Position numbers and translations under genes: made by a program. Shown in pieces: positions 1-46,927 of a stretch of 46,927 bases of DNA. The DNA is taken from IMG/VR virus record IMGVR_UViG_3300009146_000004, positions 1 to 46,927 of that record; one strand, 5' to 3'. This DNA comes from a virus. Each line of letters starts with the position of its first letter. Position 1 is the first letter of the stretch. Under the pieces are notes generated by a model. It was not told where the DNA came from. It was given only the letters and a program-made list of their open reading frames with translations, and ran no database searches.

Positions 1-123
1 CATCTCCCTGTATGGTTATTGGAGAACTTAAAACAGCAGATGCGGAATCAGTTAACAAATTAAAATATAAATTCCCATCATTAAGATTAAGTATTCTCCA
101 TCTTTTCTTATCAACAGGTGCAG
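1..123. repeat. Terminal direct repeat, left copy
   Basis: These bases are identical to 46805-46927. Because the tail-fibre reading frame runs unbroken through the repeat in both copies, it is best explained as the overlap left when a circular or circularly permuted genome is assembled as a linear contig. A true packaged terminal repeat would cut the fibre gene. Confidence 0.95.
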
Positions 124-1810
124 AAGTATCATAAAGATAAAGAAGAGAGTTACCTCCTGTAATAGTTGTACCACTACCTAGTGATTGAGGTACAAAGTTA
201 TTATCTATATTTCGATATGCCGCATTTGGGATTGCATCTAATCCTGGGACATGCGCGCCACCGTGTAATGGAATAGAACCTACTGGAATAGTTCTAAATA
301 CACCAGTTCCATCGAGGAATAGTGCTGAGTTTAAAGGAAATCCACTTAATGTAGTGATATTGACTGGATCTGCTCCCCCTGCCGCGTGTCTACTCGCATG
401 AGCAGGCAAGCGCGCAAGTGGTACAGTTCCTGAAGTTAGTTGACTTGCATTTAATGGTGTTGCACCTAATCCACCTGCAACGAATAATACACCTTCAATT
501 GTAACATTTCCATTACGTTCAAAATTAATTAGTCGAAGTATAAATACTCCACCATCATTCTGAGTTTGAATATTAAGGGAATTACCATCCGATGCAATAG
601 ACCAGAATTTCTGATTCGGCCCTCCTGCAATTTCACCAAGCTTGAACTGGGGAATTGATTTAAAAATTAATTGATCTGCAGTAAATGTATTAATTAAGTT
701 AGTCCATGCTACATTAGATAAGGGATCACTACCACCGGGCTGATGGGTTGACGCATGTAATCCTGGTACTCCACCTCCTGTTGGGGGCGTAGCAAATGTC
801 CCATCAGCACGAAGGAAACCACTAGTACCACCGGGATATCCTCCAGTGTGCTTCAATACATTGACACTTAAACGTACATCTGGTACGGTGCCACTAGTTA
901 ATTGACTTGCATTTAGTGGTGTGGTGCCCAAACCCGCACAAATCACTTCTCCAATACGAGTAAATGTAATATCTCCGAGTGTAATTGTCTCACCATCGTT
1001 AAGTGAGGTGATATGTAAGTTACCTGTTATATCTCCATAATTAACTATCCGCCATTTACGAGAATCGGCGGGAGAGTCAGTTGCTTGAAATGCTAGTACG
1101 CTATTTAACCCTAGGATTAAGGTACCGCTACCTATTGTCTGAGCTACAAAGTTATTATTAATGTGTTTCCATGCTGCATTTATTAGTTCATCAATTCCAC
1201 CTATCTGATGTGTCGCCTGATGCGCGCCCGGTGGTATACTTCCTTCAATATCTGCTGCTGGAATCTTTGGAGCGGAGCCTAGTACACCCGTTCCTGTAGT
1301 AACAGTAACATAACCAGAAGCGAGAAGTTTAGTCTCCTGCGCGCGTGGGAGATAATCACTGGGTAAATGTGGCGATGGTATCTTCGAGCGCGCATCATCT
1401 AAATTCTGGACAATGAATGAAGTATCACCCGCTCCGGCTACTTCAATGATCTTATCTTCAATGATAATGTAGATACCAGGAGTTAATTCCTCTGGTGGAC
1501 CTTTACCATGCAGACTTCCACGTCCTAGAACTTTAGAGGGATTTATAACATCAATGATATCGATAGTTTCTTCGATTTCCTCGATGCTCTCCTGTATTTT
1601 ATCTAATTCTTTATTAATCTTATTGATTACGTTTTCTGTCTTATCTACAATCGACGCAATCTGCTCAGTTATCTGACTATTAGATTGAGTTAATCGATCA
1701 ATTAACTGTTCGATAGTCTGATATAGAGAATTATCGGAAGTCTTAGACTGGGCTAAGATATCCTTCAAATCCGCGAACTGCGGTGGCTTCTTAGGTGGTC
1801 GGAATGGCAT
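1..1810 (-). CDS. Tail fibre-like protein, N-terminal part (continues at 46804-46329)
   Basis: The start is the ATG at 1810, three bases after the stop of the upstream gene. The frame is open to base 1 and continues in phase at 46804 down to 46329, giving about 761 residues. Residues about 10-90 look like a coiled coil (heptads rich in I, L, E, K), typical of a trimeric fibre stem. Three copies of the motif H-x-x-x-H-x-x-G-G-x-D follow (near residues 195, 350 and 470), each ahead of a beta-rich module. The phrase TPLNASQLTSGTV occurs twice, and NNNFVAQTIGSG and DNNFVPQSLGSG are further repeats. The H-H-GG-D motif is common in phage tail fibres. It is probably the host-binding fibre or the protein joining it to the tail. 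Its exact receptor role is not visible. Confidence 0.85.
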   Translation of the reverse strand, partial: MPFRPPKKPPQFADLKDILAQSKTSDNSLYQTIEQLIDRLTQSNSQITEQIASIVDKTENVINKINKELDKIQESIEEIEETIDIIDVINPSKVLGRGSLHGKGPPEELTPGIYIIIEDKIIEVAGAGDTSFIVQNLDDARSKIPSPHLPSDYLPRAQETKLLASGYVTVTTGTGVLGSAPKIPAADIEGSIPPGAHQATHQIGGIDELINAAWKHINNNFVAQTIGSGTLILGLNSVLAFQATDSPADSRKWRIVNYGDITGNLHITSLNDGETITLGDITFTRIGEVICAGLGTTPLNASQLTSGTVPDVRLSVNVLKHTGGYPGGTSGFLRADGTFATPPTGGGVPGLHASTHQPGGSDPLSNVAWTNLINTFTADQLIFKSIPQFKLGEIAGGPNQKFWSIASDGNSLNIQTQNDGGVFILRLINFERNGNVTIEGVLFVAGGLGATPLNASQLTSGTVPLARLPAHASRHAAGGADPVNITTLSGFPLNSALFLDGTGVFRTIPVGSIPLHGGAHVPGLDAIPNAAYRNIDNNFVPQSLGSGTTITGGNSLLYLYDTSAPVDKKRWRILNLNDGNLYFNLLTDSASAVLSSPITIQGD

Positions 1811-1811
1811 A

Positions 1812-2129
1812 CTACGAACCCGGATAGCTGCTGAATACTTCCTTCGAGAAGATCACAATTCGATTAATCCGAAACTTCTCGTTCATTCCGGTAGTTCTGA
1901 TCTCGAATGATGCGCGCTGCTCCATGAAGTTCACTATGCGCGTCGGTATGATACGCGCCTGTGGTGCTAAGGTGAATGGAACTAAATCCTTAGATTTCAC
2001 ATCATCGAGTGAATAGACCGTCATTCGGAGTTGCGCACCTGAACTACCAGTGACCCGAATGCGAATAGACGCGAAATGACTAATCGACTCACCTGAACTG
2101 ACTTCGCTTAATGCTGCTCCTTTTGGCAT
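1812..2129 (-). CDS. Small virion-associated protein, unknown function
   Basis: This 105-residue protein lies between the lectin-like protein and the fibre in one tightly packed tail operon. Its ATG is one base after the stop of the gene at 2131-3735, and its own stop is one base before the fibre ATG. The sequence alternates hydrophobic and polar residues as in a small beta-sandwich (IRIRVTGSSG, FEIRTTG, FRINRIVIF) and shows no signal peptide or catalytic motif. The position suggests a tail component or fibre adaptor. That is inference from context only. Confidence 0.7.
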   Translation of the reverse strand: MPKGAALSEVSSGESISHFASIRIRVTGSSGAQLRMTVYSLDDVKSKDLVPFTLAPQARIIPTRIVNFMEQRASFEIRTTGMNEKFRINRIVIFSKEVFSSYPGS

Positions 2130-2130
2130 C

Positions 2131-3735
2131 TTATTCTCCTATTAGAGCAGTCTTAATCGTAGGATCGGGAATCTTCAACTCTACTGGTGTAGTGGTTCCC
2201 GTGCGAGCATAATAACTATCATGCCATTCGGACTTATTGGGATTGAGGAAGTAGATTCCTCCGATACTCGGACCTGATGGTGGCGGCGGAGGAGGAGGAG
2301 GTGGTGGTGGAGGATTAATTGGTGGTTCATATGGGTCTTCACCAACTCTAGGAGATATAAGTATCTCTACGGGGAGTTGGGAGATTTTCAGAATATCGGT
2401 CTGAAATACCTCTAAAATCCATGTCCCAGTATAGACAACCTGAATGACTGGTTGTCTGTATTCCCCCGGATATGCCTTCGCAATAACTCCAAGAGTATTA
2501 TACCAATTGAACCCCGCGCCCCACTTCCATAGATAGACTTCTTCTATCCTTAGTGTGGTTTCATCTCCAGGGTTATAACCCGTTATGAGAGATTCAACAC
2601 TAAATCCAGATGAATCTAATGTAAGTGTAGTCCCGGTATGAACTCCCAACGGGTCAACATATGCTGCATAGGTTGCATGGGCTTGCACAGAACTAGCAGG
2701 AACGATCTGCTTCTTAATCCCCTGATTCTGTGTAAATCCATACAATATGATGCTATGGTATAGAGTCCTGTCCGGAACCGGAGTAGTCGGATAATTGAGT
2801 GGTACTGTAGCTCGGTCCTCTACTTGAAAGTAAGTATCTAGAATTGCATACTTTCCTACGAGTTCATTAGGTGGACATTGAAATTCGGCGGTTCTCGGAC
2901 GCGCACCATCGACTTCAACAGTTGGAATTAGATAAGTTGAACATGGGACTCGTTGTAATTGAATTGGATCGGTTCTATACACCAGAAATGATACGTCAGG
3001 TGCTTCAGTCCACTCGAAGTTATCATGCCAGAAATCATTCGGAATAGTTGCTGCAGAGTTGAACAGATCTCCTGGTCTGCGTAGATGTGATATCCACAAT
3101 GGTGGTTTAGCCGGATTGGGATACGACCATAGTAGTCTATTAGCATCGACTTCTGCTTGGGTTAAGGCATAGTTATATATCTTAAGACTGGCTATACCCA
3201 TTCCTCCATTGAATTCTAGTCTGAACTCATCGAATAGGAAGTTCAGATGTACATTATGAGGAAATCCACCTGGTCCCGTAACTGGAATAATTACAGGAGG
3301 CGATGCGACTCCCTCTCCAGGTTCTTTAGTGACATATACCGTGTGCGTATCACCTGATCTTACGTAACATAGATACATCCATGCGTGGAGTGCTGTGTTA
3401 CCGAGGCGAATCTCAGTAAAATCACCCTTACCTTCACTATATTCCCAATAAATATCATTACCACCCCTCGTTGTATCAGCATTAAATCCCCAATACGCGG
3501 GATTGGTTCCGGGTCCGGTATATTTTAAGAATTTAATCGATTCATCAGCAGATAGGCGAATCCAAAATGAAATAGTGAAATCCGGTGTTGATATTGGAGG
3601 ATTTGCATCGGGATAAGTGATAAAATCAGGGAATTGTACTCCCAAATACGTAGTTGCACCTACATTAGTCCGATGATCCTCATTTCGGAACCTTAATACG
3701 AATTCACCAATGTTTGGGCCTGGTTGGATAGCCAT
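2131..3735 (-). CDS. Tail-associated protein with LamG/concanavalin-like domain and polyproline linker
   Basis: A protein of 534 residues. Residues about 30-200 resemble a concanavalin A/LamG-like beta-sandwich (FTISFWIRLS, AWMYLCYVRSGDTHTVYV, LFDEFRLEFNGGMGIASLKIYNYALTQ), a fold phages use for sugar or surface binding. A run of twelve prolines near residue 480 separates the main body from a short C-terminal beta segment. The ATG overlaps the stop of the nozzle-like gene by one base (TAATG), which implies coupled translation. It probably decorates the tail or acts as an adhesin. A purely structural role is also possible. Confidence 0.75.
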   Translation of the reverse strand: MAIQPGPNIGEFVLRFRNEDHRTNVGATTYLGVQFPDFITYPDANPPISTPDFTISFWIRLSADESIKFLKYTGPGTNPAYWGFNADTTRGGNDIYWEYSEGKGDFTEIRLGNTALHAWMYLCYVRSGDTHTVYVTKEPGEGVASPPVIIPVTGPGGFPHNVHLNFLFDEFRLEFNGGMGIASLKIYNYALTQAEVDANRLLWSYPNPAKPPLWISHLRRPGDLFNSAATIPNDFWHDNFEWTEAPDVSFLVYRTDPIQLQRVPCSTYLIPTVEVDGARPRTAEFQCPPNELVGKYAILDTYFQVEDRATVPLNYPTTPVPDRTLYHSIILYGFTQNQGIKKQIVPASSVQAHATYAAYVDPLGVHTGTTLTLDSSGFSVESLITGYNPGDETTLRIEEVYLWKWGAGFNWYNTLGVIAKAYPGEYRQPVIQVVYTGTWILEVFQTDILKISQLPVEILISPRVGEDPYEPPINPPPPPPPPPPPPSGPSIGGIYFLNPNKSEWHDSYYARTGTTTPVELKIPDPTIKTALIGE

Positions 3736-5738
3736 TATTCCTCCGGATCTTTCTCTTCTTGCACACCAACAAGCACCACATTAGCCAAAACCAAGCAAAG
3801 AGATGTGATTTTTACATCAAATATCCATTTCGCCCATCTAATTTCCTTTGCATCAAGTCCATTTGAGTAATTTGCATGAAGTATAAGGTGTCGATTGGGC
3901 TGTGGAATCGTAATCCAAATCTTCTTGTCCAAACTATTGTTAATAACCTGAATTTGATCGAAGTAATTCTTGTCCAATCCCATCCAAAAGTCTTCAATTT
4001 TCCAACTTAGTTCGGGACGCGCATAAGTCCCATTAAATAGCATGAGGCCAGACCAATCAGCAATGAGTAGGAAATCAATATTAACACCACCACTGTCCAA
4101 TACTGTACCGATACCGTGTACCGGCGCTCCAACACCCTGGTCAAGTTGTTCTTCTTGCCATGTAGCGGGTTCATCTTGATTATCCGAATAGGAATAAGTG
4201 CGTGTCTTCTTGAACAGATACAGCACGTCACGAAACTCTTGCGCGTTCGTGAGTGGATTTCCATCTAATGGTGCGATAATCAGTCCATCTACCTTAGAAA
4301 TAGCTTCGGGCTCACCCGCCGCACTCACACGCGCAACGGATCGGTTATCGGTTATCCCCTGTGGCAGATCTTGTAGTGTTTCTGCTGTACCATATTCGCC
4401 CACACCGACCATACGCGAATGGTATGTAGTCAAATTAACACAAGCAGGAATCTCACTAAAGTTATCAACAAGATGAGAAGCGTCTGCCAGTAGATCCACG
4501 TCGTAATAACTAACCAGCAGATCATTAGCAGCATTGTCCTTGTTATCAAGGGTAGCTTCGGGGATGAAGTAAAGTTGGTATCCACGATCATCCCCGTTAT
4601 AATTCGTAATAGCCCTACTCGACACCAGATGCCGTTTAACTACAGCGGGATCTGATGACTTAGGAATACCCGAAATATAAATAGCCTTAGTCGGATCGAC
4701 ATACGTCTGGACCGCCATTACTTCGGGTCCGGGTGCAGTCAAGAAACCCGTATCAGTCTCATAGACCACACCGACGATGTGTAATCCAATATCACAGTAG
4801 CCTATTTGCATCGTATTCTGCGCGGACATGCCTCCCGATGTAGCATTCGGTGATCCCCCTTCATCACGAGAGAACGTCTCAGTAAGTGGTGGTCCACCCT
4901 CTACTTCTTCTGTGACGAAATCTTCATCGGAAAAGTCCACCAACGTAGCAGTAGATGTGTTATCTGGAACATCTTTAATGAAATAAAATGTATAATTCGT
5001 AACTAGTTCAGCATTCCAATTGTTCGGGTCGATTGCTCTAGTAGCCCATATCGTTCTACTCTCGGTTCCATCCGGTCCAATAGGTAGATTGTCTACCGCC
5101 GCTTGCTGGTCACCGAGTGCGAATAGAATCGGAAGTACAGATGGACCTAATCCCTGTGATGAATGTCCAAATGTAACAGCAAATATATGGATACCCGCTG
5201 TAATTCTACCTTCCTGATTGACTCCGTAGACTACAGCACTTGTATCATCATCGTTAGTGGGAGGAAACCCCGCAGCTTTACGTGCGGGCTGACCATCTCC
5301 CTTGTAGACATGAATAAATCTATTTGGTAGTCCGAGTTGAAGTCGCTGACCATTAGAGTCCTGATATGATTTGAATGGAGTGATGTATGCGCGTCCGTTA
5401 TACGCAACAAATCCGAAGTCCTCCATTTCAGGATCTTCAAATATCACACCAGATATGTTACTTCTCGTAACGACATGATGGATTTTCCCTCCCTCCAACA
5501 GAACCAGGAGGGACTGACCAGTTTGCATTACATAGTTGTGGATTCGCATTACCCTCCCTGTCCATGTTGACGGGAGCCACTTATCGAGCGGATCACGTGT
5601 TTCTACTCCAGAGTTAAAATATTGGACGTTCTCCGCTGTAATGAAATGATCTGATGGACAGGATTCAGCATCTCCCCTTGCCCACCAACCATTAAACTGT
5701 TCTATTACTAGGGGATCGTGTCCACGTAATCCGGGCAT
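3735..5738 (-). CDS. Tail nozzle / tail tubular protein B-like
   Basis: About 667 residues from the ATG at 5738. I prefer this start to an in-frame TTG at 5762 because it makes a TAATG overlap with the adaptor gene and has a GAGGGGG ribosome site six bases upstream. The N terminus (MPGLRGHDPL, then a segment ending FNSGVETRDPLDKW) and the many beta strands with aromatic turns resemble the propeller-like nozzle proteins of short-tailed phages (T7 gp12 / P22 gp10 type). Its place directly after the short adaptor matches their usual order. The assignment is by order, size and general look, not by a diagnostic motif. Confidence 0.65.
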   Translation of the reverse strand: MPGLRGHDPLVIEQFNGWWARGDAESCPSDHFITAENVQYFNSGVETRDPLDKWLPSTWTGRVMRIHNYVMQTGQSLLVLLEGGKIHHVVTRSNISGVIFEDPEMEDFGFVAYNGRAYITPFKSYQDSNGQRLQLGLPNRFIHVYKGDGQPARKAAGFPPTNDDDTSAVVYGVNQEGRITAGIHIFAVTFGHSSQGLGPSVLPILFALGDQQAAVDNLPIGPDGTESRTIWATRAIDPNNWNAELVTNYTFYFIKDVPDNTSTATLVDFSDEDFVTEEVEGGPPLTETFSRDEGGSPNATSGGMSAQNTMQIGYCDIGLHIVGVVYETDTGFLTAPGPEVMAVQTYVDPTKAIYISGIPKSSDPAVVKRHLVSSRAITNYNGDDRGYQLYFIPEATLDNKDNAANDLLVSYYDVDLLADASHLVDNFSEIPACVNLTTYHSRMVGVGEYGTAETLQDLPQGITDNRSVARVSAAGEPEAISKVDGLIIAPLDGNPLTNAQEFRDVLYLFKKTRTYSYSDNQDEPATWQEEQLDQGVGAPVHGIGTVLDSGGVNIDFLLIADWSGLMLFNGTYARPELSWKIEDFWMGLDKNYFDQIQVINNSLDKKIWITIPQPNRHLILHANYSNGLDAKEIRWAKWIFDVKITSLCLVLANVVLVGVQEEKDPEE

Positions 5739-6433
5739 TATCGGCCCCCTCGCATCTTCCAACCAGCCCTAAATGGTCTATGTCTAGTTACGATGTGGTG
5801 CTTACCTTTATTTTGAATCGATTCCATTCGCTCCAGTGCTTCGTCAGCTTCCTGTTCGAGTATTGCTGCGCGCTGCTCATTCTCTCCGATAAAGCGCGCA
5901 CACAATGAAGCAGTCTTAAATGACAGATAGGAAATCGAAGTGGACAGATGGATGATTGAATTCTCATCATCTGCATGAAGTAGATTGGTTCGAACGTACT
6001 GTAATACGATTTCTCGTTCCGTCCTAGCACCGTTATTATTGAACTTGATTCGTAGCTCTTCCCATGCCCAGTACAGGAGCGCATCCTGAGCAGGCTCGAA
6101 TCCAATGAATTCCCTCTTAGTCATAGGAACGAGAGGATCTGTTGATCCGTATAGTCGTTCCGATATTCCCTGAACTTCAACTAGATCGGGAGGATATATC
6201 GGTGCCTCTTCTATTGTGTAAGATAGTCGATTGACTCCAATCGGCACCCTAATGGAACCAGAGGTAGAATTGGAGATTGGGGAATGGTTGTCATTCATGT
6301 TCTCAACTAATTGATCTATCGCCATGTTCAAATAGATTAGTTGAGCAGCATAGGTATAGTCGGTCTTAGCAGGATCGTTCATTAATGCCGCTACACGATC
6401 CATCACTTCTCCGGCGGTTATTGTAGTGGGCAT
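5738..6433 (-). CDS. Head-tail adaptor / tail tubular protein A-like
   Basis: This 231-residue, mainly helical protein starts with ITAGEVMDRVAALMNDPA and continues with YLNMAIDQLVENMND. That is the layout of gp11 (T7) or gp4 (P22) type adaptors that sit under the portal ring. A basic, Arg-rich tail (RHRPFRAGWKMRGGR) closes the protein. It is followed by the nozzle-like gene through a one-base TAATG overlap. It probably joins the portal to the tail nozzle. Confidence 0.7.
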   Translation of the reverse strand: MPTTITAGEVMDRVAALMNDPAKTDYTYAAQLIYLNMAIDQLVENMNDNHSPISNSTSGSIRVPIGVNRLSYTIEEAPIYPPDLVEVQGISERLYGSTDPLVPMTKREFIGFEPAQDALLYWAWEELRIKFNNNGARTEREIVLQYVRTNLLHADDENSIIHLSTSISYLSFKTASLCARFIGENEQRAAILEQEADEALERMESIQNKGKHHIVTRHRPFRAGWKMRGGR

Positions 6434-6442
6434 TTGAACTTC

Positions 6443-7141
6443 CTACTGAGCGAACGATAGATTCAGTTTCTTTGCCAGTTCGGGATCTGCAATAGCCTTA
6501 CACGTCTGGCAGATTGGGAACTGAGAGTTACGCAACGAACCACACGCGACACACCGAACCAATTCAGCCATTTGAATATCACTAAGCCATGGTTTACCTG
6601 TGATATTCAATTCCCTACACGCCATTCGAGCATCTTCGCTGATACTCAATGGATTACCATTACTACGCGACCATAGGATATCCGCCATCGTGACGAGTGC
6701 AAGATACCATTTTTTCTGTCTGGCAATATTTTGCGCCAATACGGCGGGATGTTCCTTCTTCAATTGATCTACCGTGTATTCACCGGGAATATAGAAGATT
6801 CCGGGCATCTGATCTTCCATATTACAGGCCAGAAGTCCATTACAGTAGTCTTTAACAATCGAATCCGCTACCTGAATCGAACTCACCGGAATTTCGAGTA
6901 GTGGCTGATTCTCATCGATTTCTCTCCACCAGCTACTTGTTCCCACTACCAGTAGAGAAGGAGCATCTGGTCTACCGGGAGCTAATTCAAATAGACCGGG
7001 CTGAATTGTAGGTTTCCTCTCCGAGATGTGCTTCGGAAGAATACTCACAATAGTACTTTTATCCATTGGATTGATAGGCGCACGAATAGTACGTCGATGC
7101 GCGTTCTGCTGCAATCCAGGGAATTCACCTACTTGTGACAT
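6443..7141 (-). CDS. Conserved phage protein with C-terminal zinc ribbon
   Basis: A protein of 232 residues. Near residues 197-215 the pattern C-x2-C-x9-C-x2-C (CVACG ... CQTC) predicts a zinc ribbon. The rest is mixed alpha/beta with no recognised enzyme motif. The ATG overlaps the stop of the gene at 7141-7698 (TAATG), and the stop lies nine bases before the adaptor ATG, so it is expressed with the head-tail joining genes. Completion or connector role is possible. I cannot assign a function. Confidence 0.7.
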   Translation of the reverse strand: MSQVGEFPGLQQNAHRRTIRAPINPMDKSTIVSILPKHISERKPTIQPGLFELAPGRPDAPSLLVVGTSSWWREIDENQPLLEIPVSSIQVADSIVKDYCNGLLACNMEDQMPGIFYIPGEYTVDQLKKEHPAVLAQNIARQKKWYLALVTMADILWSRSNGNPLSISEDARMACRELNITGKPWLSDIQMAELVRCVACGSLRNSQFPICQTCKAIADPELAKKLNLSFAQ

Positions 7142-7698
7142 TACTCTGACTCCTTCTCTCTAGCATAATTCTGAGGGACTACAATACCCTCGCCTACAGA
7201 TGGGAAAGTCTTACCCATCAATCCTGATTCATCTCCGAATAGTTCTTCCTGAATCTTATCTACTCTCTGTGTCCTACCTTCTGGTGTCGTATTCTCTTCG
7301 CTGTCCACGTACTTACGTAGACCTCTCTTACCCATTGCAGCGTATACCGTATCGATTACGAACTTTGTGGGTTCCCAAACTGGTGGGAGAGCTTCTCCAT
7401 AACTAGTCTGGTATACCCACAAAGGTTCGTACGATAGTTTCGATGTCGGTAGATCTTCCGCATTCACTTCTGGAACGATTACCAGACGTTCAAGGACGTA
7501 TCTATCCTTAATGTAAGAGTATTTCTTGACTTCTCTTACTTCGGGATGGAGGAGTTGAAGTCCTTCATCCGTAAATTCCACCTTACGCTTCTCTAGTTGA
7601 TCATTTGACCACACGATACGGAACATCGGCTGTCCCGTAACTGTATCTACACCGAAATGATCTACTAGGCGCGCATTCAGGACTTCAACTCTCTCCAT
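7141..7698 (-). CDS. Conserved structural-operon protein, unknown function
   Basis: This 185-residue protein has conserved-looking phrases such as FRIVWSNDQLEKRKVEF, KKYSYIKDRYVLERL and LSYEPLWVYQ. I associate such phrases with an uncharacterised phage family encoded next to capsid and connector genes. There are no membrane segments, cysteines or catalytic signatures. Both ends are TAATG one-base overlaps, so it is produced in step with the lectin-like protein before it and the zinc-ribbon protein after it. Confidence 0.65.
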   Translation of the reverse strand: MERVEVLNARLVDHFGVDTVTGQPMFRIVWSNDQLEKRKVEFTDEGLQLLHPEVREVKKYSYIKDRYVLERLVIVPEVNAEDLPTSKLSYEPLWVYQTSYGEALPPVWEPTKFVIDTVYAAMGKRGLRKYVDSEENTTPEGRTQRVDKIQEELFGDESGLMGKTFPSVGEGIVVPQNYAREKESE

Positions 7699-8642
7699 TA
7701 AAGTGCTCCGGTACCAGCTTCGTACAACTTATTGACCGTAGGACTATCCAGAGCGAACGGCCAAATAGCTAATTCATCCAATGCGCCCTGCCAAAATTCG
7801 TTATTCTTTCCATCCCACGCAATCGATCCTTTTGGACCAATGCTACCACGACCAGCTACGAAAACTGTAGCATCGTACTTACCATCGATGTACATTACAC
7901 AGGTGGCTCCAAAGAATACGAGTGCAATATGGTGCCATTCTCCATCATTTACTAACCCGATACCACTGCTGATACTAAGATCAGTAGATACGAGAATTTT
8001 ACCAGCATTTGTGCCCAGATATACATGACTATTTGTAGCTTCTCCTTCCATTCTTCGTGTTGAGAAGATTGGTTGTTGTGCTGCACTTGATGTCTTAACC
8101 CACACCGTCATGCTGGCGCCAATCGGCGGTAGGGGTACATCAACTAAAATCTTACCAGTGATTCCATCAAATCCGTAAGCCTTAGAGAATGGAATCGCAC
8201 CGGGAAAATTCTGAGTTACGCCTCCGCTAATTGTACCATGTCCCGGTCCAGCAGAATCGTAAGCAATATTACCAGATGCCTCTTCAAACTTCCACAAATT
8301 AACCGCACCCGCAGCAGTTTCACCCGCGCCTGCGACAACAATCCAATACTTGTAAAACTTTGAGTAGATCATCATTGTAGTTTTATACAATGATAGTTGT
8401 ACGGGAAGGAAACGAAACGTAGCACCTTCTCTAAGGCCCGTACTAATATTACCACCCACACCAAGAATCACAGCAGAATTACATGTCAACATTAGTAGCT
8501 GACCCTGCTCAGTTCCCATTCCTGGATTAATGGTAAGAATGGTTCCGGGACCATTAAGATGTACCACATCCGTCTTCACGGTAATGGTAGAAGCTGTATT
8601 TACCACACTTTCGGTTATCTTACTAATTGATCCAGGAATCAT
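7698..8642 (-). CDS. Capsid/tail decoration protein: beta domain plus LamG-like lectin domain
   Basis: A protein of 314 residues in two parts. Residues 1-95 (MIPGSISKITESVVNTASTI ...) are related to the whole of the next protein at 8656-8943. Residues about 115-310 form a LamG/concanavalin-like domain (AGAVNLWKFEEASGNIAYDS, GEWHHIALVFFGATCVMYIDGK, QGALDELAIWPFAL). The second half therefore looks like a carbohydrate-binding module fused to a virion-anchoring domain. The start at 8642 is supported by the upstream AAAGGAAA and by the shared MIPG N terminus. Confidence 0.75.
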   Translation of the reverse strand: MIPGSISKITESVVNTASTITVKTDVVHLNGPGTILTINPGMGTEQGQLLMLTCNSAVILGVGGNISTGLREGATFRFLPVQLSLYKTTMMIYSKFYKYWIVVAGAGETAAGAVNLWKFEEASGNIAYDSAGPGHGTISGGVTQNFPGAIPFSKAYGFDGITGKILVDVPLPPIGASMTVWVKTSSAAQQPIFSTRRMEGEATNSHVYLGTNAGKILVSTDLSISSGIGLVNDGEWHHIALVFFGATCVMYIDGKYDATVFVAGRGSIGPKGSIAWDGKNNEFWQGALDELAIWPFALDSPTVNKLYEAGTGAL

Positions 8643-8655
8643 TTCATTTTCCTTT

Positions 8656-8943
8656 CTAGAGAGTCCACTTAGTCAGTTTGGGATTATAAATCAATCGAAC
8701 TCCGCTAGTTGTGGTCAGATTCGTTGCAATACCACCCAAATTGATATTCCCAGCTTCCGAAACAGCAATGGTTCCCGAAGTACTATAGAGCAACACTCCC
8801 TGAGGAATGTTACCACCAAGTCCCGGAACTAGATTCGTAACCGGAACTACGCCAGAAACTCTCATGATATCCGCTGTGACTCGAATCGTAGTAGCCGATT
8901 CGACCGTCTTCTCTGTCATCTTGCCGACTGTACCTGGTATCAT
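8656..8943 (-). CDS. Small capsid decoration-like beta protein
   Basis: Ninety-five residues from the ATG at 8943, which follows a strong ribosome site (GGAGGAGGAGAG). An in-frame start at 8976 is less likely. MIPGTVGKMTEKTVESATTI matches the N terminus of the lectin-fused protein at 7698-8642. The C terminus, VRLIYNPKLTKW, matches LLVYNPNTQKY of the protein at 9063-9359. It is therefore one of three related small beta domains just after the capsid gene, which suggests a capsid-surface or head-fibre component. Confidence 0.7.
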   Translation of the reverse strand: MIPGTVGKMTEKTVESATTIRVTADIMRVSGVVPVTNLVPGLGGNIPQGVLLYSTSGTIAVSEAGNINLGGIATNLTTTSGVRLIYNPKLTKWTL

Positions 8944-9062
8944 CTCTCCTCCTCCAACCATGAGATGAACTAACAATAAAAAGGGTGAACCACACTACAA
9001 CATATGAACTTGAGTAAGGTCCATACGCCTCCAGCAGTGCGATTCACCCTTAAATCGACGAA

Positions 9063-9359
9063 CTAGACCGGAATGTACTTCTGCGTGTTCGGATTGTACA
9101 CGAGCAGCATTACCATTCCGACCACACTAGCCTTCACGGTCTTGACGTTACCCGCAGCCGAAACACCCGCAGTACCAGCGAACTCAATCGCTAGCATGTG
9201 TCCATGCGGCACGGGCGGATTGATCGTATCGACGGCCACATTACCCGTCAATACCGTCAAGAATGAGGTGGGTGAAATAATGGATGCACTCGCGATAGTA
9301 ACGGGTGCAACATTATTCACGGGCGAGATCGCGGCCCAATCAGATGCGACAATAGCCAT
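9063..9359 (-). CDS. Small capsid-associated (decoration-like) protein
   Basis: Ninety-eight residues, hydrophobic and beta-rich, with a good ribosome site (AGGAGAACAAT). It is the first gene after the major capsid protein. Its closing LLVYNPNTQKYIPV and central SAAGNVKTV parallel the protein at 8656-8943 (VSEAGNINL ... LIYNPKLTKW). High expression and this position are typical of capsid decoration proteins. The family is not identified. Confidence 0.7.
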   Translation of the reverse strand: MAIVASDWAAISPVNNVAPVTIASASIISPTSFLTVLTGNVAVDTINPPVPHGHMLAIEFAGTAGVSAAGNVKTVKASVVGMVMLLVYNPNTQKYIPV

Positions 9360-9385
9360 ATTGTTCTCCTATTTCCTTCCTATGA

Positions 9386-10642
9386 CTAGTATCCGACTGG
9401 AATAGCCAGCGAATCGATGTAGCTACATGCAGCGGGATTACTCACGAACGTCTGCATCCCGACTACCATGTAGAAGATTTCCGCCGCAGCCACACCACCA
9501 GACGATCCACGAATCTCAAAAATCTTCCTTCCATCGGTAGTATAGAATCCGATGGGAAGAATCTCACCACGTCCCCACACTTCATCGACTACAAAGTCGA
9601 TACGTGTCTTATCCCACGAATAGGATGGAGTAACAGGCGCACCCGCCAACTGCATATTGCTCCCACCGAAGTACATGTTGAGAGCTTCTTCTTTGGCAGC
9701 CTTATGAATGATCGAAACTAGCTGTCCGATCTCTTCATACGCCTGCTGCTGACAAGGATGACACCACGCACGCGGACTGAAATTATTATCAATCCCCACG
9801 CGATTACCAATCTTATTCACAGCGAGACGAGGCAGAGGAAGGGTAAGACCGACATTGCCTCCATTGACTCGATTAGCACGAATCTCAGGAGTCGTTGCGC
9901 GGCTGAATCCGAGCCACGTTCCCGAACTTGCATTGGAATGATGATAAGGCACACCAAACAATGCGGGCATTGATGCAGGCGCAGTCAGACCTGCAGTGAC
10001 GATACGATCCGTACCGATAACACCATTGATACGTGGCGAAAGATGAATGGTCTTATTTTCCGCATCGTAGAAAATAATATTTGCTTCACCCTTCTTGGTC
10101 GTCAGTGCAGTATCCCACACCTGGACCGTCTGACCATACCGCATCAGACGAACACCGAATCCATCAGTATTCAGGAGAAGAATATTGCTGACACCAGCCA
10201 CGCCGGTATCCGATGTAACCACACCGATTACACCATCACCGACCTGCATCAACTGCGAATCCAACTGACGACGCAGTTCATCCAATGCAGTTGCAGTCAA
10301 TCGACGTACACTATTGACCACAGCCTTACGCGCATCGTCAGTAGCCCACTGAGTCAGCTTGGTGTATTCGATATTCTCACTCAAGAATACCGAATTGAGC
10401 ACCGCCTTATCGAACGTGGGACCACCACCGCGACCCAGATCACCACCATCTGGATTGAAGTACTGGAATGAGCCACCGGGCCTCAATTCCAGAGGAACGC
10501 GCATCTGACGATGTGAGATCTTCTCCACATCACGCTTCTTGATGTTCGCGTAGAACTTATCGTCACGCTCAAACAGGACGCGCACTTTCGGAATCACTCG
10601 TTCCAATTCAAGTGCTGCTACCTGTGTTTCAACTACAGCCAT
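9386..10642 (-). CDS. Major capsid protein
   Basis: This 418-residue protein follows the scaffold in the canonical portal-scaffold-coat order. It begins ETQVAALELERVIPKVRVLFERD and has the mixed helical spine and loop composition expected of an HK97-fold coat protein (for example TKLTQWATDDARKAVVNSV, SRATTPEIRANRVNGG, RAWCHPCQQQAYEEIG). The ribosome site GGAAGTGGAG is strong. No N-terminal delta domain longer than usual is apparent, in line with a separate scaffold protein. Order and size carry the call. Confidence 0.85.
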   Translation of the reverse strand: MAVVETQVAALELERVIPKVRVLFERDDKFYANIKKRDVEKISHRQMRVPLELRPGGSFQYFNPDGGDLGRGGGPTFDKAVLNSVFLSENIEYTKLTQWATDDARKAVVNSVRRLTATALDELRRQLDSQLMQVGDGVIGVVTSDTGVAGVSNILLLNTDGFGVRLMRYGQTVQVWDTALTTKKGEANIIFYDAENKTIHLSPRINGVIGTDRIVTAGLTAPASMPALFGVPYHHSNASSGTWLGFSRATTPEIRANRVNGGNVGLTLPLPRLAVNKIGNRVGIDNNFSPRAWCHPCQQQAYEEIGQLVSIIHKAAKEEALNMYFGGSNMQLAGAPVTPSYSWDKTRIDFVVDEVWGRGEILPIGFYTTDGRKIFEIRGSSGGVAAAEIFYMVVGMQTFVSNPAACSYIDSLAIPVGY

Positions 10643-10663
10643 TCTCCACTTCCTTCTTTACTA

Positions 10664-11962
10664 TCAGTCCTTCATTAGAACATCTAATGTGGACATACCC
10701 CGTGGAATATCCTTTGCTGACTTCAATTTTCCACTAGATGGGGAAGTGGATCTCCCAGGTGTAATTGGACCTCTTTTATCAGAGGTCTTTGTTTCCAAAA
10801 TATCCGTATCGTCGTCACTTTCACTTACTTTCCTACCCTTTAGAGCTTCATTTCTGGCCTTTTTAATCACTGTAGGCAACAGTGTCTTTGCTTTACTCAG
10901 GTAGGCTGACTTAATACGGTCTGTAGATTCCTTGTCGAAGTTCTTCTCTGCCGCCTTCTCCCACAATCTGTCCAATAGACCACGGAAGCGCGTATCCTTC
11001 GATATAAGACCCTCTAATGTCTCCAATGCCTCACGTGTAGCGTGGGTCTTAACGAAATCCGTCATACTTCCACGAGGGTCTATGTGCGAATCTATCGTAG
11101 ACATCAGCACATTATCCGCTCGTGTCTGTAGATCTTCCTTAACCGACTCGAACTGTTGATAGAACTGTTGGTGTTGATGTTGTTGCGCCTGTTGTGCCCT
11201 ACTCTGCTCAGTAGGATCAATTTGCCTGCTCATAGGCTTCGGAGGCGTAAAGTTCTGACTTCCGAATACGAATTGATTCAACACGTTAGCTGCGGCTTGA
11301 AGTGGTGCGCCCTGATCTCCGAGTGCGCGTCCTTCCTTCACCATCGTAATAATAGTATCTTTAATTACATTACCTAGAACATTATAGTATGCGGCTTGAT
11401 CGACCTTCCTCAGTGTGGGGAGGTAGTTATCCGCAATCTTGTAGAATGCTTCTGGATCTTCCTGTTTCGCAGCAGTCAGCACAGAGGTAATGTCACCACT
11501 CATTACCTGCTGGTCTAGATTATCCAACACACGCGCCTTCTCTGCACTCGTGCGCGCTTCTTGAATCGTAGGATACAGTTCGGTAAACTGCTGTTCTCTA
11601 TAATATGCCTTTTCGAGATATGGAAAATCCTTGAATAGCTTCGGATACTTAGCTAGAATTTCCCTTCTGCGAACTGGAGTCATTAACTCCAGATCTTCTT
11701 CAGACGGTCCTTTTAGCTCTTCTTCAAGTTCTTCTAGTTCATCCTTTACTTTTTCTTCGTCTTCCTCTTCTTCTTCGCCGGATTTCCCTTCTTTTGCATC
11801 CTTTTTATCTCCTACATCAGTTAGATCTAATGGTTCTTCTTCGGGTTCATCTGGTTCATTCAGAAGTTCAAGTGTCTCTAAATTATCGTCATTACCACCA
11901 CCCGTAGCATCATCAATCGCATAGAATGGTTCAATACTGAAATTACTGAATAGTCGGTGCAT
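10664..11962 (-). CDS. Scaffolding protein
   Basis: A 432-residue, highly charged protein with an acidic, low-complexity N-terminal third (residues 25-90 are mostly E, D, K), a long helical middle, a Gln/His-rich stretch (QQAQQHQHQQFYQQF) and a basic C-terminal segment (TVIKKARNEALKGRKV). This is the usual look of an internal capsid scaffold, whose basic C terminus contacts the coat protein. It overlaps the portal gene by 20 bases in another frame. GAGGG lies five bases before its ATG. It presumably directs procapsid assembly and then leaves. Confidence 0.8.
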   Translation of the reverse strand: MHRLFSNFSIEPFYAIDDATGGGNDDNLETLELLNEPDEPEEEPLDLTDVGDKKDAKEGKSGEEEEEDEEKVKDELEELEEELKGPSEEDLELMTPVRRREILAKYPKLFKDFPYLEKAYYREQQFTELYPTIQEARTSAEKARVLDNLDQQVMSGDITSVLTAAKQEDPEAFYKIADNYLPTLRKVDQAAYYNVLGNVIKDTIITMVKEGRALGDQGAPLQAAANVLNQFVFGSQNFTPPKPMSRQIDPTEQSRAQQAQQHQHQQFYQQFESVKEDLQTRADNVLMSTIDSHIDPRGSMTDFVKTHATREALETLEGLISKDTRFRGLLDRLWEKAAEKNFDKESTDRIKSAYLSKAKTLLPTVIKKARNEALKGRKVSESDDDTDILETKTSDKRGPITPGRSTSPSSGKLKSAKDIPRGMSTLDVLMKD

Positions 11963-14330
11963 TTTGTCCCTCGTTCATTTGTTCTCCTGCTTGCTCAGGA
12001 GGTTGTTCTGGGGGTGCCTCTTGTCCCTGCATTGGAGGCATTTGTTGCATCATCTGCTGCTGCATCTGTTCCTGCATTAACAGATCCTTGTGCATTTTCA
12101 TGTGCAGGAGTACGTTCTCATATCCTAGCGGATTCTCAGTTTTACACAGTCTACCCGCATCACCTACCAACCATCGACGACACACATCACCTTCCAACTG
12201 ATGGTCATCCACATCTAGATTCGCCTCTACACTGGGTAGTCGCGTAGGAGGCGGAGGTGGCATACCCCGCATCATCGCTTGTTGCATCATCATCGGATCA
12301 GGCGGTATCTCAATTGGTTCACTATTGATCAACTGTTGAATCTCTTCAATCTGCTTATTTCGATCGTCCTCACCAGGAATGACATATTCACTCAAACCAA
12401 TTGCGCGCTTCATGTAGGGCATATTCTCAGGTGACGCGAGTCCCGCGATGATACCCTCATTATTCAGAGCCAGCAGTTCCATGATTACGTCCTTCTGCTG
12501 ATTCCACGTAATGGGTAGATTTTCGTTCGCTTCTAATTCGACATTACCGATTTTACCTTGAATTTCCGACATGCGAATGAATACATTGACGAAGTTTCCA
12601 AATTCATCTTTCTTTACTTGTCTTTCATCGTCCTGCATTTCCTTCATGTACATCGGTATAACCTTACCGAATACATCTTTCCACCACATGGTTAGCATTT
12701 TCCACGTAGTTTGCAAACGCTGTAATGCCTGCGCCCGAGACATACTATACTCACTCGCGGTCCTGCTCCCAGACATTTGTCCACCGAACAAACTTGGTAA
12801 TGCTCCAGATACGACCTGTCCGAGTTCCTGAACCTTCTGAGCGAACGGAAGTACTTCCTGCGATAATGTAGCTGTCTTAACCTCGTAAAATCCGTCAGAT
12901 AATGACTTACCCGACTTAGGAGTAGCAGGATAAATACCACCAGGGATTACCTCAGCTTCACGATACGACTTAAAGTTAAGGACTTTAGGATCTGCGAATG
13001 TCTGCGGTATGCCATGTTCAATCGTCTGAAGTGTAAGGGAGATAAGATCGTTCGTAATGTCCTGAACAGATGTGAGTAGAAGACCAACAGGATCAAAGTG
13101 AATATAATCAGAGAGTGGATTGTAAGTAAGAGTCCAACAATCGTCCATTGCCTCATTCTCTGCATGTGCGATAAGATCATTTGCCACACAGACCTTCACT
13201 CCGTCAGGATACTTTTTCTTAAGTTCCTTACATTCGTCTTCATTTAATATATTAAAAGCCGATGGTCTAAACCAGCAGTTCCGTACAGTGACATTGTTGA
13301 TCGGATGTTCACCCCTGTACTGGGGAGAAGTGCGCCCCCACTGCTCATATTGATCGTACGATGCTCCTCCTTTTTGGAGCTTATCTCGGAGGTCTGGATA
13401 TCGTTCGATGACATTAGCGTAGTGAGTTTCGTAAGAGTATATGAGATAGCTACATTCAGATTGGTTTCGCGCCCACACTGGCACTTTAACGAAAAGTCCA
13501 CCATACACCTCCATACATACTCTAGTTTTAGGATGCTTAGTGACTCCAATTAGTCGAGTGATGGGAATTGTTTGACTTTCCTTTTGTGGAATCACCATCC
13601 TTCCACATGACGCGCATTCCTCATGCTGGAAATTCGGATCATCGGGCATGAACTCATCATCAGGACTAACCATCTGTCTCTGCTGATATTCTGCCATCTC
13701 TTCCTGATATTTAGCCTGTTTCTCCTGTTCTTCCATCATTGACTGTTTTGTCACTACTTTATTATTCATTTCAGTCTGACAAAATGGACACGTAGTTACT
13801 TGATGTTCCTCATTTATCGTTTCATGTTGCTTAGTTTCATACGTTCCATATGACTCGTCCTCTTTCGGATACGAGTAGCACGCGGTCATTCCTTCGGTGC
13901 AGAACACGAACAGAGCATGAATCCACAGCAGAGGCGCATTATTATGCCGAAATACTAGTTCCGCAATCTTATCCCCCGCCTTAGCCGTAGCGATGTCAAG
14001 TGTATTATCCGCATCGTCAGGATAACACGTAATCGGAGGAACCGTAACCGATAACGCCGCAATGATGGACTCCAAATATGCACGATAGACATTGACCGGC
14101 TTATCGTAGAATCCCTGATCTGTTTCATCTCCGGATGTTCTACCATCATCGGGCGTACGCCAGTCATGTGCAACTTCACTATAATATGTATGCTGAATAT
14201 TCTCCCATAGGAGTTTCAGCTTACGCCATACTCTTATTTGTCTGTCCCTTACTGCACGGTCTTCGTCATCGAAGTGGTCTACTAAACACTTCAGTAGGCG
14301 TTTAGTTTCGTCGTCTAGTTCTTTATGCAT
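11943..14330 (-). CDS. Portal protein with split zinc-ribbon insertion
   Basis: At 795 residues this is a large portal of the short-tailed phage type. Supporting text includes DKPVNVYRAYLESIIAAL near residue 80, DPVGLLLTSVQDITNDLISL in the middle and SRTASEYSMSRAQALQRLQ in the clip/stem region. An unusual insertion carries C-x2-C at 181-184 and C-x2-C at 239-242, separated by a Q/E-rich coil, which could form one zinc site. The C terminus is Met/Gln/Pro-rich. It forms the DNA channel at one capsid vertex and binds terminase, then the adaptor. Confidence 0.88.
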   Translation of the reverse strand: MHKELDDETKRLLKCLVDHFDDEDRAVRDRQIRVWRKLKLLWENIQHTYYSEVAHDWRTPDDGRTSGDETDQGFYDKPVNVYRAYLESIIAALSVTVPPITCYPDDADNTLDIATAKAGDKIAELVFRHNNAPLLWIHALFVFCTEGMTACYSYPKEDESYGTYETKQHETINEEHQVTTCPFCQTEMNNKVVTKQSMMEEQEKQAKYQEEMAEYQQRQMVSPDDEFMPDDPNFQHEECASCGRMVIPQKESQTIPITRLIGVTKHPKTRVCMEVYGGLFVKVPVWARNQSECSYLIYSYETHYANVIERYPDLRDKLQKGGASYDQYEQWGRTSPQYRGEHPINNVTVRNCWFRPSAFNILNEDECKELKKKYPDGVKVCVANDLIAHAENEAMDDCWTLTYNPLSDYIHFDPVGLLLTSVQDITNDLISLTLQTIEHGIPQTFADPKVLNFKSYREAEVIPGGIYPATPKSGKSLSDGFYEVKTATLSQEVLPFAQKVQELGQVVSGALPSLFGGQMSGSRTASEYSMSRAQALQRLQTTWKMLTMWWKDVFGKVIPMYMKEMQDDERQVKKDEFGNFVNVFIRMSEIQGKIGNVELEANENLPITWNQQKDVIMELLALNNEGIIAGLASPENMPYMKRAIGLSEYVIPGEDDRNKQIEEIQQLINSEPIEIPPDPMMMQQAMMRGMPPPPPTRLPSVEANLDVDDHQLEGDVCRRWLVGDAGRLCKTENPLGYENVLLHMKMHKDLLMQEQMQQQMMQQMPPMQGQEAPPEQPPEQAGEQMNEGQNAPTIQ

Positions 14331-14339
14331 CTGATTCTT

Positions 14340-14846
14340 TCAGTATGCCTTCGCCTGAGCCGCACCACGAGTAAACGCATTACCCAGACCTGTTCTACGT
14401 CTACCTACATTCATATCAGCATTCTGGAACTGTTGTGGCTGCTGCATCTGGGGCTGTCCTTGTAGTTGGTCCATATTAGACCGACTACCAGAGCCGCCAA
14501 ATTGATTCTGCGCATTCTGTAACACAGATCCTAGCGTATTAGACCATCCCGAACCACTCTGACTCGTATTACCCATGAATGAATTGGCCCCACTCTTCAC
14601 TTTATCCATGATGCTAGCAGATGGTCCAATTCCCTGTGCTATCTTACCTGCACCATATCCTGAAGCAGCTCCTAACCCACCTGCAAGTAGTGAGTCCTTC
14701 AATGACCCCCCACTAGCTTTCTTAGAGAGTGCGCCAGTGCCCGCACCAATAGCCATACTCGCCAGTGGACCAACACCAGGAATAAATGATGCAGCTATGG
14801 GAGCTATCTTTAGTAGTCCCTTCCCGAGTGCGCTCCAGAAGCCCAT
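14340..14846 (-). CDS. Gly/Ala-rich membrane-active or internal virion protein
   Basis: Of 168 residues, the first about 70 are glycine-zipper-like and hydrophobic (GLLKIAPIAASFIPGVGPLAS, then AIGAGTGAL and AGGLGAASGYGAG). The C-terminal half is Gln/Asn/Gly-rich and ends basic. Such proteins are common among phage internal or pilot proteins that insert into membranes during DNA delivery. A holin-like role cannot be excluded. It lies between the small membrane protein and the portal. Confidence 0.6.
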   Translation of the reverse strand: MGFWSALGKGLLKIAPIAASFIPGVGPLASMAIGAGTGALSKKASGGSLKDSLLAGGLGAASGYGAGKIAQGIGPSASIMDKVKSGANSFMGNTSQSGSGWSNTLGSVLQNAQNQFGGSGSRSNMDQLQGQPQMQQPQQFQNADMNVGRRRTGLGNAFTRGAAQAKAY

Positions 14847-14855
14847 ATCCGCTAC

Positions 14856-15026
14856 CTACCTAAAAGTTGCGTCAGTGATACCAAAGAATCGAAGGAGCCA
14901 GACCACAAGGATGAGAATTACTACGATACGAATAATCAACTTAATCGGAGGACTCATCGGGACATACGTCTCAATGAGGTAAAGACCTACACCGACGATG
15001 ACTAAACCGATTAGAAGTGTGAGCAT
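14856..15026 (-). CDS. Small two-helix membrane protein (Thivi_2564-like)
   Basis: A 56-residue reading frame starts at the ATG at 15026 after TAGGAGTCAGGAAG. It reads MLTLLIGLVIVGVGLYLIET, then YVPMSPPIKLIIRIVVILI and a second hydrophobic stretch ending FFGITDATFR. Two membrane helices separated by the PMSPPIK turn resemble the small Thivi_2564-type membrane proteins found in bacteria and phages. It is the only clear two-helix membrane protein in the late operon, so a holin-like lysis role deserves thought. Nothing proves it. Confidence 0.7.
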   Translation of the reverse strand: MLTLLIGLVIVGVGLYLIETYVPMSPPIKLIIRIVVILILVVWLLRFFGITDATFR

Positions 15027-15037
15027 CTTCCTGACTC

Positions 15038-15391
15038 CTATTTAAGGGCGCTATTGAATTCCGCAGCAGTTCCTTGATTTATCTCTAATTCTTTTTCCAG
15101 TTCTTTAATTTCTTCAGCTCTTTGTTTTATCAATTGTGCAGTCTTTCGATCCTCTTGTTCCAGCATCTGCTGTCTGACGCGCCACGGCACGTATTGATTA
15201 CCTATCGATACAGGTTTCGGTTCCTCTGCCGATTGTACTGACAGAGGTTCGGGATTAGCTTTATCCAGAAGTCTATGTAACAGATCCTTACGCTCTCTAT
15301 TACTCTCATCGAGTTGAGCACGTAGGATCTCACACGCTTCACAATGATTTGGCTCAATCCCGAACCACTTTTCTAGAATCTGTCTGATCAT
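15038..15391 (-). CDS. Coiled-coil phage protein, unknown function
   Basis: A protein of 117 residues. C-x2-C sits near residues 17-20 (HCEACE), followed by a helical segment, a Pro-rich middle with the phrase VPWRVRQQMLEQEDR, and a C-terminal coiled coil of E, K, L and Q. It starts at a TAATG overlap with the HD-like gene. The same arrangement occurs in uncharacterised phage proteins coded near the portal. No function can be given. Confidence 0.65.
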   Translation of the reverse strand: MIRQILEKWFGIEPNHCEACEILRAQLDESNRERKDLLHRLLDKANPEPLSVQSAEEPKPVSIGNQYVPWRVRQQMLEQEDRKTAQLIKQRAEEIKELEKELEINQGTAAEFNSALK

Positions 15392-15846
15392 TACTCGACT
15401 CTTACCTGCTGTTCTAGCATTTTAGCTGTATTCTCAAATGCTCGAACTAACACATTTACATCGATAGTCAGTGGCCTTACTTGACCACTACGAGCCATAC
15501 CTGCCATGACGCAATCCGCAATGAAATCAAGTACATCTATTAGATTCACGTCTTCGGGGACGCCATCCGATTCGGTTAAATGATGACGATTCAATTTACG
15601 ATGCGCGTCCCACCATGTAGTCTGCTTAAATCCAGTCAGGAAGTCACGATGGAATCCGCTAATGTCGTCGATCTTATCCGGATCATGATTGTCCGCAGCT
15701 ATTTCGAGTCTCTCTTGGAAGTACTCCAATGCCAGACGGACATCATTGATGTGTTGGACAGATGCGCTAAGCAACTGCTGTTTAGTGACCTTAGTATAGT
15801 CACACGTTCGCGTATCCGCTACTTCACTTTTTCCAATCGTAATCAT
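15391..15846 (-). CDS. HD-like putative metal-binding protein (DUF5662-like layout)
   Basis: A 151-residue helical protein with an ordered set of possible metal ligands: H32, H54-D55 with D57-K58, H66, H82, H88-H89, then D104, D107 and D111. The spacing H...V / HD-x-DK / W-x2-H-x3-N-x-HH / D-x3-D resembles HD-domain-like phage proteins such as DUF5662. HD proteins often hydrolyse phosphate esters of nucleotides. The gene overlaps the Acb2-like gene (ATGA) and the coiled-coil gene (TAATG). A role in nucleotide-signal degradation is an inference. Confidence 0.6.
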   Translation of the reverse strand: MITIGKSEVADTRTCDYTKVTKQQLLSASVQHINDVRLALEYFQERLEIAADNHDPDKIDDISGFHRDFLTGFKQTTWWDAHRKLNRHHLTESDGVPEDVNLIDVLDFIADCVMAGMARSGQVRPLTIDVNVLVRAFENTAKMLEQQVRVE

Positions 15847-16067
15847 GACGGATCTATGACTGAATCCGGATCATTGAACACAACAGCCTTAATAGCCCAC
15901 ATTGCTGTCTGTTCATTCTGTGTGATTGCAATACTGAGATGTCTACTAGGTGGGCAGACTTCCTTCATCAATCGTTCGCCCTCACTGAAGTGCGCACGAA
16001 GACGGTTAATCTTATCGAGTCCATCAGTAGACGGCTTATGGTATGCGTATGATTTATCGATTGGCAC
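15843..16067 (-). CDS. acb2-like: Acb2-like cyclic-nucleotide sponge (anti-CBASS candidate)
   Basis: This 74-residue protein starts at GTG 16067 after AGAGAGGACAAA. Its plan fits the Acb2/Tad1 hairpin (DUF7681) family as I know it: Y9-H10-x-P near the N terminus, a first helix with D18, R22 and R24, then C38-P-P-S41-R42-x2-S-I-A-I-T49 and a second helix E52-x2-A55-x-W57-A58-I-K60-A61. Family members form hexamers that trap cyclic di- and trinucleotides and so silence CBASS (and sometimes Thoeris) defence. It is embedded in the late operon between large terminase and portal, and its stop overlaps the next start. I judge the family call good. The ligand is unknown. Confidence 0.78.
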   Translation of the reverse strand: MPIDKSYAYHKPSTDGLDKINRLRAHFSEGERLMKEVCPPSRHLSIAITQNEQTAMWAIKAVVFNDPDSVIDPS

Positions 16068-16121
16068 TTTGTCCTCTCTTTACTCGGTTAACTGAATTCG
16101 GTTAATCTCAATGTAACTCGA

Positions 16122-17768
16122 TTAATGACGATAACGCCCGACAGGCTTAATATCTTCAGTCTCTGATTCGACCTTATTCATATTTCTATAGAACGCTGTC
16201 CAGTCATTACTCGTGGATAATTGCTGTACGAGTGCTTCTTGCTTTTGTATGCGTTTGAATTCATCATTCGCATCATCGAAGAAACTTTCGGCTGCATCAA
16301 CCAAGTAACGAAGCCCATCGATTGGGTCATCACCTTCAAATTCTGCGATATCTTCTGCAACCTTATTTCCTTTGGGCTTGTCATATGAGCAGGCTTTAAT
16401 AGCTTCGACTAGAACCGGACATGCGCCCTCGAATATCTGTAATTTCGGTATGTTAGTCTCTGGTTCTTGTGGAATGAATGAGTTCATGTACGCTTTGTAC
16501 TCTTGTATTCCACGATTTCGCATGATCCACATTGCGTAATCTTCGTTATAGATGGGTATGTCAGTAGGGTTAACATGCTTCGTCTGCCAGCGTAGGTACT
16601 CGTGAATAAGTATCTTCCCAGCGATGCGACTTCCTGGTGTGTTGTTGGAAAGTTCAATAGAAAATCCAAGTTCGTCTTCAATTTGCTGTTGAATAGTATG
16701 CTCTTGACCACGATCTTGTCCTGCGGACTTGCAGAACCTGACGAGTCTGGGATTTTCTTTATCAATATATAGTTTAACATGAGGTGCCCACTCAGCTATC
16801 TTAGTCTTCACCCACGTTTGCTCTCGATAGATGTAAACACGCTTCGATGGAGAGATCGCAGCGTATCCAATCCACGTCATTGCTCTAAATCCCCAATCTC
16901 CGATGACTATGCGCGGCCACCATGAGGGAATTGTAAACTCTGGAATGACGTGTATTGCATTCGCCGGCTCGTCCTCGAACTTCCTGTCCCTAAACTCATC
17001 GAATACTTGTCCCTGATACGCGTCCCAATCGCCTAGTAGCTTTGCCTTACGCTCAGCTTCGATCGTAATGCCCATCAATGACTGTTTATAGGACGGATCG
17101 ATGTGCTTATTATCGTCTAGTGTTGAATGGATGTATATTCGTTTATTTCCCCCGCGTCCAATAATGATCTTACTTCCCTTTGGCGCGGGTTTAATGAAAC
17201 GCTTGTAAGTCCATGTATGTCCAATACCGCCGGGCATACCAGCGGCTCGTATAATTGCAGGTAATTCAGGAACAGGTGATCGGACGCGCTGGAATCCAAT
17301 ATACAAGTATATCCATTCCGTGATGCTTGTAAGCTCGTCCGGTGTGAACAAGTTAATCTGCATTGAGTCATAGTTATGCACGTCATCTTCATTCTCACAA
17401 TGACCCAGGAAGATCATTGCGCCCTCGTTCTTTGGGCCGAACTTCGTGGATGTACCTGTACCGAACTGATCCTCTCTAGGGAATGTCCAGCACATTTCAG
17501 TCTTATTTAGTGTAGCTCCAAACTTACGATAGAGTTCACGCGATCGTGGAATAATTTCATTCCTCAATTCAGGGAAAGTACGGCGCATAAAGACTTGCTT
17601 GAATTTGGGGTGCTCATGCCAACGGTGTATGATACCATAAAGTAGTAGCACGTCACTCTTCCCGCTACCAGCACCGCCTCCATAGAATGCTTCTTTAACC
17701 GTAGTTGGAACGGAAAGGAATAACTCTTGTTTTGGCTCAGGTCGCCATTCATTAGGATTGTATGCCAT
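16122..17768 (-). CDS. terL: Terminase large subunit
   Basis: This 548-residue packaging motor has a Walker A at residues 30-38 (GGGAGSGKS), an adenine/arginine segment RRTFPELRN at 62-70, a Walker B-type strand ending in TPDE at 142-145 and a coupling segment STLDDNKHID at 215-224. The RNase H-like nuclease begins with IGDWG (D291) and continues through residues 300-500. It cuts concatemeric DNA and pumps it through the portal. No strong ribosome site precedes the ATG. Confidence 0.95.
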   Translation of the reverse strand: MAYNPNEWRPEPKQELFLSVPTTVKEAFYGGGAGSGKSDVLLLYGIIHRWHEHPKFKQVFMRRTFPELRNEIIPRSRELYRKFGATLNKTEMCWTFPREDQFGTGTSTKFGPKNEGAMIFLGHCENEDDVHNYDSMQINLFTPDELTSITEWIYLYIGFQRVRSPVPELPAIIRAAGMPGGIGHTWTYKRFIKPAPKGSKIIIGRGGNKRIYIHSTLDDNKHIDPSYKQSLMGITIEAERKAKLLGDWDAYQGQVFDEFRDRKFEDEPANAIHVIPEFTIPSWWPRIVIGDWGFRAMTWIGYAAISPSKRVYIYREQTWVKTKIAEWAPHVKLYIDKENPRLVRFCKSAGQDRGQEHTIQQQIEDELGFSIELSNNTPGSRIAGKILIHEYLRWQTKHVNPTDIPIYNEDYAMWIMRNRGIQEYKAYMNSFIPQEPETNIPKLQIFEGACPVLVEAIKACSYDKPKGNKVAEDIAEFEGDDPIDGLRYLVDAAESFFDDANDEFKRIQKQEALVQQLSTSNDWTAFYRNMNKVESETEDIKPVGRYRH

Positions 17769-17796
17769 TCGACTTAGTGAACTTAATTACAGTGAA

Positions 17797-18243
17797 TCAA
17801 TATCCAGCAGGACGACTACTCATCATCCTACGTTTCATTAGCGGATCCATTCCATTTGGCGATGGTCCGATTCCACCTTGCGGTGGCATACCGGGATTCA
17901 TTCCTCCTCTTTGCATTCCCATAGGAGGAGCGGGCTGCATAGCCGGACCCATCGCCATGCCTAGATCTGGTGGCATCCCTGATGGGAGTCCCATCGCGGC
18001 GGTCGGACGCGCATTCTGTCTCTTACTACTCTGACCATATACACCCAACTTAGGCTGCATATCTGGTGTAGCCTGCTTCGGCGCCATCACGATTGGATTC
18101 GATGGACCCAATCCACTAAAATGAGACTTTTCGCGAGGCGGTTTACGCACAGGAATCTTACTAGCATCCTTAGTCTTACTTCCACTACTTGATCTGGGCT
18201 TAATGCCCATTACAGATGCTAGAGCCGATACATCAAATGGCAT
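17797..18243 (-). CDS. Met/Pro/Gly-rich low-complexity protein
   Basis: This 148-residue protein has a short ordered N terminus (MPFDVSALASVMGIK), a basic Ser/Lys/Pro region and a long tract of MGP repeats (MGLPSGMPP, MAMGPAMQP, MNPGMPP) ending basic. It looks intrinsically disordered. Its position between terminases and its composition suggest a virion or packaging accessory factor, but no family is recognised. The ATG at 18243 follows AGAGG ten bases upstream. Confidence 0.6.
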   Translation of the reverse strand: MPFDVSALASVMGIKPRSSSGSKTKDASKIPVRKPPREKSHFSGLGPSNPIVMAPKQATPDMQPKLGVYGQSSKRQNARPTAAMGLPSGMPPDLGMAMGPAMQPAPPMGMQRGGMNPGMPPQGGIGPSPNGMDPLMKRRMMSSRPAGY

Positions 18244-18269
18244 ATCAAGTGAACCTCTTTTGAGTGAAC

Positions 18270-18299
18270 TTCGATTCGATTCGATTCGCTTCGATTCGA
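18270..18299. repeat. Pentamer microsatellite (TTCGA)n
   Basis: Six tandem TTCGA-type pentamers (one is TTCGC) fill most of the 60-base gap between the genes at 17797-18243 and 18304-18543. On the minus-strand transcript this is a TCGAA-rich leader just upstream of the AGAGG ribosome site. Such tracts can vary in length by slippage. Confidence 0.85.
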
Positions 18300-18303
18300 T
18301 GAA

Positions 18304-18543
18304 TCACGCGCGCTTCAGTGTAACCGTAATAGTTGATGTGGCTCTAATGAATGGTGCGGTTAGTTTAGCTGATCCCTCCACCAGAGCTACGGGAGTACTT
18401 GCCGTAAATGCCAACGAACCTGACTGAGTAATCGTAGGAGCAGCGGCTTCAGTGTATAGTGTAACCTGAGCTGTTGGAAGCGCATACACTACATTCGCCA
18501 CCATCTCAGTAGGTGGACCGATTGGCAAGAGTTGGACAGTCAT
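18304..18543 (-). CDS. Small beta-rich virion-associated protein
   Basis: A 79-residue protein made of alternating strands (VANVVYALPTAQVTLYTEAA, TSTITVTLKRA) with no cysteines or charged catalytic cluster. It lies seven bases after the IPT/TIG-domain gene and probably is translated with it. Size and composition suit a capsid-surface or fibre subunit. The family is not recognised. Confidence 0.6.
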   Translation of the reverse strand: MTVQLLPIGPPTEMVANVVYALPTAQVTLYTEAAAPTITQSGSLAFTASTPVALVEGSAKLTAPFIRATSTITVTLKRA

Positions 18544-18550
18544 CTTCTAC

Positions 18551-19084
18551 CTACTTTTTCGTAGGAGTTTGCGCGGATGGAGTGAATTTCGTTTCGGTAG
18601 ACTTAGGCGATCTCGAAAGAAGTGAACCACCGAGCGGATTGATCACGAATGGAACTGAATTGGATAGAGCACCATTCGCATCCTGTACCATCACAGGAAC
18701 AGTCGTAGCGACTACCGCAGTACTCATATCTACTTGAGTTGTGAGTTCGGTGGGAGATACTACAATCGTGGGTTCGGGACTACCATTCCAGATGATTGCT
18801 GAACCTTCCTCGAATCCACTTCCATTGACATGAAGCGTAAACGAAGGATCACCAAGTGCGGCTGATTCAGGTGTAATGGATTCGATGACTGGAAGAGTCG
18901 ATGGTTCAGTTGTGAGTAGAGCGATGATCGCTACTTCAGCCTTTTCGGCGAATCGCGTATCGCTACAACACACATCGAGAATCCTTCGGAGCAATGCGCG
19001 TTGCTCTACTGTCACCACGAGCGCGGGTGAAGTGAACGTAATTGGATTGAACGCATCCTGATATAGCGGTTGAATTACTGGCAT
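18551..19084 (-). CDS. IPT/TIG (Ig-like) domain structural protein
   Basis: This 177-residue protein starts after AAGGAGATATGAG. Residues about 68-150 form an IPT/TIG-type Ig fold: PVIESITPESAALGDPSFTL, VNGSGFEEGSAIIWNG, then TELTTQVDM and VPVMVQDANGALSN. In phages, Ig-like domains typically decorate capsids or tails and bind cell surfaces weakly. The N-terminal helical stretch (QRALLRRILDVCCSD) may anchor it. Expression with the terminase-side genes suggests a capsid location. Confidence 0.7.
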   Translation of the reverse strand: MPVIQPLYQDAFNPITFTSPALVVTVEQRALLRRILDVCCSDTRFAEKAEVAIIALLTTEPSTLPVIESITPESAALGDPSFTLHVNGSGFEEGSAIIWNGSPEPTIVVSPTELTTQVDMSTAVVATTVPVMVQDANGALSNSVPFVINPLGGSLLSRSPKSTETKFTPSAQTPTKK

Positions 19085-19112
19085 CTCATATCTCCTTGTC
19101 TGATGGAATTAG

Positions 19113-19181
19113 ATTAGACGATGCGCACTCAAATCGATTAATCGCAATGAACCAAACTCGGCTAAATGCGCATCATCTAAT
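19113..19181 (-). other. Large stem-loop in the terS-side intergenic region
   Basis: Bases 19113-19127 and 19167-19181 are inverted repeats of 15 bp with one mismatch on the plus strand. In the minus-strand transcript that position becomes a G-U pair, so all 15 positions pair. The 39-base loop holds a perfect palindrome CGATTAATCG at 19135-19144. It sits upstream of the IPT/TIG gene, in the leader of the minus operon. It may be a processing, regulatory or packaging element. Confidence 0.6.
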
Positions 19182-19186
19182 AAACC

Positions 19187-19231
19187 GAACTAATCTGATG
19201 TGAACTAATCTGATGTGGACTAGTCTGATGT
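19187..19231. repeat. 15-bp tandem repeat, three copies
   Basis: The unit GAACTAATCTGATGT occurs at 19187-19201 and 19202-19216. A third copy, with two changes, is at 19217-19231. The repeats lie in the 280-base gap between the small terminase and IPT/TIG genes. The rest of this gap (19232-19363) has a weaker inverted repeat, CACTTCA/TGAAGTG at 19290-19325, and no gene. A pac-type or protein-binding site is possible. Confidence 0.85.
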
Positions 19232-19363
19232 GATGAACTTCAATAGCTTATACGCACTTACGGCTAGTCGATTTATCATTCGATGGAACCACTTCACTGA
19301 GAGCGCAGTTAACTTCAATGAAGTGACTTTACTTTAACTTCGATTCGTTTCGGTGAATAGCGA

Positions 19364-19981
19364 TTACTCATTCACCTGAATGACGTCGAATGACTCTTCC
19401 TTTTTGAACTGGGGAGCGTAGATGACGAACTGAGGTCCGTTCACCTGATTAGTCTGAATAGATTCGGGTGAGGCGGGCGGCTCAAGATTCCTGATAATGA
19501 CTGACATATCCTTTGCTATGGTTGACAAGTCCTTCGCATCGGCGTAGTCTAGTTTATCTTGAGTGATTGAACCTAAGGCACTATTAAGCGTTCGGGAAGC
19601 GCGCTTGATCGCACGCGACCTACTCTTATTGATGTGCGATAGGATTCCCGACTTCGGCTGATCATACGTTGTCGTGCTGGTAGCGCCCTTTGCGTATGCT
19701 GATACGCTACTCGCCGAGATCCCAAACTGGGAAGCAATTTCAAGGGCTGATGCGCGACCATTGATTACAGCCTCCTCTCCTATGATTTTTCGGAGTGCGT
19801 CTGGAACATTCATGTCCCCTTCAGATCTACCACGATGAGGCTTCTCTACGATGGAGACTGATGGAACCAGATCTGATGACGGCGCCGGAATGCGCGTCTT
19901 TGGATCGGACTTAGATCCATTAGATCCAGTCCTACCAAGCTCGATATCGAAATCAGAATCTGATACTATTCCAATAGGCAT
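19364..19981 (-). CDS. terS: Terminase small subunit (putative)
   Basis: This 205-residue protein has a disordered N terminus, then a helix-turn-helix near residues 75-95 (ALEIASQFGISASSVSAYAKG) and a helical oligomerisation region (RAIKRASRTLNSALGSI, LSTIAKDMSVIIRNLE). A DNA-binding N-terminal domain followed by a helical core is the usual plan of small terminases, which choose viral DNA and hand it to the large subunit. It is the first gene of the leftward arm, about 70 bases after a promoter with a perfect -35 box. Its ribosome site is weak. Confidence 0.65.
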   Translation of the reverse strand: MPIGIVSDSDFDIELGRTGSNGSKSDPKTRIPAPSSDLVPSVSIVEKPHRGRSEGDMNVPDALRKIIGEEAVINGRASALEIASQFGISASSVSAYAKGATSTTTYDQPKSGILSHINKSRSRAIKRASRTLNSALGSITQDKLDYADAKDLSTIAKDMSVIIRNLEPPASPESIQTNQVNGPQFVIYAPQFKKEESFDVIQVNE

Positions 19982-20057
19982 GACTTATACCGTGAGCATA
20001 GCGAACTAGATCATGTAGTCAGATCAGGGTATCGGACGGAGACTCCCCTCGGAGCGT

Positions 20058-20086
20058 AGTATTTCATAACTTTTCTGATTTGTCAA
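20058..20086 (-). promoter_or_regulatory. Sigma70-like promoter for the leftward (late) arm
   Basis: On the minus strand a perfect -35 TTGACA (20086-20081) is followed, after 17 bases, by AATACT (20063-20058), a four-of-six match to the -10 consensus. Transcription would start near 20050 and enter the small terminase gene at 19981. The leader contains a small CTCC/GGAG hairpin. Confidence 0.6.
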
Positions 20087-20185
20087 GTATTATGTGAAGT
20101 CCTACGAGGCTCTTTTAGAGGGGCGTGCGGCGACCCGACCTGAGAGACGGACCCGCCGAAATGCAAGCGGAATGGGGCGTTACGG

Positions 20186-20220
20186 CCCGAATCGGACCCA
20201 AATAGACCCCGAATCGAACC
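20186..20220. repeat. Direct repeats in the divergent control region
   Basis: CCCGAATCGGACC (20186-20198) and CCCGAATCGAACC (20208-20220) match at 12 of 13 bases and start 22 bp apart, about two helical turns. They lie in a GC-rich stretch (20100-20240) that has no convincing gene but has a small GGGC/GCCC hairpin at 20175-20188. A protein-binding site is likely. A palindrome GATCATGATC follows at 20259-20268. Confidence 0.6.
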
Positions 20221-20317
20221 AACCGAAGCAACGGGGGGAGGCACACTATATACTATTGGATCATGATCTGTATATACTGCGAGCGTAGCGAGCATGGGAC
20301 CCTATTTAGATTATGGT

Positions 20318-20346
20318 CTGTCAAACATTAGATGATTTGGTATAGT
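20318..20346 (+). promoter_or_regulatory. Sigma70-like promoter for the rightward (early) arm
   Basis: CTGTCA (20318-20323) and TATAGT (20341-20346) are separated by 17 bases and match the -35 and -10 consensus at four and five of six positions. The predicted start is near 20353. A 19-base repeat occupies the spacer and recurs just downstream, as expected of an operator. Confidence 0.6.
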
Positions 20347-20376
20347 ATACATTTCTTCAAATATTAGATGATTTGG
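20322..20376. repeat. Operator-like direct repeats around the early promoter
   Basis: CAAACATTAGATGATTTGG (20322-20340) and CAAATATTAGATGATTTGG (20358-20376) differ at one base and start 36 bp apart. The first fills the spacer of the promoter at 20318-20346. The second covers the region just after the expected start. A regulator bound here would block or modulate early transcription. Confidence 0.75.
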
Positions 20377-20397
20377 ATCCCGCCGCCCCGACTCGAT

Positions 20398-20450
20398 GTG
20401 TAATTATTACACTACATGGGTATACCCCATACGGCCTACTAAGTATTTAG
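20398..20450. promoter_or_regulatory. Cluster of three palindromes downstream of the early promoter
   Basis: GTGTAATTATTACAC (20398-20412) is a perfect dyad. GGGTATACCC (20418-20427) is a perfect 10-base palindrome. TACTAAGTATTTAGTA (from about 20437) has six-base arms. The three lie within about 55 bp and may bind dimeric regulators, or fold in the early leader RNA. Confidence 0.55.
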
Positions 20451-20499
20451 TACGTAGTGCTTAGTGTTACGTTTATAACACCTCCTGCCCGAGCCGATA

Positions 20500-20529
20500 G
20501 TAACCATGGCAACTGTAACCATGGCAAGT
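20500..20529. repeat. 15-bp tandem repeat, two copies
   Basis: GTAACCATGGCAACT (20500-20514) is followed directly by GTAACCATGGCAAGT (20515-20529), with one difference. Each copy contains a CCATGG palindrome. An ATG in the first copy opens a 22-residue frame (20506-20574), but there is no ribosome site, so I do not call a gene. Confidence 0.85.
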
Positions 20530-20539
20530 GCCCCGGCGC

Positions 20540-20738
20540 GGACTACGGTCCAAAGAAAAATGCACCGAACCTGAAAATACTTGGTGCAAACGGGCTGAAG
20601 TATGAGACAATCTCTTTGTCGCTGGTTGACGCGACACGGAGCCGAGAGGCAGCCCGAAGCGTAACCACAAAGCGACCCCGTTAGCGTCTGAAGCCCGGCG
20701 CCACAAGATGACACCCGAAGTCAGGCGGATTACCTGAC
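20540..20738 (+). ncRNA. Structured RNA candidate in the early leader
   Basis: Several hairpins follow one another before the first early gene: GGAC-UACG-GUCC (20540-20551), whose C(UACG)G loop is an extra-stable tetraloop; GCACC/GGUGC (20562-20587); a stem GGGCUG/CAGCCC (20592-20597 with 20650-20655) enclosing GAGA/UCUC (20604-20614) and UGUCGC/GCGACA (20617-20636); and GUCAGG/CCUGAC (20720-20738). The multibranch layout suggests a folded leader or independent RNA. I do not recognise a known family, and no tRNA is present. Confidence 0.5.
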
Positions 20739-20759
20739 CAGACTACACTGGAGACTACA

Positions 20760-21164
20760 ATGGCTGTTGTGAAAAAGACTTACAAGGCGAACGTTGGCAC
20801 GGCGTGGGGCGGAGCACTCAAGGCGGAACACGCTCCGAAGATTCCTTTCTCGTATGACGTGGACGAGTTCCCCACGTTCGCGGATATGACCGCTGCTGGC
20901 GAGTCCCCCTCGGAGAAGCAGATTCTCAAGTTTGTCAATGATGCGCGCAAGAATGCCGCGCGTCAGTCGGCACAGGACGAGACACTCAAGGCGCTGGGTT
21001 ACGAGAAGCCTAACACCGCGAACGACGACCAGCTTCGCCTGACCATGTTCTACAAAATGCTCCGTCAGAGCAAGCGCACCCACGACGAATCCGTCCAGAT
21101 GGCTGCCGTTTCGGCCAACGCAGAATGGGCTGAGATTCCTGAAGACGGCGACATCAAGTTCTAG
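20760..21164 (+). CDS. First early protein, GC-rich codons, unknown function
   Basis: This 134-residue protein begins after CTGGAGACTACA. It is helical in its second half (ILKFVNDARKNAARQSAQDE, DDQLRLTMFYKMLRQSK) and ends acidic (EIPEDGDIKF). Codons favour C and G at third positions (AAC GAC GAC CAG, CTC CGT CAG AGC AAG CGC), unlike nearby genes. First place after the early promoter, a strong ribosome site and such codons suggest a product made early and in quantity, perhaps a host-takeover or DNA-binding factor. The function is unknown. Confidence 0.75.
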   Translation: MAVVKKTYKANVGTAWGGALKAEHAPKIPFSYDVDEFPTFADMTAAGESPSEKQILKFVNDARKNAARQSAQDETLKALGYEKPNTANDDQLRLTMFYKMLRQSKRTHDESVQMAAVSANAEWAEIPEDGDIKF

Positions 21165-21166
21165 CT

Positions 21167-21222
21167 GAGGGTTTTACAGGGTGCTCAAGACTCCACATCT
21201 TGAGCATCCAACTAAACCCCTC
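21167..21222 (+). other. Nested hairpin after the first early gene
   Basis: An inner stem UGCUCAAGA/UCUUGAGCA (21182-21190 with 21198-21206, seven-base loop) sits inside an outer stem GAGGGUUU/AAACCC(C)UC (21167-21174 with 21214-21222). No T run follows, so it is not a standard intrinsic terminator. It may protect the upstream message or control the gene at 21264. Confidence 0.65.
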
Positions 21223-21263
21223 GGCCGTTAACCCGTAACTACACTCAACTGGAGCATCCAAAA

Positions 21264-21458
21264 ATGAAACTCTACAAAGTCAGCTTCACGTTCTGCGACG
21301 ACTACCGCCCGAAGTCCGAGACGTTCCTGAGCATTTCGCTGACGGTCATGGCGTTTGACCAGTTTGGCGCGTTGCAGCAGGCGTGGACGAAACTGGGCTC
21401 GCTGGACTTGCCTGAGCCCGAGTCGTTCAACGCGTCGCGCGTCGAAAAGACCTGCTGA
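21264..21458 (+). CDS. Small early protein, GC-rich codons, unknown function
   Basis: This 64-residue protein begins after ACTGGAGCATCCAAAA and reads MKLYKVSFTFCDDYRPKSET, with a beta-hairpin-like start and an acidic-aromatic middle, ending in SRVEKTC. Third codon positions are strongly G or C, as in the gene at 20760. It is alone between two hairpin-rich noncoding stretches. Probably an early host-interaction protein. No family is recognised. Confidence 0.65.
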   Translation: MKLYKVSFTFCDDYRPKSETFLSISLTVMAFDQFGALQQAWTKLGSLDLPEPESFNASRVEKTC

Positions 21459-21818
21459 CCCCTTCCCCGCCTGGTCCCCCAGAACATCGGGGGACCACAC
21501 TCCCGCCTGATTCTCCCCTCCCTGATCCCTCTCCATGATCCAGCCTCGTATTGACCTCGGACCATGATCCAGGGCCGTCCAGCACTTCGTGCTGTGCAGA
21601 GTGCTGTGCAGAATGCTGTACATTATTATTTGAGTGTGTATGTGTGTGTGTATGTGTGTTCACTCCCCCCACGCGGGGGGACACACTGGCCTTCGACCCC
21701 ACCGAAAGCACCCCAAACCAAAACATAATAATCCCTCTCCTTTTTTTTTTTTACTCTTTTTTAGGAATATGAAGAAGTATTGTGTGGGTTGGTTGTGTAT
21801 GGCATGGTCTTTGCCGAG
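21459..21818 (+). other. Hairpin- and repeat-rich noncoding stretch
   Basis: About 510 bases between genes (to 21968) hold no convincing coding sequence. Features in order: a 9-bp hairpin UGGUCCCCC/GGGGGACCA (21472-21497); AGCAC-UUC-GUGCU (21581-21593); a 12-base tandem repeat; a GT-rich tract (21631-21660); a hairpin of seven G/C-rich pairs with loop ACGC (21664-21681); and a run of 12 T (21741-21752). The T run is too far from any stem to make an obvious terminator. Confidence 0.6.
21589..21624. repeat. 12-bp tandem repeat, three copies
   Basis: GTGCTGTGCAGA occurs at 21589-21600 and 21601-21612 and, with several changes, at 21613-21624. The first copy is also the right arm of the AGCAC/GTGCT hairpin. 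It lies in the noncoding stretch after the second early gene. Confidence 0.8.
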
Positions 21819-21926
21819 GGGGACTTGACCGGAAGTCGAGTGTGTGGTAGGATCGGGGGGTCGGAAACACACACGCACAAGCACACACAGTGATGGCACG
21901 CTCCATGCCCCACATGCCAAGTCCCC
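21819..21926 (+). promoter_or_regulatory. Leader RNA with two mutually exclusive stems
   Basis: GGGGACUUG (21819-21827) can pair with CAAGUCCCC (21918-21926) over 9 bp, or its GACUU part can pair with the nearby AAGUC (21833-21837) around the loop GACCGG. The two are mutually exclusive. GUGUGUG (21840-21846) with CACACAC (21868-21874) forms a third stem inside the long one. The element ends about 40 bases before the ATG at 21969 and may switch expression of that operon. Confidence 0.5.
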
Positions 21927-21968
21927 GATTTCACTTAACCCTAATTCACTACACAGAAGGAGAATACT

Positions 21969-22229
21969 ATGCCTAAACACACACATAAGTTCATGCGCAT
22001 TCCGGCGAAGAAGACCAACACATGGACGTGCGTACTATGTCCGTGGTTCGTACATGAGGGGCTATCTCACCTAATCCTATCGAAGGACGGGATATGTTGG
22101 AGCTGTGAGGAGCCATTTAGAATGAGCGAAGAGTCAATGAAAGAGGACAAACCACGATGTAGCGAATGTAGAACAGGTCTATCTCAGGACGCAATAACTC
22201 AAATACTCAGAGATAAGGGATTACTATAA
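21969..22229 (+). CDS. Small zinc-binding protein
   Basis: This 86-residue protein starts after AGAAGGAGAATACT. Three C-x2-C pairs (CVLC at 21-24, CWSC, CSEC) plus nearby histidines predict one or two zinc ribbons. The C terminus is helical (SQDAITQILRDKGLL). Its stop overlaps the LAGLIDADG endonuclease start (TAATG). It is one of about a dozen small Cys-rich proteins in the early arm. A role in binding nucleic acid or host proteins is likely but unproven. Confidence 0.7.
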   Translation: MPKHTHKFMRIPAKKTNTWTCVLCPWFVHEGLSHLILSKDGICWSCEEPFRMSEESMKEDKPRCSECRTGLSQDAITQILRDKGLL

Positions 22230-22648
22230 TGTCATACGAGACTAACGTAGCGTGGTGTGCCGGATTCTTTGATGGTGAGGGTCACGTATCGTATCGACGT
22301 CAATATGTACGATCCAATGGAAGGGTAGCAGGCACAATACACGCGACCGTTCCACAAAATAGTGAAAACAAAGAGACATTAGAATTCTTTCAATCTGTTG
22401 TAAGTATGGGTAGAATTAAAGGACCGTATAAAACCAAGAAAGGAAAAACACAACACGTGCTAGTCTTCGGAGTGAAGGAAGTAATGCCACTTCTCATCAT
22501 TCTCAAGCCGTATCTAAAGTGCGAGAAGACAACAGATTTCCAACGAGCCATAGCATTATACGAAATGCATGATTCCAAAGCTACACCAGACGATTACGCC
22601 AGAACAGCACGATGGAAAAAGAAGAAAGGAATATCTGTATTTAGTTAA
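22229..22648 (+). CDS. LAGLIDADG-type homing endonuclease, free-standing
   Basis: A 139-residue protein with one LAGLIDADG-like helix, WCAGFFDGEGHV, at residues 9-20. The catalytic acidic residue of such helices would be D15 or E17. A beta region follows (IHATVPQNSE, VVSMGRIKGP, HVLVFGVKEV) and then helices. One motif per chain means it should act as a dimer. It is not inside a recognisable intron and so behaves as a free-standing mobile endonuclease that cuts alleles lacking it. It is coupled to the upstream zinc protein by TAATG. Confidence 0.8.
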   Translation: MSYETNVAWCAGFFDGEGHVSYRRQYVRSNGRVAGTIHATVPQNSENKETLEFFQSVVSMGRIKGPYKTKKGKTQHVLVFGVKEVMPLLIILKPYLKCEKTTDFQRAIALYEMHDSKATPDDYARTARWKKKKGISVFS

Positions 22649-22659
22649 CCAAAGAAAAA

Positions 22660-22745
22660 GGCGTCAATCGCTTGGCCCCGAGTCGGCCTACCATACCTAG
22701 TGGTAGGTCGGCTCCCCAACCCCTCCATCTTGGGGTTGACACGCC
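22660..22745 (+). ncRNA. Structured RNA element after the endonuclease gene
   Basis: A 14-bp stem with two G-U pairs (22680-22693 with 22701-22714, loop UACCUAG) and a second stem CAACCCC/GGGGUUG (22717-22723 with 22732-22738) lie inside an outer stem GGCGUCAA/UUGACACGCC (22660-22667 with 22736-22745, two bases bulged). The outer and second stems share UUG, so they compete. A separate UCUGGAC/GUCCAGA stem follows at 22784-22818. It may be a leader of the operon at 22857. Confidence 0.55.
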
Positions 22746-22837
22746 CCCCGCCCCCGATCCAAAATGAGGCTCGACCTGTCACGTCTGGACGAAACTATAC
22801 TCTAGACCATAGTCCAGACCATCAAGTAAACTGAAAC

Positions 22838-22847
22838 TCCGAAAGGA
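22838..22847 (+). promoter_or_regulatory. GNRA-loop hairpin holding the ribosome site (gene at 22857)
   Basis: UCC-GAAA-GGA folds as three pairs with a GNRA tetraloop, and the AGGA ribosome site is its loop end and 3' arm. The spacing to the ATG is nine bases. The same form occurs before the genes at 23358, 24354 and 28300. Confidence 0.6.
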
Positions 22848-22856
22848 CAGTATCTC

Positions 22857-23120
22857 ATGCGCGTATCAGGCTTCGTCACTCCTACCAATATCGGCACCGC
22901 GTCTAGCAGGTTCGCCGGCTGTATCCACCCCTCACGCAATTTCGATATGGTTCTGCTGATGGAAGAGGCAGAACGATTCGATTTCATTGTAGATGTGCGC
23001 GGTCCATACCCGACCATGATTAAGGGTATGAAGGCCGCGCAGTATCGTAGTCACCGTGACCTGCTGAATTTCATTTCCATCACTCACGGTGGGACACTCC
23101 ATCTATCGGGTCAGTTCTAG
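22857..23120 (+). CDS. Early protein, unknown function
   Basis: This 87-residue protein has a Gly/Thr-rich N terminus (RVSGFVTPTNIGTASSRFAG) and a mixed middle (FDFIVDVRGPYPTMIKGMKA), ending in a short beta stretch. No cysteine pairs, membrane segment or known motif is seen. It begins the block 22857-24569, whose genes are close-packed and share a hairpin-type ribosome site. Confidence 0.6.
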   Translation: MRVSGFVTPTNIGTASSRFAGCIHPSRNFDMVLLMEEAERFDFIVDVRGPYPTMIKGMKAAQYRSHRDLLNFISITHGGTLHLSGQF

Positions 23121-23122
23121 CC

Positions 23123-23356
23123 ATGCGCACTCTACCAGCAATTAAGTCTAGCTCATTCAGAGTTAGATTCAATCTACGCGAAGTCCATATCATCACTCAG
23201 TGGAAGGATGGTTGCATCTACCGCACCCGCTCCCTTGGTATGATTGTGTGTCATGCACCATACGCCGATAGACTTCGTGTAGCTAACCCGAACATCATCA
23301 TCGGGCCTGTATCCACAGACGTAACCCAATATCTGCATTCCGAAAGGACAGCATAA
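23123..23356 (+). CDS. Early protein, unknown function
   Basis: This 77-residue basic, beta-rich protein (SFRVRFNLREVHIITQWKDG, RSLGMIVCHAPYADRL) starts two bases after the previous stop without a clear ribosome site, so it is probably translated by reinitiation. No recognised family. The 3' end of the gene contains the GNRA hairpin used by the next gene. Confidence 0.6.
   Translation: MRTLPAIKSSSFRVRFNLREVHIITQWKDGCIYRTRSLGMIVCHAPYADRLRVANPNIIIGPVSTDVTQYLHSERTA
23339..23348 (+). promoter_or_regulatory. GNRA-loop hairpin holding the ribosome site (gene at 23358)
   Basis: UCC-GAAA-GGA is followed by nine bases and then ATG, exactly as before the gene at 22857. It overlaps the last codons of the gene at 23123. 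Confidence 0.6.
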
Positions 23357-23357
23357 C

Positions 23358-23567
23358 ATGCGTAGATTCTTCTGTGTCAAGTGTAACAAGGTCAAGCGCG
23401 TTCAACAGTGGCCTCGTGTGATTGAGCGTATTGAGTCTACTCTACCCGAACAGCGTATAGGCGAGTGTAATCATCACTCTGGTGGATTCTACCTCGAAGC
23501 GCCGTCAAAGCGTAGCGTAGTCAATCGTAACGAATCGAAGTCCACTCGAACTAAGAAAGCATCGTAG
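23358..23567 (+). CDS. Small basic zinc-binding protein
   Basis: A 69-residue protein with C-x2-C at 6-9 (FCVKCNKVKR) and a later C-N-H-H (near 37-40) that could complete a zinc site. The rest is strongly basic and Ser/Lys-rich (KSTRTKKAS), as in nucleic-acid-binding proteins. It sits in the 22857-24569 block. The function is unknown. Confidence 0.65.
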   Translation: MRRFFCVKCNKVKRVQQWPRVIERIESTLPEQRIGECNHHSGGFYLEAPSKRSVVNRNESKSTRTKKAS

Positions 23568-23569
23568 TC

Positions 23570-24280
23570 ATGACTACACATAACTACATGAAGGCTGGCG
23601 AGTGTGAACAATGCGAGTCTATTGGCTCCATTCACTTAGTCCATGGACGTATCTGGCTCTGCCTACCATGCAAAGAGCAGGATGAGCGTGTTCTGGCTGA
23701 GTCCATCCGCACTACTAATCAGTCGCGTGAAGCTCAGTCCATGCTACACAATGCGCGTCGCATGGATACGGCGATTGAACTGAAGCAGGATATCTATATG
23801 TCGAATATCCCTGCTACAGTTGAACTACGCGCGGCCATTGAAGCTGACGAATCAATTCCCTCGAATCAGAAGCAGTATGCCTACACGAAGGCTACTAATG
23901 AGCGCGCACTTCACCTGCAGTCAGTTCTCTTCGAATTAAGGAAAGCCGTTAATGAGAGGGAGAACGAATATAAGTTGTGGGTCACCGAGACTCAGACGAA
24001 TGCAGCTAAACTGTCCTCAGAACTACGTGAACAGTTTAAGTCTATGGACATCTCATACGCACCTCGCGTAATGAAGCCCACCAAACAACCCACAATCAAG
24101 ACTGCTAAGACTGGTCCGAAGAAGGATAGTGCGCAGGTAGTGAAGGAAGTCGCAGAGAAGTATGGTCTGATGGCCCCAATGCTCAAAATGACGATGGAAG
24201 GTCAGAAGATGAACTCTGCTGAAGAGGCCGCACAATTCCTCATGCGCACTACGGGTCTAGGTAAGGTTACTCAATCGTAG
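23570..24280 (+). CDS. Zinc-ribbon plus coiled-coil protein
   Basis: A protein of 236 residues. An N-terminal site uses C12-x2-C15 (GECEQC) and C31-x2-C34 (LCLPC). Residues 38-160 are a long, charged helical region with heptads. The C terminus is basic then helical (TKQPTIKTAKTGPKK, LMAPMLKMTMEGQKM). The plan, zinc head with coiled-coil body, suggests a DNA- or protein-binding scaffold. It starts two bases after the previous stop. The stop codon lies in the first copy of a 15-base repeat. Confidence 0.65.
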   Translation: MTTHNYMKAGECEQCESIGSIHLVHGRIWLCLPCKEQDERVLAESIRTTNQSREAQSMLHNARRMDTAIELKQDIYMSNIPATVELRAAIEADESIPSNQKQYAYTKATNERALHLQSVLFELRKAVNERENEYKLWVTETQTNAAKLSSELREQFKSMDISYAPRVMKPTKQPTIKTAKTGPKKDSAQVVKEVAEKYGLMAPMLKMTMEGQKMNSAEEAAQFLMRTTGLGKVTQS

Positions 24281-24316
24281 CGTAGGTCATCGTAGCGTAG
24301 GTCATCGTAGCGTGAT
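24271..24316. repeat. 15-bp tandem repeat, three copies
   Basis: TCAATCGTAGCGTAGG (24271-24286), TCATCGTAGCGTAGG (24287-24301) and TCATCGTAGCGTGAT (24302-24316) form a tandem array. The first contains the stop codon of the gene at 23570. The array fills the short gap before the next gene. Confidence 0.85.
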
Positions 24317-24334
24317 TCACTTAACCGATTGTAA

Positions 24335-24344
24335 TCCGAGAGGA
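24335..24344 (+). promoter_or_regulatory. GNRA-loop hairpin holding the ribosome site (gene at 24354)
   Basis: UCC-GAGA-GGA has the loop GAGA in place of GAAA, still of the GNRA class, with the stem kept and the same nine-base spacing to ATG. Confidence 0.6.
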
Positions 24345-24353
24345 CAATCCAAA

Positions 24354-24569
24354 ATGACTACTAACTGTCGTATCTGTATGTTCCCCGAAGGCTGTGATTG
24401 CATATGCTCTACATGCATGGAAGAGCGCATGTATCAGCGTATGTTGGCTCAGGGTAAGTCTGACCAAATGCGCGAATACGCCGAGGCGCATGGTATCGAG
24501 ACTATTGAACTGAATATGACAAAGAATACGCCGTCATATACTGACTTCATTCTGAAGTGGGTGAAGTAA
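24354..24569 (+). CDS. Small zinc-binding protein
   Basis: Seventy-one residues from the ATG at 24354. An in-frame GTG at 24312 lies inside a tandem repeat and lacks a ribosome site. Cysteines in TNCRICMFPEGCDCICSTC give several C-x2-C pairs in the first 20 residues, enough for one or two zinc ions. A helical region follows (MYQRMLAQGKSDQMREYAEA). It ends three bases before the SprT-SNF2 gene, so the two are likely translated together. Confidence 0.65.
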   Translation: MTTNCRICMFPEGCDCICSTCMEERMYQRMLAQGKSDQMREYAEAHGIETIELNMTKNTPSYTDFILKWVK

Positions 24570-24572
24570 GCC

Positions 24573-26651
24573 ATGACTAGACAAGAGGCGACTCACTTAC
24601 TCCGAACTGAATTGAACCAACACGGTCTGACGGATTGGTCTGTCCGATTGAATCAGAATCCAGACTCGAAGTTCTTGGGTCTGTGTTCATACAAAGACAA
24701 GTGTATCATCTTGTCTGCGCATCACATCGATATACATCCTACTCCGGATGTAATCAATACAATCCGACACGAGATAGCACACGCGCTCGTGGGCGTGGGT
24801 CATGCTCATGACGCAGTATGGTCATCGAAGGCTAGGGAAGTAGGCTGCGATAACACGCTGCCGTGTTCTAATCTCTCGCTGTCCCCCGCTATCATTGATG
24901 CCATTCGTAGTGGCGCCGATGTAGAGGTAACCTTCGAGGAACAGGTAATCAGGACTCCGAAGTACAACATTACCAGACTACAGGACAAATGCGAACAGTG
25001 TGGTAAGGTCGCTAAGACTGCCTCAGAGAAGACCATCATCATTCAGGCAGAGGATAAGCCGGACCTGAAGTACATCACACTGGAGTGTGGTCATATCCTC
25101 ATTAAGAAAATCCCCAAGGGTACTCCGTTCCACACATTCCAGTCTGGTGGTGATGAATCATGCGCACATGAATGGGTCAAGAACGCCTGTTCATTGTGTG
25201 GTCGCTTCAAACCGTATGATTTCCAACTAGACGGAATGAAGTTCGGCGAAGCGGCATTAGCCGTAAACAATGGAGTAGGCATATTCGATGAGATGGGATT
25301 AGGTAAGACTATCCAAGCCGGAGGGATAGTCAAGTTCAACCCATCATTGTGGCCTACTCTCTGGATAGTCAAGTCCGGTCTGAAGCATCAATTCGCTATG
25401 TTCATTCTCAATTGGCTCGGGAATGAACACATTCCACAGATTATCCACACATCGAAGGATTATCTGGTCCCCGGACTAAAGCACTACATCGTAGGCTACG
25501 ACATGCTAGTGCAGAAGACGCGCACTCTGAAGTCCGGTAAGGTAGTCACGAGCGGATTTACGCCAGAGTCATTCGAGCCGCTCGGCATCAAGTGTGTCGT
25601 ATTAGACGAATGTCAACAGATTAAGAATGTTGATTCTAATCGCACTCACGCAGTCCGACGTATCGTGAAGGGCAAGAAGGTCATCGCACTATCAGGGACT
25701 CCATGGAAGAATCGTGGTTCAGAACTGTTCCCAGTGTTGAACATGCTGGACTACATGAAGTTCCATTCTGAGGAAGCGTTCCGGCGTCAGTGGGTGGATA
25801 CCTATTACGAAGGTAAGTACCTGAAAGAAGGTGGAATACGTCAGCCTGCACGATTCAAGGAACACATTAAGGACATCGTGATTCGCCGTGAGCGAACTGA
25901 GGTTATGAAGGAACTTCCATTAATTAATCGCACTAAGCTCATGATTCAGATGGACCCTGAAGCTGAGTCAGTCTACGATGATGCGGTAGATGAGTTCGTC
26001 AAGTGGTACGAGGAACAAGCCGCAAACATCTCTGGAATGATGATCATTGCGGCCATGCAGAAGATGCGTCATCTAGTCGCACTCGCCAAGATTCCAGCTA
26101 CTCTGGAATATGTAGATGAGTTCGTAGAAGAGACTGACCGTAAGATGGTAGTATTCGCGCATCACAAGGATGTTCAATTCTTCCTCTACGATGAGTTCCA
26201 CAAGAGATACTCGAAGGACTTCCCTGTCCTCAAATTAACATCGGATATGTCAGGCGAAGAGAGATTCCATGCTCAGGAGACGTTTAATAAGAGTCCTCGA
26301 GCACTACTCGTAGCGAGCACACTAGCAGCGGGTGAGGGACTTAACCTACAGACCTGCGCGGATTGTGTGATGCATGAGCGTCAGTGGAATCCTGCTAATG
26401 AGGAACAAGCTGAAGGTAGGTTCATTCGCATCGGTCAAACCGCTACGTCAGTGAACGCAGTCTACGCACACTGCGAGGGACTCACTACCATAGACCCACA
26501 ACTGGATGTGATTGTGGAACGCAAGAGACTACAATTCCACAATGTAATGAACGATGGTGAATACCAGAGATGGAATGAGGACTCACTAATTAAGGAATTA
26601 GTGGATGTCATCATTAGTGCGCACAAGCGTAAGAAGGGTCTAGGTAAGTAA
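24573..26651 (+). CDS. SprT-like metalloprotease fused to SNF2-family helicase
   Basis: A 692-residue fusion. Residues 1-120 are SprT-like: HEIAH at 66-70 with a third ligand H77 is the zinc protease motif. Cysteines at 140, 143, 172, 197, 206 and 209 suggest two zinc ribbons, the first usual after SprT domains. From about 215 an SNF2/superfamily 2 ATPase begins: DEMGLGKT (239-246), DECQ (345-348), SGTPWKN (374-380) and, near the end, AGEGLNLQ and QAEGRFIRIGQ. SprT proteins cut DNA-protein crosslinks and SNF2 motors move along DNA, so one chain could track DNA and clear bound proteins. Both halves look intact. Confidence 0.9.
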   Translation: MTRQEATHLLRTELNQHGLTDWSVRLNQNPDSKFLGLCSYKDKCIILSAHHIDIHPTPDVINTIRHEIAHALVGVGHAHDAVWSSKAREVGCDNTLPCSNLSLSPAIIDAIRSGADVEVTFEEQVIRTPKYNITRLQDKCEQCGKVAKTASEKTIIIQAEDKPDLKYITLECGHILIKKIPKGTPFHTFQSGGDESCAHEWVKNACSLCGRFKPYDFQLDGMKFGEAALAVNNGVGIFDEMGLGKTIQAGGIVKFNPSLWPTLWIVKSGLKHQFAMFILNWLGNEHIPQIIHTSKDYLVPGLKHYIVGYDMLVQKTRTLKSGKVVTSGFTPESFEPLGIKCVVLDECQQIKNVDSNRTHAVRRIVKGKKVIALSGTPWKNRGSELFPVLNMLDYMKFHSEEAFRRQWVDTYYEGKYLKEGGIRQPARFKEHIKDIVIRRERTEVMKELPLINRTKLMIQMDPEAESVYDDAVDEFVKWYEEQAANISGMMIIAAMQKMRHLVALAKIPATLEYVDEFVEETDRKMVVFAHHKDVQFFLYDEFHKRYSKDFPVLKLTSDMSGEERFHAQETFNKSPRALLVASTLAAGEGLNLQTCADCVMHERQWNPANEEQAEGRFIRIGQTATSVNAVYAHCEGLTTIDPQLDVIVERKRLQFHNVMNDGEYQRWNEDSLIKELVDVIISAHKRKKGLGK

Positions 26652-26653
26652 TT

Positions 26654-26707
26654 ATGTTCTGGCTCCTTCTCGCTGCGTTCTGGGTCTACTGTTTTAACAA
26701 GGAGTAA
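26654..26707 (+). CDS. Possible 17-residue hydrophobic peptide
   Basis: ATG at 26654, two bases after the helicase stop, opens MFWLLLAAFWVYCFNKE. Apart from the tail it is a single short hydrophobic helix. A weak AGGTAAG precedes it. The stop abuts the nested hairpin at 26706-26761. It could be a tiny membrane peptide or chance. I have low confidence. Confidence 0.3.
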   Translation: MFWLLLAAFWVYCFNKE

Positions 26708-26761
26708 TGAGTTTTTAGAGTGCTCAATTCGATAAGAGTCGAGCACTCAATAAAGCTCATT
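26706..26761 (+). other. Nested hairpin after the SprT-SNF2 gene
   Basis: An inner stem GAGUGCUC/GAGCACUC (26718-26725 with 26741-26748) lies inside an outer stem AAUGAG/CUCAUU (26706-26711 with 26756-26761). The plan is the same as at 21167-21222. It ends 15 bases before the next ATG. It could be an mRNA-stability or translation element. There is no T run for termination. Confidence 0.6.
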
Positions 26762-26776
26762 AATCGAGACTATAAG

Positions 26777-27094
26777 ATGCCAACTACACTACCACGTTCA
26801 CACTACATCAATCGTGGCGTATGTCCTAACTGTAAGTGCCGTAGTCTAATGGATGGACGCGCGTCATGTGAGGTATGTTACGAAGCTAACCAGAAGTGGA
26901 TGGCAGAGAATCGTATCAGAAAAGATCACTACAACAAAACACGATACGAGGAACTGAAGTCACTTGGACTATGCGTAACGTGCAAGCTACCGACTGAAGG
27001 TAACGTGTATTGCCGGACCTGCACTACTAAACTGGTAGCATACCGCGCACTACACAAGTCACTACACTCTCGTAACCGTTGGTCTAAACGCTAA
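26777..27094 (+). CDS. Small basic protein with two zinc motifs
   Basis: 105 residues from the ATG at 26777, preferred to a GTG at 26720 that lies in the hairpin. CPNCKCRSL ... CEVC and CVTCKLPTEG ... CRTC are two C-x2-C / C-x2-C sets, predicting two zinc sites, with a basic linker (NRIRKDHYNKTRYEE) and basic tail (HSRNRWSKR). Repeated ribbons with basic spacers suggest nucleic-acid binding. It resembles the zinc part of phage HNH-type proteins, but no HNH triad is seen. Confidence 0.65.
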   Translation: MPTTLPRSHYINRGVCPNCKCRSLMDGRASCEVCYEANQKWMAENRIRKDHYNKTRYEELKSLGLCVTCKLPTEGNVYCRTCTTKLVAYRALHKSLHSRNRWSKR

Positions 27095-27109
27095 CTAAAG
27101 GAGACTATA

Positions 27110-27496
27110 ATGGTAATAAATGAAAATGAACTAATCCTTATTCGTGGTTTGCCCGGTAGTGGTAAGTCCACGATGGCAGGGAAGATTACGCCTAATTACT
27201 TCGAGGCTGACCAATTCTTCATGCATAACGGTGTGTATGATTATCAGATGGAAAAGATTGGTGAAGCCCATGCATGGTGCCAAAAGAAAGTTAAACATGC
27301 AATGATCTACGGATTCAATCCTGTCGTAGTATCCAATACATTCGTTAAGCGATGGGAGATGGACGCATATCTCGAACTAGCTAGTCAGCACGGGTATCGC
27401 ATTACAGAAATTACCATGTCCGGTCCTTTACACGCGAATGTGCATGGAGTTCCTGACGAAGTAATCGCTCGTATGCGTAGTCAGTGGGAGAAATAA
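27110..27496 (+). CDS. P-loop kinase, polynucleotide kinase-like (AAA_33)
   Basis: A 128-residue single-domain P-loop protein with Walker A GLPGSGKST at 13-21, the acidic EADQF at 32-36 where such kinases bind acceptor or metal, and a strand VVVSNTFVKRW near 75. The length and plan match small phage AAA_33/zeta-like kinases related to polynucleotide kinase. They usually phosphorylate a 5'-OH of nucleic acid or a small substrate. AAAGGAGACTATA precedes the ATG. Confidence 0.75.
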   Translation: MVINENELILIRGLPGSGKSTMAGKITPNYFEADQFFMHNGVYDYQMEKIGEAHAWCQKKVKHAMIYGFNPVVVSNTFVKRWEMDAYLELASQHGYRITEITMSGPLHANVHGVPDEVIARMRSQWEK

Positions 27497-27697
27497 ATGA
27501 CTAAGGAAACTATACAGCAACTAGCAGAACGAGGCATAGTCCGTAATCCGCATATGTATATCGGAGATGGATTCATGTATTGTCCCAACTGTGAGACATA
27601 CACCCATCACGATGCATATTCAACTGAAGGTAAATCAGATTGCTACGAAGTCTGCCAAGGCTGTGCATGTTACATTGATTCGTCACAAAGGAGATAA
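27497..27697 (+). CDS. Small zinc-binding protein
   Basis: This 66-residue protein starts directly after the kinase stop. Cysteines in CPNCETYTHHD and later CYEVCQGCAC, plus histidines, predict a zinc ribbon of C-x2-C / C-x2-C form. The N-terminal helix (TKETIQQLAERGIVRNP) is the only other clear element. The function is unknown. Confidence 0.6.
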   Translation: MTKETIQQLAERGIVRNPHMYIGDGFMYCPNCETYTHHDAYSTEGKSDCYEVCQGCACYIDSSQRR

Positions 27698-27701
27698 GCA
27701 G

Positions 27702-28058
27702 ATGTACGGTATCAACAGATTGAATCCTCACGGTATGAGGTTCATGATTACTCAGCTAGCAGATCGTCCGCATCAGACTGAGATACGCCTACTCACATCA
27801 AGGGGATCGAAGCGTATCGTAGTCAATTACTCTGTCGAAATCATTGCTCAGTCATGGTTCGATTGGGTCCATGATGGTCACTTCATTCAGAATGTTTTCG
27901 GCTACATGACACCCGATGAAAGGGAGTTCATTAAGACTGGAATCACTAAGGAGGAATGGGATGAAATCTTCTCCCAAGATAACGAACCAATTCAACTAAT
28001 GCTTCCATTCGATGAAGAGCTAGAAAAGGAGAATAAAAGGAATGTCGGAAACGAATAA
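27702..28058 (+). CDS. Early protein, unknown function
   Basis: 118 residues from the ATG at 27702, chosen because AAAGGAGATAAGCAG precedes it. The frame is open further upstream but only over the previous gene. Mixed alpha/beta (MRFMITQLADRPHQTEIRLL, RIVVNYSVEIIAQSWFDWV) with an acidic helical tail (FDEELEKENKRN). No known motif. It overlaps the next gene by 17 bases. Confidence 0.6.
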   Translation: MYGINRLNPHGMRFMITQLADRPHQTEIRLLTSRGSKRIVVNYSVEIIAQSWFDWVHDGHFIQNVFGYMTPDEREFIKTGITKEEWDEIFSQDNEPIQLMLPFDEELEKENKRNVGNE

Positions 28059-28251
28059 GGAACCAATCACTGAACTGTTGGAAGAAATCATTCGACGGTT
28101 CATTGACACTAATAACGCTAACATGGCGAACAATACCCTGGTAGCGGAAGTGCTAAATACAATGGCGGATAGGATAGTCGCACTCGAAGCTAAAGTCGAA
28201 TTTATCCTTACACACTCGTCTGTCGCATCGGATTCAAGTAAGGTCAACTAG
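28042..28251 (+). CDS. Small helical (coiled-coil) protein
   Basis: This 69-residue protein is almost entirely helical (TELLEEIIRRFIDTNNANM, AEVLNTMADRIVALEAKVEF), with hydrophobic heptad spacing. It probably oligomerises. It overlaps the end of the preceding gene and has AAAAGGA before its start. No family is recognised. Confidence 0.6.
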   Translation: MSETNKEPITELLEEIIRRFIDTNNANMANNTLVAEVLNTMADRIVALEAKVEFILTHSSVASDSSKVN

Positions 28252-28282
28252 TTCGTTCGTTTACACTACAACGGTAGACAAT

Positions 28283-28292
28283 TCCGGAAGGA
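28283..28292 (+). promoter_or_regulatory. GNRA-loop hairpin holding the ribosome site (gene at 28300)
   Basis: UCC-GGAA-GGA keeps the three-pair stem with another GNRA loop (GGAA). Spacing to ATG is seven bases. This is the fourth example in the early arm. Confidence 0.55.
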
Positions 28293-28299
28293 CTACACA

Positions 28300-28722
28300 A
28301 TGAAGCTAATCGATACCGCAGAGGCTGGTAAGATTCTCGGAGTTCACTACAATCGTATTAAGTCCCTCATTAAGCAGGGACATCTGAAGGACTACAATCC
28401 AGTCGTCGAAGGTAGGAAGAAGCATTACTCGAAGGTCAGTGTGACCGAAGTGAGGGAGTTCAAGAAGAACTTTAAGATTGAGTATAGAACTGTCACTCCG
28501 AAGATGCCACGCGCATTCATCAATGGTCACAGTGTGCGCGTTCAATCAGTAAATGCGCGTCCGTCACTGAATGACCAGACGATACCGACGCCACCGACAT
28601 ATCTTCCCATCAAAGTAAGAGAAGAACAGAACTACTATCTTCACAATAAAGCGATGGACTACACTGCTGATGCTCTGGATGCCATAGAAGAACTTATACG
28701 CGCATTAGAGAAACTGAAATGA
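28300..28722 (+). CDS. Helix-turn-helix DNA-binding protein (HTH_17 / excisionase-like)
   Basis: A 140-residue protein. Residues 1-55 form a MerR/excisionase-type winged helix: DTAEAGKILGVHYNRIKSLI, then a wing KKHYSKVSVTEVREFK. The middle is Pro/Thr-rich linker, and the C terminus is helical (YTADALDAIEELIRALEKLK). Such proteins bind DNA as regulators or architectural factors. No integrase is present, so a regulatory or replication role is more likely than excision. It overlaps the next small gene by ATGA. Confidence 0.75.
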   Translation: MKLIDTAEAGKILGVHYNRIKSLIKQGHLKDYNPVVEGRKKHYSKVSVTEVREFKKNFKIEYRTVTPKMPRAFINGHSVRVQSVNARPSLNDQTIPTPPTYLPIKVREEQNYYLHNKAMDYTADALDAIEELIRALEKLK

Positions 28723-28817
28723 CTAAGGACCGAATCGTAGACATCGTGTGGGGGCTAGTATTCGTAATCCTACTGATACTAGCCATACTCTACATTCCCA
28801 TGTGGACACTATCTTAA
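28719..28817 (+). CDS. 32-residue single-span membrane peptide
   Basis: ATG 28719 overlaps the stop of the HTH gene (ATGA), and its TAA overlaps the nuclease start (TAATG). The peptide MTKDRIVDIVWGLVFVILLI continues LAILYIPMWTLS: a charged N terminus, then one strong membrane helix. Tight coupling on both sides argues that it is real. It could be a small membrane regulator or toxin-like peptide. The role is unknown. Confidence 0.6.
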   Translation: MTKDRIVDIVWGLVFVILLILAILYIPMWTLS

Positions 28818-29767
28818 TGGATATCATCACGCCTCCGAAGAAGAATGTAATCTTCGATGCGACTCTCCTGTCATCTCTGGCAGGATGTGGTCGTTTCGTT
28901 GACTTGAGATTCAACCACAACTTTATTCAATTAGGAGGTAAATCAAATAGCCTCGAGTGTGGTTCACTCGCACATAAGATACTCGAAGTCTATTACGATC
29001 ATCAGATTAAGGGATTTCCACGCGCTACGTGCATAGGTCAGGCTCTTACGGCTGGTCGATTGTTCATCAATGGTTGTCCAAGCTGTGCAGATGGAATGAA
29101 TCCGAAGCCTGAATGTGGACATGAAGCGGGCGCATATCCTGGTGTAAGTAATACACCCGAATTAAGTGAGGGTCACAAGACCGGATGGAGTTTCGTTCTA
29201 CAGACTATGGAACAGTATTTCGAGTTCTATAAGAACGATGCATTCATTCCCCTCGCATCAGAGCAAGTTCGTGGAGATGTGGTCTACGAGGATGATGAAA
29301 TTCGTGTCATGTGGAAGGCGAAGTTCGACCTGATCATTGACACGAATCAAATCGGAATAGTGTCAATGGACCATAAGACATTCAAGCAGCGTCGAGAGAA
29401 GTCTAAACTCTCGAATCAATTTCTCGGTCATTGTTTCCTCCTAAAGAGTAGAAACGTGATTGTGAATAAAATAGGATGGCAGACTTCACTGAAGTTAGCC
29501 GATAGACTGACGCGCGAAGTCGTATCGTATTCAGCCGATGTAATACAAGAGTGGCAGAGTGAGATAGTCCCATACTACGCATACAAGCTACTTCAGTATT
29601 CGGAGTCTGAGTACTGGCCTCCGAACTTCACCAAGTGTGATTCCATCTATGGGTCATGCGCATTCAAGCAGGTATGCGAGAGTGACCGTGGTATGCGTGA
29701 GGAAGTGTTGCGAAACAATTTCATGATAGGTCCGGTGTGGGACCCATCAAATCGAGATGAGGACTAG
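28817..29767 (+). CDS. PD-(D/E)XK nuclease with Cas4-like iron-sulphur cysteines
   Basis: 316 residues from the ATG at 28817 in a TAATG overlap. An upstream in-frame start at 28748 is less likely. It is Cas4/RecB-like: C24, then H53, D171 (KAKFDLII) and D185-H-K187 (the D-x-K pair), with C274, C281 and C287 near the end. With C24 these could hold a 4Fe-4S cluster. An inserted knuckle C87-x2-C90 ... C100-x-H102 is an extra possible zinc site. Related phage enzymes are 5'-3' or single-strand exonucleases in recombination and replication. It lies upstream of the Sak4-like gene. Confidence 0.82.
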   Translation: MDIITPPKKNVIFDATLLSSLAGCGRFVDLRFNHNFIQLGGKSNSLECGSLAHKILEVYYDHQIKGFPRATCIGQALTAGRLFINGCPSCADGMNPKPECGHEAGAYPGVSNTPELSEGHKTGWSFVLQTMEQYFEFYKNDAFIPLASEQVRGDVVYEDDEIRVMWKAKFDLIIDTNQIGIVSMDHKTFKQRREKSKLSNQFLGHCFLLKSRNVIVNKIGWQTSLKLADRLTREVVSYSADVIQEWQSEIVPYYAYKLLQYSESEYWPPNFTKCDSIYGSCAFKQVCESDRGMREEVLRNNFMIGPVWDPSNRDED

Positions 29768-29769
29768 TC

Positions 29770-29940
29770 ATGAATACCGAAGACACAATTACTGAAAGAG
29801 AGCCGGAAGAACCGAGAGCAAAGAAATGCGAAGTATGCGAATATCCATTACTTCCGTATAATCCCGGTGATACCTCCACATGGCGAACAGATAATTTCTG
29901 TTCCGCTAGATGTAAGCGAATCAATAGGAAACCGAAATGA
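29770..29940 (+). CDS. 56-residue zinc-binding protein
   Basis: ATG at 29770, three bases after the nuclease stop, opens a frame ending TGA at 29940. An acidic N terminus (MNTEDTITEREPEEPRAKK) is followed by CEVC and later CSARC, a C-x2-C / C-x3-C pattern as in small treble-clef fingers, and a basic end. It is too short for routine gene finders. Its stop overlaps the next start (ATGA). Confidence 0.6.
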   Translation: MNTEDTITEREPEEPRAKKCEVCEYPLLPYNPGDTSTWRTDNFCSARCKRINRKPK

Positions 29941-30098
29941 GACTAATCATCTACTGCGAGGAATGCACAATCGAACGAAGGAAAGAAAATAAGTATGCTG
30001 TCGTTTCGTTTGAGAATCCGATTGATGCAATCTTTCACATAAATCAATACCAGCACAAGGTAAGGATTGAATTAGAACCAGACTACGAGGACGACTAA
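29937..30098 (+). CDS. 53-residue small protein
   Basis: It starts in an ATGA overlap at 29937 and ends in a TAATG overlap at 30098. MRLIIYCEECTIERRKENKY begins a compact alpha/beta protein with one C-x2-C, then VSFENPIDAIFHINQYQHK and an acidic tail. Both overlaps support translation. No family is recognised. Confidence 0.6.
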   Translation: MRLIIYCEECTIERRKENKYAVVSFENPIDAIFHINQYQHKVRIELEPDYEDD

Positions 30099-30457
30099 TG
30101 GAAATCGAATACTGCCCAAAGTGTGATGAGGAGACTCCCCATCACGTAGTACATGATCCTGTTTTCGACATTGGAATACAGTGTTCCAAGTGTGACATTG
30201 TATGGGAAATAGATTTGGACCTACTCGAAGGAGAGACTGACATGAACGTATTTCACGAGTATCGTCGTAAACAGATTTCGGAACTGCGCGCCTACACTCC
30301 CGGCGAAGACATGTCGGGTATTTCAATCTCTGAAGTCGATGCGAAGAACGGCTCACCAAAGGAAGGAGACATGATTGCGCGTAATCCGGTCAACCACAAT
30401 GATCAGTGGTTGGTGGCGGAGAAGTATTTCAATGATAACTTCGAACCTGTCGAATAG
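30098..30457 (+). CDS. Zinc-ribbon protein
   Basis: This 119-residue protein has CPKC at 6-9 and CSKC at 29-32 around histidines, a classical C-x2-C / C-x2-C ribbon. An acidic region and a helical middle follow (FHEYRRKQISELRAYTPGED), then a C-terminal domain DQWLVAEKYFNDNFE. It starts in a TAATG overlap. The function is unknown. Confidence 0.65.
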   Translation: MEIEYCPKCDEETPHHVVHDPVFDIGIQCSKCDIVWEIDLDLLEGETDMNVFHEYRRKQISELRAYTPGEDMSGISISEVDAKNGSPKEGDMIARNPVNHNDQWLVAEKYFNDNFEPVE

Positions 30458-30476
30458 AAGGTGAGCGAAGCGAACC

Positions 30477-30689
30477 ATGCGAATCGATACTATTGAAATC
30501 AGACTACTTGATACTGACCAAACGGATGGTAAGATAGCTCACACTATCAGATATGCGGCCGGAACATGGTCAGTTGATGGTGTGATCTATCCTCGCTACC
30601 TGACACTGATGGACACTATTAGTAAATTCATGTCAGATGAGCGTCGACATGATAGGGAGCGCGATAAGGGGAAGGACAAGGACGAATAA
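30477..30689 (+). CDS. Small early protein with charged tail
   Basis: A 70-residue protein: a beta-rich body (RIDTIEIRLLDTDQTDGKIA, TIRYAAGTWSVDG) ending in a highly charged helix (DERRHDRERDKGKDKDE). It begins after AAGGTGAGCGAAGCGAACC, a 15-base motif that also occurs twice in the divergent control region. Its stop overlaps the Sak4-like start (TAATG), so it probably serves recombination or replication. Confidence 0.6.
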   Translation: MRIDTIEIRLLDTDQTDGKIAHTIRYAAGTWSVDGVIYPRYLTLMDTISKFMSDERRHDRERDKGKDKDE

Positions 30690-31501
30690 TGCCCACAATG
30701 AATGACGTAGACTTCAATGCCCTGTATTGCCTATTCAAAGGCGAGCCGGGCACACGTAAGTCCACTCAAGCACTATCGTTCCCCGGACCACAGTATTGGT
30801 TTTCATGGGATAGGAAGATGAATGGTATCTATCTTCCCATGAAGAAATGGGGAATAGATCCGAAAACCATTACATACGATGACTACGAAGATTGGGCAGC
30901 TCCGAAGAAGAAGTTAGAGCAGCTTCAATTGAATTGTCCATATAAGACTATCATCATCGATAGCATTACATCGATGGCGGATATGACTCTACGACAGACC
31001 ATGCGCGTCAAGTATGGTGGCACGAAGAAGAGTGGCGAAGCTAGTGGTAAGCTAGTCGCGGGTATTGCAGTCAATGAAATCGAAGACTACAATGCTGAGT
31101 CATCCGCACTCAATGAGCTAATTGCGCTGACAAAGGACATCAACAAGTTCCATAAAGTTAATGTCATCCTTATAGCGCATGTCGTTAAAGCAGAATATCG
31201 CGACACGACGAAGAAAACTACGCACATCTCGCGTCAAATCGTGACTGCGGGTAAGAACGTAGCGGCTAAGATTCCGGCATATTGTGGTGAAGTCTATCAC
31301 TTCAATATTAAGTCCGGATTTAGTCCAGAAGCAGGAGGTGAATACTCTCTACTGACTGAGCACACTGGTGATGACTTCGCACGAAGTGGACTGGGATTGG
31401 ATAAGGAAATCGTATTCGGGGATAGACCAATTTACGATACTTACATCAAACCAGCCATCACTGGTGTGATGAAAACATCCGAACCAGCTACGAAGTTCTA
31501 A
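30689..31501 (+). CDS. Sak4-like RecA-fold recombinase (AAA_24)
   Basis: A 270-residue RecA-fold ATPase. The P-loop is GEPGTRKST at 18-26, with Arg at 23 where most P-loops have Gly. The Walker B is KTIIIDS ending at D91. The strand VNVILIAHVVKAEYRD near 165 is the sensor region. This size and order match phage Sak4-type single-strand annealing and recombination proteins. The next gene looks like its usual ssDNA-binding partner. Confidence 0.78.
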   Translation: MPTMNDVDFNALYCLFKGEPGTRKSTQALSFPGPQYWFSWDRKMNGIYLPMKKWGIDPKTITYDDYEDWAAPKKKLEQLQLNCPYKTIIIDSITSMADMTLRQTMRVKYGGTKKSGEASGKLVAGIAVNEIEDYNAESSALNELIALTKDINKFHKVNVILIAHVVKAEYRDTTKKTTHISRQIVTAGKNVAAKIPAYCGEVYHFNIKSGFSPEAGGEYSLLTEHTGDDFARSGLGLDKEIVFGDRPIYDTYIKPAITGVMKTSEPATKF

Positions 31502-31554
31502 CCACGTAGTATGAAACACAACAACCAAACACGAACACGACAGAGGACAGACAC

Positions 31555-31950
31555 ATGCCAGTAATCAGTTTCAGCGAAGCGGATATGAGCCGGGGTAAGA
31601 TCGTGGAACCCGCGTGGTACGTAATGACCATCAATAGCATTGGTGATGGTATCCCATCGAAGGATGGTGGATCTACCAACTACAATGTTGAGGGTGTCAT
31701 CGTACGGAATGCGGATACCGGCGATGAGACATTCAAGGGTACTACCCTTCAGTGGAATTTCAATAGCAAAGCACTGGGCTTCGCTAAGGGATTCCTCGAA
31801 TCGTTCGGCGTAGGTGTGGAGCTGAATAAGCGATACGAACTCAAGTCTGCCGAAGGTAAGCAGCTTGATGTGTTCGTAGAGAATGACCAGTGGCAGGGAC
31901 GTGTTGTGAATCGTATTAATCACAAGTATCGTCCTCTGCGCACTGCGTAG
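31555..31950 (+). CDS. Probable ssDNA-binding protein (partner of Sak4-like protein)
   Basis: This 131-residue protein is beta-rich (PAWYVMTINSIGDGIPSKDG, NYNVEGVIVRNADTG, KRYELKSAEGKQLDVFVEND) like an OB-fold or DUF669-type protein. Such small proteins commonly follow Sak4/RecT-type genes in phages and coat single strands. It lacks the acidic DDDIPF tip of bacterial SSB. The polymerase carries that tip instead. Function is by context. Confidence 0.6.
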   Translation: MPVISFSEADMSRGKIVEPAWYVMTINSIGDGIPSKDGGSTNYNVEGVIVRNADTGDETFKGTTLQWNFNSKALGFAKGFLESFGVGVELNKRYELKSAEGKQLDVFVENDQWQGRVVNRINHKYRPLRTA

Positions 31951-31952
31951 TT

Positions 31953-31989
31953 GTGACGAGGCATCCTAGCCCGCTTATAATAGACTAGG
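31953..31989 (+). promoter_or_regulatory. Promoter with flanking dyad for the acidic-protein unit
   Basis: GTGACG (31953-31958, four of six) and a perfect TATAAT (31976-31981) are 17 bases apart, directly after the stop of the ssDNA-binding gene. The dyad CCTAG (31965-31969) / CTAGG (31985-31989) straddles the -10 box, so a repressor could act here. The unit runs to the terminator at 32414-32468. Confidence 0.65.
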
Positions 31990-32002
31990 TTGTGTGAATG
32001 CT

Positions 32003-32041
32003 TGTAGCTTGCGGTAAGCACGTAAAATGACGGAAGCTACA
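32003..32041 (+). other. Leader hairpin of the acidic-protein unit
   Basis: UGUAGCUU (32003-32010) pairs with AAGCUACA (32034-32041) over 8 bp, with a 23-base loop, in the untranslated leader. It may regulate or stabilise the message. Confidence 0.55.
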
Positions 32042-32102
32042 CCTTTTAGTAATACAAACAAGTCACGGCTACACTATAGCTAGCCCAACTGGAGAGTGTG
32101 TG

Positions 32103-32351
32103 ATGATGTACTACATGAACGAGATGGATTCGGATATGGTAGAAGATGTCGATGATGGTAAGGTTCCTATCGATATCGATCCAGATGATGATGATGTCGA
32201 AGATGATCTCGAAGACGAAGTCGAAGACGAAGAAGATGACTTCGAGGACGAGGACGATCCTGAAGACGAGGACGAGGAAGAACTCGAAAAAGATGAAGAT
32301 TCATTAGATGACCCGAAGGAAGATTCAGAAATTACTGGTACCTCTGAGTAG
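32103..32351 (+). CDS. Extremely acidic protein, DNA-mimic candidate
   Basis: 82 residues from the ATG at 32103, six bases after GGAGAG. An in-frame GTG at 32100 and ATG at 32106 are alternatives. Forty-seven residues are D or E, three are K and none is R. Acidic runs cover residues 8-77. This composition is seen in proteins that mimic DNA and block host DNA-binding enzymes, for example Ocr-type restriction inhibitors. It has its own promoter, leader hairpin and terminator, unlike its operon neighbours. A chaperone or decoy role is inferred from charge alone. Confidence 0.65.
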   Translation: MMYYMNEMDSDMVEDVDDGKVPIDIDPDDDDVEDDLEDEVEDEEDDFEDEDDPEDEDEEELEKDEDSLDDPKEDSEITGTSE

Positions 32352-32413
32352 TTTCAACTAGACAGAGCACATATCCCAGTATAAGTTGGACACCTGACGG
32401 AAGTCTAATGATA

Positions 32414-32468
32414 GGGGACACGCGCAACACTGTAGCCATCCAGATTACGTGCGTGTCCCCGTTTTTAG
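32414..32468 (+). terminator. Intrinsic terminator after the acidic-protein gene
   Basis: A 12-bp stem with one G-U pair (32414-32425 with 32449-32460, starting GGGG and ending CCCC) is followed by GTTTTTAG. The 23-base loop is large for a terminator, but the U run and stable stem fit. It ends the unit begun at about 31990. Confidence 0.75.
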
Positions 32469-32505
32469 TTTAGACTAACCTAACTAGCTCTACAACAGAG
32501 GAGAT

Positions 32506-32814
32506 ATGACCGATACTAAAACGACGGATAAACAACAAGCGAATGTAATTACGGGTAAGATCATTAAGGTTCACAAAGAGGGATACGGGTTCATTTCGAG
32601 TAAGGAGATTCCGTTCACTCGTATCTTTTTCCATTGGACCGCACTTAGACAGGATACACTGACATTCCCCGAATTAACTACAGGAATGATAGTTGAATTC
32701 GTCCCATTCAAACTTCCTGATAAGGGGTATCGAGCGTATCACGTTAAGGTAGTTGAAAAAAAGGAAGAGCATGAAGTGCCCATACTGCTCGAACGACTCG
32801 CTCAGCTTGATTGA
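32506..32814 (+). CDS. Cold-shock-domain-like RNA-binding protein
   Basis: This 102-residue protein starts after AGAGGAGAT. Residues 16-85 follow the cold-shock plan: GKIIKVHKEGYGFISS with the RNP1-like GYGFI, then RIFFHWTALRQD with the RNP2-like FFH and a closing strand GYRAYHVKVVE. Such proteins melt RNA structure or bind single strands. This suits an early arm crowded with hairpins. It overlaps the next gene by 44 bases. Confidence 0.8.
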   Translation: MTDTKTTDKQQANVITGKIIKVHKEGYGFISSKEIPFTRIFFHWTALRQDTLTFPELTTGMIVEFVPFKLPDKGYRAYHVKVVEKKEEHEVPILLERLAQLD

Positions 32815-32962
32815 GAAGATAGTCGGTAATACGTACCTGTGTGGAGTCTGTTCCAAACTATTCAGATATGAGACTACGAATGACGACGAGCGCAAAGGTG
32901 CTGATGATAGCCGAACTATTAAAGATAAGGATACCAGGTCTAAGCAATTTAGACGCGATTGA
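32771..32962 (+). CDS. Small zinc-ribbon protein
   Basis: 63 residues from the ATG at 32771, preceded by AAAGGAAGAGC. CPYC at 3-6 and CGVC near 24-27 make a short zinc ribbon, like those on transcription factors. A charged basic-acidic tail follows (ERKGADDSRTIKDKDTRSKQ). It overlaps the cold-shock gene in another frame. Confidence 0.6.
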   Translation: MKCPYCSNDSLSLIEKIVGNTYLCGVCSKLFRYETTNDDERKGADDSRTIKDKDTRSKQFRRD

Positions 32963-32994
32963 GATTGCGTATGAGGTGTTGGAGGTATTGAGAA

Positions 32995-33192
32995 ATGAAT
33001 GAGACTAAATTCAAACCAAATGATTATGTCCGAATGAAAGTTGGATCTGTCTACTACTATGGTCAGATTACTATAGTAAGAAAAGATGGTCATTGTAAAG
33101 TCATGTTTCAAGATGAGAACGCACCTGACTATTGGTATTATCCTTCAAATGAACTTGAATTAATGACTCCGGAGGATACGAAAGAAACATAA
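32995..33192 (+). CDS. Small SH3/Tudor-like beta protein
   Basis: This 65-residue protein has the layout FKPNDYVRMKVGSVYYYGQI, TIVRKDGHCKVMF, APDYWYYPSNELELM, which suggests a five-stranded SH3 or Tudor-like barrel. Its stop overlaps the polymerase start (TAATG), so it may be made in fixed ratio with the polymerase. The assignment is by pattern only. Confidence 0.6.
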   Translation: MNETKFKPNDYVRMKVGSVYYYGQITIVRKDGHCKVMFQDENAPDYWYYPSNELELMTPEDTKET

Positions 33193-35816
33193 TGAATATC
33201 AGCGATTACGTACCGGGAGTCGGAGCAATCGGAGCCAAGTTAATGATACTTGGTGACTCCCCATCTCGTGAAGATGTGAATGCTAAACGACCCTTTACGG
33301 GTTCGGTAGGTAGAGAACTAGATAAGCTACTGAGAGAGGCTGGCATATCACGAGCTGCATGTTGGCTCACTAACGTATCGAAGTATCAAGTTCCTACGAA
33401 CATGGGGAAGAAGAAGCTACCATTTCAGATTCGAGCGCGTGATGCCGGTATCGATGTAGACCAACAATTAGCGGAACTAAGGACTGAAGTCAATGAAGTC
33501 AAGCCGAACACTATCCTTGCTCTCAGTGGGACTTCTCTATGGGCACTTTCCGGTAAGACCAAAATTAACGACCTTCGAGGCTCCTTACAGTGGGGAATGG
33601 GCACGAAATTTGTGTCTACCTATCATCCCAGGGATCTGCTATTTAGTGCTAACAGTGGAGAAATTCGAGGGTATTGGAATCGTCAAGTAATGATTCACGA
33701 TATGAAGCGCGCATTCGATGAGAGCTTTAGTCCTGCACTAGAACTACCGCATCGAACGCTTCAGATATGCCGTAATTCAGGTGAACTATTTGAGTTCCTT
33801 GAAAAGTATAAAGACTATCGAAAGATGAGTACAGACGTAGAAGCAGGAGGACATGGACTCCCAATATGTATAGGAATCGCATTCACTAAAGGTCATGGAA
33901 TGACGGTCCCACTATGGAATAGAGATGGTATATCGACTATACCAGACTCAGACATTGGAACTATATGGGCTATGATGGCTCAGACTCTATGGGAGAAAGA
34001 CATTGTCGGACAAAACTTCAATTACGATCGAGATAAACTACGAAGGCTCGGATTCGCTATCCAACGAATATATTCAGATACATTGCTCAAGGCATTCGCA
34101 ATTAATCCTGAACTACCGAAACGGTTGGCTTTTCTTACAAGTATATACACCAGAGAGCCATTCTACAAAGATGAGGGTATGTACGAAGGGAGCACTAGAG
34201 ATCTCCTGCTCGGATGCGCACGAGACGCTTGTGTCACGTATGAAATAGATGAAGCGATGGATGCGGACTTAGAGGAGTTAGGGGTAAGGAAGTTCTATGA
34301 CAACTTCCTAATGAAGCTACCGGACTTCTATGGAGAAATCGAGAATAATGGATTCGTCGTTAATAGACAGAGACGAAAGGAACTAATCGAAAAGTATGTA
34401 GAATGGGATGAAAGACTCCGATTCGAGATGTGGCAGATTGCAGGAGAGGACATTAATGTAGGCTCTCCACTTCAAGTCTCTTCATTTCTATTCGATATAT
34501 GGAAGTTGCCTAGACGACAAGGAGTAGGTGAAGAGGAATTAACAGCATTACTGAATCTGAAGCATGGAGTTAAGGATGAGGGAATGCGCGCTTGGATCGA
34601 GAAATGTCTAGAGAGACGGCGCGTAAAGAAGACTATTAGTACATACTTATCAGCTATACCCGACTACGATGGTAAGATGCGCACCACCTGTTTCATGTGC
34701 TTAGAGACGGGTAGGACTAGTACATCGCAGCAGAACCCTCCGATTAGGCCCCTTGTAGATGTCGTAGGCAAGGGTAAAAAAGTAGATATGAAGCCGATGG
34801 GAACGGCATTCCAAGTATTCACCAAACATGGGGATATTGGGGCAGATGTCCGTTCAATGTATGAACCCGATCCTGGGTTCTTATTCGTCCAACTAGACTC
34901 AAGTCAAGCCGAAGCGCGCGTCGTATTCAATCTGGCGACCGATGAACAGGCATTAAAGGATATAGATGAACATGACTATCACGCACTTACTGCATCGTGG
35001 TTTTTCGGCGGCAAGGAAGAGGATTATTCGAAGAAGATACTTGGATATGAATCTCCCATTAGATTCGCAGGGAAGACTCTACGTCATGCGGGCCATCTTG
35101 GCGCAGGCCCAAGACGAGCAGCTACAGAACTCAATACTCAAGCACGGAAGTATAAGATTCCACTTAAGATCGATGATTCAATTGCTGAACGTGCGTTGAA
35201 GATATTCCACTCACGTCAACCACTAATACAGAGGGTATTCCATCATGAAGTCATCGAATGTCTCAAACGAAATAGACAACTTATTGCACCCCTCCCCTGG
35301 GGGATCGATGCAGAACGAGGTGGTGTACGTATATTTTACGAAAGGTGGGGGGATGAGTTATTCCGAGAAGCCCTTGCCTATCTACCCCAACGAGCTGTTA
35401 CTGATAATACCAAAGCTGCTGGTATTAGAATTAAAAAGCAACGACCAGATGCGAGAATCATTCTCGAAGCGCATGATGCACTTCTTTTTGCTGTACGAAG
35501 AGACTCCGTAGACGAGTTCATTCCCATAGCAAAGAAGGAGATGGAGCGTCCTATTAACTTCAGTGCATGTAGCCTACCAAGACGTTTTCTGAAGATACCG
35601 TGCGATGTCGAGGTAGGCGAGAACTATCAAGAGTTAAGGAAATACAAGGGAGTATCGGAGCCGATTAAAACGGAGCCAATTGTTCCGATTAAGGTAAGAC
35701 CATTAACCGTGACTGAACAGTTTGAGGTAACTGATTACGAAGCGCGCGAAAACATGTATGAGGAACGAGAGCGAGCTGCGATGAAATCAATTAAAGATGA
35801 TGATATTCCTTTCTAG
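33192..35816 (+). CDS. polA-like: DNA polymerase A fused to UDG-like domain, with SSB-like C-terminal tip
   Basis: 874 residues. Residues 15-175 resemble a family 4 uracil-DNA glycosylase: GDSPS (21-25), PFTG (34-37), TN (60-61) and TYHPRDLL (143-150). A 3'-5' exonuclease follows with D215/E217, D279 and D345. The polymerase has motif A DSSQAEAR (569-576), motif B R624/K628 and motif C HDA (761-763). In motif B, H632 and L636 replace the Phe and Tyr of E. coli Pol I. In motif C the usual HDE is HDA, but the catalytic Asp is kept. The protein ends DDDIPF, like bacterial SSB. It is the replicative polymerase. Confidence 0.93.
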   Translation: MNISDYVPGVGAIGAKLMILGDSPSREDVNAKRPFTGSVGRELDKLLREAGISRAACWLTNVSKYQVPTNMGKKKLPFQIRARDAGIDVDQQLAELRTEVNEVKPNTILALSGTSLWALSGKTKINDLRGSLQWGMGTKFVSTYHPRDLLFSANSGEIRGYWNRQVMIHDMKRAFDESFSPALELPHRTLQICRNSGELFEFLEKYKDYRKMSTDVEAGGHGLPICIGIAFTKGHGMTVPLWNRDGISTIPDSDIGTIWAMMAQTLWEKDIVGQNFNYDRDKLRRLGFAIQRIYSDTLLKAFAINPELPKRLAFLTSIYTREPFYKDEGMYEGSTRDLLLGCARDACVTYEIDEAMDADLEELGVRKFYDNFLMKLPDFYGEIENNGFVVNRQRRKELIEKYVEWDERLRFEMWQIAGEDINVGSPLQVSSFLFDIWKLPRRQGVGEEELTALLNLKHGVKDEGMRAWIEKCLERRRVKKTISTYLSAIPDYDGKMRTTCFMCLETGRTSTSQQNPPIRPLVDVVGKGKKVDMKPMGTAFQVFTKHGDIGADVRSMYEPDPGFLFVQLDSSQAEARVVFNLATDEQALKDIDEHDYHALTASWFFGGKEEDYSKKILGYESPIRFAGKTLRHAGHLGAGPRRAATELNTQARKYKIPLKIDDSIAERALKIFHSRQPLIQRVFHHEVIECLKRNRQLIAPLPWGIDAERGGVRIFYERWGDELFREALAYLPQRAVTDNTKAAGIRIKKQRPDARIILEAHDALLFAVRRDSVDEFIPIAKKEMERPINFSACSLPRRFLKIPCDVEVGENYQELRKYKGVSEPIKTEPIVPIKVRPLTVTEQFEVTDYEARENMYEERERAAMKSIKDDDIPF

Positions 35817-35824
35817 GTTTTCAG

Positions 35825-37138
35825 ATGATAGTTCTGGAAACTTTAGAGACTGGAACAGGGATGACATGGCTGGATAGATTATTATCTCAACACTCCGAAT
35901 TAGAGTCACCCACCAATTTCTGGAGATGGGCCGGAATAGCCGCCATATCCGCGATTGTGAAAGACAATGTTTGGATGGACCGGCAGATACACAACCTCTA
36001 TCCGAACATCTACGTGATGCTCCATGCAGATTCGGGCCTAAAGAAAGGGCCACCAATCAGTATGGCGAAACAGTTAGTGCGCGCAGTAAACAACACGCGC
36101 ATCATCTCGGGTAGGTCGAGTATTCAGGGTATTCTCAAGGAATTAGGAACCGCGCAAACACAGCCGGGAGGTAAAATAAATGCAAAATCCAACGCATTCA
36201 TCTGCAGCAGCGAGCTTACTTCTTCGATTGTGGAGGATAAAGTTGCTACGGACATTCTTACGGATTTGTACGACAGACAGTACAACATAGGAGAGTGGCG
36301 TTCCCTACTGAAGATGGAACAGTTCAATCTTAAAGACCCTACCATCACAATGTTAACCGCAACTAATGAGGCACACTCAAATGACTTCTTCGGTAAAAAG
36401 GACATTCACGGGGGTTATTTCGCCCGAACCTTTGTCATTTCTGAGTCCAAAAGAAATAGAGCTAATTCTCTTCTTGTACCTCTCATTAATCCTCCCAAAT
36501 ACTCAGAACTCACAGACTATCTTAAGGAAATCTCCACGCTCACAGGTCCGTTTAGGCCCCTAGCATCACAGACTCAAGATGATGAGTATACGATCCCGCA
36601 CATTGAACCAGAGTCAGGTGTAACGAATTACTTTAATGAGGCGGGTCTGATATACCAACGATGGTATGACGATTTCATCGATCAGATGCAGACTCAGGAC
36701 TGGAAAGATGAAACTGGCACAATGAATAGATTCGGCGACTCTGTATTGAAGGTCGCCATGCTTCTATCATTGGCTCGTAGTCCTGAGCTTTACATCGATG
36801 CGGATAGCATGAACCTAGCGATTCAATACTGTGAACGTCTAGTGGGTAATGTGAGGGAAATGACTCATGGAAAAAAGGGACTATCGGAAGCGAAGAACAT
36901 CAAAAACCTGATTATGGCGGAACTATTAGCGCGTGAGACACATCAGATGTCTCGCACAATGTTACTAAAACGAATGTGGGCACACTACAAAGAAGCTCAG
37001 GAAATGGATGACATTATGCTGAGTTTCGATCAGGCGGGTATGATTAAAACTGAGACAATCGGGAATCAGATCATCTACGTCATGCCAGAGAACATGGTAA
37101 CTGAACTCAGGCGACACTACTCAGGGAAGAACCGATGA
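35825..37138 (+). CDS. DUF3987-like replicative helicase/primase protein
   Basis: A 437-residue protein. ESPTNFWRWAGIAAISAIVK at residues 27-46 and YVMLHADSGLKKGPPISMAK, a P-loop-like turn, are the kind of sequence found in DUF3987-type phage and plasmid replication proteins. An acidic strand, FICSSEL, and a helical C terminus follow. It lies directly after the polymerase. Helicase or primase-helper activity is probable. The nucleotide-binding loop is degenerate. Confidence 0.6.
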   Translation: MIVLETLETGTGMTWLDRLLSQHSELESPTNFWRWAGIAAISAIVKDNVWMDRQIHNLYPNIYVMLHADSGLKKGPPISMAKQLVRAVNNTRIISGRSSIQGILKELGTAQTQPGGKINAKSNAFICSSELTSSIVEDKVATDILTDLYDRQYNIGEWRSLLKMEQFNLKDPTITMLTATNEAHSNDFFGKKDIHGGYFARTFVISESKRNRANSLLVPLINPPKYSELTDYLKEISTLTGPFRPLASQTQDDEYTIPHIEPESGVTNYFNEAGLIYQRWYDDFIDQMQTQDWKDETGTMNRFGDSVLKVAMLLSLARSPELYIDADSMNLAIQYCERLVGNVREMTHGKKGLSEAKNIKNLIMAELLARETHQMSRTMLLKRMWAHYKEAQEMDDIMLSFDQAGMIKTETIGNQIIYVMPENMVTELRRHYSGKNR

Positions 37139-37350
37139 GTAATGAGATATCAGAGGACTGTAGTACGGGACTACACGAATACTGTACTCCATGCAACTGC
37201 ATGTGTCACCGTGAGTGCATATGCGCGTTCACTGACCGGATTAAGCGTGAATCAGAACGTGATTGGCTGAAGCGGTGCATGTGTCAAGCACACTGGATGC
37301 AGACTAACTACTATCGGGCTAAACTAACCAAAAGGAAGTCGGAGAAATGA
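37135..37350 (+). CDS. Cys-rich small protein
   Basis: A 71-residue protein in an ATGA overlap with the helicase-like gene. Cysteines are dense at residues 9-31 (CSTGLHEYCTPCNCMCHREC), with histidines, and more follow (CMC at about 48-50). It probably binds two zinc ions. The C terminus is basic (RAKLTKRKSEK). It overlaps the next start. The function is unknown. Confidence 0.65.
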   Translation: MSNEISEDCSTGLHEYCTPCNCMCHRECICAFTDRIKRESERDWLKRCMCQAHWMQTNYYRAKLTKRKSEK

Positions 37351-37565
37351 GAATACCCCTACCTACACATCAATTCCATGAGCATGAATCAGATGCGAAG
37401 GTAGGGGCATCTCCTACTAAGATCAGTGAAGCCGAATGGACGCGCGTTCGGGAGTTCCTATCCAAACCTAACTGGGACTGTCCTGTATGTGGTTGTGTAA
37501 ACAACTATTACAACAAAGGATGTCCTGCTTGTCTTAAGTACAAGAATCCTAATCAGACAGACTAG
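37347..37565 (+). CDS. Zinc-ribbon protein, last gene of the early arm
   Basis: A 72-residue protein. A helical middle (SEAEWTRVREFLSK) precedes CPVCGCVNNYYNKGCPAC, a zinc ribbon reminiscent of RanBP2-type fingers. It starts in an ATGA overlap. Its TAG shares bases with the TAG of the opposing 1,627-residue gene, so the two arms meet with no spacer. Confidence 0.65.
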   Translation: MRIPLPTHQFHEHESDAKVGASPTKISEAEWTRVREFLSKPNWDCPVCGCVNNYYNKGCPACLKYKNPNQTD

Positions 37566-40500
37566 TCAAAGAAGTTCGAAATACCCTGTCCTACTTCTTT
37601 CGCACGATCCAGCATACCCCCACCTGTGATCGTCCAATCATACTCTTCGGGAACTAGTCTACTCGGAGTCTCTCCCTGAGTATACATCTGAGTTCCTGCT
37701 CCGAACATGATTGGTAGCATTAGTCCAATATGTTTAGGATCATCCCCTGTCAGAATTTCATACGCATCCTGAGCAGTCAATGATAGAAATAGTTGAGCAG
37801 TCCTATCATAGACATGGAACTTCTGATGCTCGGATGCATTAAGCAAATCGTATGCGAATTTAGTAAGTGGTTCAAGTTTATTAGCTGCTACTCGCTGTAA
37901 TTGATCCAATTGGGTCTGAGCCTGATACCCCTCACCATATCGATGCCACTGATTATCGGCGGATGATGTGTAACCACCACTAAGCCAAAATCTGTGCATC
38001 GCTACGAGAAACGGCTTAAATCCGCCACTAAAGTCCAATCGTCTATTTCCGAATCTCATTACACCAAAGTCAGCACTATCGGGATCCCAACTAACCTCAG
38101 CAGCACCACTCATTTCGGCTGCCTTAGCTAATCCGAACCAAAATATTGCGGATGACATAGCTGCCTTCATGTATTGCTTACGTACGAATGGAGGAGCCAT
38201 AATATAAGTGGATGGATTCAACATGCGCATTCGGGATGCGACTAGTCTAGGTGCGAAGAATATCCTAGTTAATCCTTTTGCCATATGCTCTACATTCAAT
38301 TCAGCAGCTCTATGTGGTAGAATGTGACCCTTTAACGGAGCCTCTCCTAACGCAGTCTTCATGAAATCTACGATATCCTTAGCAAGGTCCAAATTCTCGT
38401 AGGGATTTAAGTTAACTGCTTCCTCGGGTGATACTAGTCTTCTATTACCCGTTAGTGTATCGAACATTCCTACCTTAGTGCTACCGGTATTATGGGCTTC
38501 GATTGCCATATTCCTACCAGCATCGAATAGTCCCTGAGTCTGATGGGCCATAATGTAGTTACGCATCGTGGTAAATGCGCGATTCGATCCGCGCACCATA
38601 CGGCCCCACGAGTTAGCATAAGCGCGCGTAGCTGCACTCTCTGGTATACCGAAGAACTGACCATTCTCTAACCAATTAGATCCATTCTGCTCAGTTCGCT
38701 TATTTAGTTTACCCGCCCAATGCTTCAGATCTAATCCTGCTTGTTCAGCAACGGATTTATTGAATTCCATCGTATTAGGATTAAAACTCTTTTGAAATAA
38801 TGGTAGTTGTTCCAATTCGGCATAAATCGCATTAGCAATATTCTCATCCCATCCACCTTTGATTGATCTTATTAGAGCAGCTCGGTGATGAGGACTGAAT
38901 ATCATCGGAAGTGCATGTTTCAGGGTATACGAATAGTCTCCAATAGTAGTAGCAGCCTTAGATAGACCCAACACTTCATCTACATATGCATTACCCGTTT
39001 CTCCTTGTGCGGTATGCTTTTTACTACCCTGCCCCCATCCCCATCCCTTCAGTTTCTCACTTACACGTTCTGCCTCATTAGCAATCATTGGGGCTGATCC
39101 CTTTTCACTACCCCATCCACCTAAGTCCCTCATTTCAGGCGGAGTTGCATCCTCCTGATTAAGATAATTCGATATTTCCGCATCTTTCATTGAACCTTCC
39201 ATACTAGTCTGTTGGGGCTGTCCAGTCTCTCCCCAATTCTCAGTAAGTAGTTGCTGAGCACGCTGATTTGCGATACTATCCAGTCCATTTCGCTGACGTA
39301 GTTCATTAATTCCACGTGACCACGGTAGTTCTAATTGTCCCTCCAAGGGATTAGATATATCCAATCGTGGATCTGCCATACCACGAGGTCCAGACGATTC
39401 AGGTCCGAATTCCTTCTCACGTTCCCATGCGCGATCTCTCACACTCTGTTGCGGTTTAACAGGTTCTGGAGTACCAGCAATCCTAGCATCATTCAATGCA
39501 TGAAAACGTTCATTAGCTAGTTCCACCATGTAGCGTGCATAATCAACTGCTTCCGCTCCATGATTCTCTGTAGTCGCCGTAGCCTCCTGATCAGTCCAAT
39601 ATCGAAGTTGCTCCATAGCCTCTTCAGGATTCTTGGAACTATTTAGGTCAGCTAGATCATCGTAATGCTGTCTTTCGATAGCATCTTGGATAGTCATTTC
39701 CTCCGATGGTGGCCTATTATTCCAATCCCATCCCTGATGTAATGGACCACCAATAGGAGGCGCATTCTCTGGATTAGGCATTACTCCACGAGATCGGAGT
39801 ATATTCTCAATCTGGACTCGAACATCAGAAGGTATACTAGGAGAATTTAAGGCCTGTAATAAATCATCACTAGAAAGTGAATCTCGTAATCCTTTTGGTT
39901 CAAACGGAGCCACTCTACCAGTAGGTTCGCCTATTCGTGGTCCACTTGTAGGATCTTGACCGAATGGTCCTGTATTACCACCACCACCCCGTGGACCTAA
40001 CTCATCTGTGGGTGCGTACAATCTACCTGGTATATTCGGGGGATCGGAATAATCTCCACCTGTACCACCTTCATACCCACCACCTAATTGACGTGTGGAT
40101 GCGCGCTCATATTTAGACTCTGCTAAGTCCTTTAGTTTGCCGATGCCTGAATGAGCCTCTCTAACTTCTTCAGGGATAGGAATATTATGTCTTGATTGGT
40201 TAGTTGCCGCTTCATTCCATTGTATTTTTGTTTGCTGATATTCAGCCCTAATACGACGAAGATTATCAACAATCTTTTGGGGGTCGGTTTCAGAATAGAT
40301 ACTTAAGGCCCTTCCTGAATAATCAGGATGAAATTCCACGATATAATTCATCCATTTAGCTGGATCTGTTTCAGTTTGTTCGTTAATAAACTCCCTCGTA
40401 ATAGGATCCCCCGGTGTTCCGGGCATCGCCTCTTCCCAATTTTCTCTTTTTGAAATTACTCCCTCATCGGGCTGAAATGCTAATTCAGGTATCTCTTCAG

Positions 40501-42445
40501 TTCCATGAAGGTCTTGTCTTGGAGGTCTTTCATTCCATGTGGGCCTCTTATATCCACCACCACCACTACCACCCATATCGTCAGGAGCAAATGCTGGACC
40601 CTGTATCTTCCCACCCGGCGGTATGATAGCTCCGAAGTCAGATCCACCCCTATCACTAGGAGCCTGAAATACTGCAGTACCATCTGGCTTGGTTTCGACT
40701 ATTTTCCATCCTGCTTCAGCTAGATTAGTACTCTTACGAACGAAATCAGGGTCACTCTGATTTAATGAAATTTGCATACCTGGAGTAACAGTTTGGGCAC
40801 CTTCAGGTACAGCACCTCTCATTGCCCTCTGCGCGGTTGGTGCCGGAGGTGCTTCAACTGGAGGAGTAGTTCCCTTCCTAATCATTCGTGGACCATTCTT
40901 ACCCATAGTCCACATTTCAAATCCGGCCCGTTCATAGAAGTCACGTAGTTCACGCGTAAATACGGGCAATTCAATAATATCTGGGAACCCATCTGCTTGC
41001 GTCACAGTCGCAGATGCCACTCTAGTCTGCTGTGGAACAGGAGCCTGCTGAACAGAAGCCTGTTGTGGAGCAGTAGGTGGTACTACTGGAGACATCTGCT
41101 GAGGAGCAGGCGGCTGCTGAATAGGTGGCTGCTGAATAGGCGGACCTACAGGAGGTCTAAATCCTCGTCTAATTGGAAGATTACCAGTAGAAGCAGGTAC
41201 ATTCTGCATTGGTGCCTGAGGTAGTTCTAATTGCCCTCCCTGAACTAGAGGATCAGGACTACCTAGATCAAGTTCACCCTGTTGAGGGCCATAAGGTCCA
41301 TATGGTTCATTGGGGGGTAGTACATCCCTCACTTCAGGAGTCTGTGTCCTCAGTCCTCCTAGACCCAAATCACTAGATCTAGAGAAGTATACACGTCCAT
41401 TCCTTTCACCAATTTCCTCAACTCCATATTGTGCCAAATTACTACGCATTTCGGGAGTATATTGTTCTACTGGTATAGAATTCGCCTCATCCCACATATT
41501 GGGATTACTTGCACCGAAGTCTAGCTGAGGTTGTTTAGTTGGTTCAAACAGATCACCTTGAGTAGGTTCGCTGTACGGTCCATATGGTTCCGGCCCTGTG
41601 ATACGTTGCGCATTCCCCACACCACGAGGAGGAAATGGTAGTTGGGGCTGTTGCATCCCAACACCCATATCAGGAAGATTCATCTGAATCCCTGGTCCCT
41701 CAACTTGTGGTACCTGCTGTTGAACTGGTTTAAATGGACTTACAGGAGTGGGTCTAGGATATGGATCAGGTTTCACATCAATTCGACCCAATCCGGTAGG
41801 CTGGGAAGGCGCTCTATATCTTGCTGCACCAGCTACAGCCGCACCCATTCCACCACCAACTACTGTACCAACAGCCGTACTACCTGCTAATTCACCAAAT
41901 GATGGAAGCTCCATCTTACCCGATTGGGCTACATGCATCGGGAAAGTACTAGCAGCATTAACTAGACCGCCTTGACCTGCATTTCTGGCTACATAAGCCA
42001 TCAATTGTTTGAGTGGCGCACTCGCACCCGGAAACTTACCAATTAGAGGTACAGCACCTGCTAAGGCCTGTATAGTACCTTCAGATAGGCTATATTCGGT
42101 ACGAATACCCTTGTTAATTTCATAGGTTTGGGCTAGTCCTTCACCAATTGCAGCGCCCAATCCACCTAGTGCGATATTACCTACGATACTAGGTCCACCC
42201 AACATACCGAGTCCTACGGCAGGAGCAGTACGCATTGCGCCCGCTGCAATAGTCTCAGGCCATGTAGATTCTCTCTTTATGGTTGGTTCCCACAGTTTTG
42301 TAGCAGGTTTTCCAACCTTATCCGGAAAATCATTCGGATCAAGTTGTGCAGGATCAAATGAGAAGGTAGTAGTTGTACCACCCTTAGGCTTATTGGTGGC
42401 AGGTGCCTTCTTATCAGGAAAATCAGCAGGATTAAGTTGTGGCAT
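37562..42445 (-). CDS. Giant internal virion protein (polyvalent, LPD38-like C terminus)
   Basis: 1,627 residues. The N terminus holds two copies of a short acidic motif (LNPADFPDK, LDPNDFPDK), then a glycine-zipper membrane-like segment (residues about 70-210), a long Pro/Gln-rich linker, and helical regions. The last 400 residues, including FFAPRLVASRMRML, resemble the large polyvalent protein-associated LPD38 domain. Such very long internal proteins of short-tailed phages are ejected with DNA and form a channel. No lysozyme or transglycosylase motif was seen. It starts in a TAATG overlap with 42445-43662. Confidence 0.75.
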   Translation of the reverse strand: MPQLNPADFPDKKAPATNKPKGGTTTTFSFDPAQLDPNDFPDKVGKPATKLWEPTIKRESTWPETIAAGAMRTAPAVGLGMLGGPSIVGNIALGGLGAAIGEGLAQTYEINKGIRTEYSLSEGTIQALAGAVPLIGKFPGASAPLKQLMAYVARNAGQGGLVNAASTFPMHVAQSGKMELPSFGELAGSTAVGTVVGGGMGAAVAGAARYRAPSQPTGLGRIDVKPDPYPRPTPVSPFKPVQQQVPQVEGPGIQMNLPDMGVGMQQPQLPFPPRGVGNAQRITGPEPYGPYSEPTQGDLFEPTKQPQLDFGASNPNMWDEANSIPVEQYTPEMRSNLAQYGVEEIGERNGRVYFSRSSDLGLGGLRTQTPEVRDVLPPNEPYGPYGPQQGELDLGSPDPLVQGGQLELPQAPMQNVPASTGNLPIRRGFRPPVGPPIQQPPIQQPPAPQQMSPVVPPTAPQQASVQQAPVPQQTRVASATVTQADGFPDIIELPVFTRELRDFYERAGFEMWTMGKNGPRMIRKGTTPPVEAPPAPTAQRAMRGAVPEGAQTVTPGMQISLNQSDPDFVRKSTNLAEAGWKIVETKPDGTAVFQAPSDRGGSDFGAIIPPGGKIQGPAFAPDDMGGSGGGGYKRPTWNERPPRQDLHGTEEIPELAFQPDEGVISKRENWEEAMPGTPGDPITREFINEQTETDPAKWMNYIVEFHPDYSGRALSIYSETDPQKIVDNLRRIRAEYQQTKIQWNEAATNQSRHNIPIPEEVREAHSGIGKLKDLAESKYERASTRQLGGGYEGGTGGDYSDPPNIPGRLYAPTDELGPRGGGGNTGPFGQDPTSGPRIGEPTGRVAPFEPKGLRDSLSSDDLLQALNSPSIPSDVRVQIENILRSRGVMPNPENAPPIGGPLHQGWDWNNRPPSEEMTIQDAIERQHYDDLADLNSSKNPEEAMEQLRYWTDQEATATTENHGAEAVDYARYMVELANERFHALNDARIAGTPEPVKPQQSVRDRAWEREKEFGPESSGPRGMADPRLDISNPLEGQLELPWSRGINELRQRNGLDSIANQRAQQLLTENWGETGQPQQTSMEGSMKDAEISNYLNQEDATPPEMRDLGGWGSEKGSAPMIANEAERVSEKLKGWGWGQGSKKHTAQGETGNAYVDEVLGLSKAATTIGDYSYTLKHALPMIFSPHHRAALIRSIKGGWDENIANAIYAELEQLPLFQKSFNPNTMEFNKSVAEQAGLDLKHWAGKLNKRTEQNGSNWLENGQFFGIPESAATRAYANSWGRMVRGSNRAFTTMRNYIMAHQTQGLFDAGRNMAIEAHNTGSTKVGMFDTLTGNRRLVSPEEAVNLNPYENLDLAKDIVDFMKTALGEAPLKGHILPHRAAELNVEHMAKGLTRIFFAPRLVASRMRMLNPSTYIMAPPFVRKQYMKAAMSSAIFWFGLAKAAEMSGAAEVSWDPDSADFGVMRFGNRRLDFSGGFKPFLVAMHRFWLSGGYTSSADNQWHRYGEGYQAQTQLDQLQRVAANKLEPLTKFAYDLLNASEHQKFHVYDRTAQLFLSLTAQDAYEILTGDDPKHIGLMLPIMFGAGTQMYTQGETPSRLVPEEYDWTITGGGMLDRAKEVGQGISNFFD

Positions 42446-43662
42446 TACTTTGCCTTTGTCTTATCAAGATAGATCTGGATATTTCTCTCTGTTACTTCCA
42501 GTTCTGGTTGACTCTGTAACCACGCAATTGCTTCCTGACGCTTGGCCTGATTTTCCGATCTCTGCTTCTCCACTTCTGGAGCTAATTTTAAACCATTCTG
42601 AGGTACCGCCATTCCACCAGTATTACCTCTTGAGGAAGTAGTGCGTGTAGTAGCAGTTCCGGCAGATGATGGAGTTCCTCTAAGACTAGGATTAATCATT
42701 TGAAGTAATTCATTATATTCATCTACATCTTCTTGTGAATCGGAGAACCATGTTCCAGTTACTTGAGGTTTCTCTTTCAGAACATATTGACCATTTCGTT
42801 CATCGATCCACTTTTCAGCTAATGCGGCTATTCTAGGATCTTGACTTTCCACTAATGATCGTAATTTAGTCTGTCTTCTAGTAATCATCTGATTTTCAGA
42901 CAGATTCTCATCAGGAGTAGGCATCTGTTGAGTTATCCTATTCTGATCTGCCATGATCAGACTACGATTTAGGTCTAATTCACTTCTAAGATGCAGTATA
43001 TCAGCTTGGGATAGATTCTCAGTTCTAATACCAGTATTTTCTAGTGTTCCGTCTTGTTTATATCTCATTACATAGGCACCATCGAAGTTAAATTTATATC
43101 CCTCGGCTTTCCATTGATCTAATCTCAGTCTATCTTGTTGAATCTTAATCTTATCATCTGCCTGTCTTGCACTTTCTTTAAGTCTCTGCTGATCTCTTGA
43201 AGCATTGACCATACTACCAAGTAGTTGACGTTCATTAGCATTAGATTGACGTTCCAAATTAGCTGCTTGCTGGGCTGGTTCAATGCTAGACTGCCAATCA
43301 GACATTGCCTTAGCATGGGGTGCTCCCAGTACCTCTTCGGCACCCTTAACCCCACCTTTTAGACCTATTCCACTAGCCACTATTGTACGAGCTAGACTAG
43401 GTTTACCCCGTTCAGGTTTATTAGCAATTAGATCCGTAAATCGTTTAATATTTTCACTCTCGGGATCATATAAACTTCGAAGTATTTCGATATCTCCTAA
43501 GTCTAATGAAGTATCTGGCTTCGATGATGTAGTAAATTGGGGAGCCGAATCGTCTACTCTAGGGATGGTAGATGCTTTAGGCTTATTGATAGTAGATGAT
43601 TGATTCGGAGAACTCTGTCCGAGTACACTTCGTTTCCGTAACTCTCTAACATCAATAGCCAT
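42445..43662 (-). CDS. Internal virion protein, coiled-coil
   Basis: This 405-residue protein has a Ser/Pro-rich N terminus, then a long helical, charged region (SRDQQRLKESARQADDKIKI, LRLDQWKAEGYKF) and a Gly/Thr-rich linker before a helical end (RQEAIAWLQSQPELEVTERN). Its place between the giant protein and the Gly/Gln-rich protein in a TAATG-linked trio fits an internal core or ejection protein. No enzymatic motif is seen. Confidence 0.65.
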   Translation of the reverse strand: MAIDVRELRKRSVLGQSSPNQSSTINKPKASTIPRVDDSAPQFTTSSKPDTSLDLGDIEILRSLYDPESENIKRFTDLIANKPERGKPSLARTIVASGIGLKGGVKGAEEVLGAPHAKAMSDWQSSIEPAQQAANLERQSNANERQLLGSMVNASRDQQRLKESARQADDKIKIQQDRLRLDQWKAEGYKFNFDGAYVMRYKQDGTLENTGIRTENLSQADILHLRSELDLNRSLIMADQNRITQQMPTPDENLSENQMITRRQTKLRSLVESQDPRIAALAEKWIDERNGQYVLKEKPQVTGTWFSDSQEDVDEYNELLQMINPSLRGTPSSAGTATTRTTSSRGNTGGMAVPQNGLKLAPEVEKQRSENQAKRQEAIAWLQSQPELEVTERNIQIYLDKTKAK

Positions 43663-44894
43663 TATACACCAAACATTCCTGGCCTACGAGCCTGTGGTTG
43701 TTGTATACCAAATGTTGGAGACGGGCCAATAGGTGTATTAGAGTTACCCATATTATATCCTGGTTGATATCCCCCACCTATAGGACTTCCAAATTGAGTG
43801 TCGATGATTGTATCACCTTGGGGATTTGGAAATACCGTAGGATTATAAGGAGGAGGCATAGGCACATTCACACCACCTGCGCTAGGAACCTTCTGATTTC
43901 TATTCTCGAAGTAATCAATCCAAGGATATGCCATATTAGCGATATCATTAATCTTACCCGTAGTGGTATCCAACTGACCGGGCAGATTCTGACCCTGAAT
44001 GTCATTACCCATCAGATTCATACCGAATTGACCACTTTGACCAGTTCCGCTTAGAATCTGATTACCGAATGTAGATGCCATACCAGGCGTAGCACCATAC
44101 AATCCAGCCTGTCCCTGCGCGGCGTTCAACTGTCCACCTATCGCATTAGATTGACCTTGAGTAGAGTCTAGTCGACCACCCACAGCACCCATCTGACCTT
44201 GTATAGCACCAGCCTGACCCTGTAATCCGGCTAGTCTGCCCTGTTGTTTCATCCCGGCTAGATTAGCTTCCACATTAGTGGCCGCGTCACTACCTGCTTG
44301 ACCCTGTTCTCGGGCCATTTTAGCTAATGTAGCCGTAGCATTAGGGGAGTAACCACCCTGTAATGCACGCTGTCTACCTACTTCTCTTTCGGCATTACTA
44401 TATGCGGCTCTAATGGGCGATACACCACGAGAGCGCATACCAGCAATATCTGTAGGTGAATATCCACCTGTTTTGGCGAATTCACCATAACCTGATGGAC
44501 CCCCTAGAGTACGATATTGGTCCTGAATATCACCATATTTACTCGATACACCACTATAATTACTTGATAAATCCCCAAACTTTTTTGAAACATCACCATA
44601 GCGACCCATAATGTCGCCATAGTCTTGGAATCCCTGAGCAGCTCCACGACCATAATTCTGAGCCATCGTATCCAACATCGGATCGACCTGACTCTCGTAT
44701 CGTTGCTGCTGGTAGTTTCCCTGATTCTGTACCCTACCTCGGGAATCTGATCCAGATCGACCCGGATTAGGACTACCAGAATACGGTCCCTGTGGAGTCT
44801 GTCTAGGCTGCTGTCCCTGTGGACGAGGCTGTGCCATACCAGGCGCAGTACTAGAAGCAGTAAACGGAGAAGGCTGACGTTGAAATGCGGCCAT
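43662..44894 (-). CDS. Gly/Gln-rich internal virion protein
   Basis: A 410-residue protein with a Pro/Gln-rich N terminus. Heptad-like units around residues 90-130 run DIMGRYGDVSKKFGDLSS, with Y-G-D or F-G-D at regular intervals, and a GQ-rich helical middle has repeats such as GQAGAIQGQMGAVGGRL. The composition suits a core protein that packs around the portal and leaves with the DNA. Both ends are TAATG overlaps. Confidence 0.65.
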   Translation of the reverse strand: MAAFQRQPSPFTASSTAPGMAQPRPQGQQPRQTPQGPYSGSPNPGRSGSDSRGRVQNQGNYQQQRYESQVDPMLDTMAQNYGRGAAQGFQDYGDIMGRYGDVSKKFGDLSSNYSGVSSKYGDIQDQYRTLGGPSGYGEFAKTGGYSPTDIAGMRSRGVSPIRAAYSNAEREVGRQRALQGGYSPNATATLAKMAREQGQAGSDAATNVEANLAGMKQQGRLAGLQGQAGAIQGQMGAVGGRLDSTQGQSNAIGGQLNAAQGQAGLYGATPGMASTFGNQILSGTGQSGQFGMNLMGNDIQGQNLPGQLDTTTGKINDIANMAYPWIDYFENRNQKVPSAGGVNVPMPPPYNPTVFPNPQGDTIIDTQFGSPIGGGYQPGYNMGNSNTPIGPSPTFGIQQPQARRPGMFGV

Positions 44895-46045
44895 TATTCG
44901 GGCTCCACAACAGGAGGAAATGCACGTAAACCAACTATTATCGAATTAACGGTAGCTTCCATCCACTCTACTGACCCATCCGGATTTGATTCGAACATTT
45001 GGGTAATGTATTTCCAGAACTCTTCTACTTCGGTGTCCGGGCCTAGAAATAGGTCTGTAACACCAAGTATCATCATCATGGATTTAATATGAAAGTTATT
45101 GGACTGGTCTCGCTGCACATACAGATTAGGCTGCACACCAACGATTCGCTCTAGTAATGGCTCATCCGGAGGATATGGAACCGTAACTATTTTAAGTGGT
45201 TTAATTGGAGGATAGTGATAATTTTCATCTAGATAGAGTTTACTGTCACTTATTAGATGTTTTGGAGCGATATTGTAGTCATGGGTATTAGGATTCGGTT
45301 CGTCTACCTGTTTACCATGATCCGTTTCACCTGTTGGAAATACCTCGAATTCATTGATAGTTCCGCCTCCGATTGAAGGGAGTATAGTCTCTACTCTGCA
45401 CATTCCCAAGAAGTTATTATATGGAGATTCTCCGTTTAAGTTACTGAGATAGAAGTCATCGAATATCGTGTTATCTCCAGGTACAATTCCACGAAGTCTA
45501 ATACGATTCCATATACAATCACTAGTCTCAGGATCTCTCGTACTGTCACTATGACCCGTATCAGCGCTGGTTAGCCATATCTCGGTTTTTCCATCGACTC
45601 GGAATCTAACATCTCCCGAGCCTCTATTTAGGTAAGATCTAAATTCCAGATAATACCATACGCCAATATTAACTACAGTAGTTCCATACCCCATAACCTC
45701 GTTATTCTCGCGTCTTACCTGAAATCTCCTAGAGGTAGGATCGACTCGTAATGCGAGAATGCGCAAATCGTTCTCCAATATTTCGATTAACTCAATTCCA
45801 GTAGTCGGCACTGCGGGGAAATAAATTGCAAATCCCACCAATACTCCACTTGCGGCTGGTTCATATTTATGCGTCTGGAGAAGAAATCCAGGAGCTATCT
45901 TAAGTGAATGCGATCCATTCCTCACGGGAGCTATCGCGGTTACCTGAACTCCCGTAGGTGTAGCTCCAAGATCCCACTTCTTCAGAGCACCGGGATGGCG
46001 TCTATTACCGTAATGGTCGAATCCATCCATGAATAGGACAGACAT
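44894..46045 (-). CDS. LamG/concanavalin-like tail protein
   Basis: A 383-residue protein whose first 210 residues look like a LamG-type beta-sandwich (LFMDGFDHYG, GVLVGFAIYFP, WYYLEFRSYLNRGSGDVRFR, NTIFDDFYLSN). This pattern is common in phage virion proteins that bind surfaces. The C-terminal part is mixed. It lies between the internal proteins and a small protein next to the fibre. It starts soon after the stop of that gene. Confidence 0.7.
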   Translation of the reverse strand: MSVLFMDGFDHYGNRRHPGALKKWDLGATPTGVQVTAIAPVRNGSHSLKIAPGFLLQTHKYEPAASGVLVGFAIYFPAVPTTGIELIEILENDLRILALRVDPTSRRFQVRRENNEVMGYGTTVVNIGVWYYLEFRSYLNRGSGDVRFRVDGKTEIWLTSADTGHSDSTRDPETSDCIWNRIRLRGIVPGDNTIFDDFYLSNLNGESPYNNFLGMCRVETILPSIGGGTINEFEVFPTGETDHGKQVDEPNPNTHDYNIAPKHLISDSKLYLDENYHYPPIKPLKIVTVPYPPDEPLLERIVGVQPNLYVQRDQSNNFHIKSMMMILGVTDLFLGPDTEVEEFWKYITQMFESNPDGSVEWMEATVNSIIVGLRAFPPVVEPE

Positions 46046-46046
46046 G

Positions 46047-46319
46047 CTAGACTCCTAATCCCACCAATTGCTTAATCCACGTAGATGCATTCAATTGGTT
46101 GTGAATTGCGGGCATATCTCCAATAAAGAATCCCTTAATCGCATCGATTTGTGGCTGCGTTAGGCCCAATTCGATTAGATCCGCATCGGTCCATGATTCG
46201 AGTTGAACCTTAAGATCCATAGCCGACTGCGCATGATCGCGTAGGAACGATGCTAGATTACCCGCTGTAACCTGAAGGTCCAACGCAGTAAAAGTCTTAC
46301 CCGCTTGTACAATTGGCAT
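46047..46319 (-). CDS. Small virion-operon protein
   Basis: This 90-residue, mostly helical protein (FTALDLQVTAGNLASFLRDH, WTDADLIELGLTQPQIDAIK) sits between the fibre stop and the lectin-like protein. No motif is recognised. It is possibly a fibre chaperone or minor tail component, by position only. Confidence 0.6.
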   Translation of the reverse strand: MPIVQAGKTFTALDLQVTAGNLASFLRDHAQSAMDLKVQLESWTDADLIELGLTQPQIDAIKGFFIGDMPAIHNQLNASTWIKQLVGLGV

Positions 46320-46328
46320 ATATCCCTC

Positions 46329-46927
46329 TTACTGATTGGCTTGGAACGATATTGTTCCGTAAAGATATGTACCGGTAGCTAACATAGTTCCAATTAATTG
46401 GACCATGTTATTATTATTTTGATAATATAGATAAATAAGATGAGAATAGGGATTCACATAACAACACATACTTGGCACAACTGCACCAAGATTCTGCCAC
46501 AGTACTGATCCGATTGAAGTATAAGGACCATTAATATACGGACAGCCATCTATTAGAACTCCACCACCACCTACCGTACCAAGTGAGGATATTCCAACTC
46601 TAAAACTTGCAGTTACTTTCTTACCCGTCTTAATTGCCCATCCCTCCTGGGCACCATAAACTAGACCACTTACACCACCACTGATACTAAAACTAGATAT
46701 CCACGTCCTTTCTCTGTAATCATCAAAAGTAAAGGTATCATCATCGGGTATAGGTGGATCGAATCGTATTCTTCCCGTTCGAATGGAGGGCGCTTGAACC
46801 CATCCATCTCCCTGTATGGTTATTGGAGAACTTAAAACAGCAGATGCGGAATCAGTTAACAAATTAAAATATAAATTCCCATCATTAAGATTAAGTATTC
46901 TCCATCTTTTCTTATCAACAGGTGCAG
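46329..46927 (-). CDS. Tail fibre-like protein, C-terminal part (continues from 1..1810)
   Basis: In the circular molecule this completes the fibre started at 1810. Bases 46805-46927 repeat 1-123 and carry the same frame. The C terminus (FDDYRERTWISSFSISGGVS, RVGISSLGTVGGGGVLIDGC, YLYGTISFQANQ) is beta-rich and Gly/Ser/aromatic, as in receptor-binding fibre tips. It is joined to the repeated stem described for the N-terminal part. The stop is ten bases before the next gene. Confidence 0.85.
   Translation of the reverse strand, partial: APVDKKRWRILNLNDGNLYFNLLTDSASAVLSSPITIQGDGWVQAPSIRTGRIRFDPPIPDDDTFTFDDYRERTWISSFSISGGVSGLVYGAQEGWAIKTGKKVTASFRVGISSLGTVGGGGVLIDGCPYINGPYTSIGSVLWQNLGAVVPSMCCYVNPYSHLIYLYYQNNNNMVQLIGTMLATGTYLYGTISFQANQ
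46805..46927. repeat. Terminal direct repeat, right copy
   Basis: Identical to 1-123. The unique genome length is therefore 46,804 bp. See the left copy. Confidence 0.95.

Follow-up and report, generated by a model that had tools for sequence, protein, structure and literature searches.

Among the recruitment handles of bacterial genome maintenance, none has been studied better than the acidic C-terminal tip of SSB, which has been viewed as a feature of SSB proteins. In phage T7, acidic C-terminal tails ending in phenylalanine, those of gp2.5 and gp4, join the parts of the replisome. To our knowledge, no DNA polymerase has been described with an SSB tip; we found no description of one on a phage polymerase in the open-access literature, which is a subset and hence weak evidence. 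In the receptors of the SSB tip, the terminal phenylalanine enters a hydrophobic pocket, the carboxylate meets a basic lip and the aspartates lie along a basic ridge; deletion of the phenylalanine or a proline-to-serine exchange destroys binding, and the linker is a spacer of free sequence (PMC10164576). Among phages, HK620 encodes an SSB whose tail, NDYPPF, recruits the phage Sak4 protein (PMC5928155).

Our analysis concerns a DNA polymerase attributed to a soil phage, encoded in a 46,927-bp IMG/VR virus record, the whole of which is called the window here. The enzyme is composed of a UDG-like domain, a 3'-5' exonuclease region, a family-A polymerase and a flexible tail, and its features are as follows.

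33192–35816, + strand: phage DNA polymerase of 874 aa, from the ORF list
33213–33650, + strand: UDG-superfamily domain, aa 8–153 (Pfam PF03167, 1.1e-16)
34383–35630, + strand: family-A polymerase domain DNA_pol_A, aa 398–813 (Pfam PF00476, 1.2e-22)
35631–35813, + strand: C-terminal tail past the polymerase fold, aa 814–874
35706–35723, + strand: tail element TVTEQF, aa 839–844, present in most relatives, tip-bearing or tipless
35796–35813, + strand: SSB-Ct-type tip DDDIPF, aa 869–874, read from the sequence

The bit scores for PF00476 (80.8 against a gathering score of 34.3) and PF03167 (61.6 against 24.3) place the enzyme among the UDG-like and family-A proteins, and it matches the DNA polymerases of PHROG 17 at 4.3e-62. 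The SPO1 gp31-type UDG–polymerase fusions match residues 9–393 at 22–25% identity and are distant. The protein ends in ...AAMKSIKDDDIPF, that is ...KSIKDDDIPF, and a TAG stop follows at 35814–35816, just as the initial annotation had read it. Its second observation, a long tail beyond the catalytic part, also holds, since DNA_pol_A ends at residue 813 by the Pfam boundaries and about 60 residues follow. In an AlphaFold2 model (50 relatives) the body is confident and pLDDT falls below 50 at residues 821–853 and 866–874, which suggests that a flexible segment, predicted to be disordered as the SSB linker is, connects the tip to the body. The last six residues are identical to those of the bacterial SSB-Ct (E. 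coli ...DDDIPF), which likewise combines a variable disordered spacer with a strict terminal P-F.

Homologues of the polymerase were drawn from viral contigs, and 18 distinct ones, 73–100% identical to the window polymerase, end in DIPF. In C-terminal register these four residues do not vary among the 18 enzymes, and two to three different codons are used at each position; positions -5 and -6 are acidic in most of them, and the linker upstream is hypervariable. Over all pairs, the DIPF codons differ by 320 synonymous and 0 nonsynonymous changes, whereas the linker differs by 129 synonymous and 1866 nonsynonymous changes; the pairs are phylogenetically non-independent, yet the contrast is absolute. 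Across 26 near-full genomes, with ORFs counted from 45 aa upward, D[ILVM]PF ends 14 of 6017 against 0.15 expected from composition, an enrichment of about 90-fold, and all 14 encode either the polymerase or a small tip protein described below. Judged by the codon comparison, the tip is maintained by strict purifying selection. A chance ending is thereby ruled out, at both the codon and the ORF-end level. More broadly, a chance ending or a recombination relic devoid of function today is highly improbable: the tip is missing from many close relatives, as such a remnant might be, but a relic would not be expected to lack any nonsynonymous change at DIPF beside a strongly diverged linker, nor to be enriched in polymerase-linked proteins only.

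The polymerase end thus carries acidic residues, a hydrophobic residue and P-F at a free alpha-carboxylate (DDDIPF, then the stop), a disordered spacer of unconstrained sequence between the folded body and the tip, and terminal residues under selection. Because this is the same constraint pattern as in the SSB tail, we consider it very likely, as far as sequence can tell, that the tail is an SSB-Ct-type docking peptide. Imitation of the SSB tip by the polymerase, as proposed in the initial annotation, is consequently supported at the level of sequence, with DIPF invariant and the preceding acidic residues mostly kept. In some tip-bearing members the residues at -5 and -6 are replaced by K, Q or P, and the affinity of those members for the classic pocket may therefore be reduced.

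Not all related polymerases have the tip. It is missing from about 29 distinct close relatives in the window's clade, whose polymerases are 71–78% identical to that of the window, and likewise from the relatives read over their whole length, Desulfofustis phage LS06, ctMlz233, Mel-JY34 and Kuura. The tipless polymerases are about 25 residues shorter and end at about residue 822–859, mostly right after the element [ST]xTE[QER]F and otherwise just before it. The survey of related C termini, the check that the initial annotation had called for, thus bears out one half of what it had named as a refutation: tipless close homologues exist, but their termini are not random. Relocation of the tip to another gene was rejected, since no ORF of the near-complete tipless genomes ends in D[ILVM]PF; the relaxed pattern [DEKN][ILVM]PF gave only scattered matches in the tipless genomes, at about the control level. 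As about 29 close relatives are tipless and the near-complete genomes among them hold no substitute, the tip is a facultative module. A comparison of 9 tip-bearing with 12 tipless genomes revealed no convincing gene family that predicts the presence of the tip; the best candidate (uncorrected P 0.0015) is a small ORF mostly confined to one clade.

Two further observations were made around the polymerase 3' end. An element of the form [ST][IVPL]TE[QER]F is common to most polymerases regardless of the tip, its phenylalanine (F844 in the window enzyme) hardly varies (alignment A3), and it might dock a universal partner as a second motif of this kind. Several tipless relatives (L017, L018, L022, L040 and L041) have ORFs of 125–150 aa, HNH-endonuclease-like by eye, inserted just downstream of the polymerase, between it and the DUF3987 gene.

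More distant relatives, with polymerases 57–62% identical to that of the window, together with L044 and L045 at 71–72%, have a tipless polymerase and bear the tip on a separate downstream ORF of 58–79 aa. Examples of this small tip protein, besides about 20 others, are the following.

L044, 8607–8828: small tip protein
L075, 4408–4632: small tip protein
L240, 5139–5354: small tip protein

These proteins end in DDDIPF, NDDIPF, DEDIPF, GDLPF, GELPF or GNLPF, and once in YDLPL. The usual place of the ORF is directly after the polymerase gene, and its start frequently overlaps the polymerase stop codon; others lie about 165–320 nt from the polymerase, and a few lie at 0.8–1.7 kb. The bodies of the small proteins are homologous, since a profile lacking the tip columns still retrieves the family, members outside the training set among them (L141 at 2e-12, L061 at 2e-7, L060 at 3e-6 and L055 at 6e-4). 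The tip is the most conserved part of the protein (alignment A6). The AlphaFold2 model, with a mean pLDDT of 88, shows a beta-hairpin leading into a long helix, with a loose tip at the end. No match beyond chance was obtained in Pfam or PHROG, none at E<0.001 among PDB or viral models, and no homologue among cultured phages. We regard these beta-hairpin/helix proteins with an SSB-type tip as a new family.

The two carriers did not occur together in any of the genomes examined, and the family profile found no small tip protein in the searched genomes of the window's clade, tip-bearing or tipless. A 62-kb record, IMGVR_UViG_3300036851_000016 (L228, L239), contains two different polymerases and two tip proteins and probably represents two phages joined in assembly. 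That the polymerase tail derives from a former fusion with the small protein was also considered and rejected, since a profile of the helix scores the tails no better than shuffles, and the tip alone is therefore common to both carriers. In the simplest reading, the tip is of use in association with the polymerase, whichever of the two carriers provides it, and the small protein may bind the polymerase or serve it as an accessory. Bacterial SSB is an OB-fold ssDNA-binding tetramer, whereas the tip is borne here by a polymerase or a small polymerase-linked protein, with one tip per polypeptide; the Pfam domains of the polymerase are UDG and DNA_pol_A only and the small carrier is a beta-hairpin plus helix, so that neither has an OB fold.

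On a maximum-likelihood tree, the polymerase tip requires 8 changes, at least 2 of them forced by well-supported branches, and the small-protein tip requires 9, at least 8 of them so forced. We read this pattern as repeated loss or exchange of the tip. Loss is illustrated by L250 (5154–5441), in which the 5' part of the small tip protein gene is identical to that of L243 (5154–5363) and the tip-encoding end is replaced at a deletion junction, although an assembly error or a chimera is possible in this case.

One explanation of what the tip does is intramolecular: the acidic tip would occupy the polymerase's own DNA-binding groove, control access to it and so inhibit the enzyme, with no partner involved. 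The polymerase tail is flexible in the model, and the SSB tail is reported to make weak contact with its own DNA-binding site in work cited in PMC5928155. Nevertheless, an effect of charge would not require an invariant I-P-F, and the tip of the small protein has no covalent attachment to the polymerase, and we consider autoinhibition improbable. A decoy function, in which host SSB partners would be titrated or blocked by the tip instead of being recruited to the phage fork, is likewise unlikely. A freestanding small tip protein could be overproduced as a competitor, but an enzyme of 97 kDa would hardly titrate partners away from SSB, an abundant tetramer, and the small gene usually lies beside the polymerase, often overlapping its stop, an arrangement that suggests coupled synthesis more than overproduction.

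Recruitment of a partner by the docking peptide is the reading that we favor. DDDIPF would function as an SSB-Ct-type docking peptide at the end of a disordered tether, about 50 residues long, and would bring to the polymerase a protein with an SSB-tip pocket, i.e. a hydrophobic pocket with a basic lip, to which we infer that the tip binds. The tip is linked to the polymerase gene in two alternative ways, being part of the enzyme or of the small adjacent protein, and recruitment would take place during phage DNA synthesis or fork repair. That the docking peptide holds a partner at the phage polymerase in this manner seems likely to us. The partner would be a host SSB-interacting protein (PriA, RecQ, RecO, RecJ, exonuclease I, or one of the host Ung/DnaG kind) or the phage's own Sak4-like ATPase. 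The neighbouring genes that bear on this choice are listed below.

30689–31501, + strand: Sak4-like AAA_24 ATPase (Pfam AAA_24, 2.8e-9; PHROG 124 Sak4-like, 3e-18)
31555–31950, + strand: conserved 131-aa protein, taken for an SSB in the initial annotation
35825–37138, + strand: DUF3987/primase-like protein (Pfam DUF3987, 3.6e-8; PHROG 14296 DNA primase)

The DUF3987 gene adjoins the polymerase gene on its 3' side; distant relatives usually have the small tip protein in between. As for the 131-aa protein, the tip is absent from it and from about 80 distinct homologues, so the claim that the phage's own ssDNA-binding protein lacks the tip is right about the tip. The identification as an SSB received no support from Pfam in 15 members, nor from PHROGs.

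The Sak4-like ATPase is a candidate phage-encoded receptor of the tip. If the receptor is encoded by the phage, the tip would be an internal connector of the replisome, likeliest on this ATPase, and would couple synthesis to annealing or recombination. The gene is present in nearly all genomes of the group, the linkage of the tip to the polymerase gene suits a fixed contact within the replisome, and the Sak4 of HK620 needs the SSB tail NDYPPF to reach SSB-covered DNA (PMC5928155). The HK620-type phages resemble the present ones in that a phage-encoded SSB-type tip and a Sak4-like gene occur in the same genome; however, the SSB carries the tip in the former, whereas here the polymerase carries it and the candidate SSB-like protein is tipless. 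The tails of T7 gp2.5 and gp4 offer a similar precedent for a replisome connector, being acidic and C-terminal with a terminal aromatic residue as here, but the T7 polymerase is the receptor rather than the carrier, and the tail sequence is not DDDIPF. Against a phage receptor, the Sak4-like and DUF3987 genes are equally frequent in the tipless genomes, where such a receptor would need to function in the absence of the tip, and the tip is the bacterial SSB consensus, not a private sequence. We therefore consider a phage-encoded receptor possible but doubtful. We lean slightly toward a host partner, in view of the bacterial consensus that the tip follows and of the tipless genomes that also have the Sak4-like gene. 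A search for the host by genome scan gave one distant and uninformative match.

Other features of the window were noted in passing. The ORF at 32100–32351 encodes 83 aa, nearly all Asp or Glu, and would, if real, be a hyperacidic DNA-mimic-like protein. The region 24573–26651 encodes a SprT-like domain fused to an SNF2-type helicase according to Pfam, and a LAGLIDADG-endonuclease-like ORF lies at 22229–22648, under the Pfam cut-off.

Taken as a whole, the interpretation in the initial annotation is partly supported: the imitation of the SSB tip by sequence, while recruitment or titration of host SSB partners is a hypothesis. The peptide is of a known kind; its carriers are new, as the SSB tip is borne here by a DNA polymerase and, in related phages, by a small protein encoded beside the polymerase. 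This study also points to a new family of small proteins as probable polymerase accessories, and it offers a simple way to test, with peptides, how phage replication factors attach to repair proteins of the host or the phage. We tentatively suggest that phages may connect their polymerase to the host SSB interactome in a modular way, by means of a tip detached from SSB and placed on the polymerase or on a dedicated small beta-hairpin/helix subunit encoded next to it. If this is true, host SSB-dependent proteins would reach phage DNA synthesis without a tip-bearing phage SSB.
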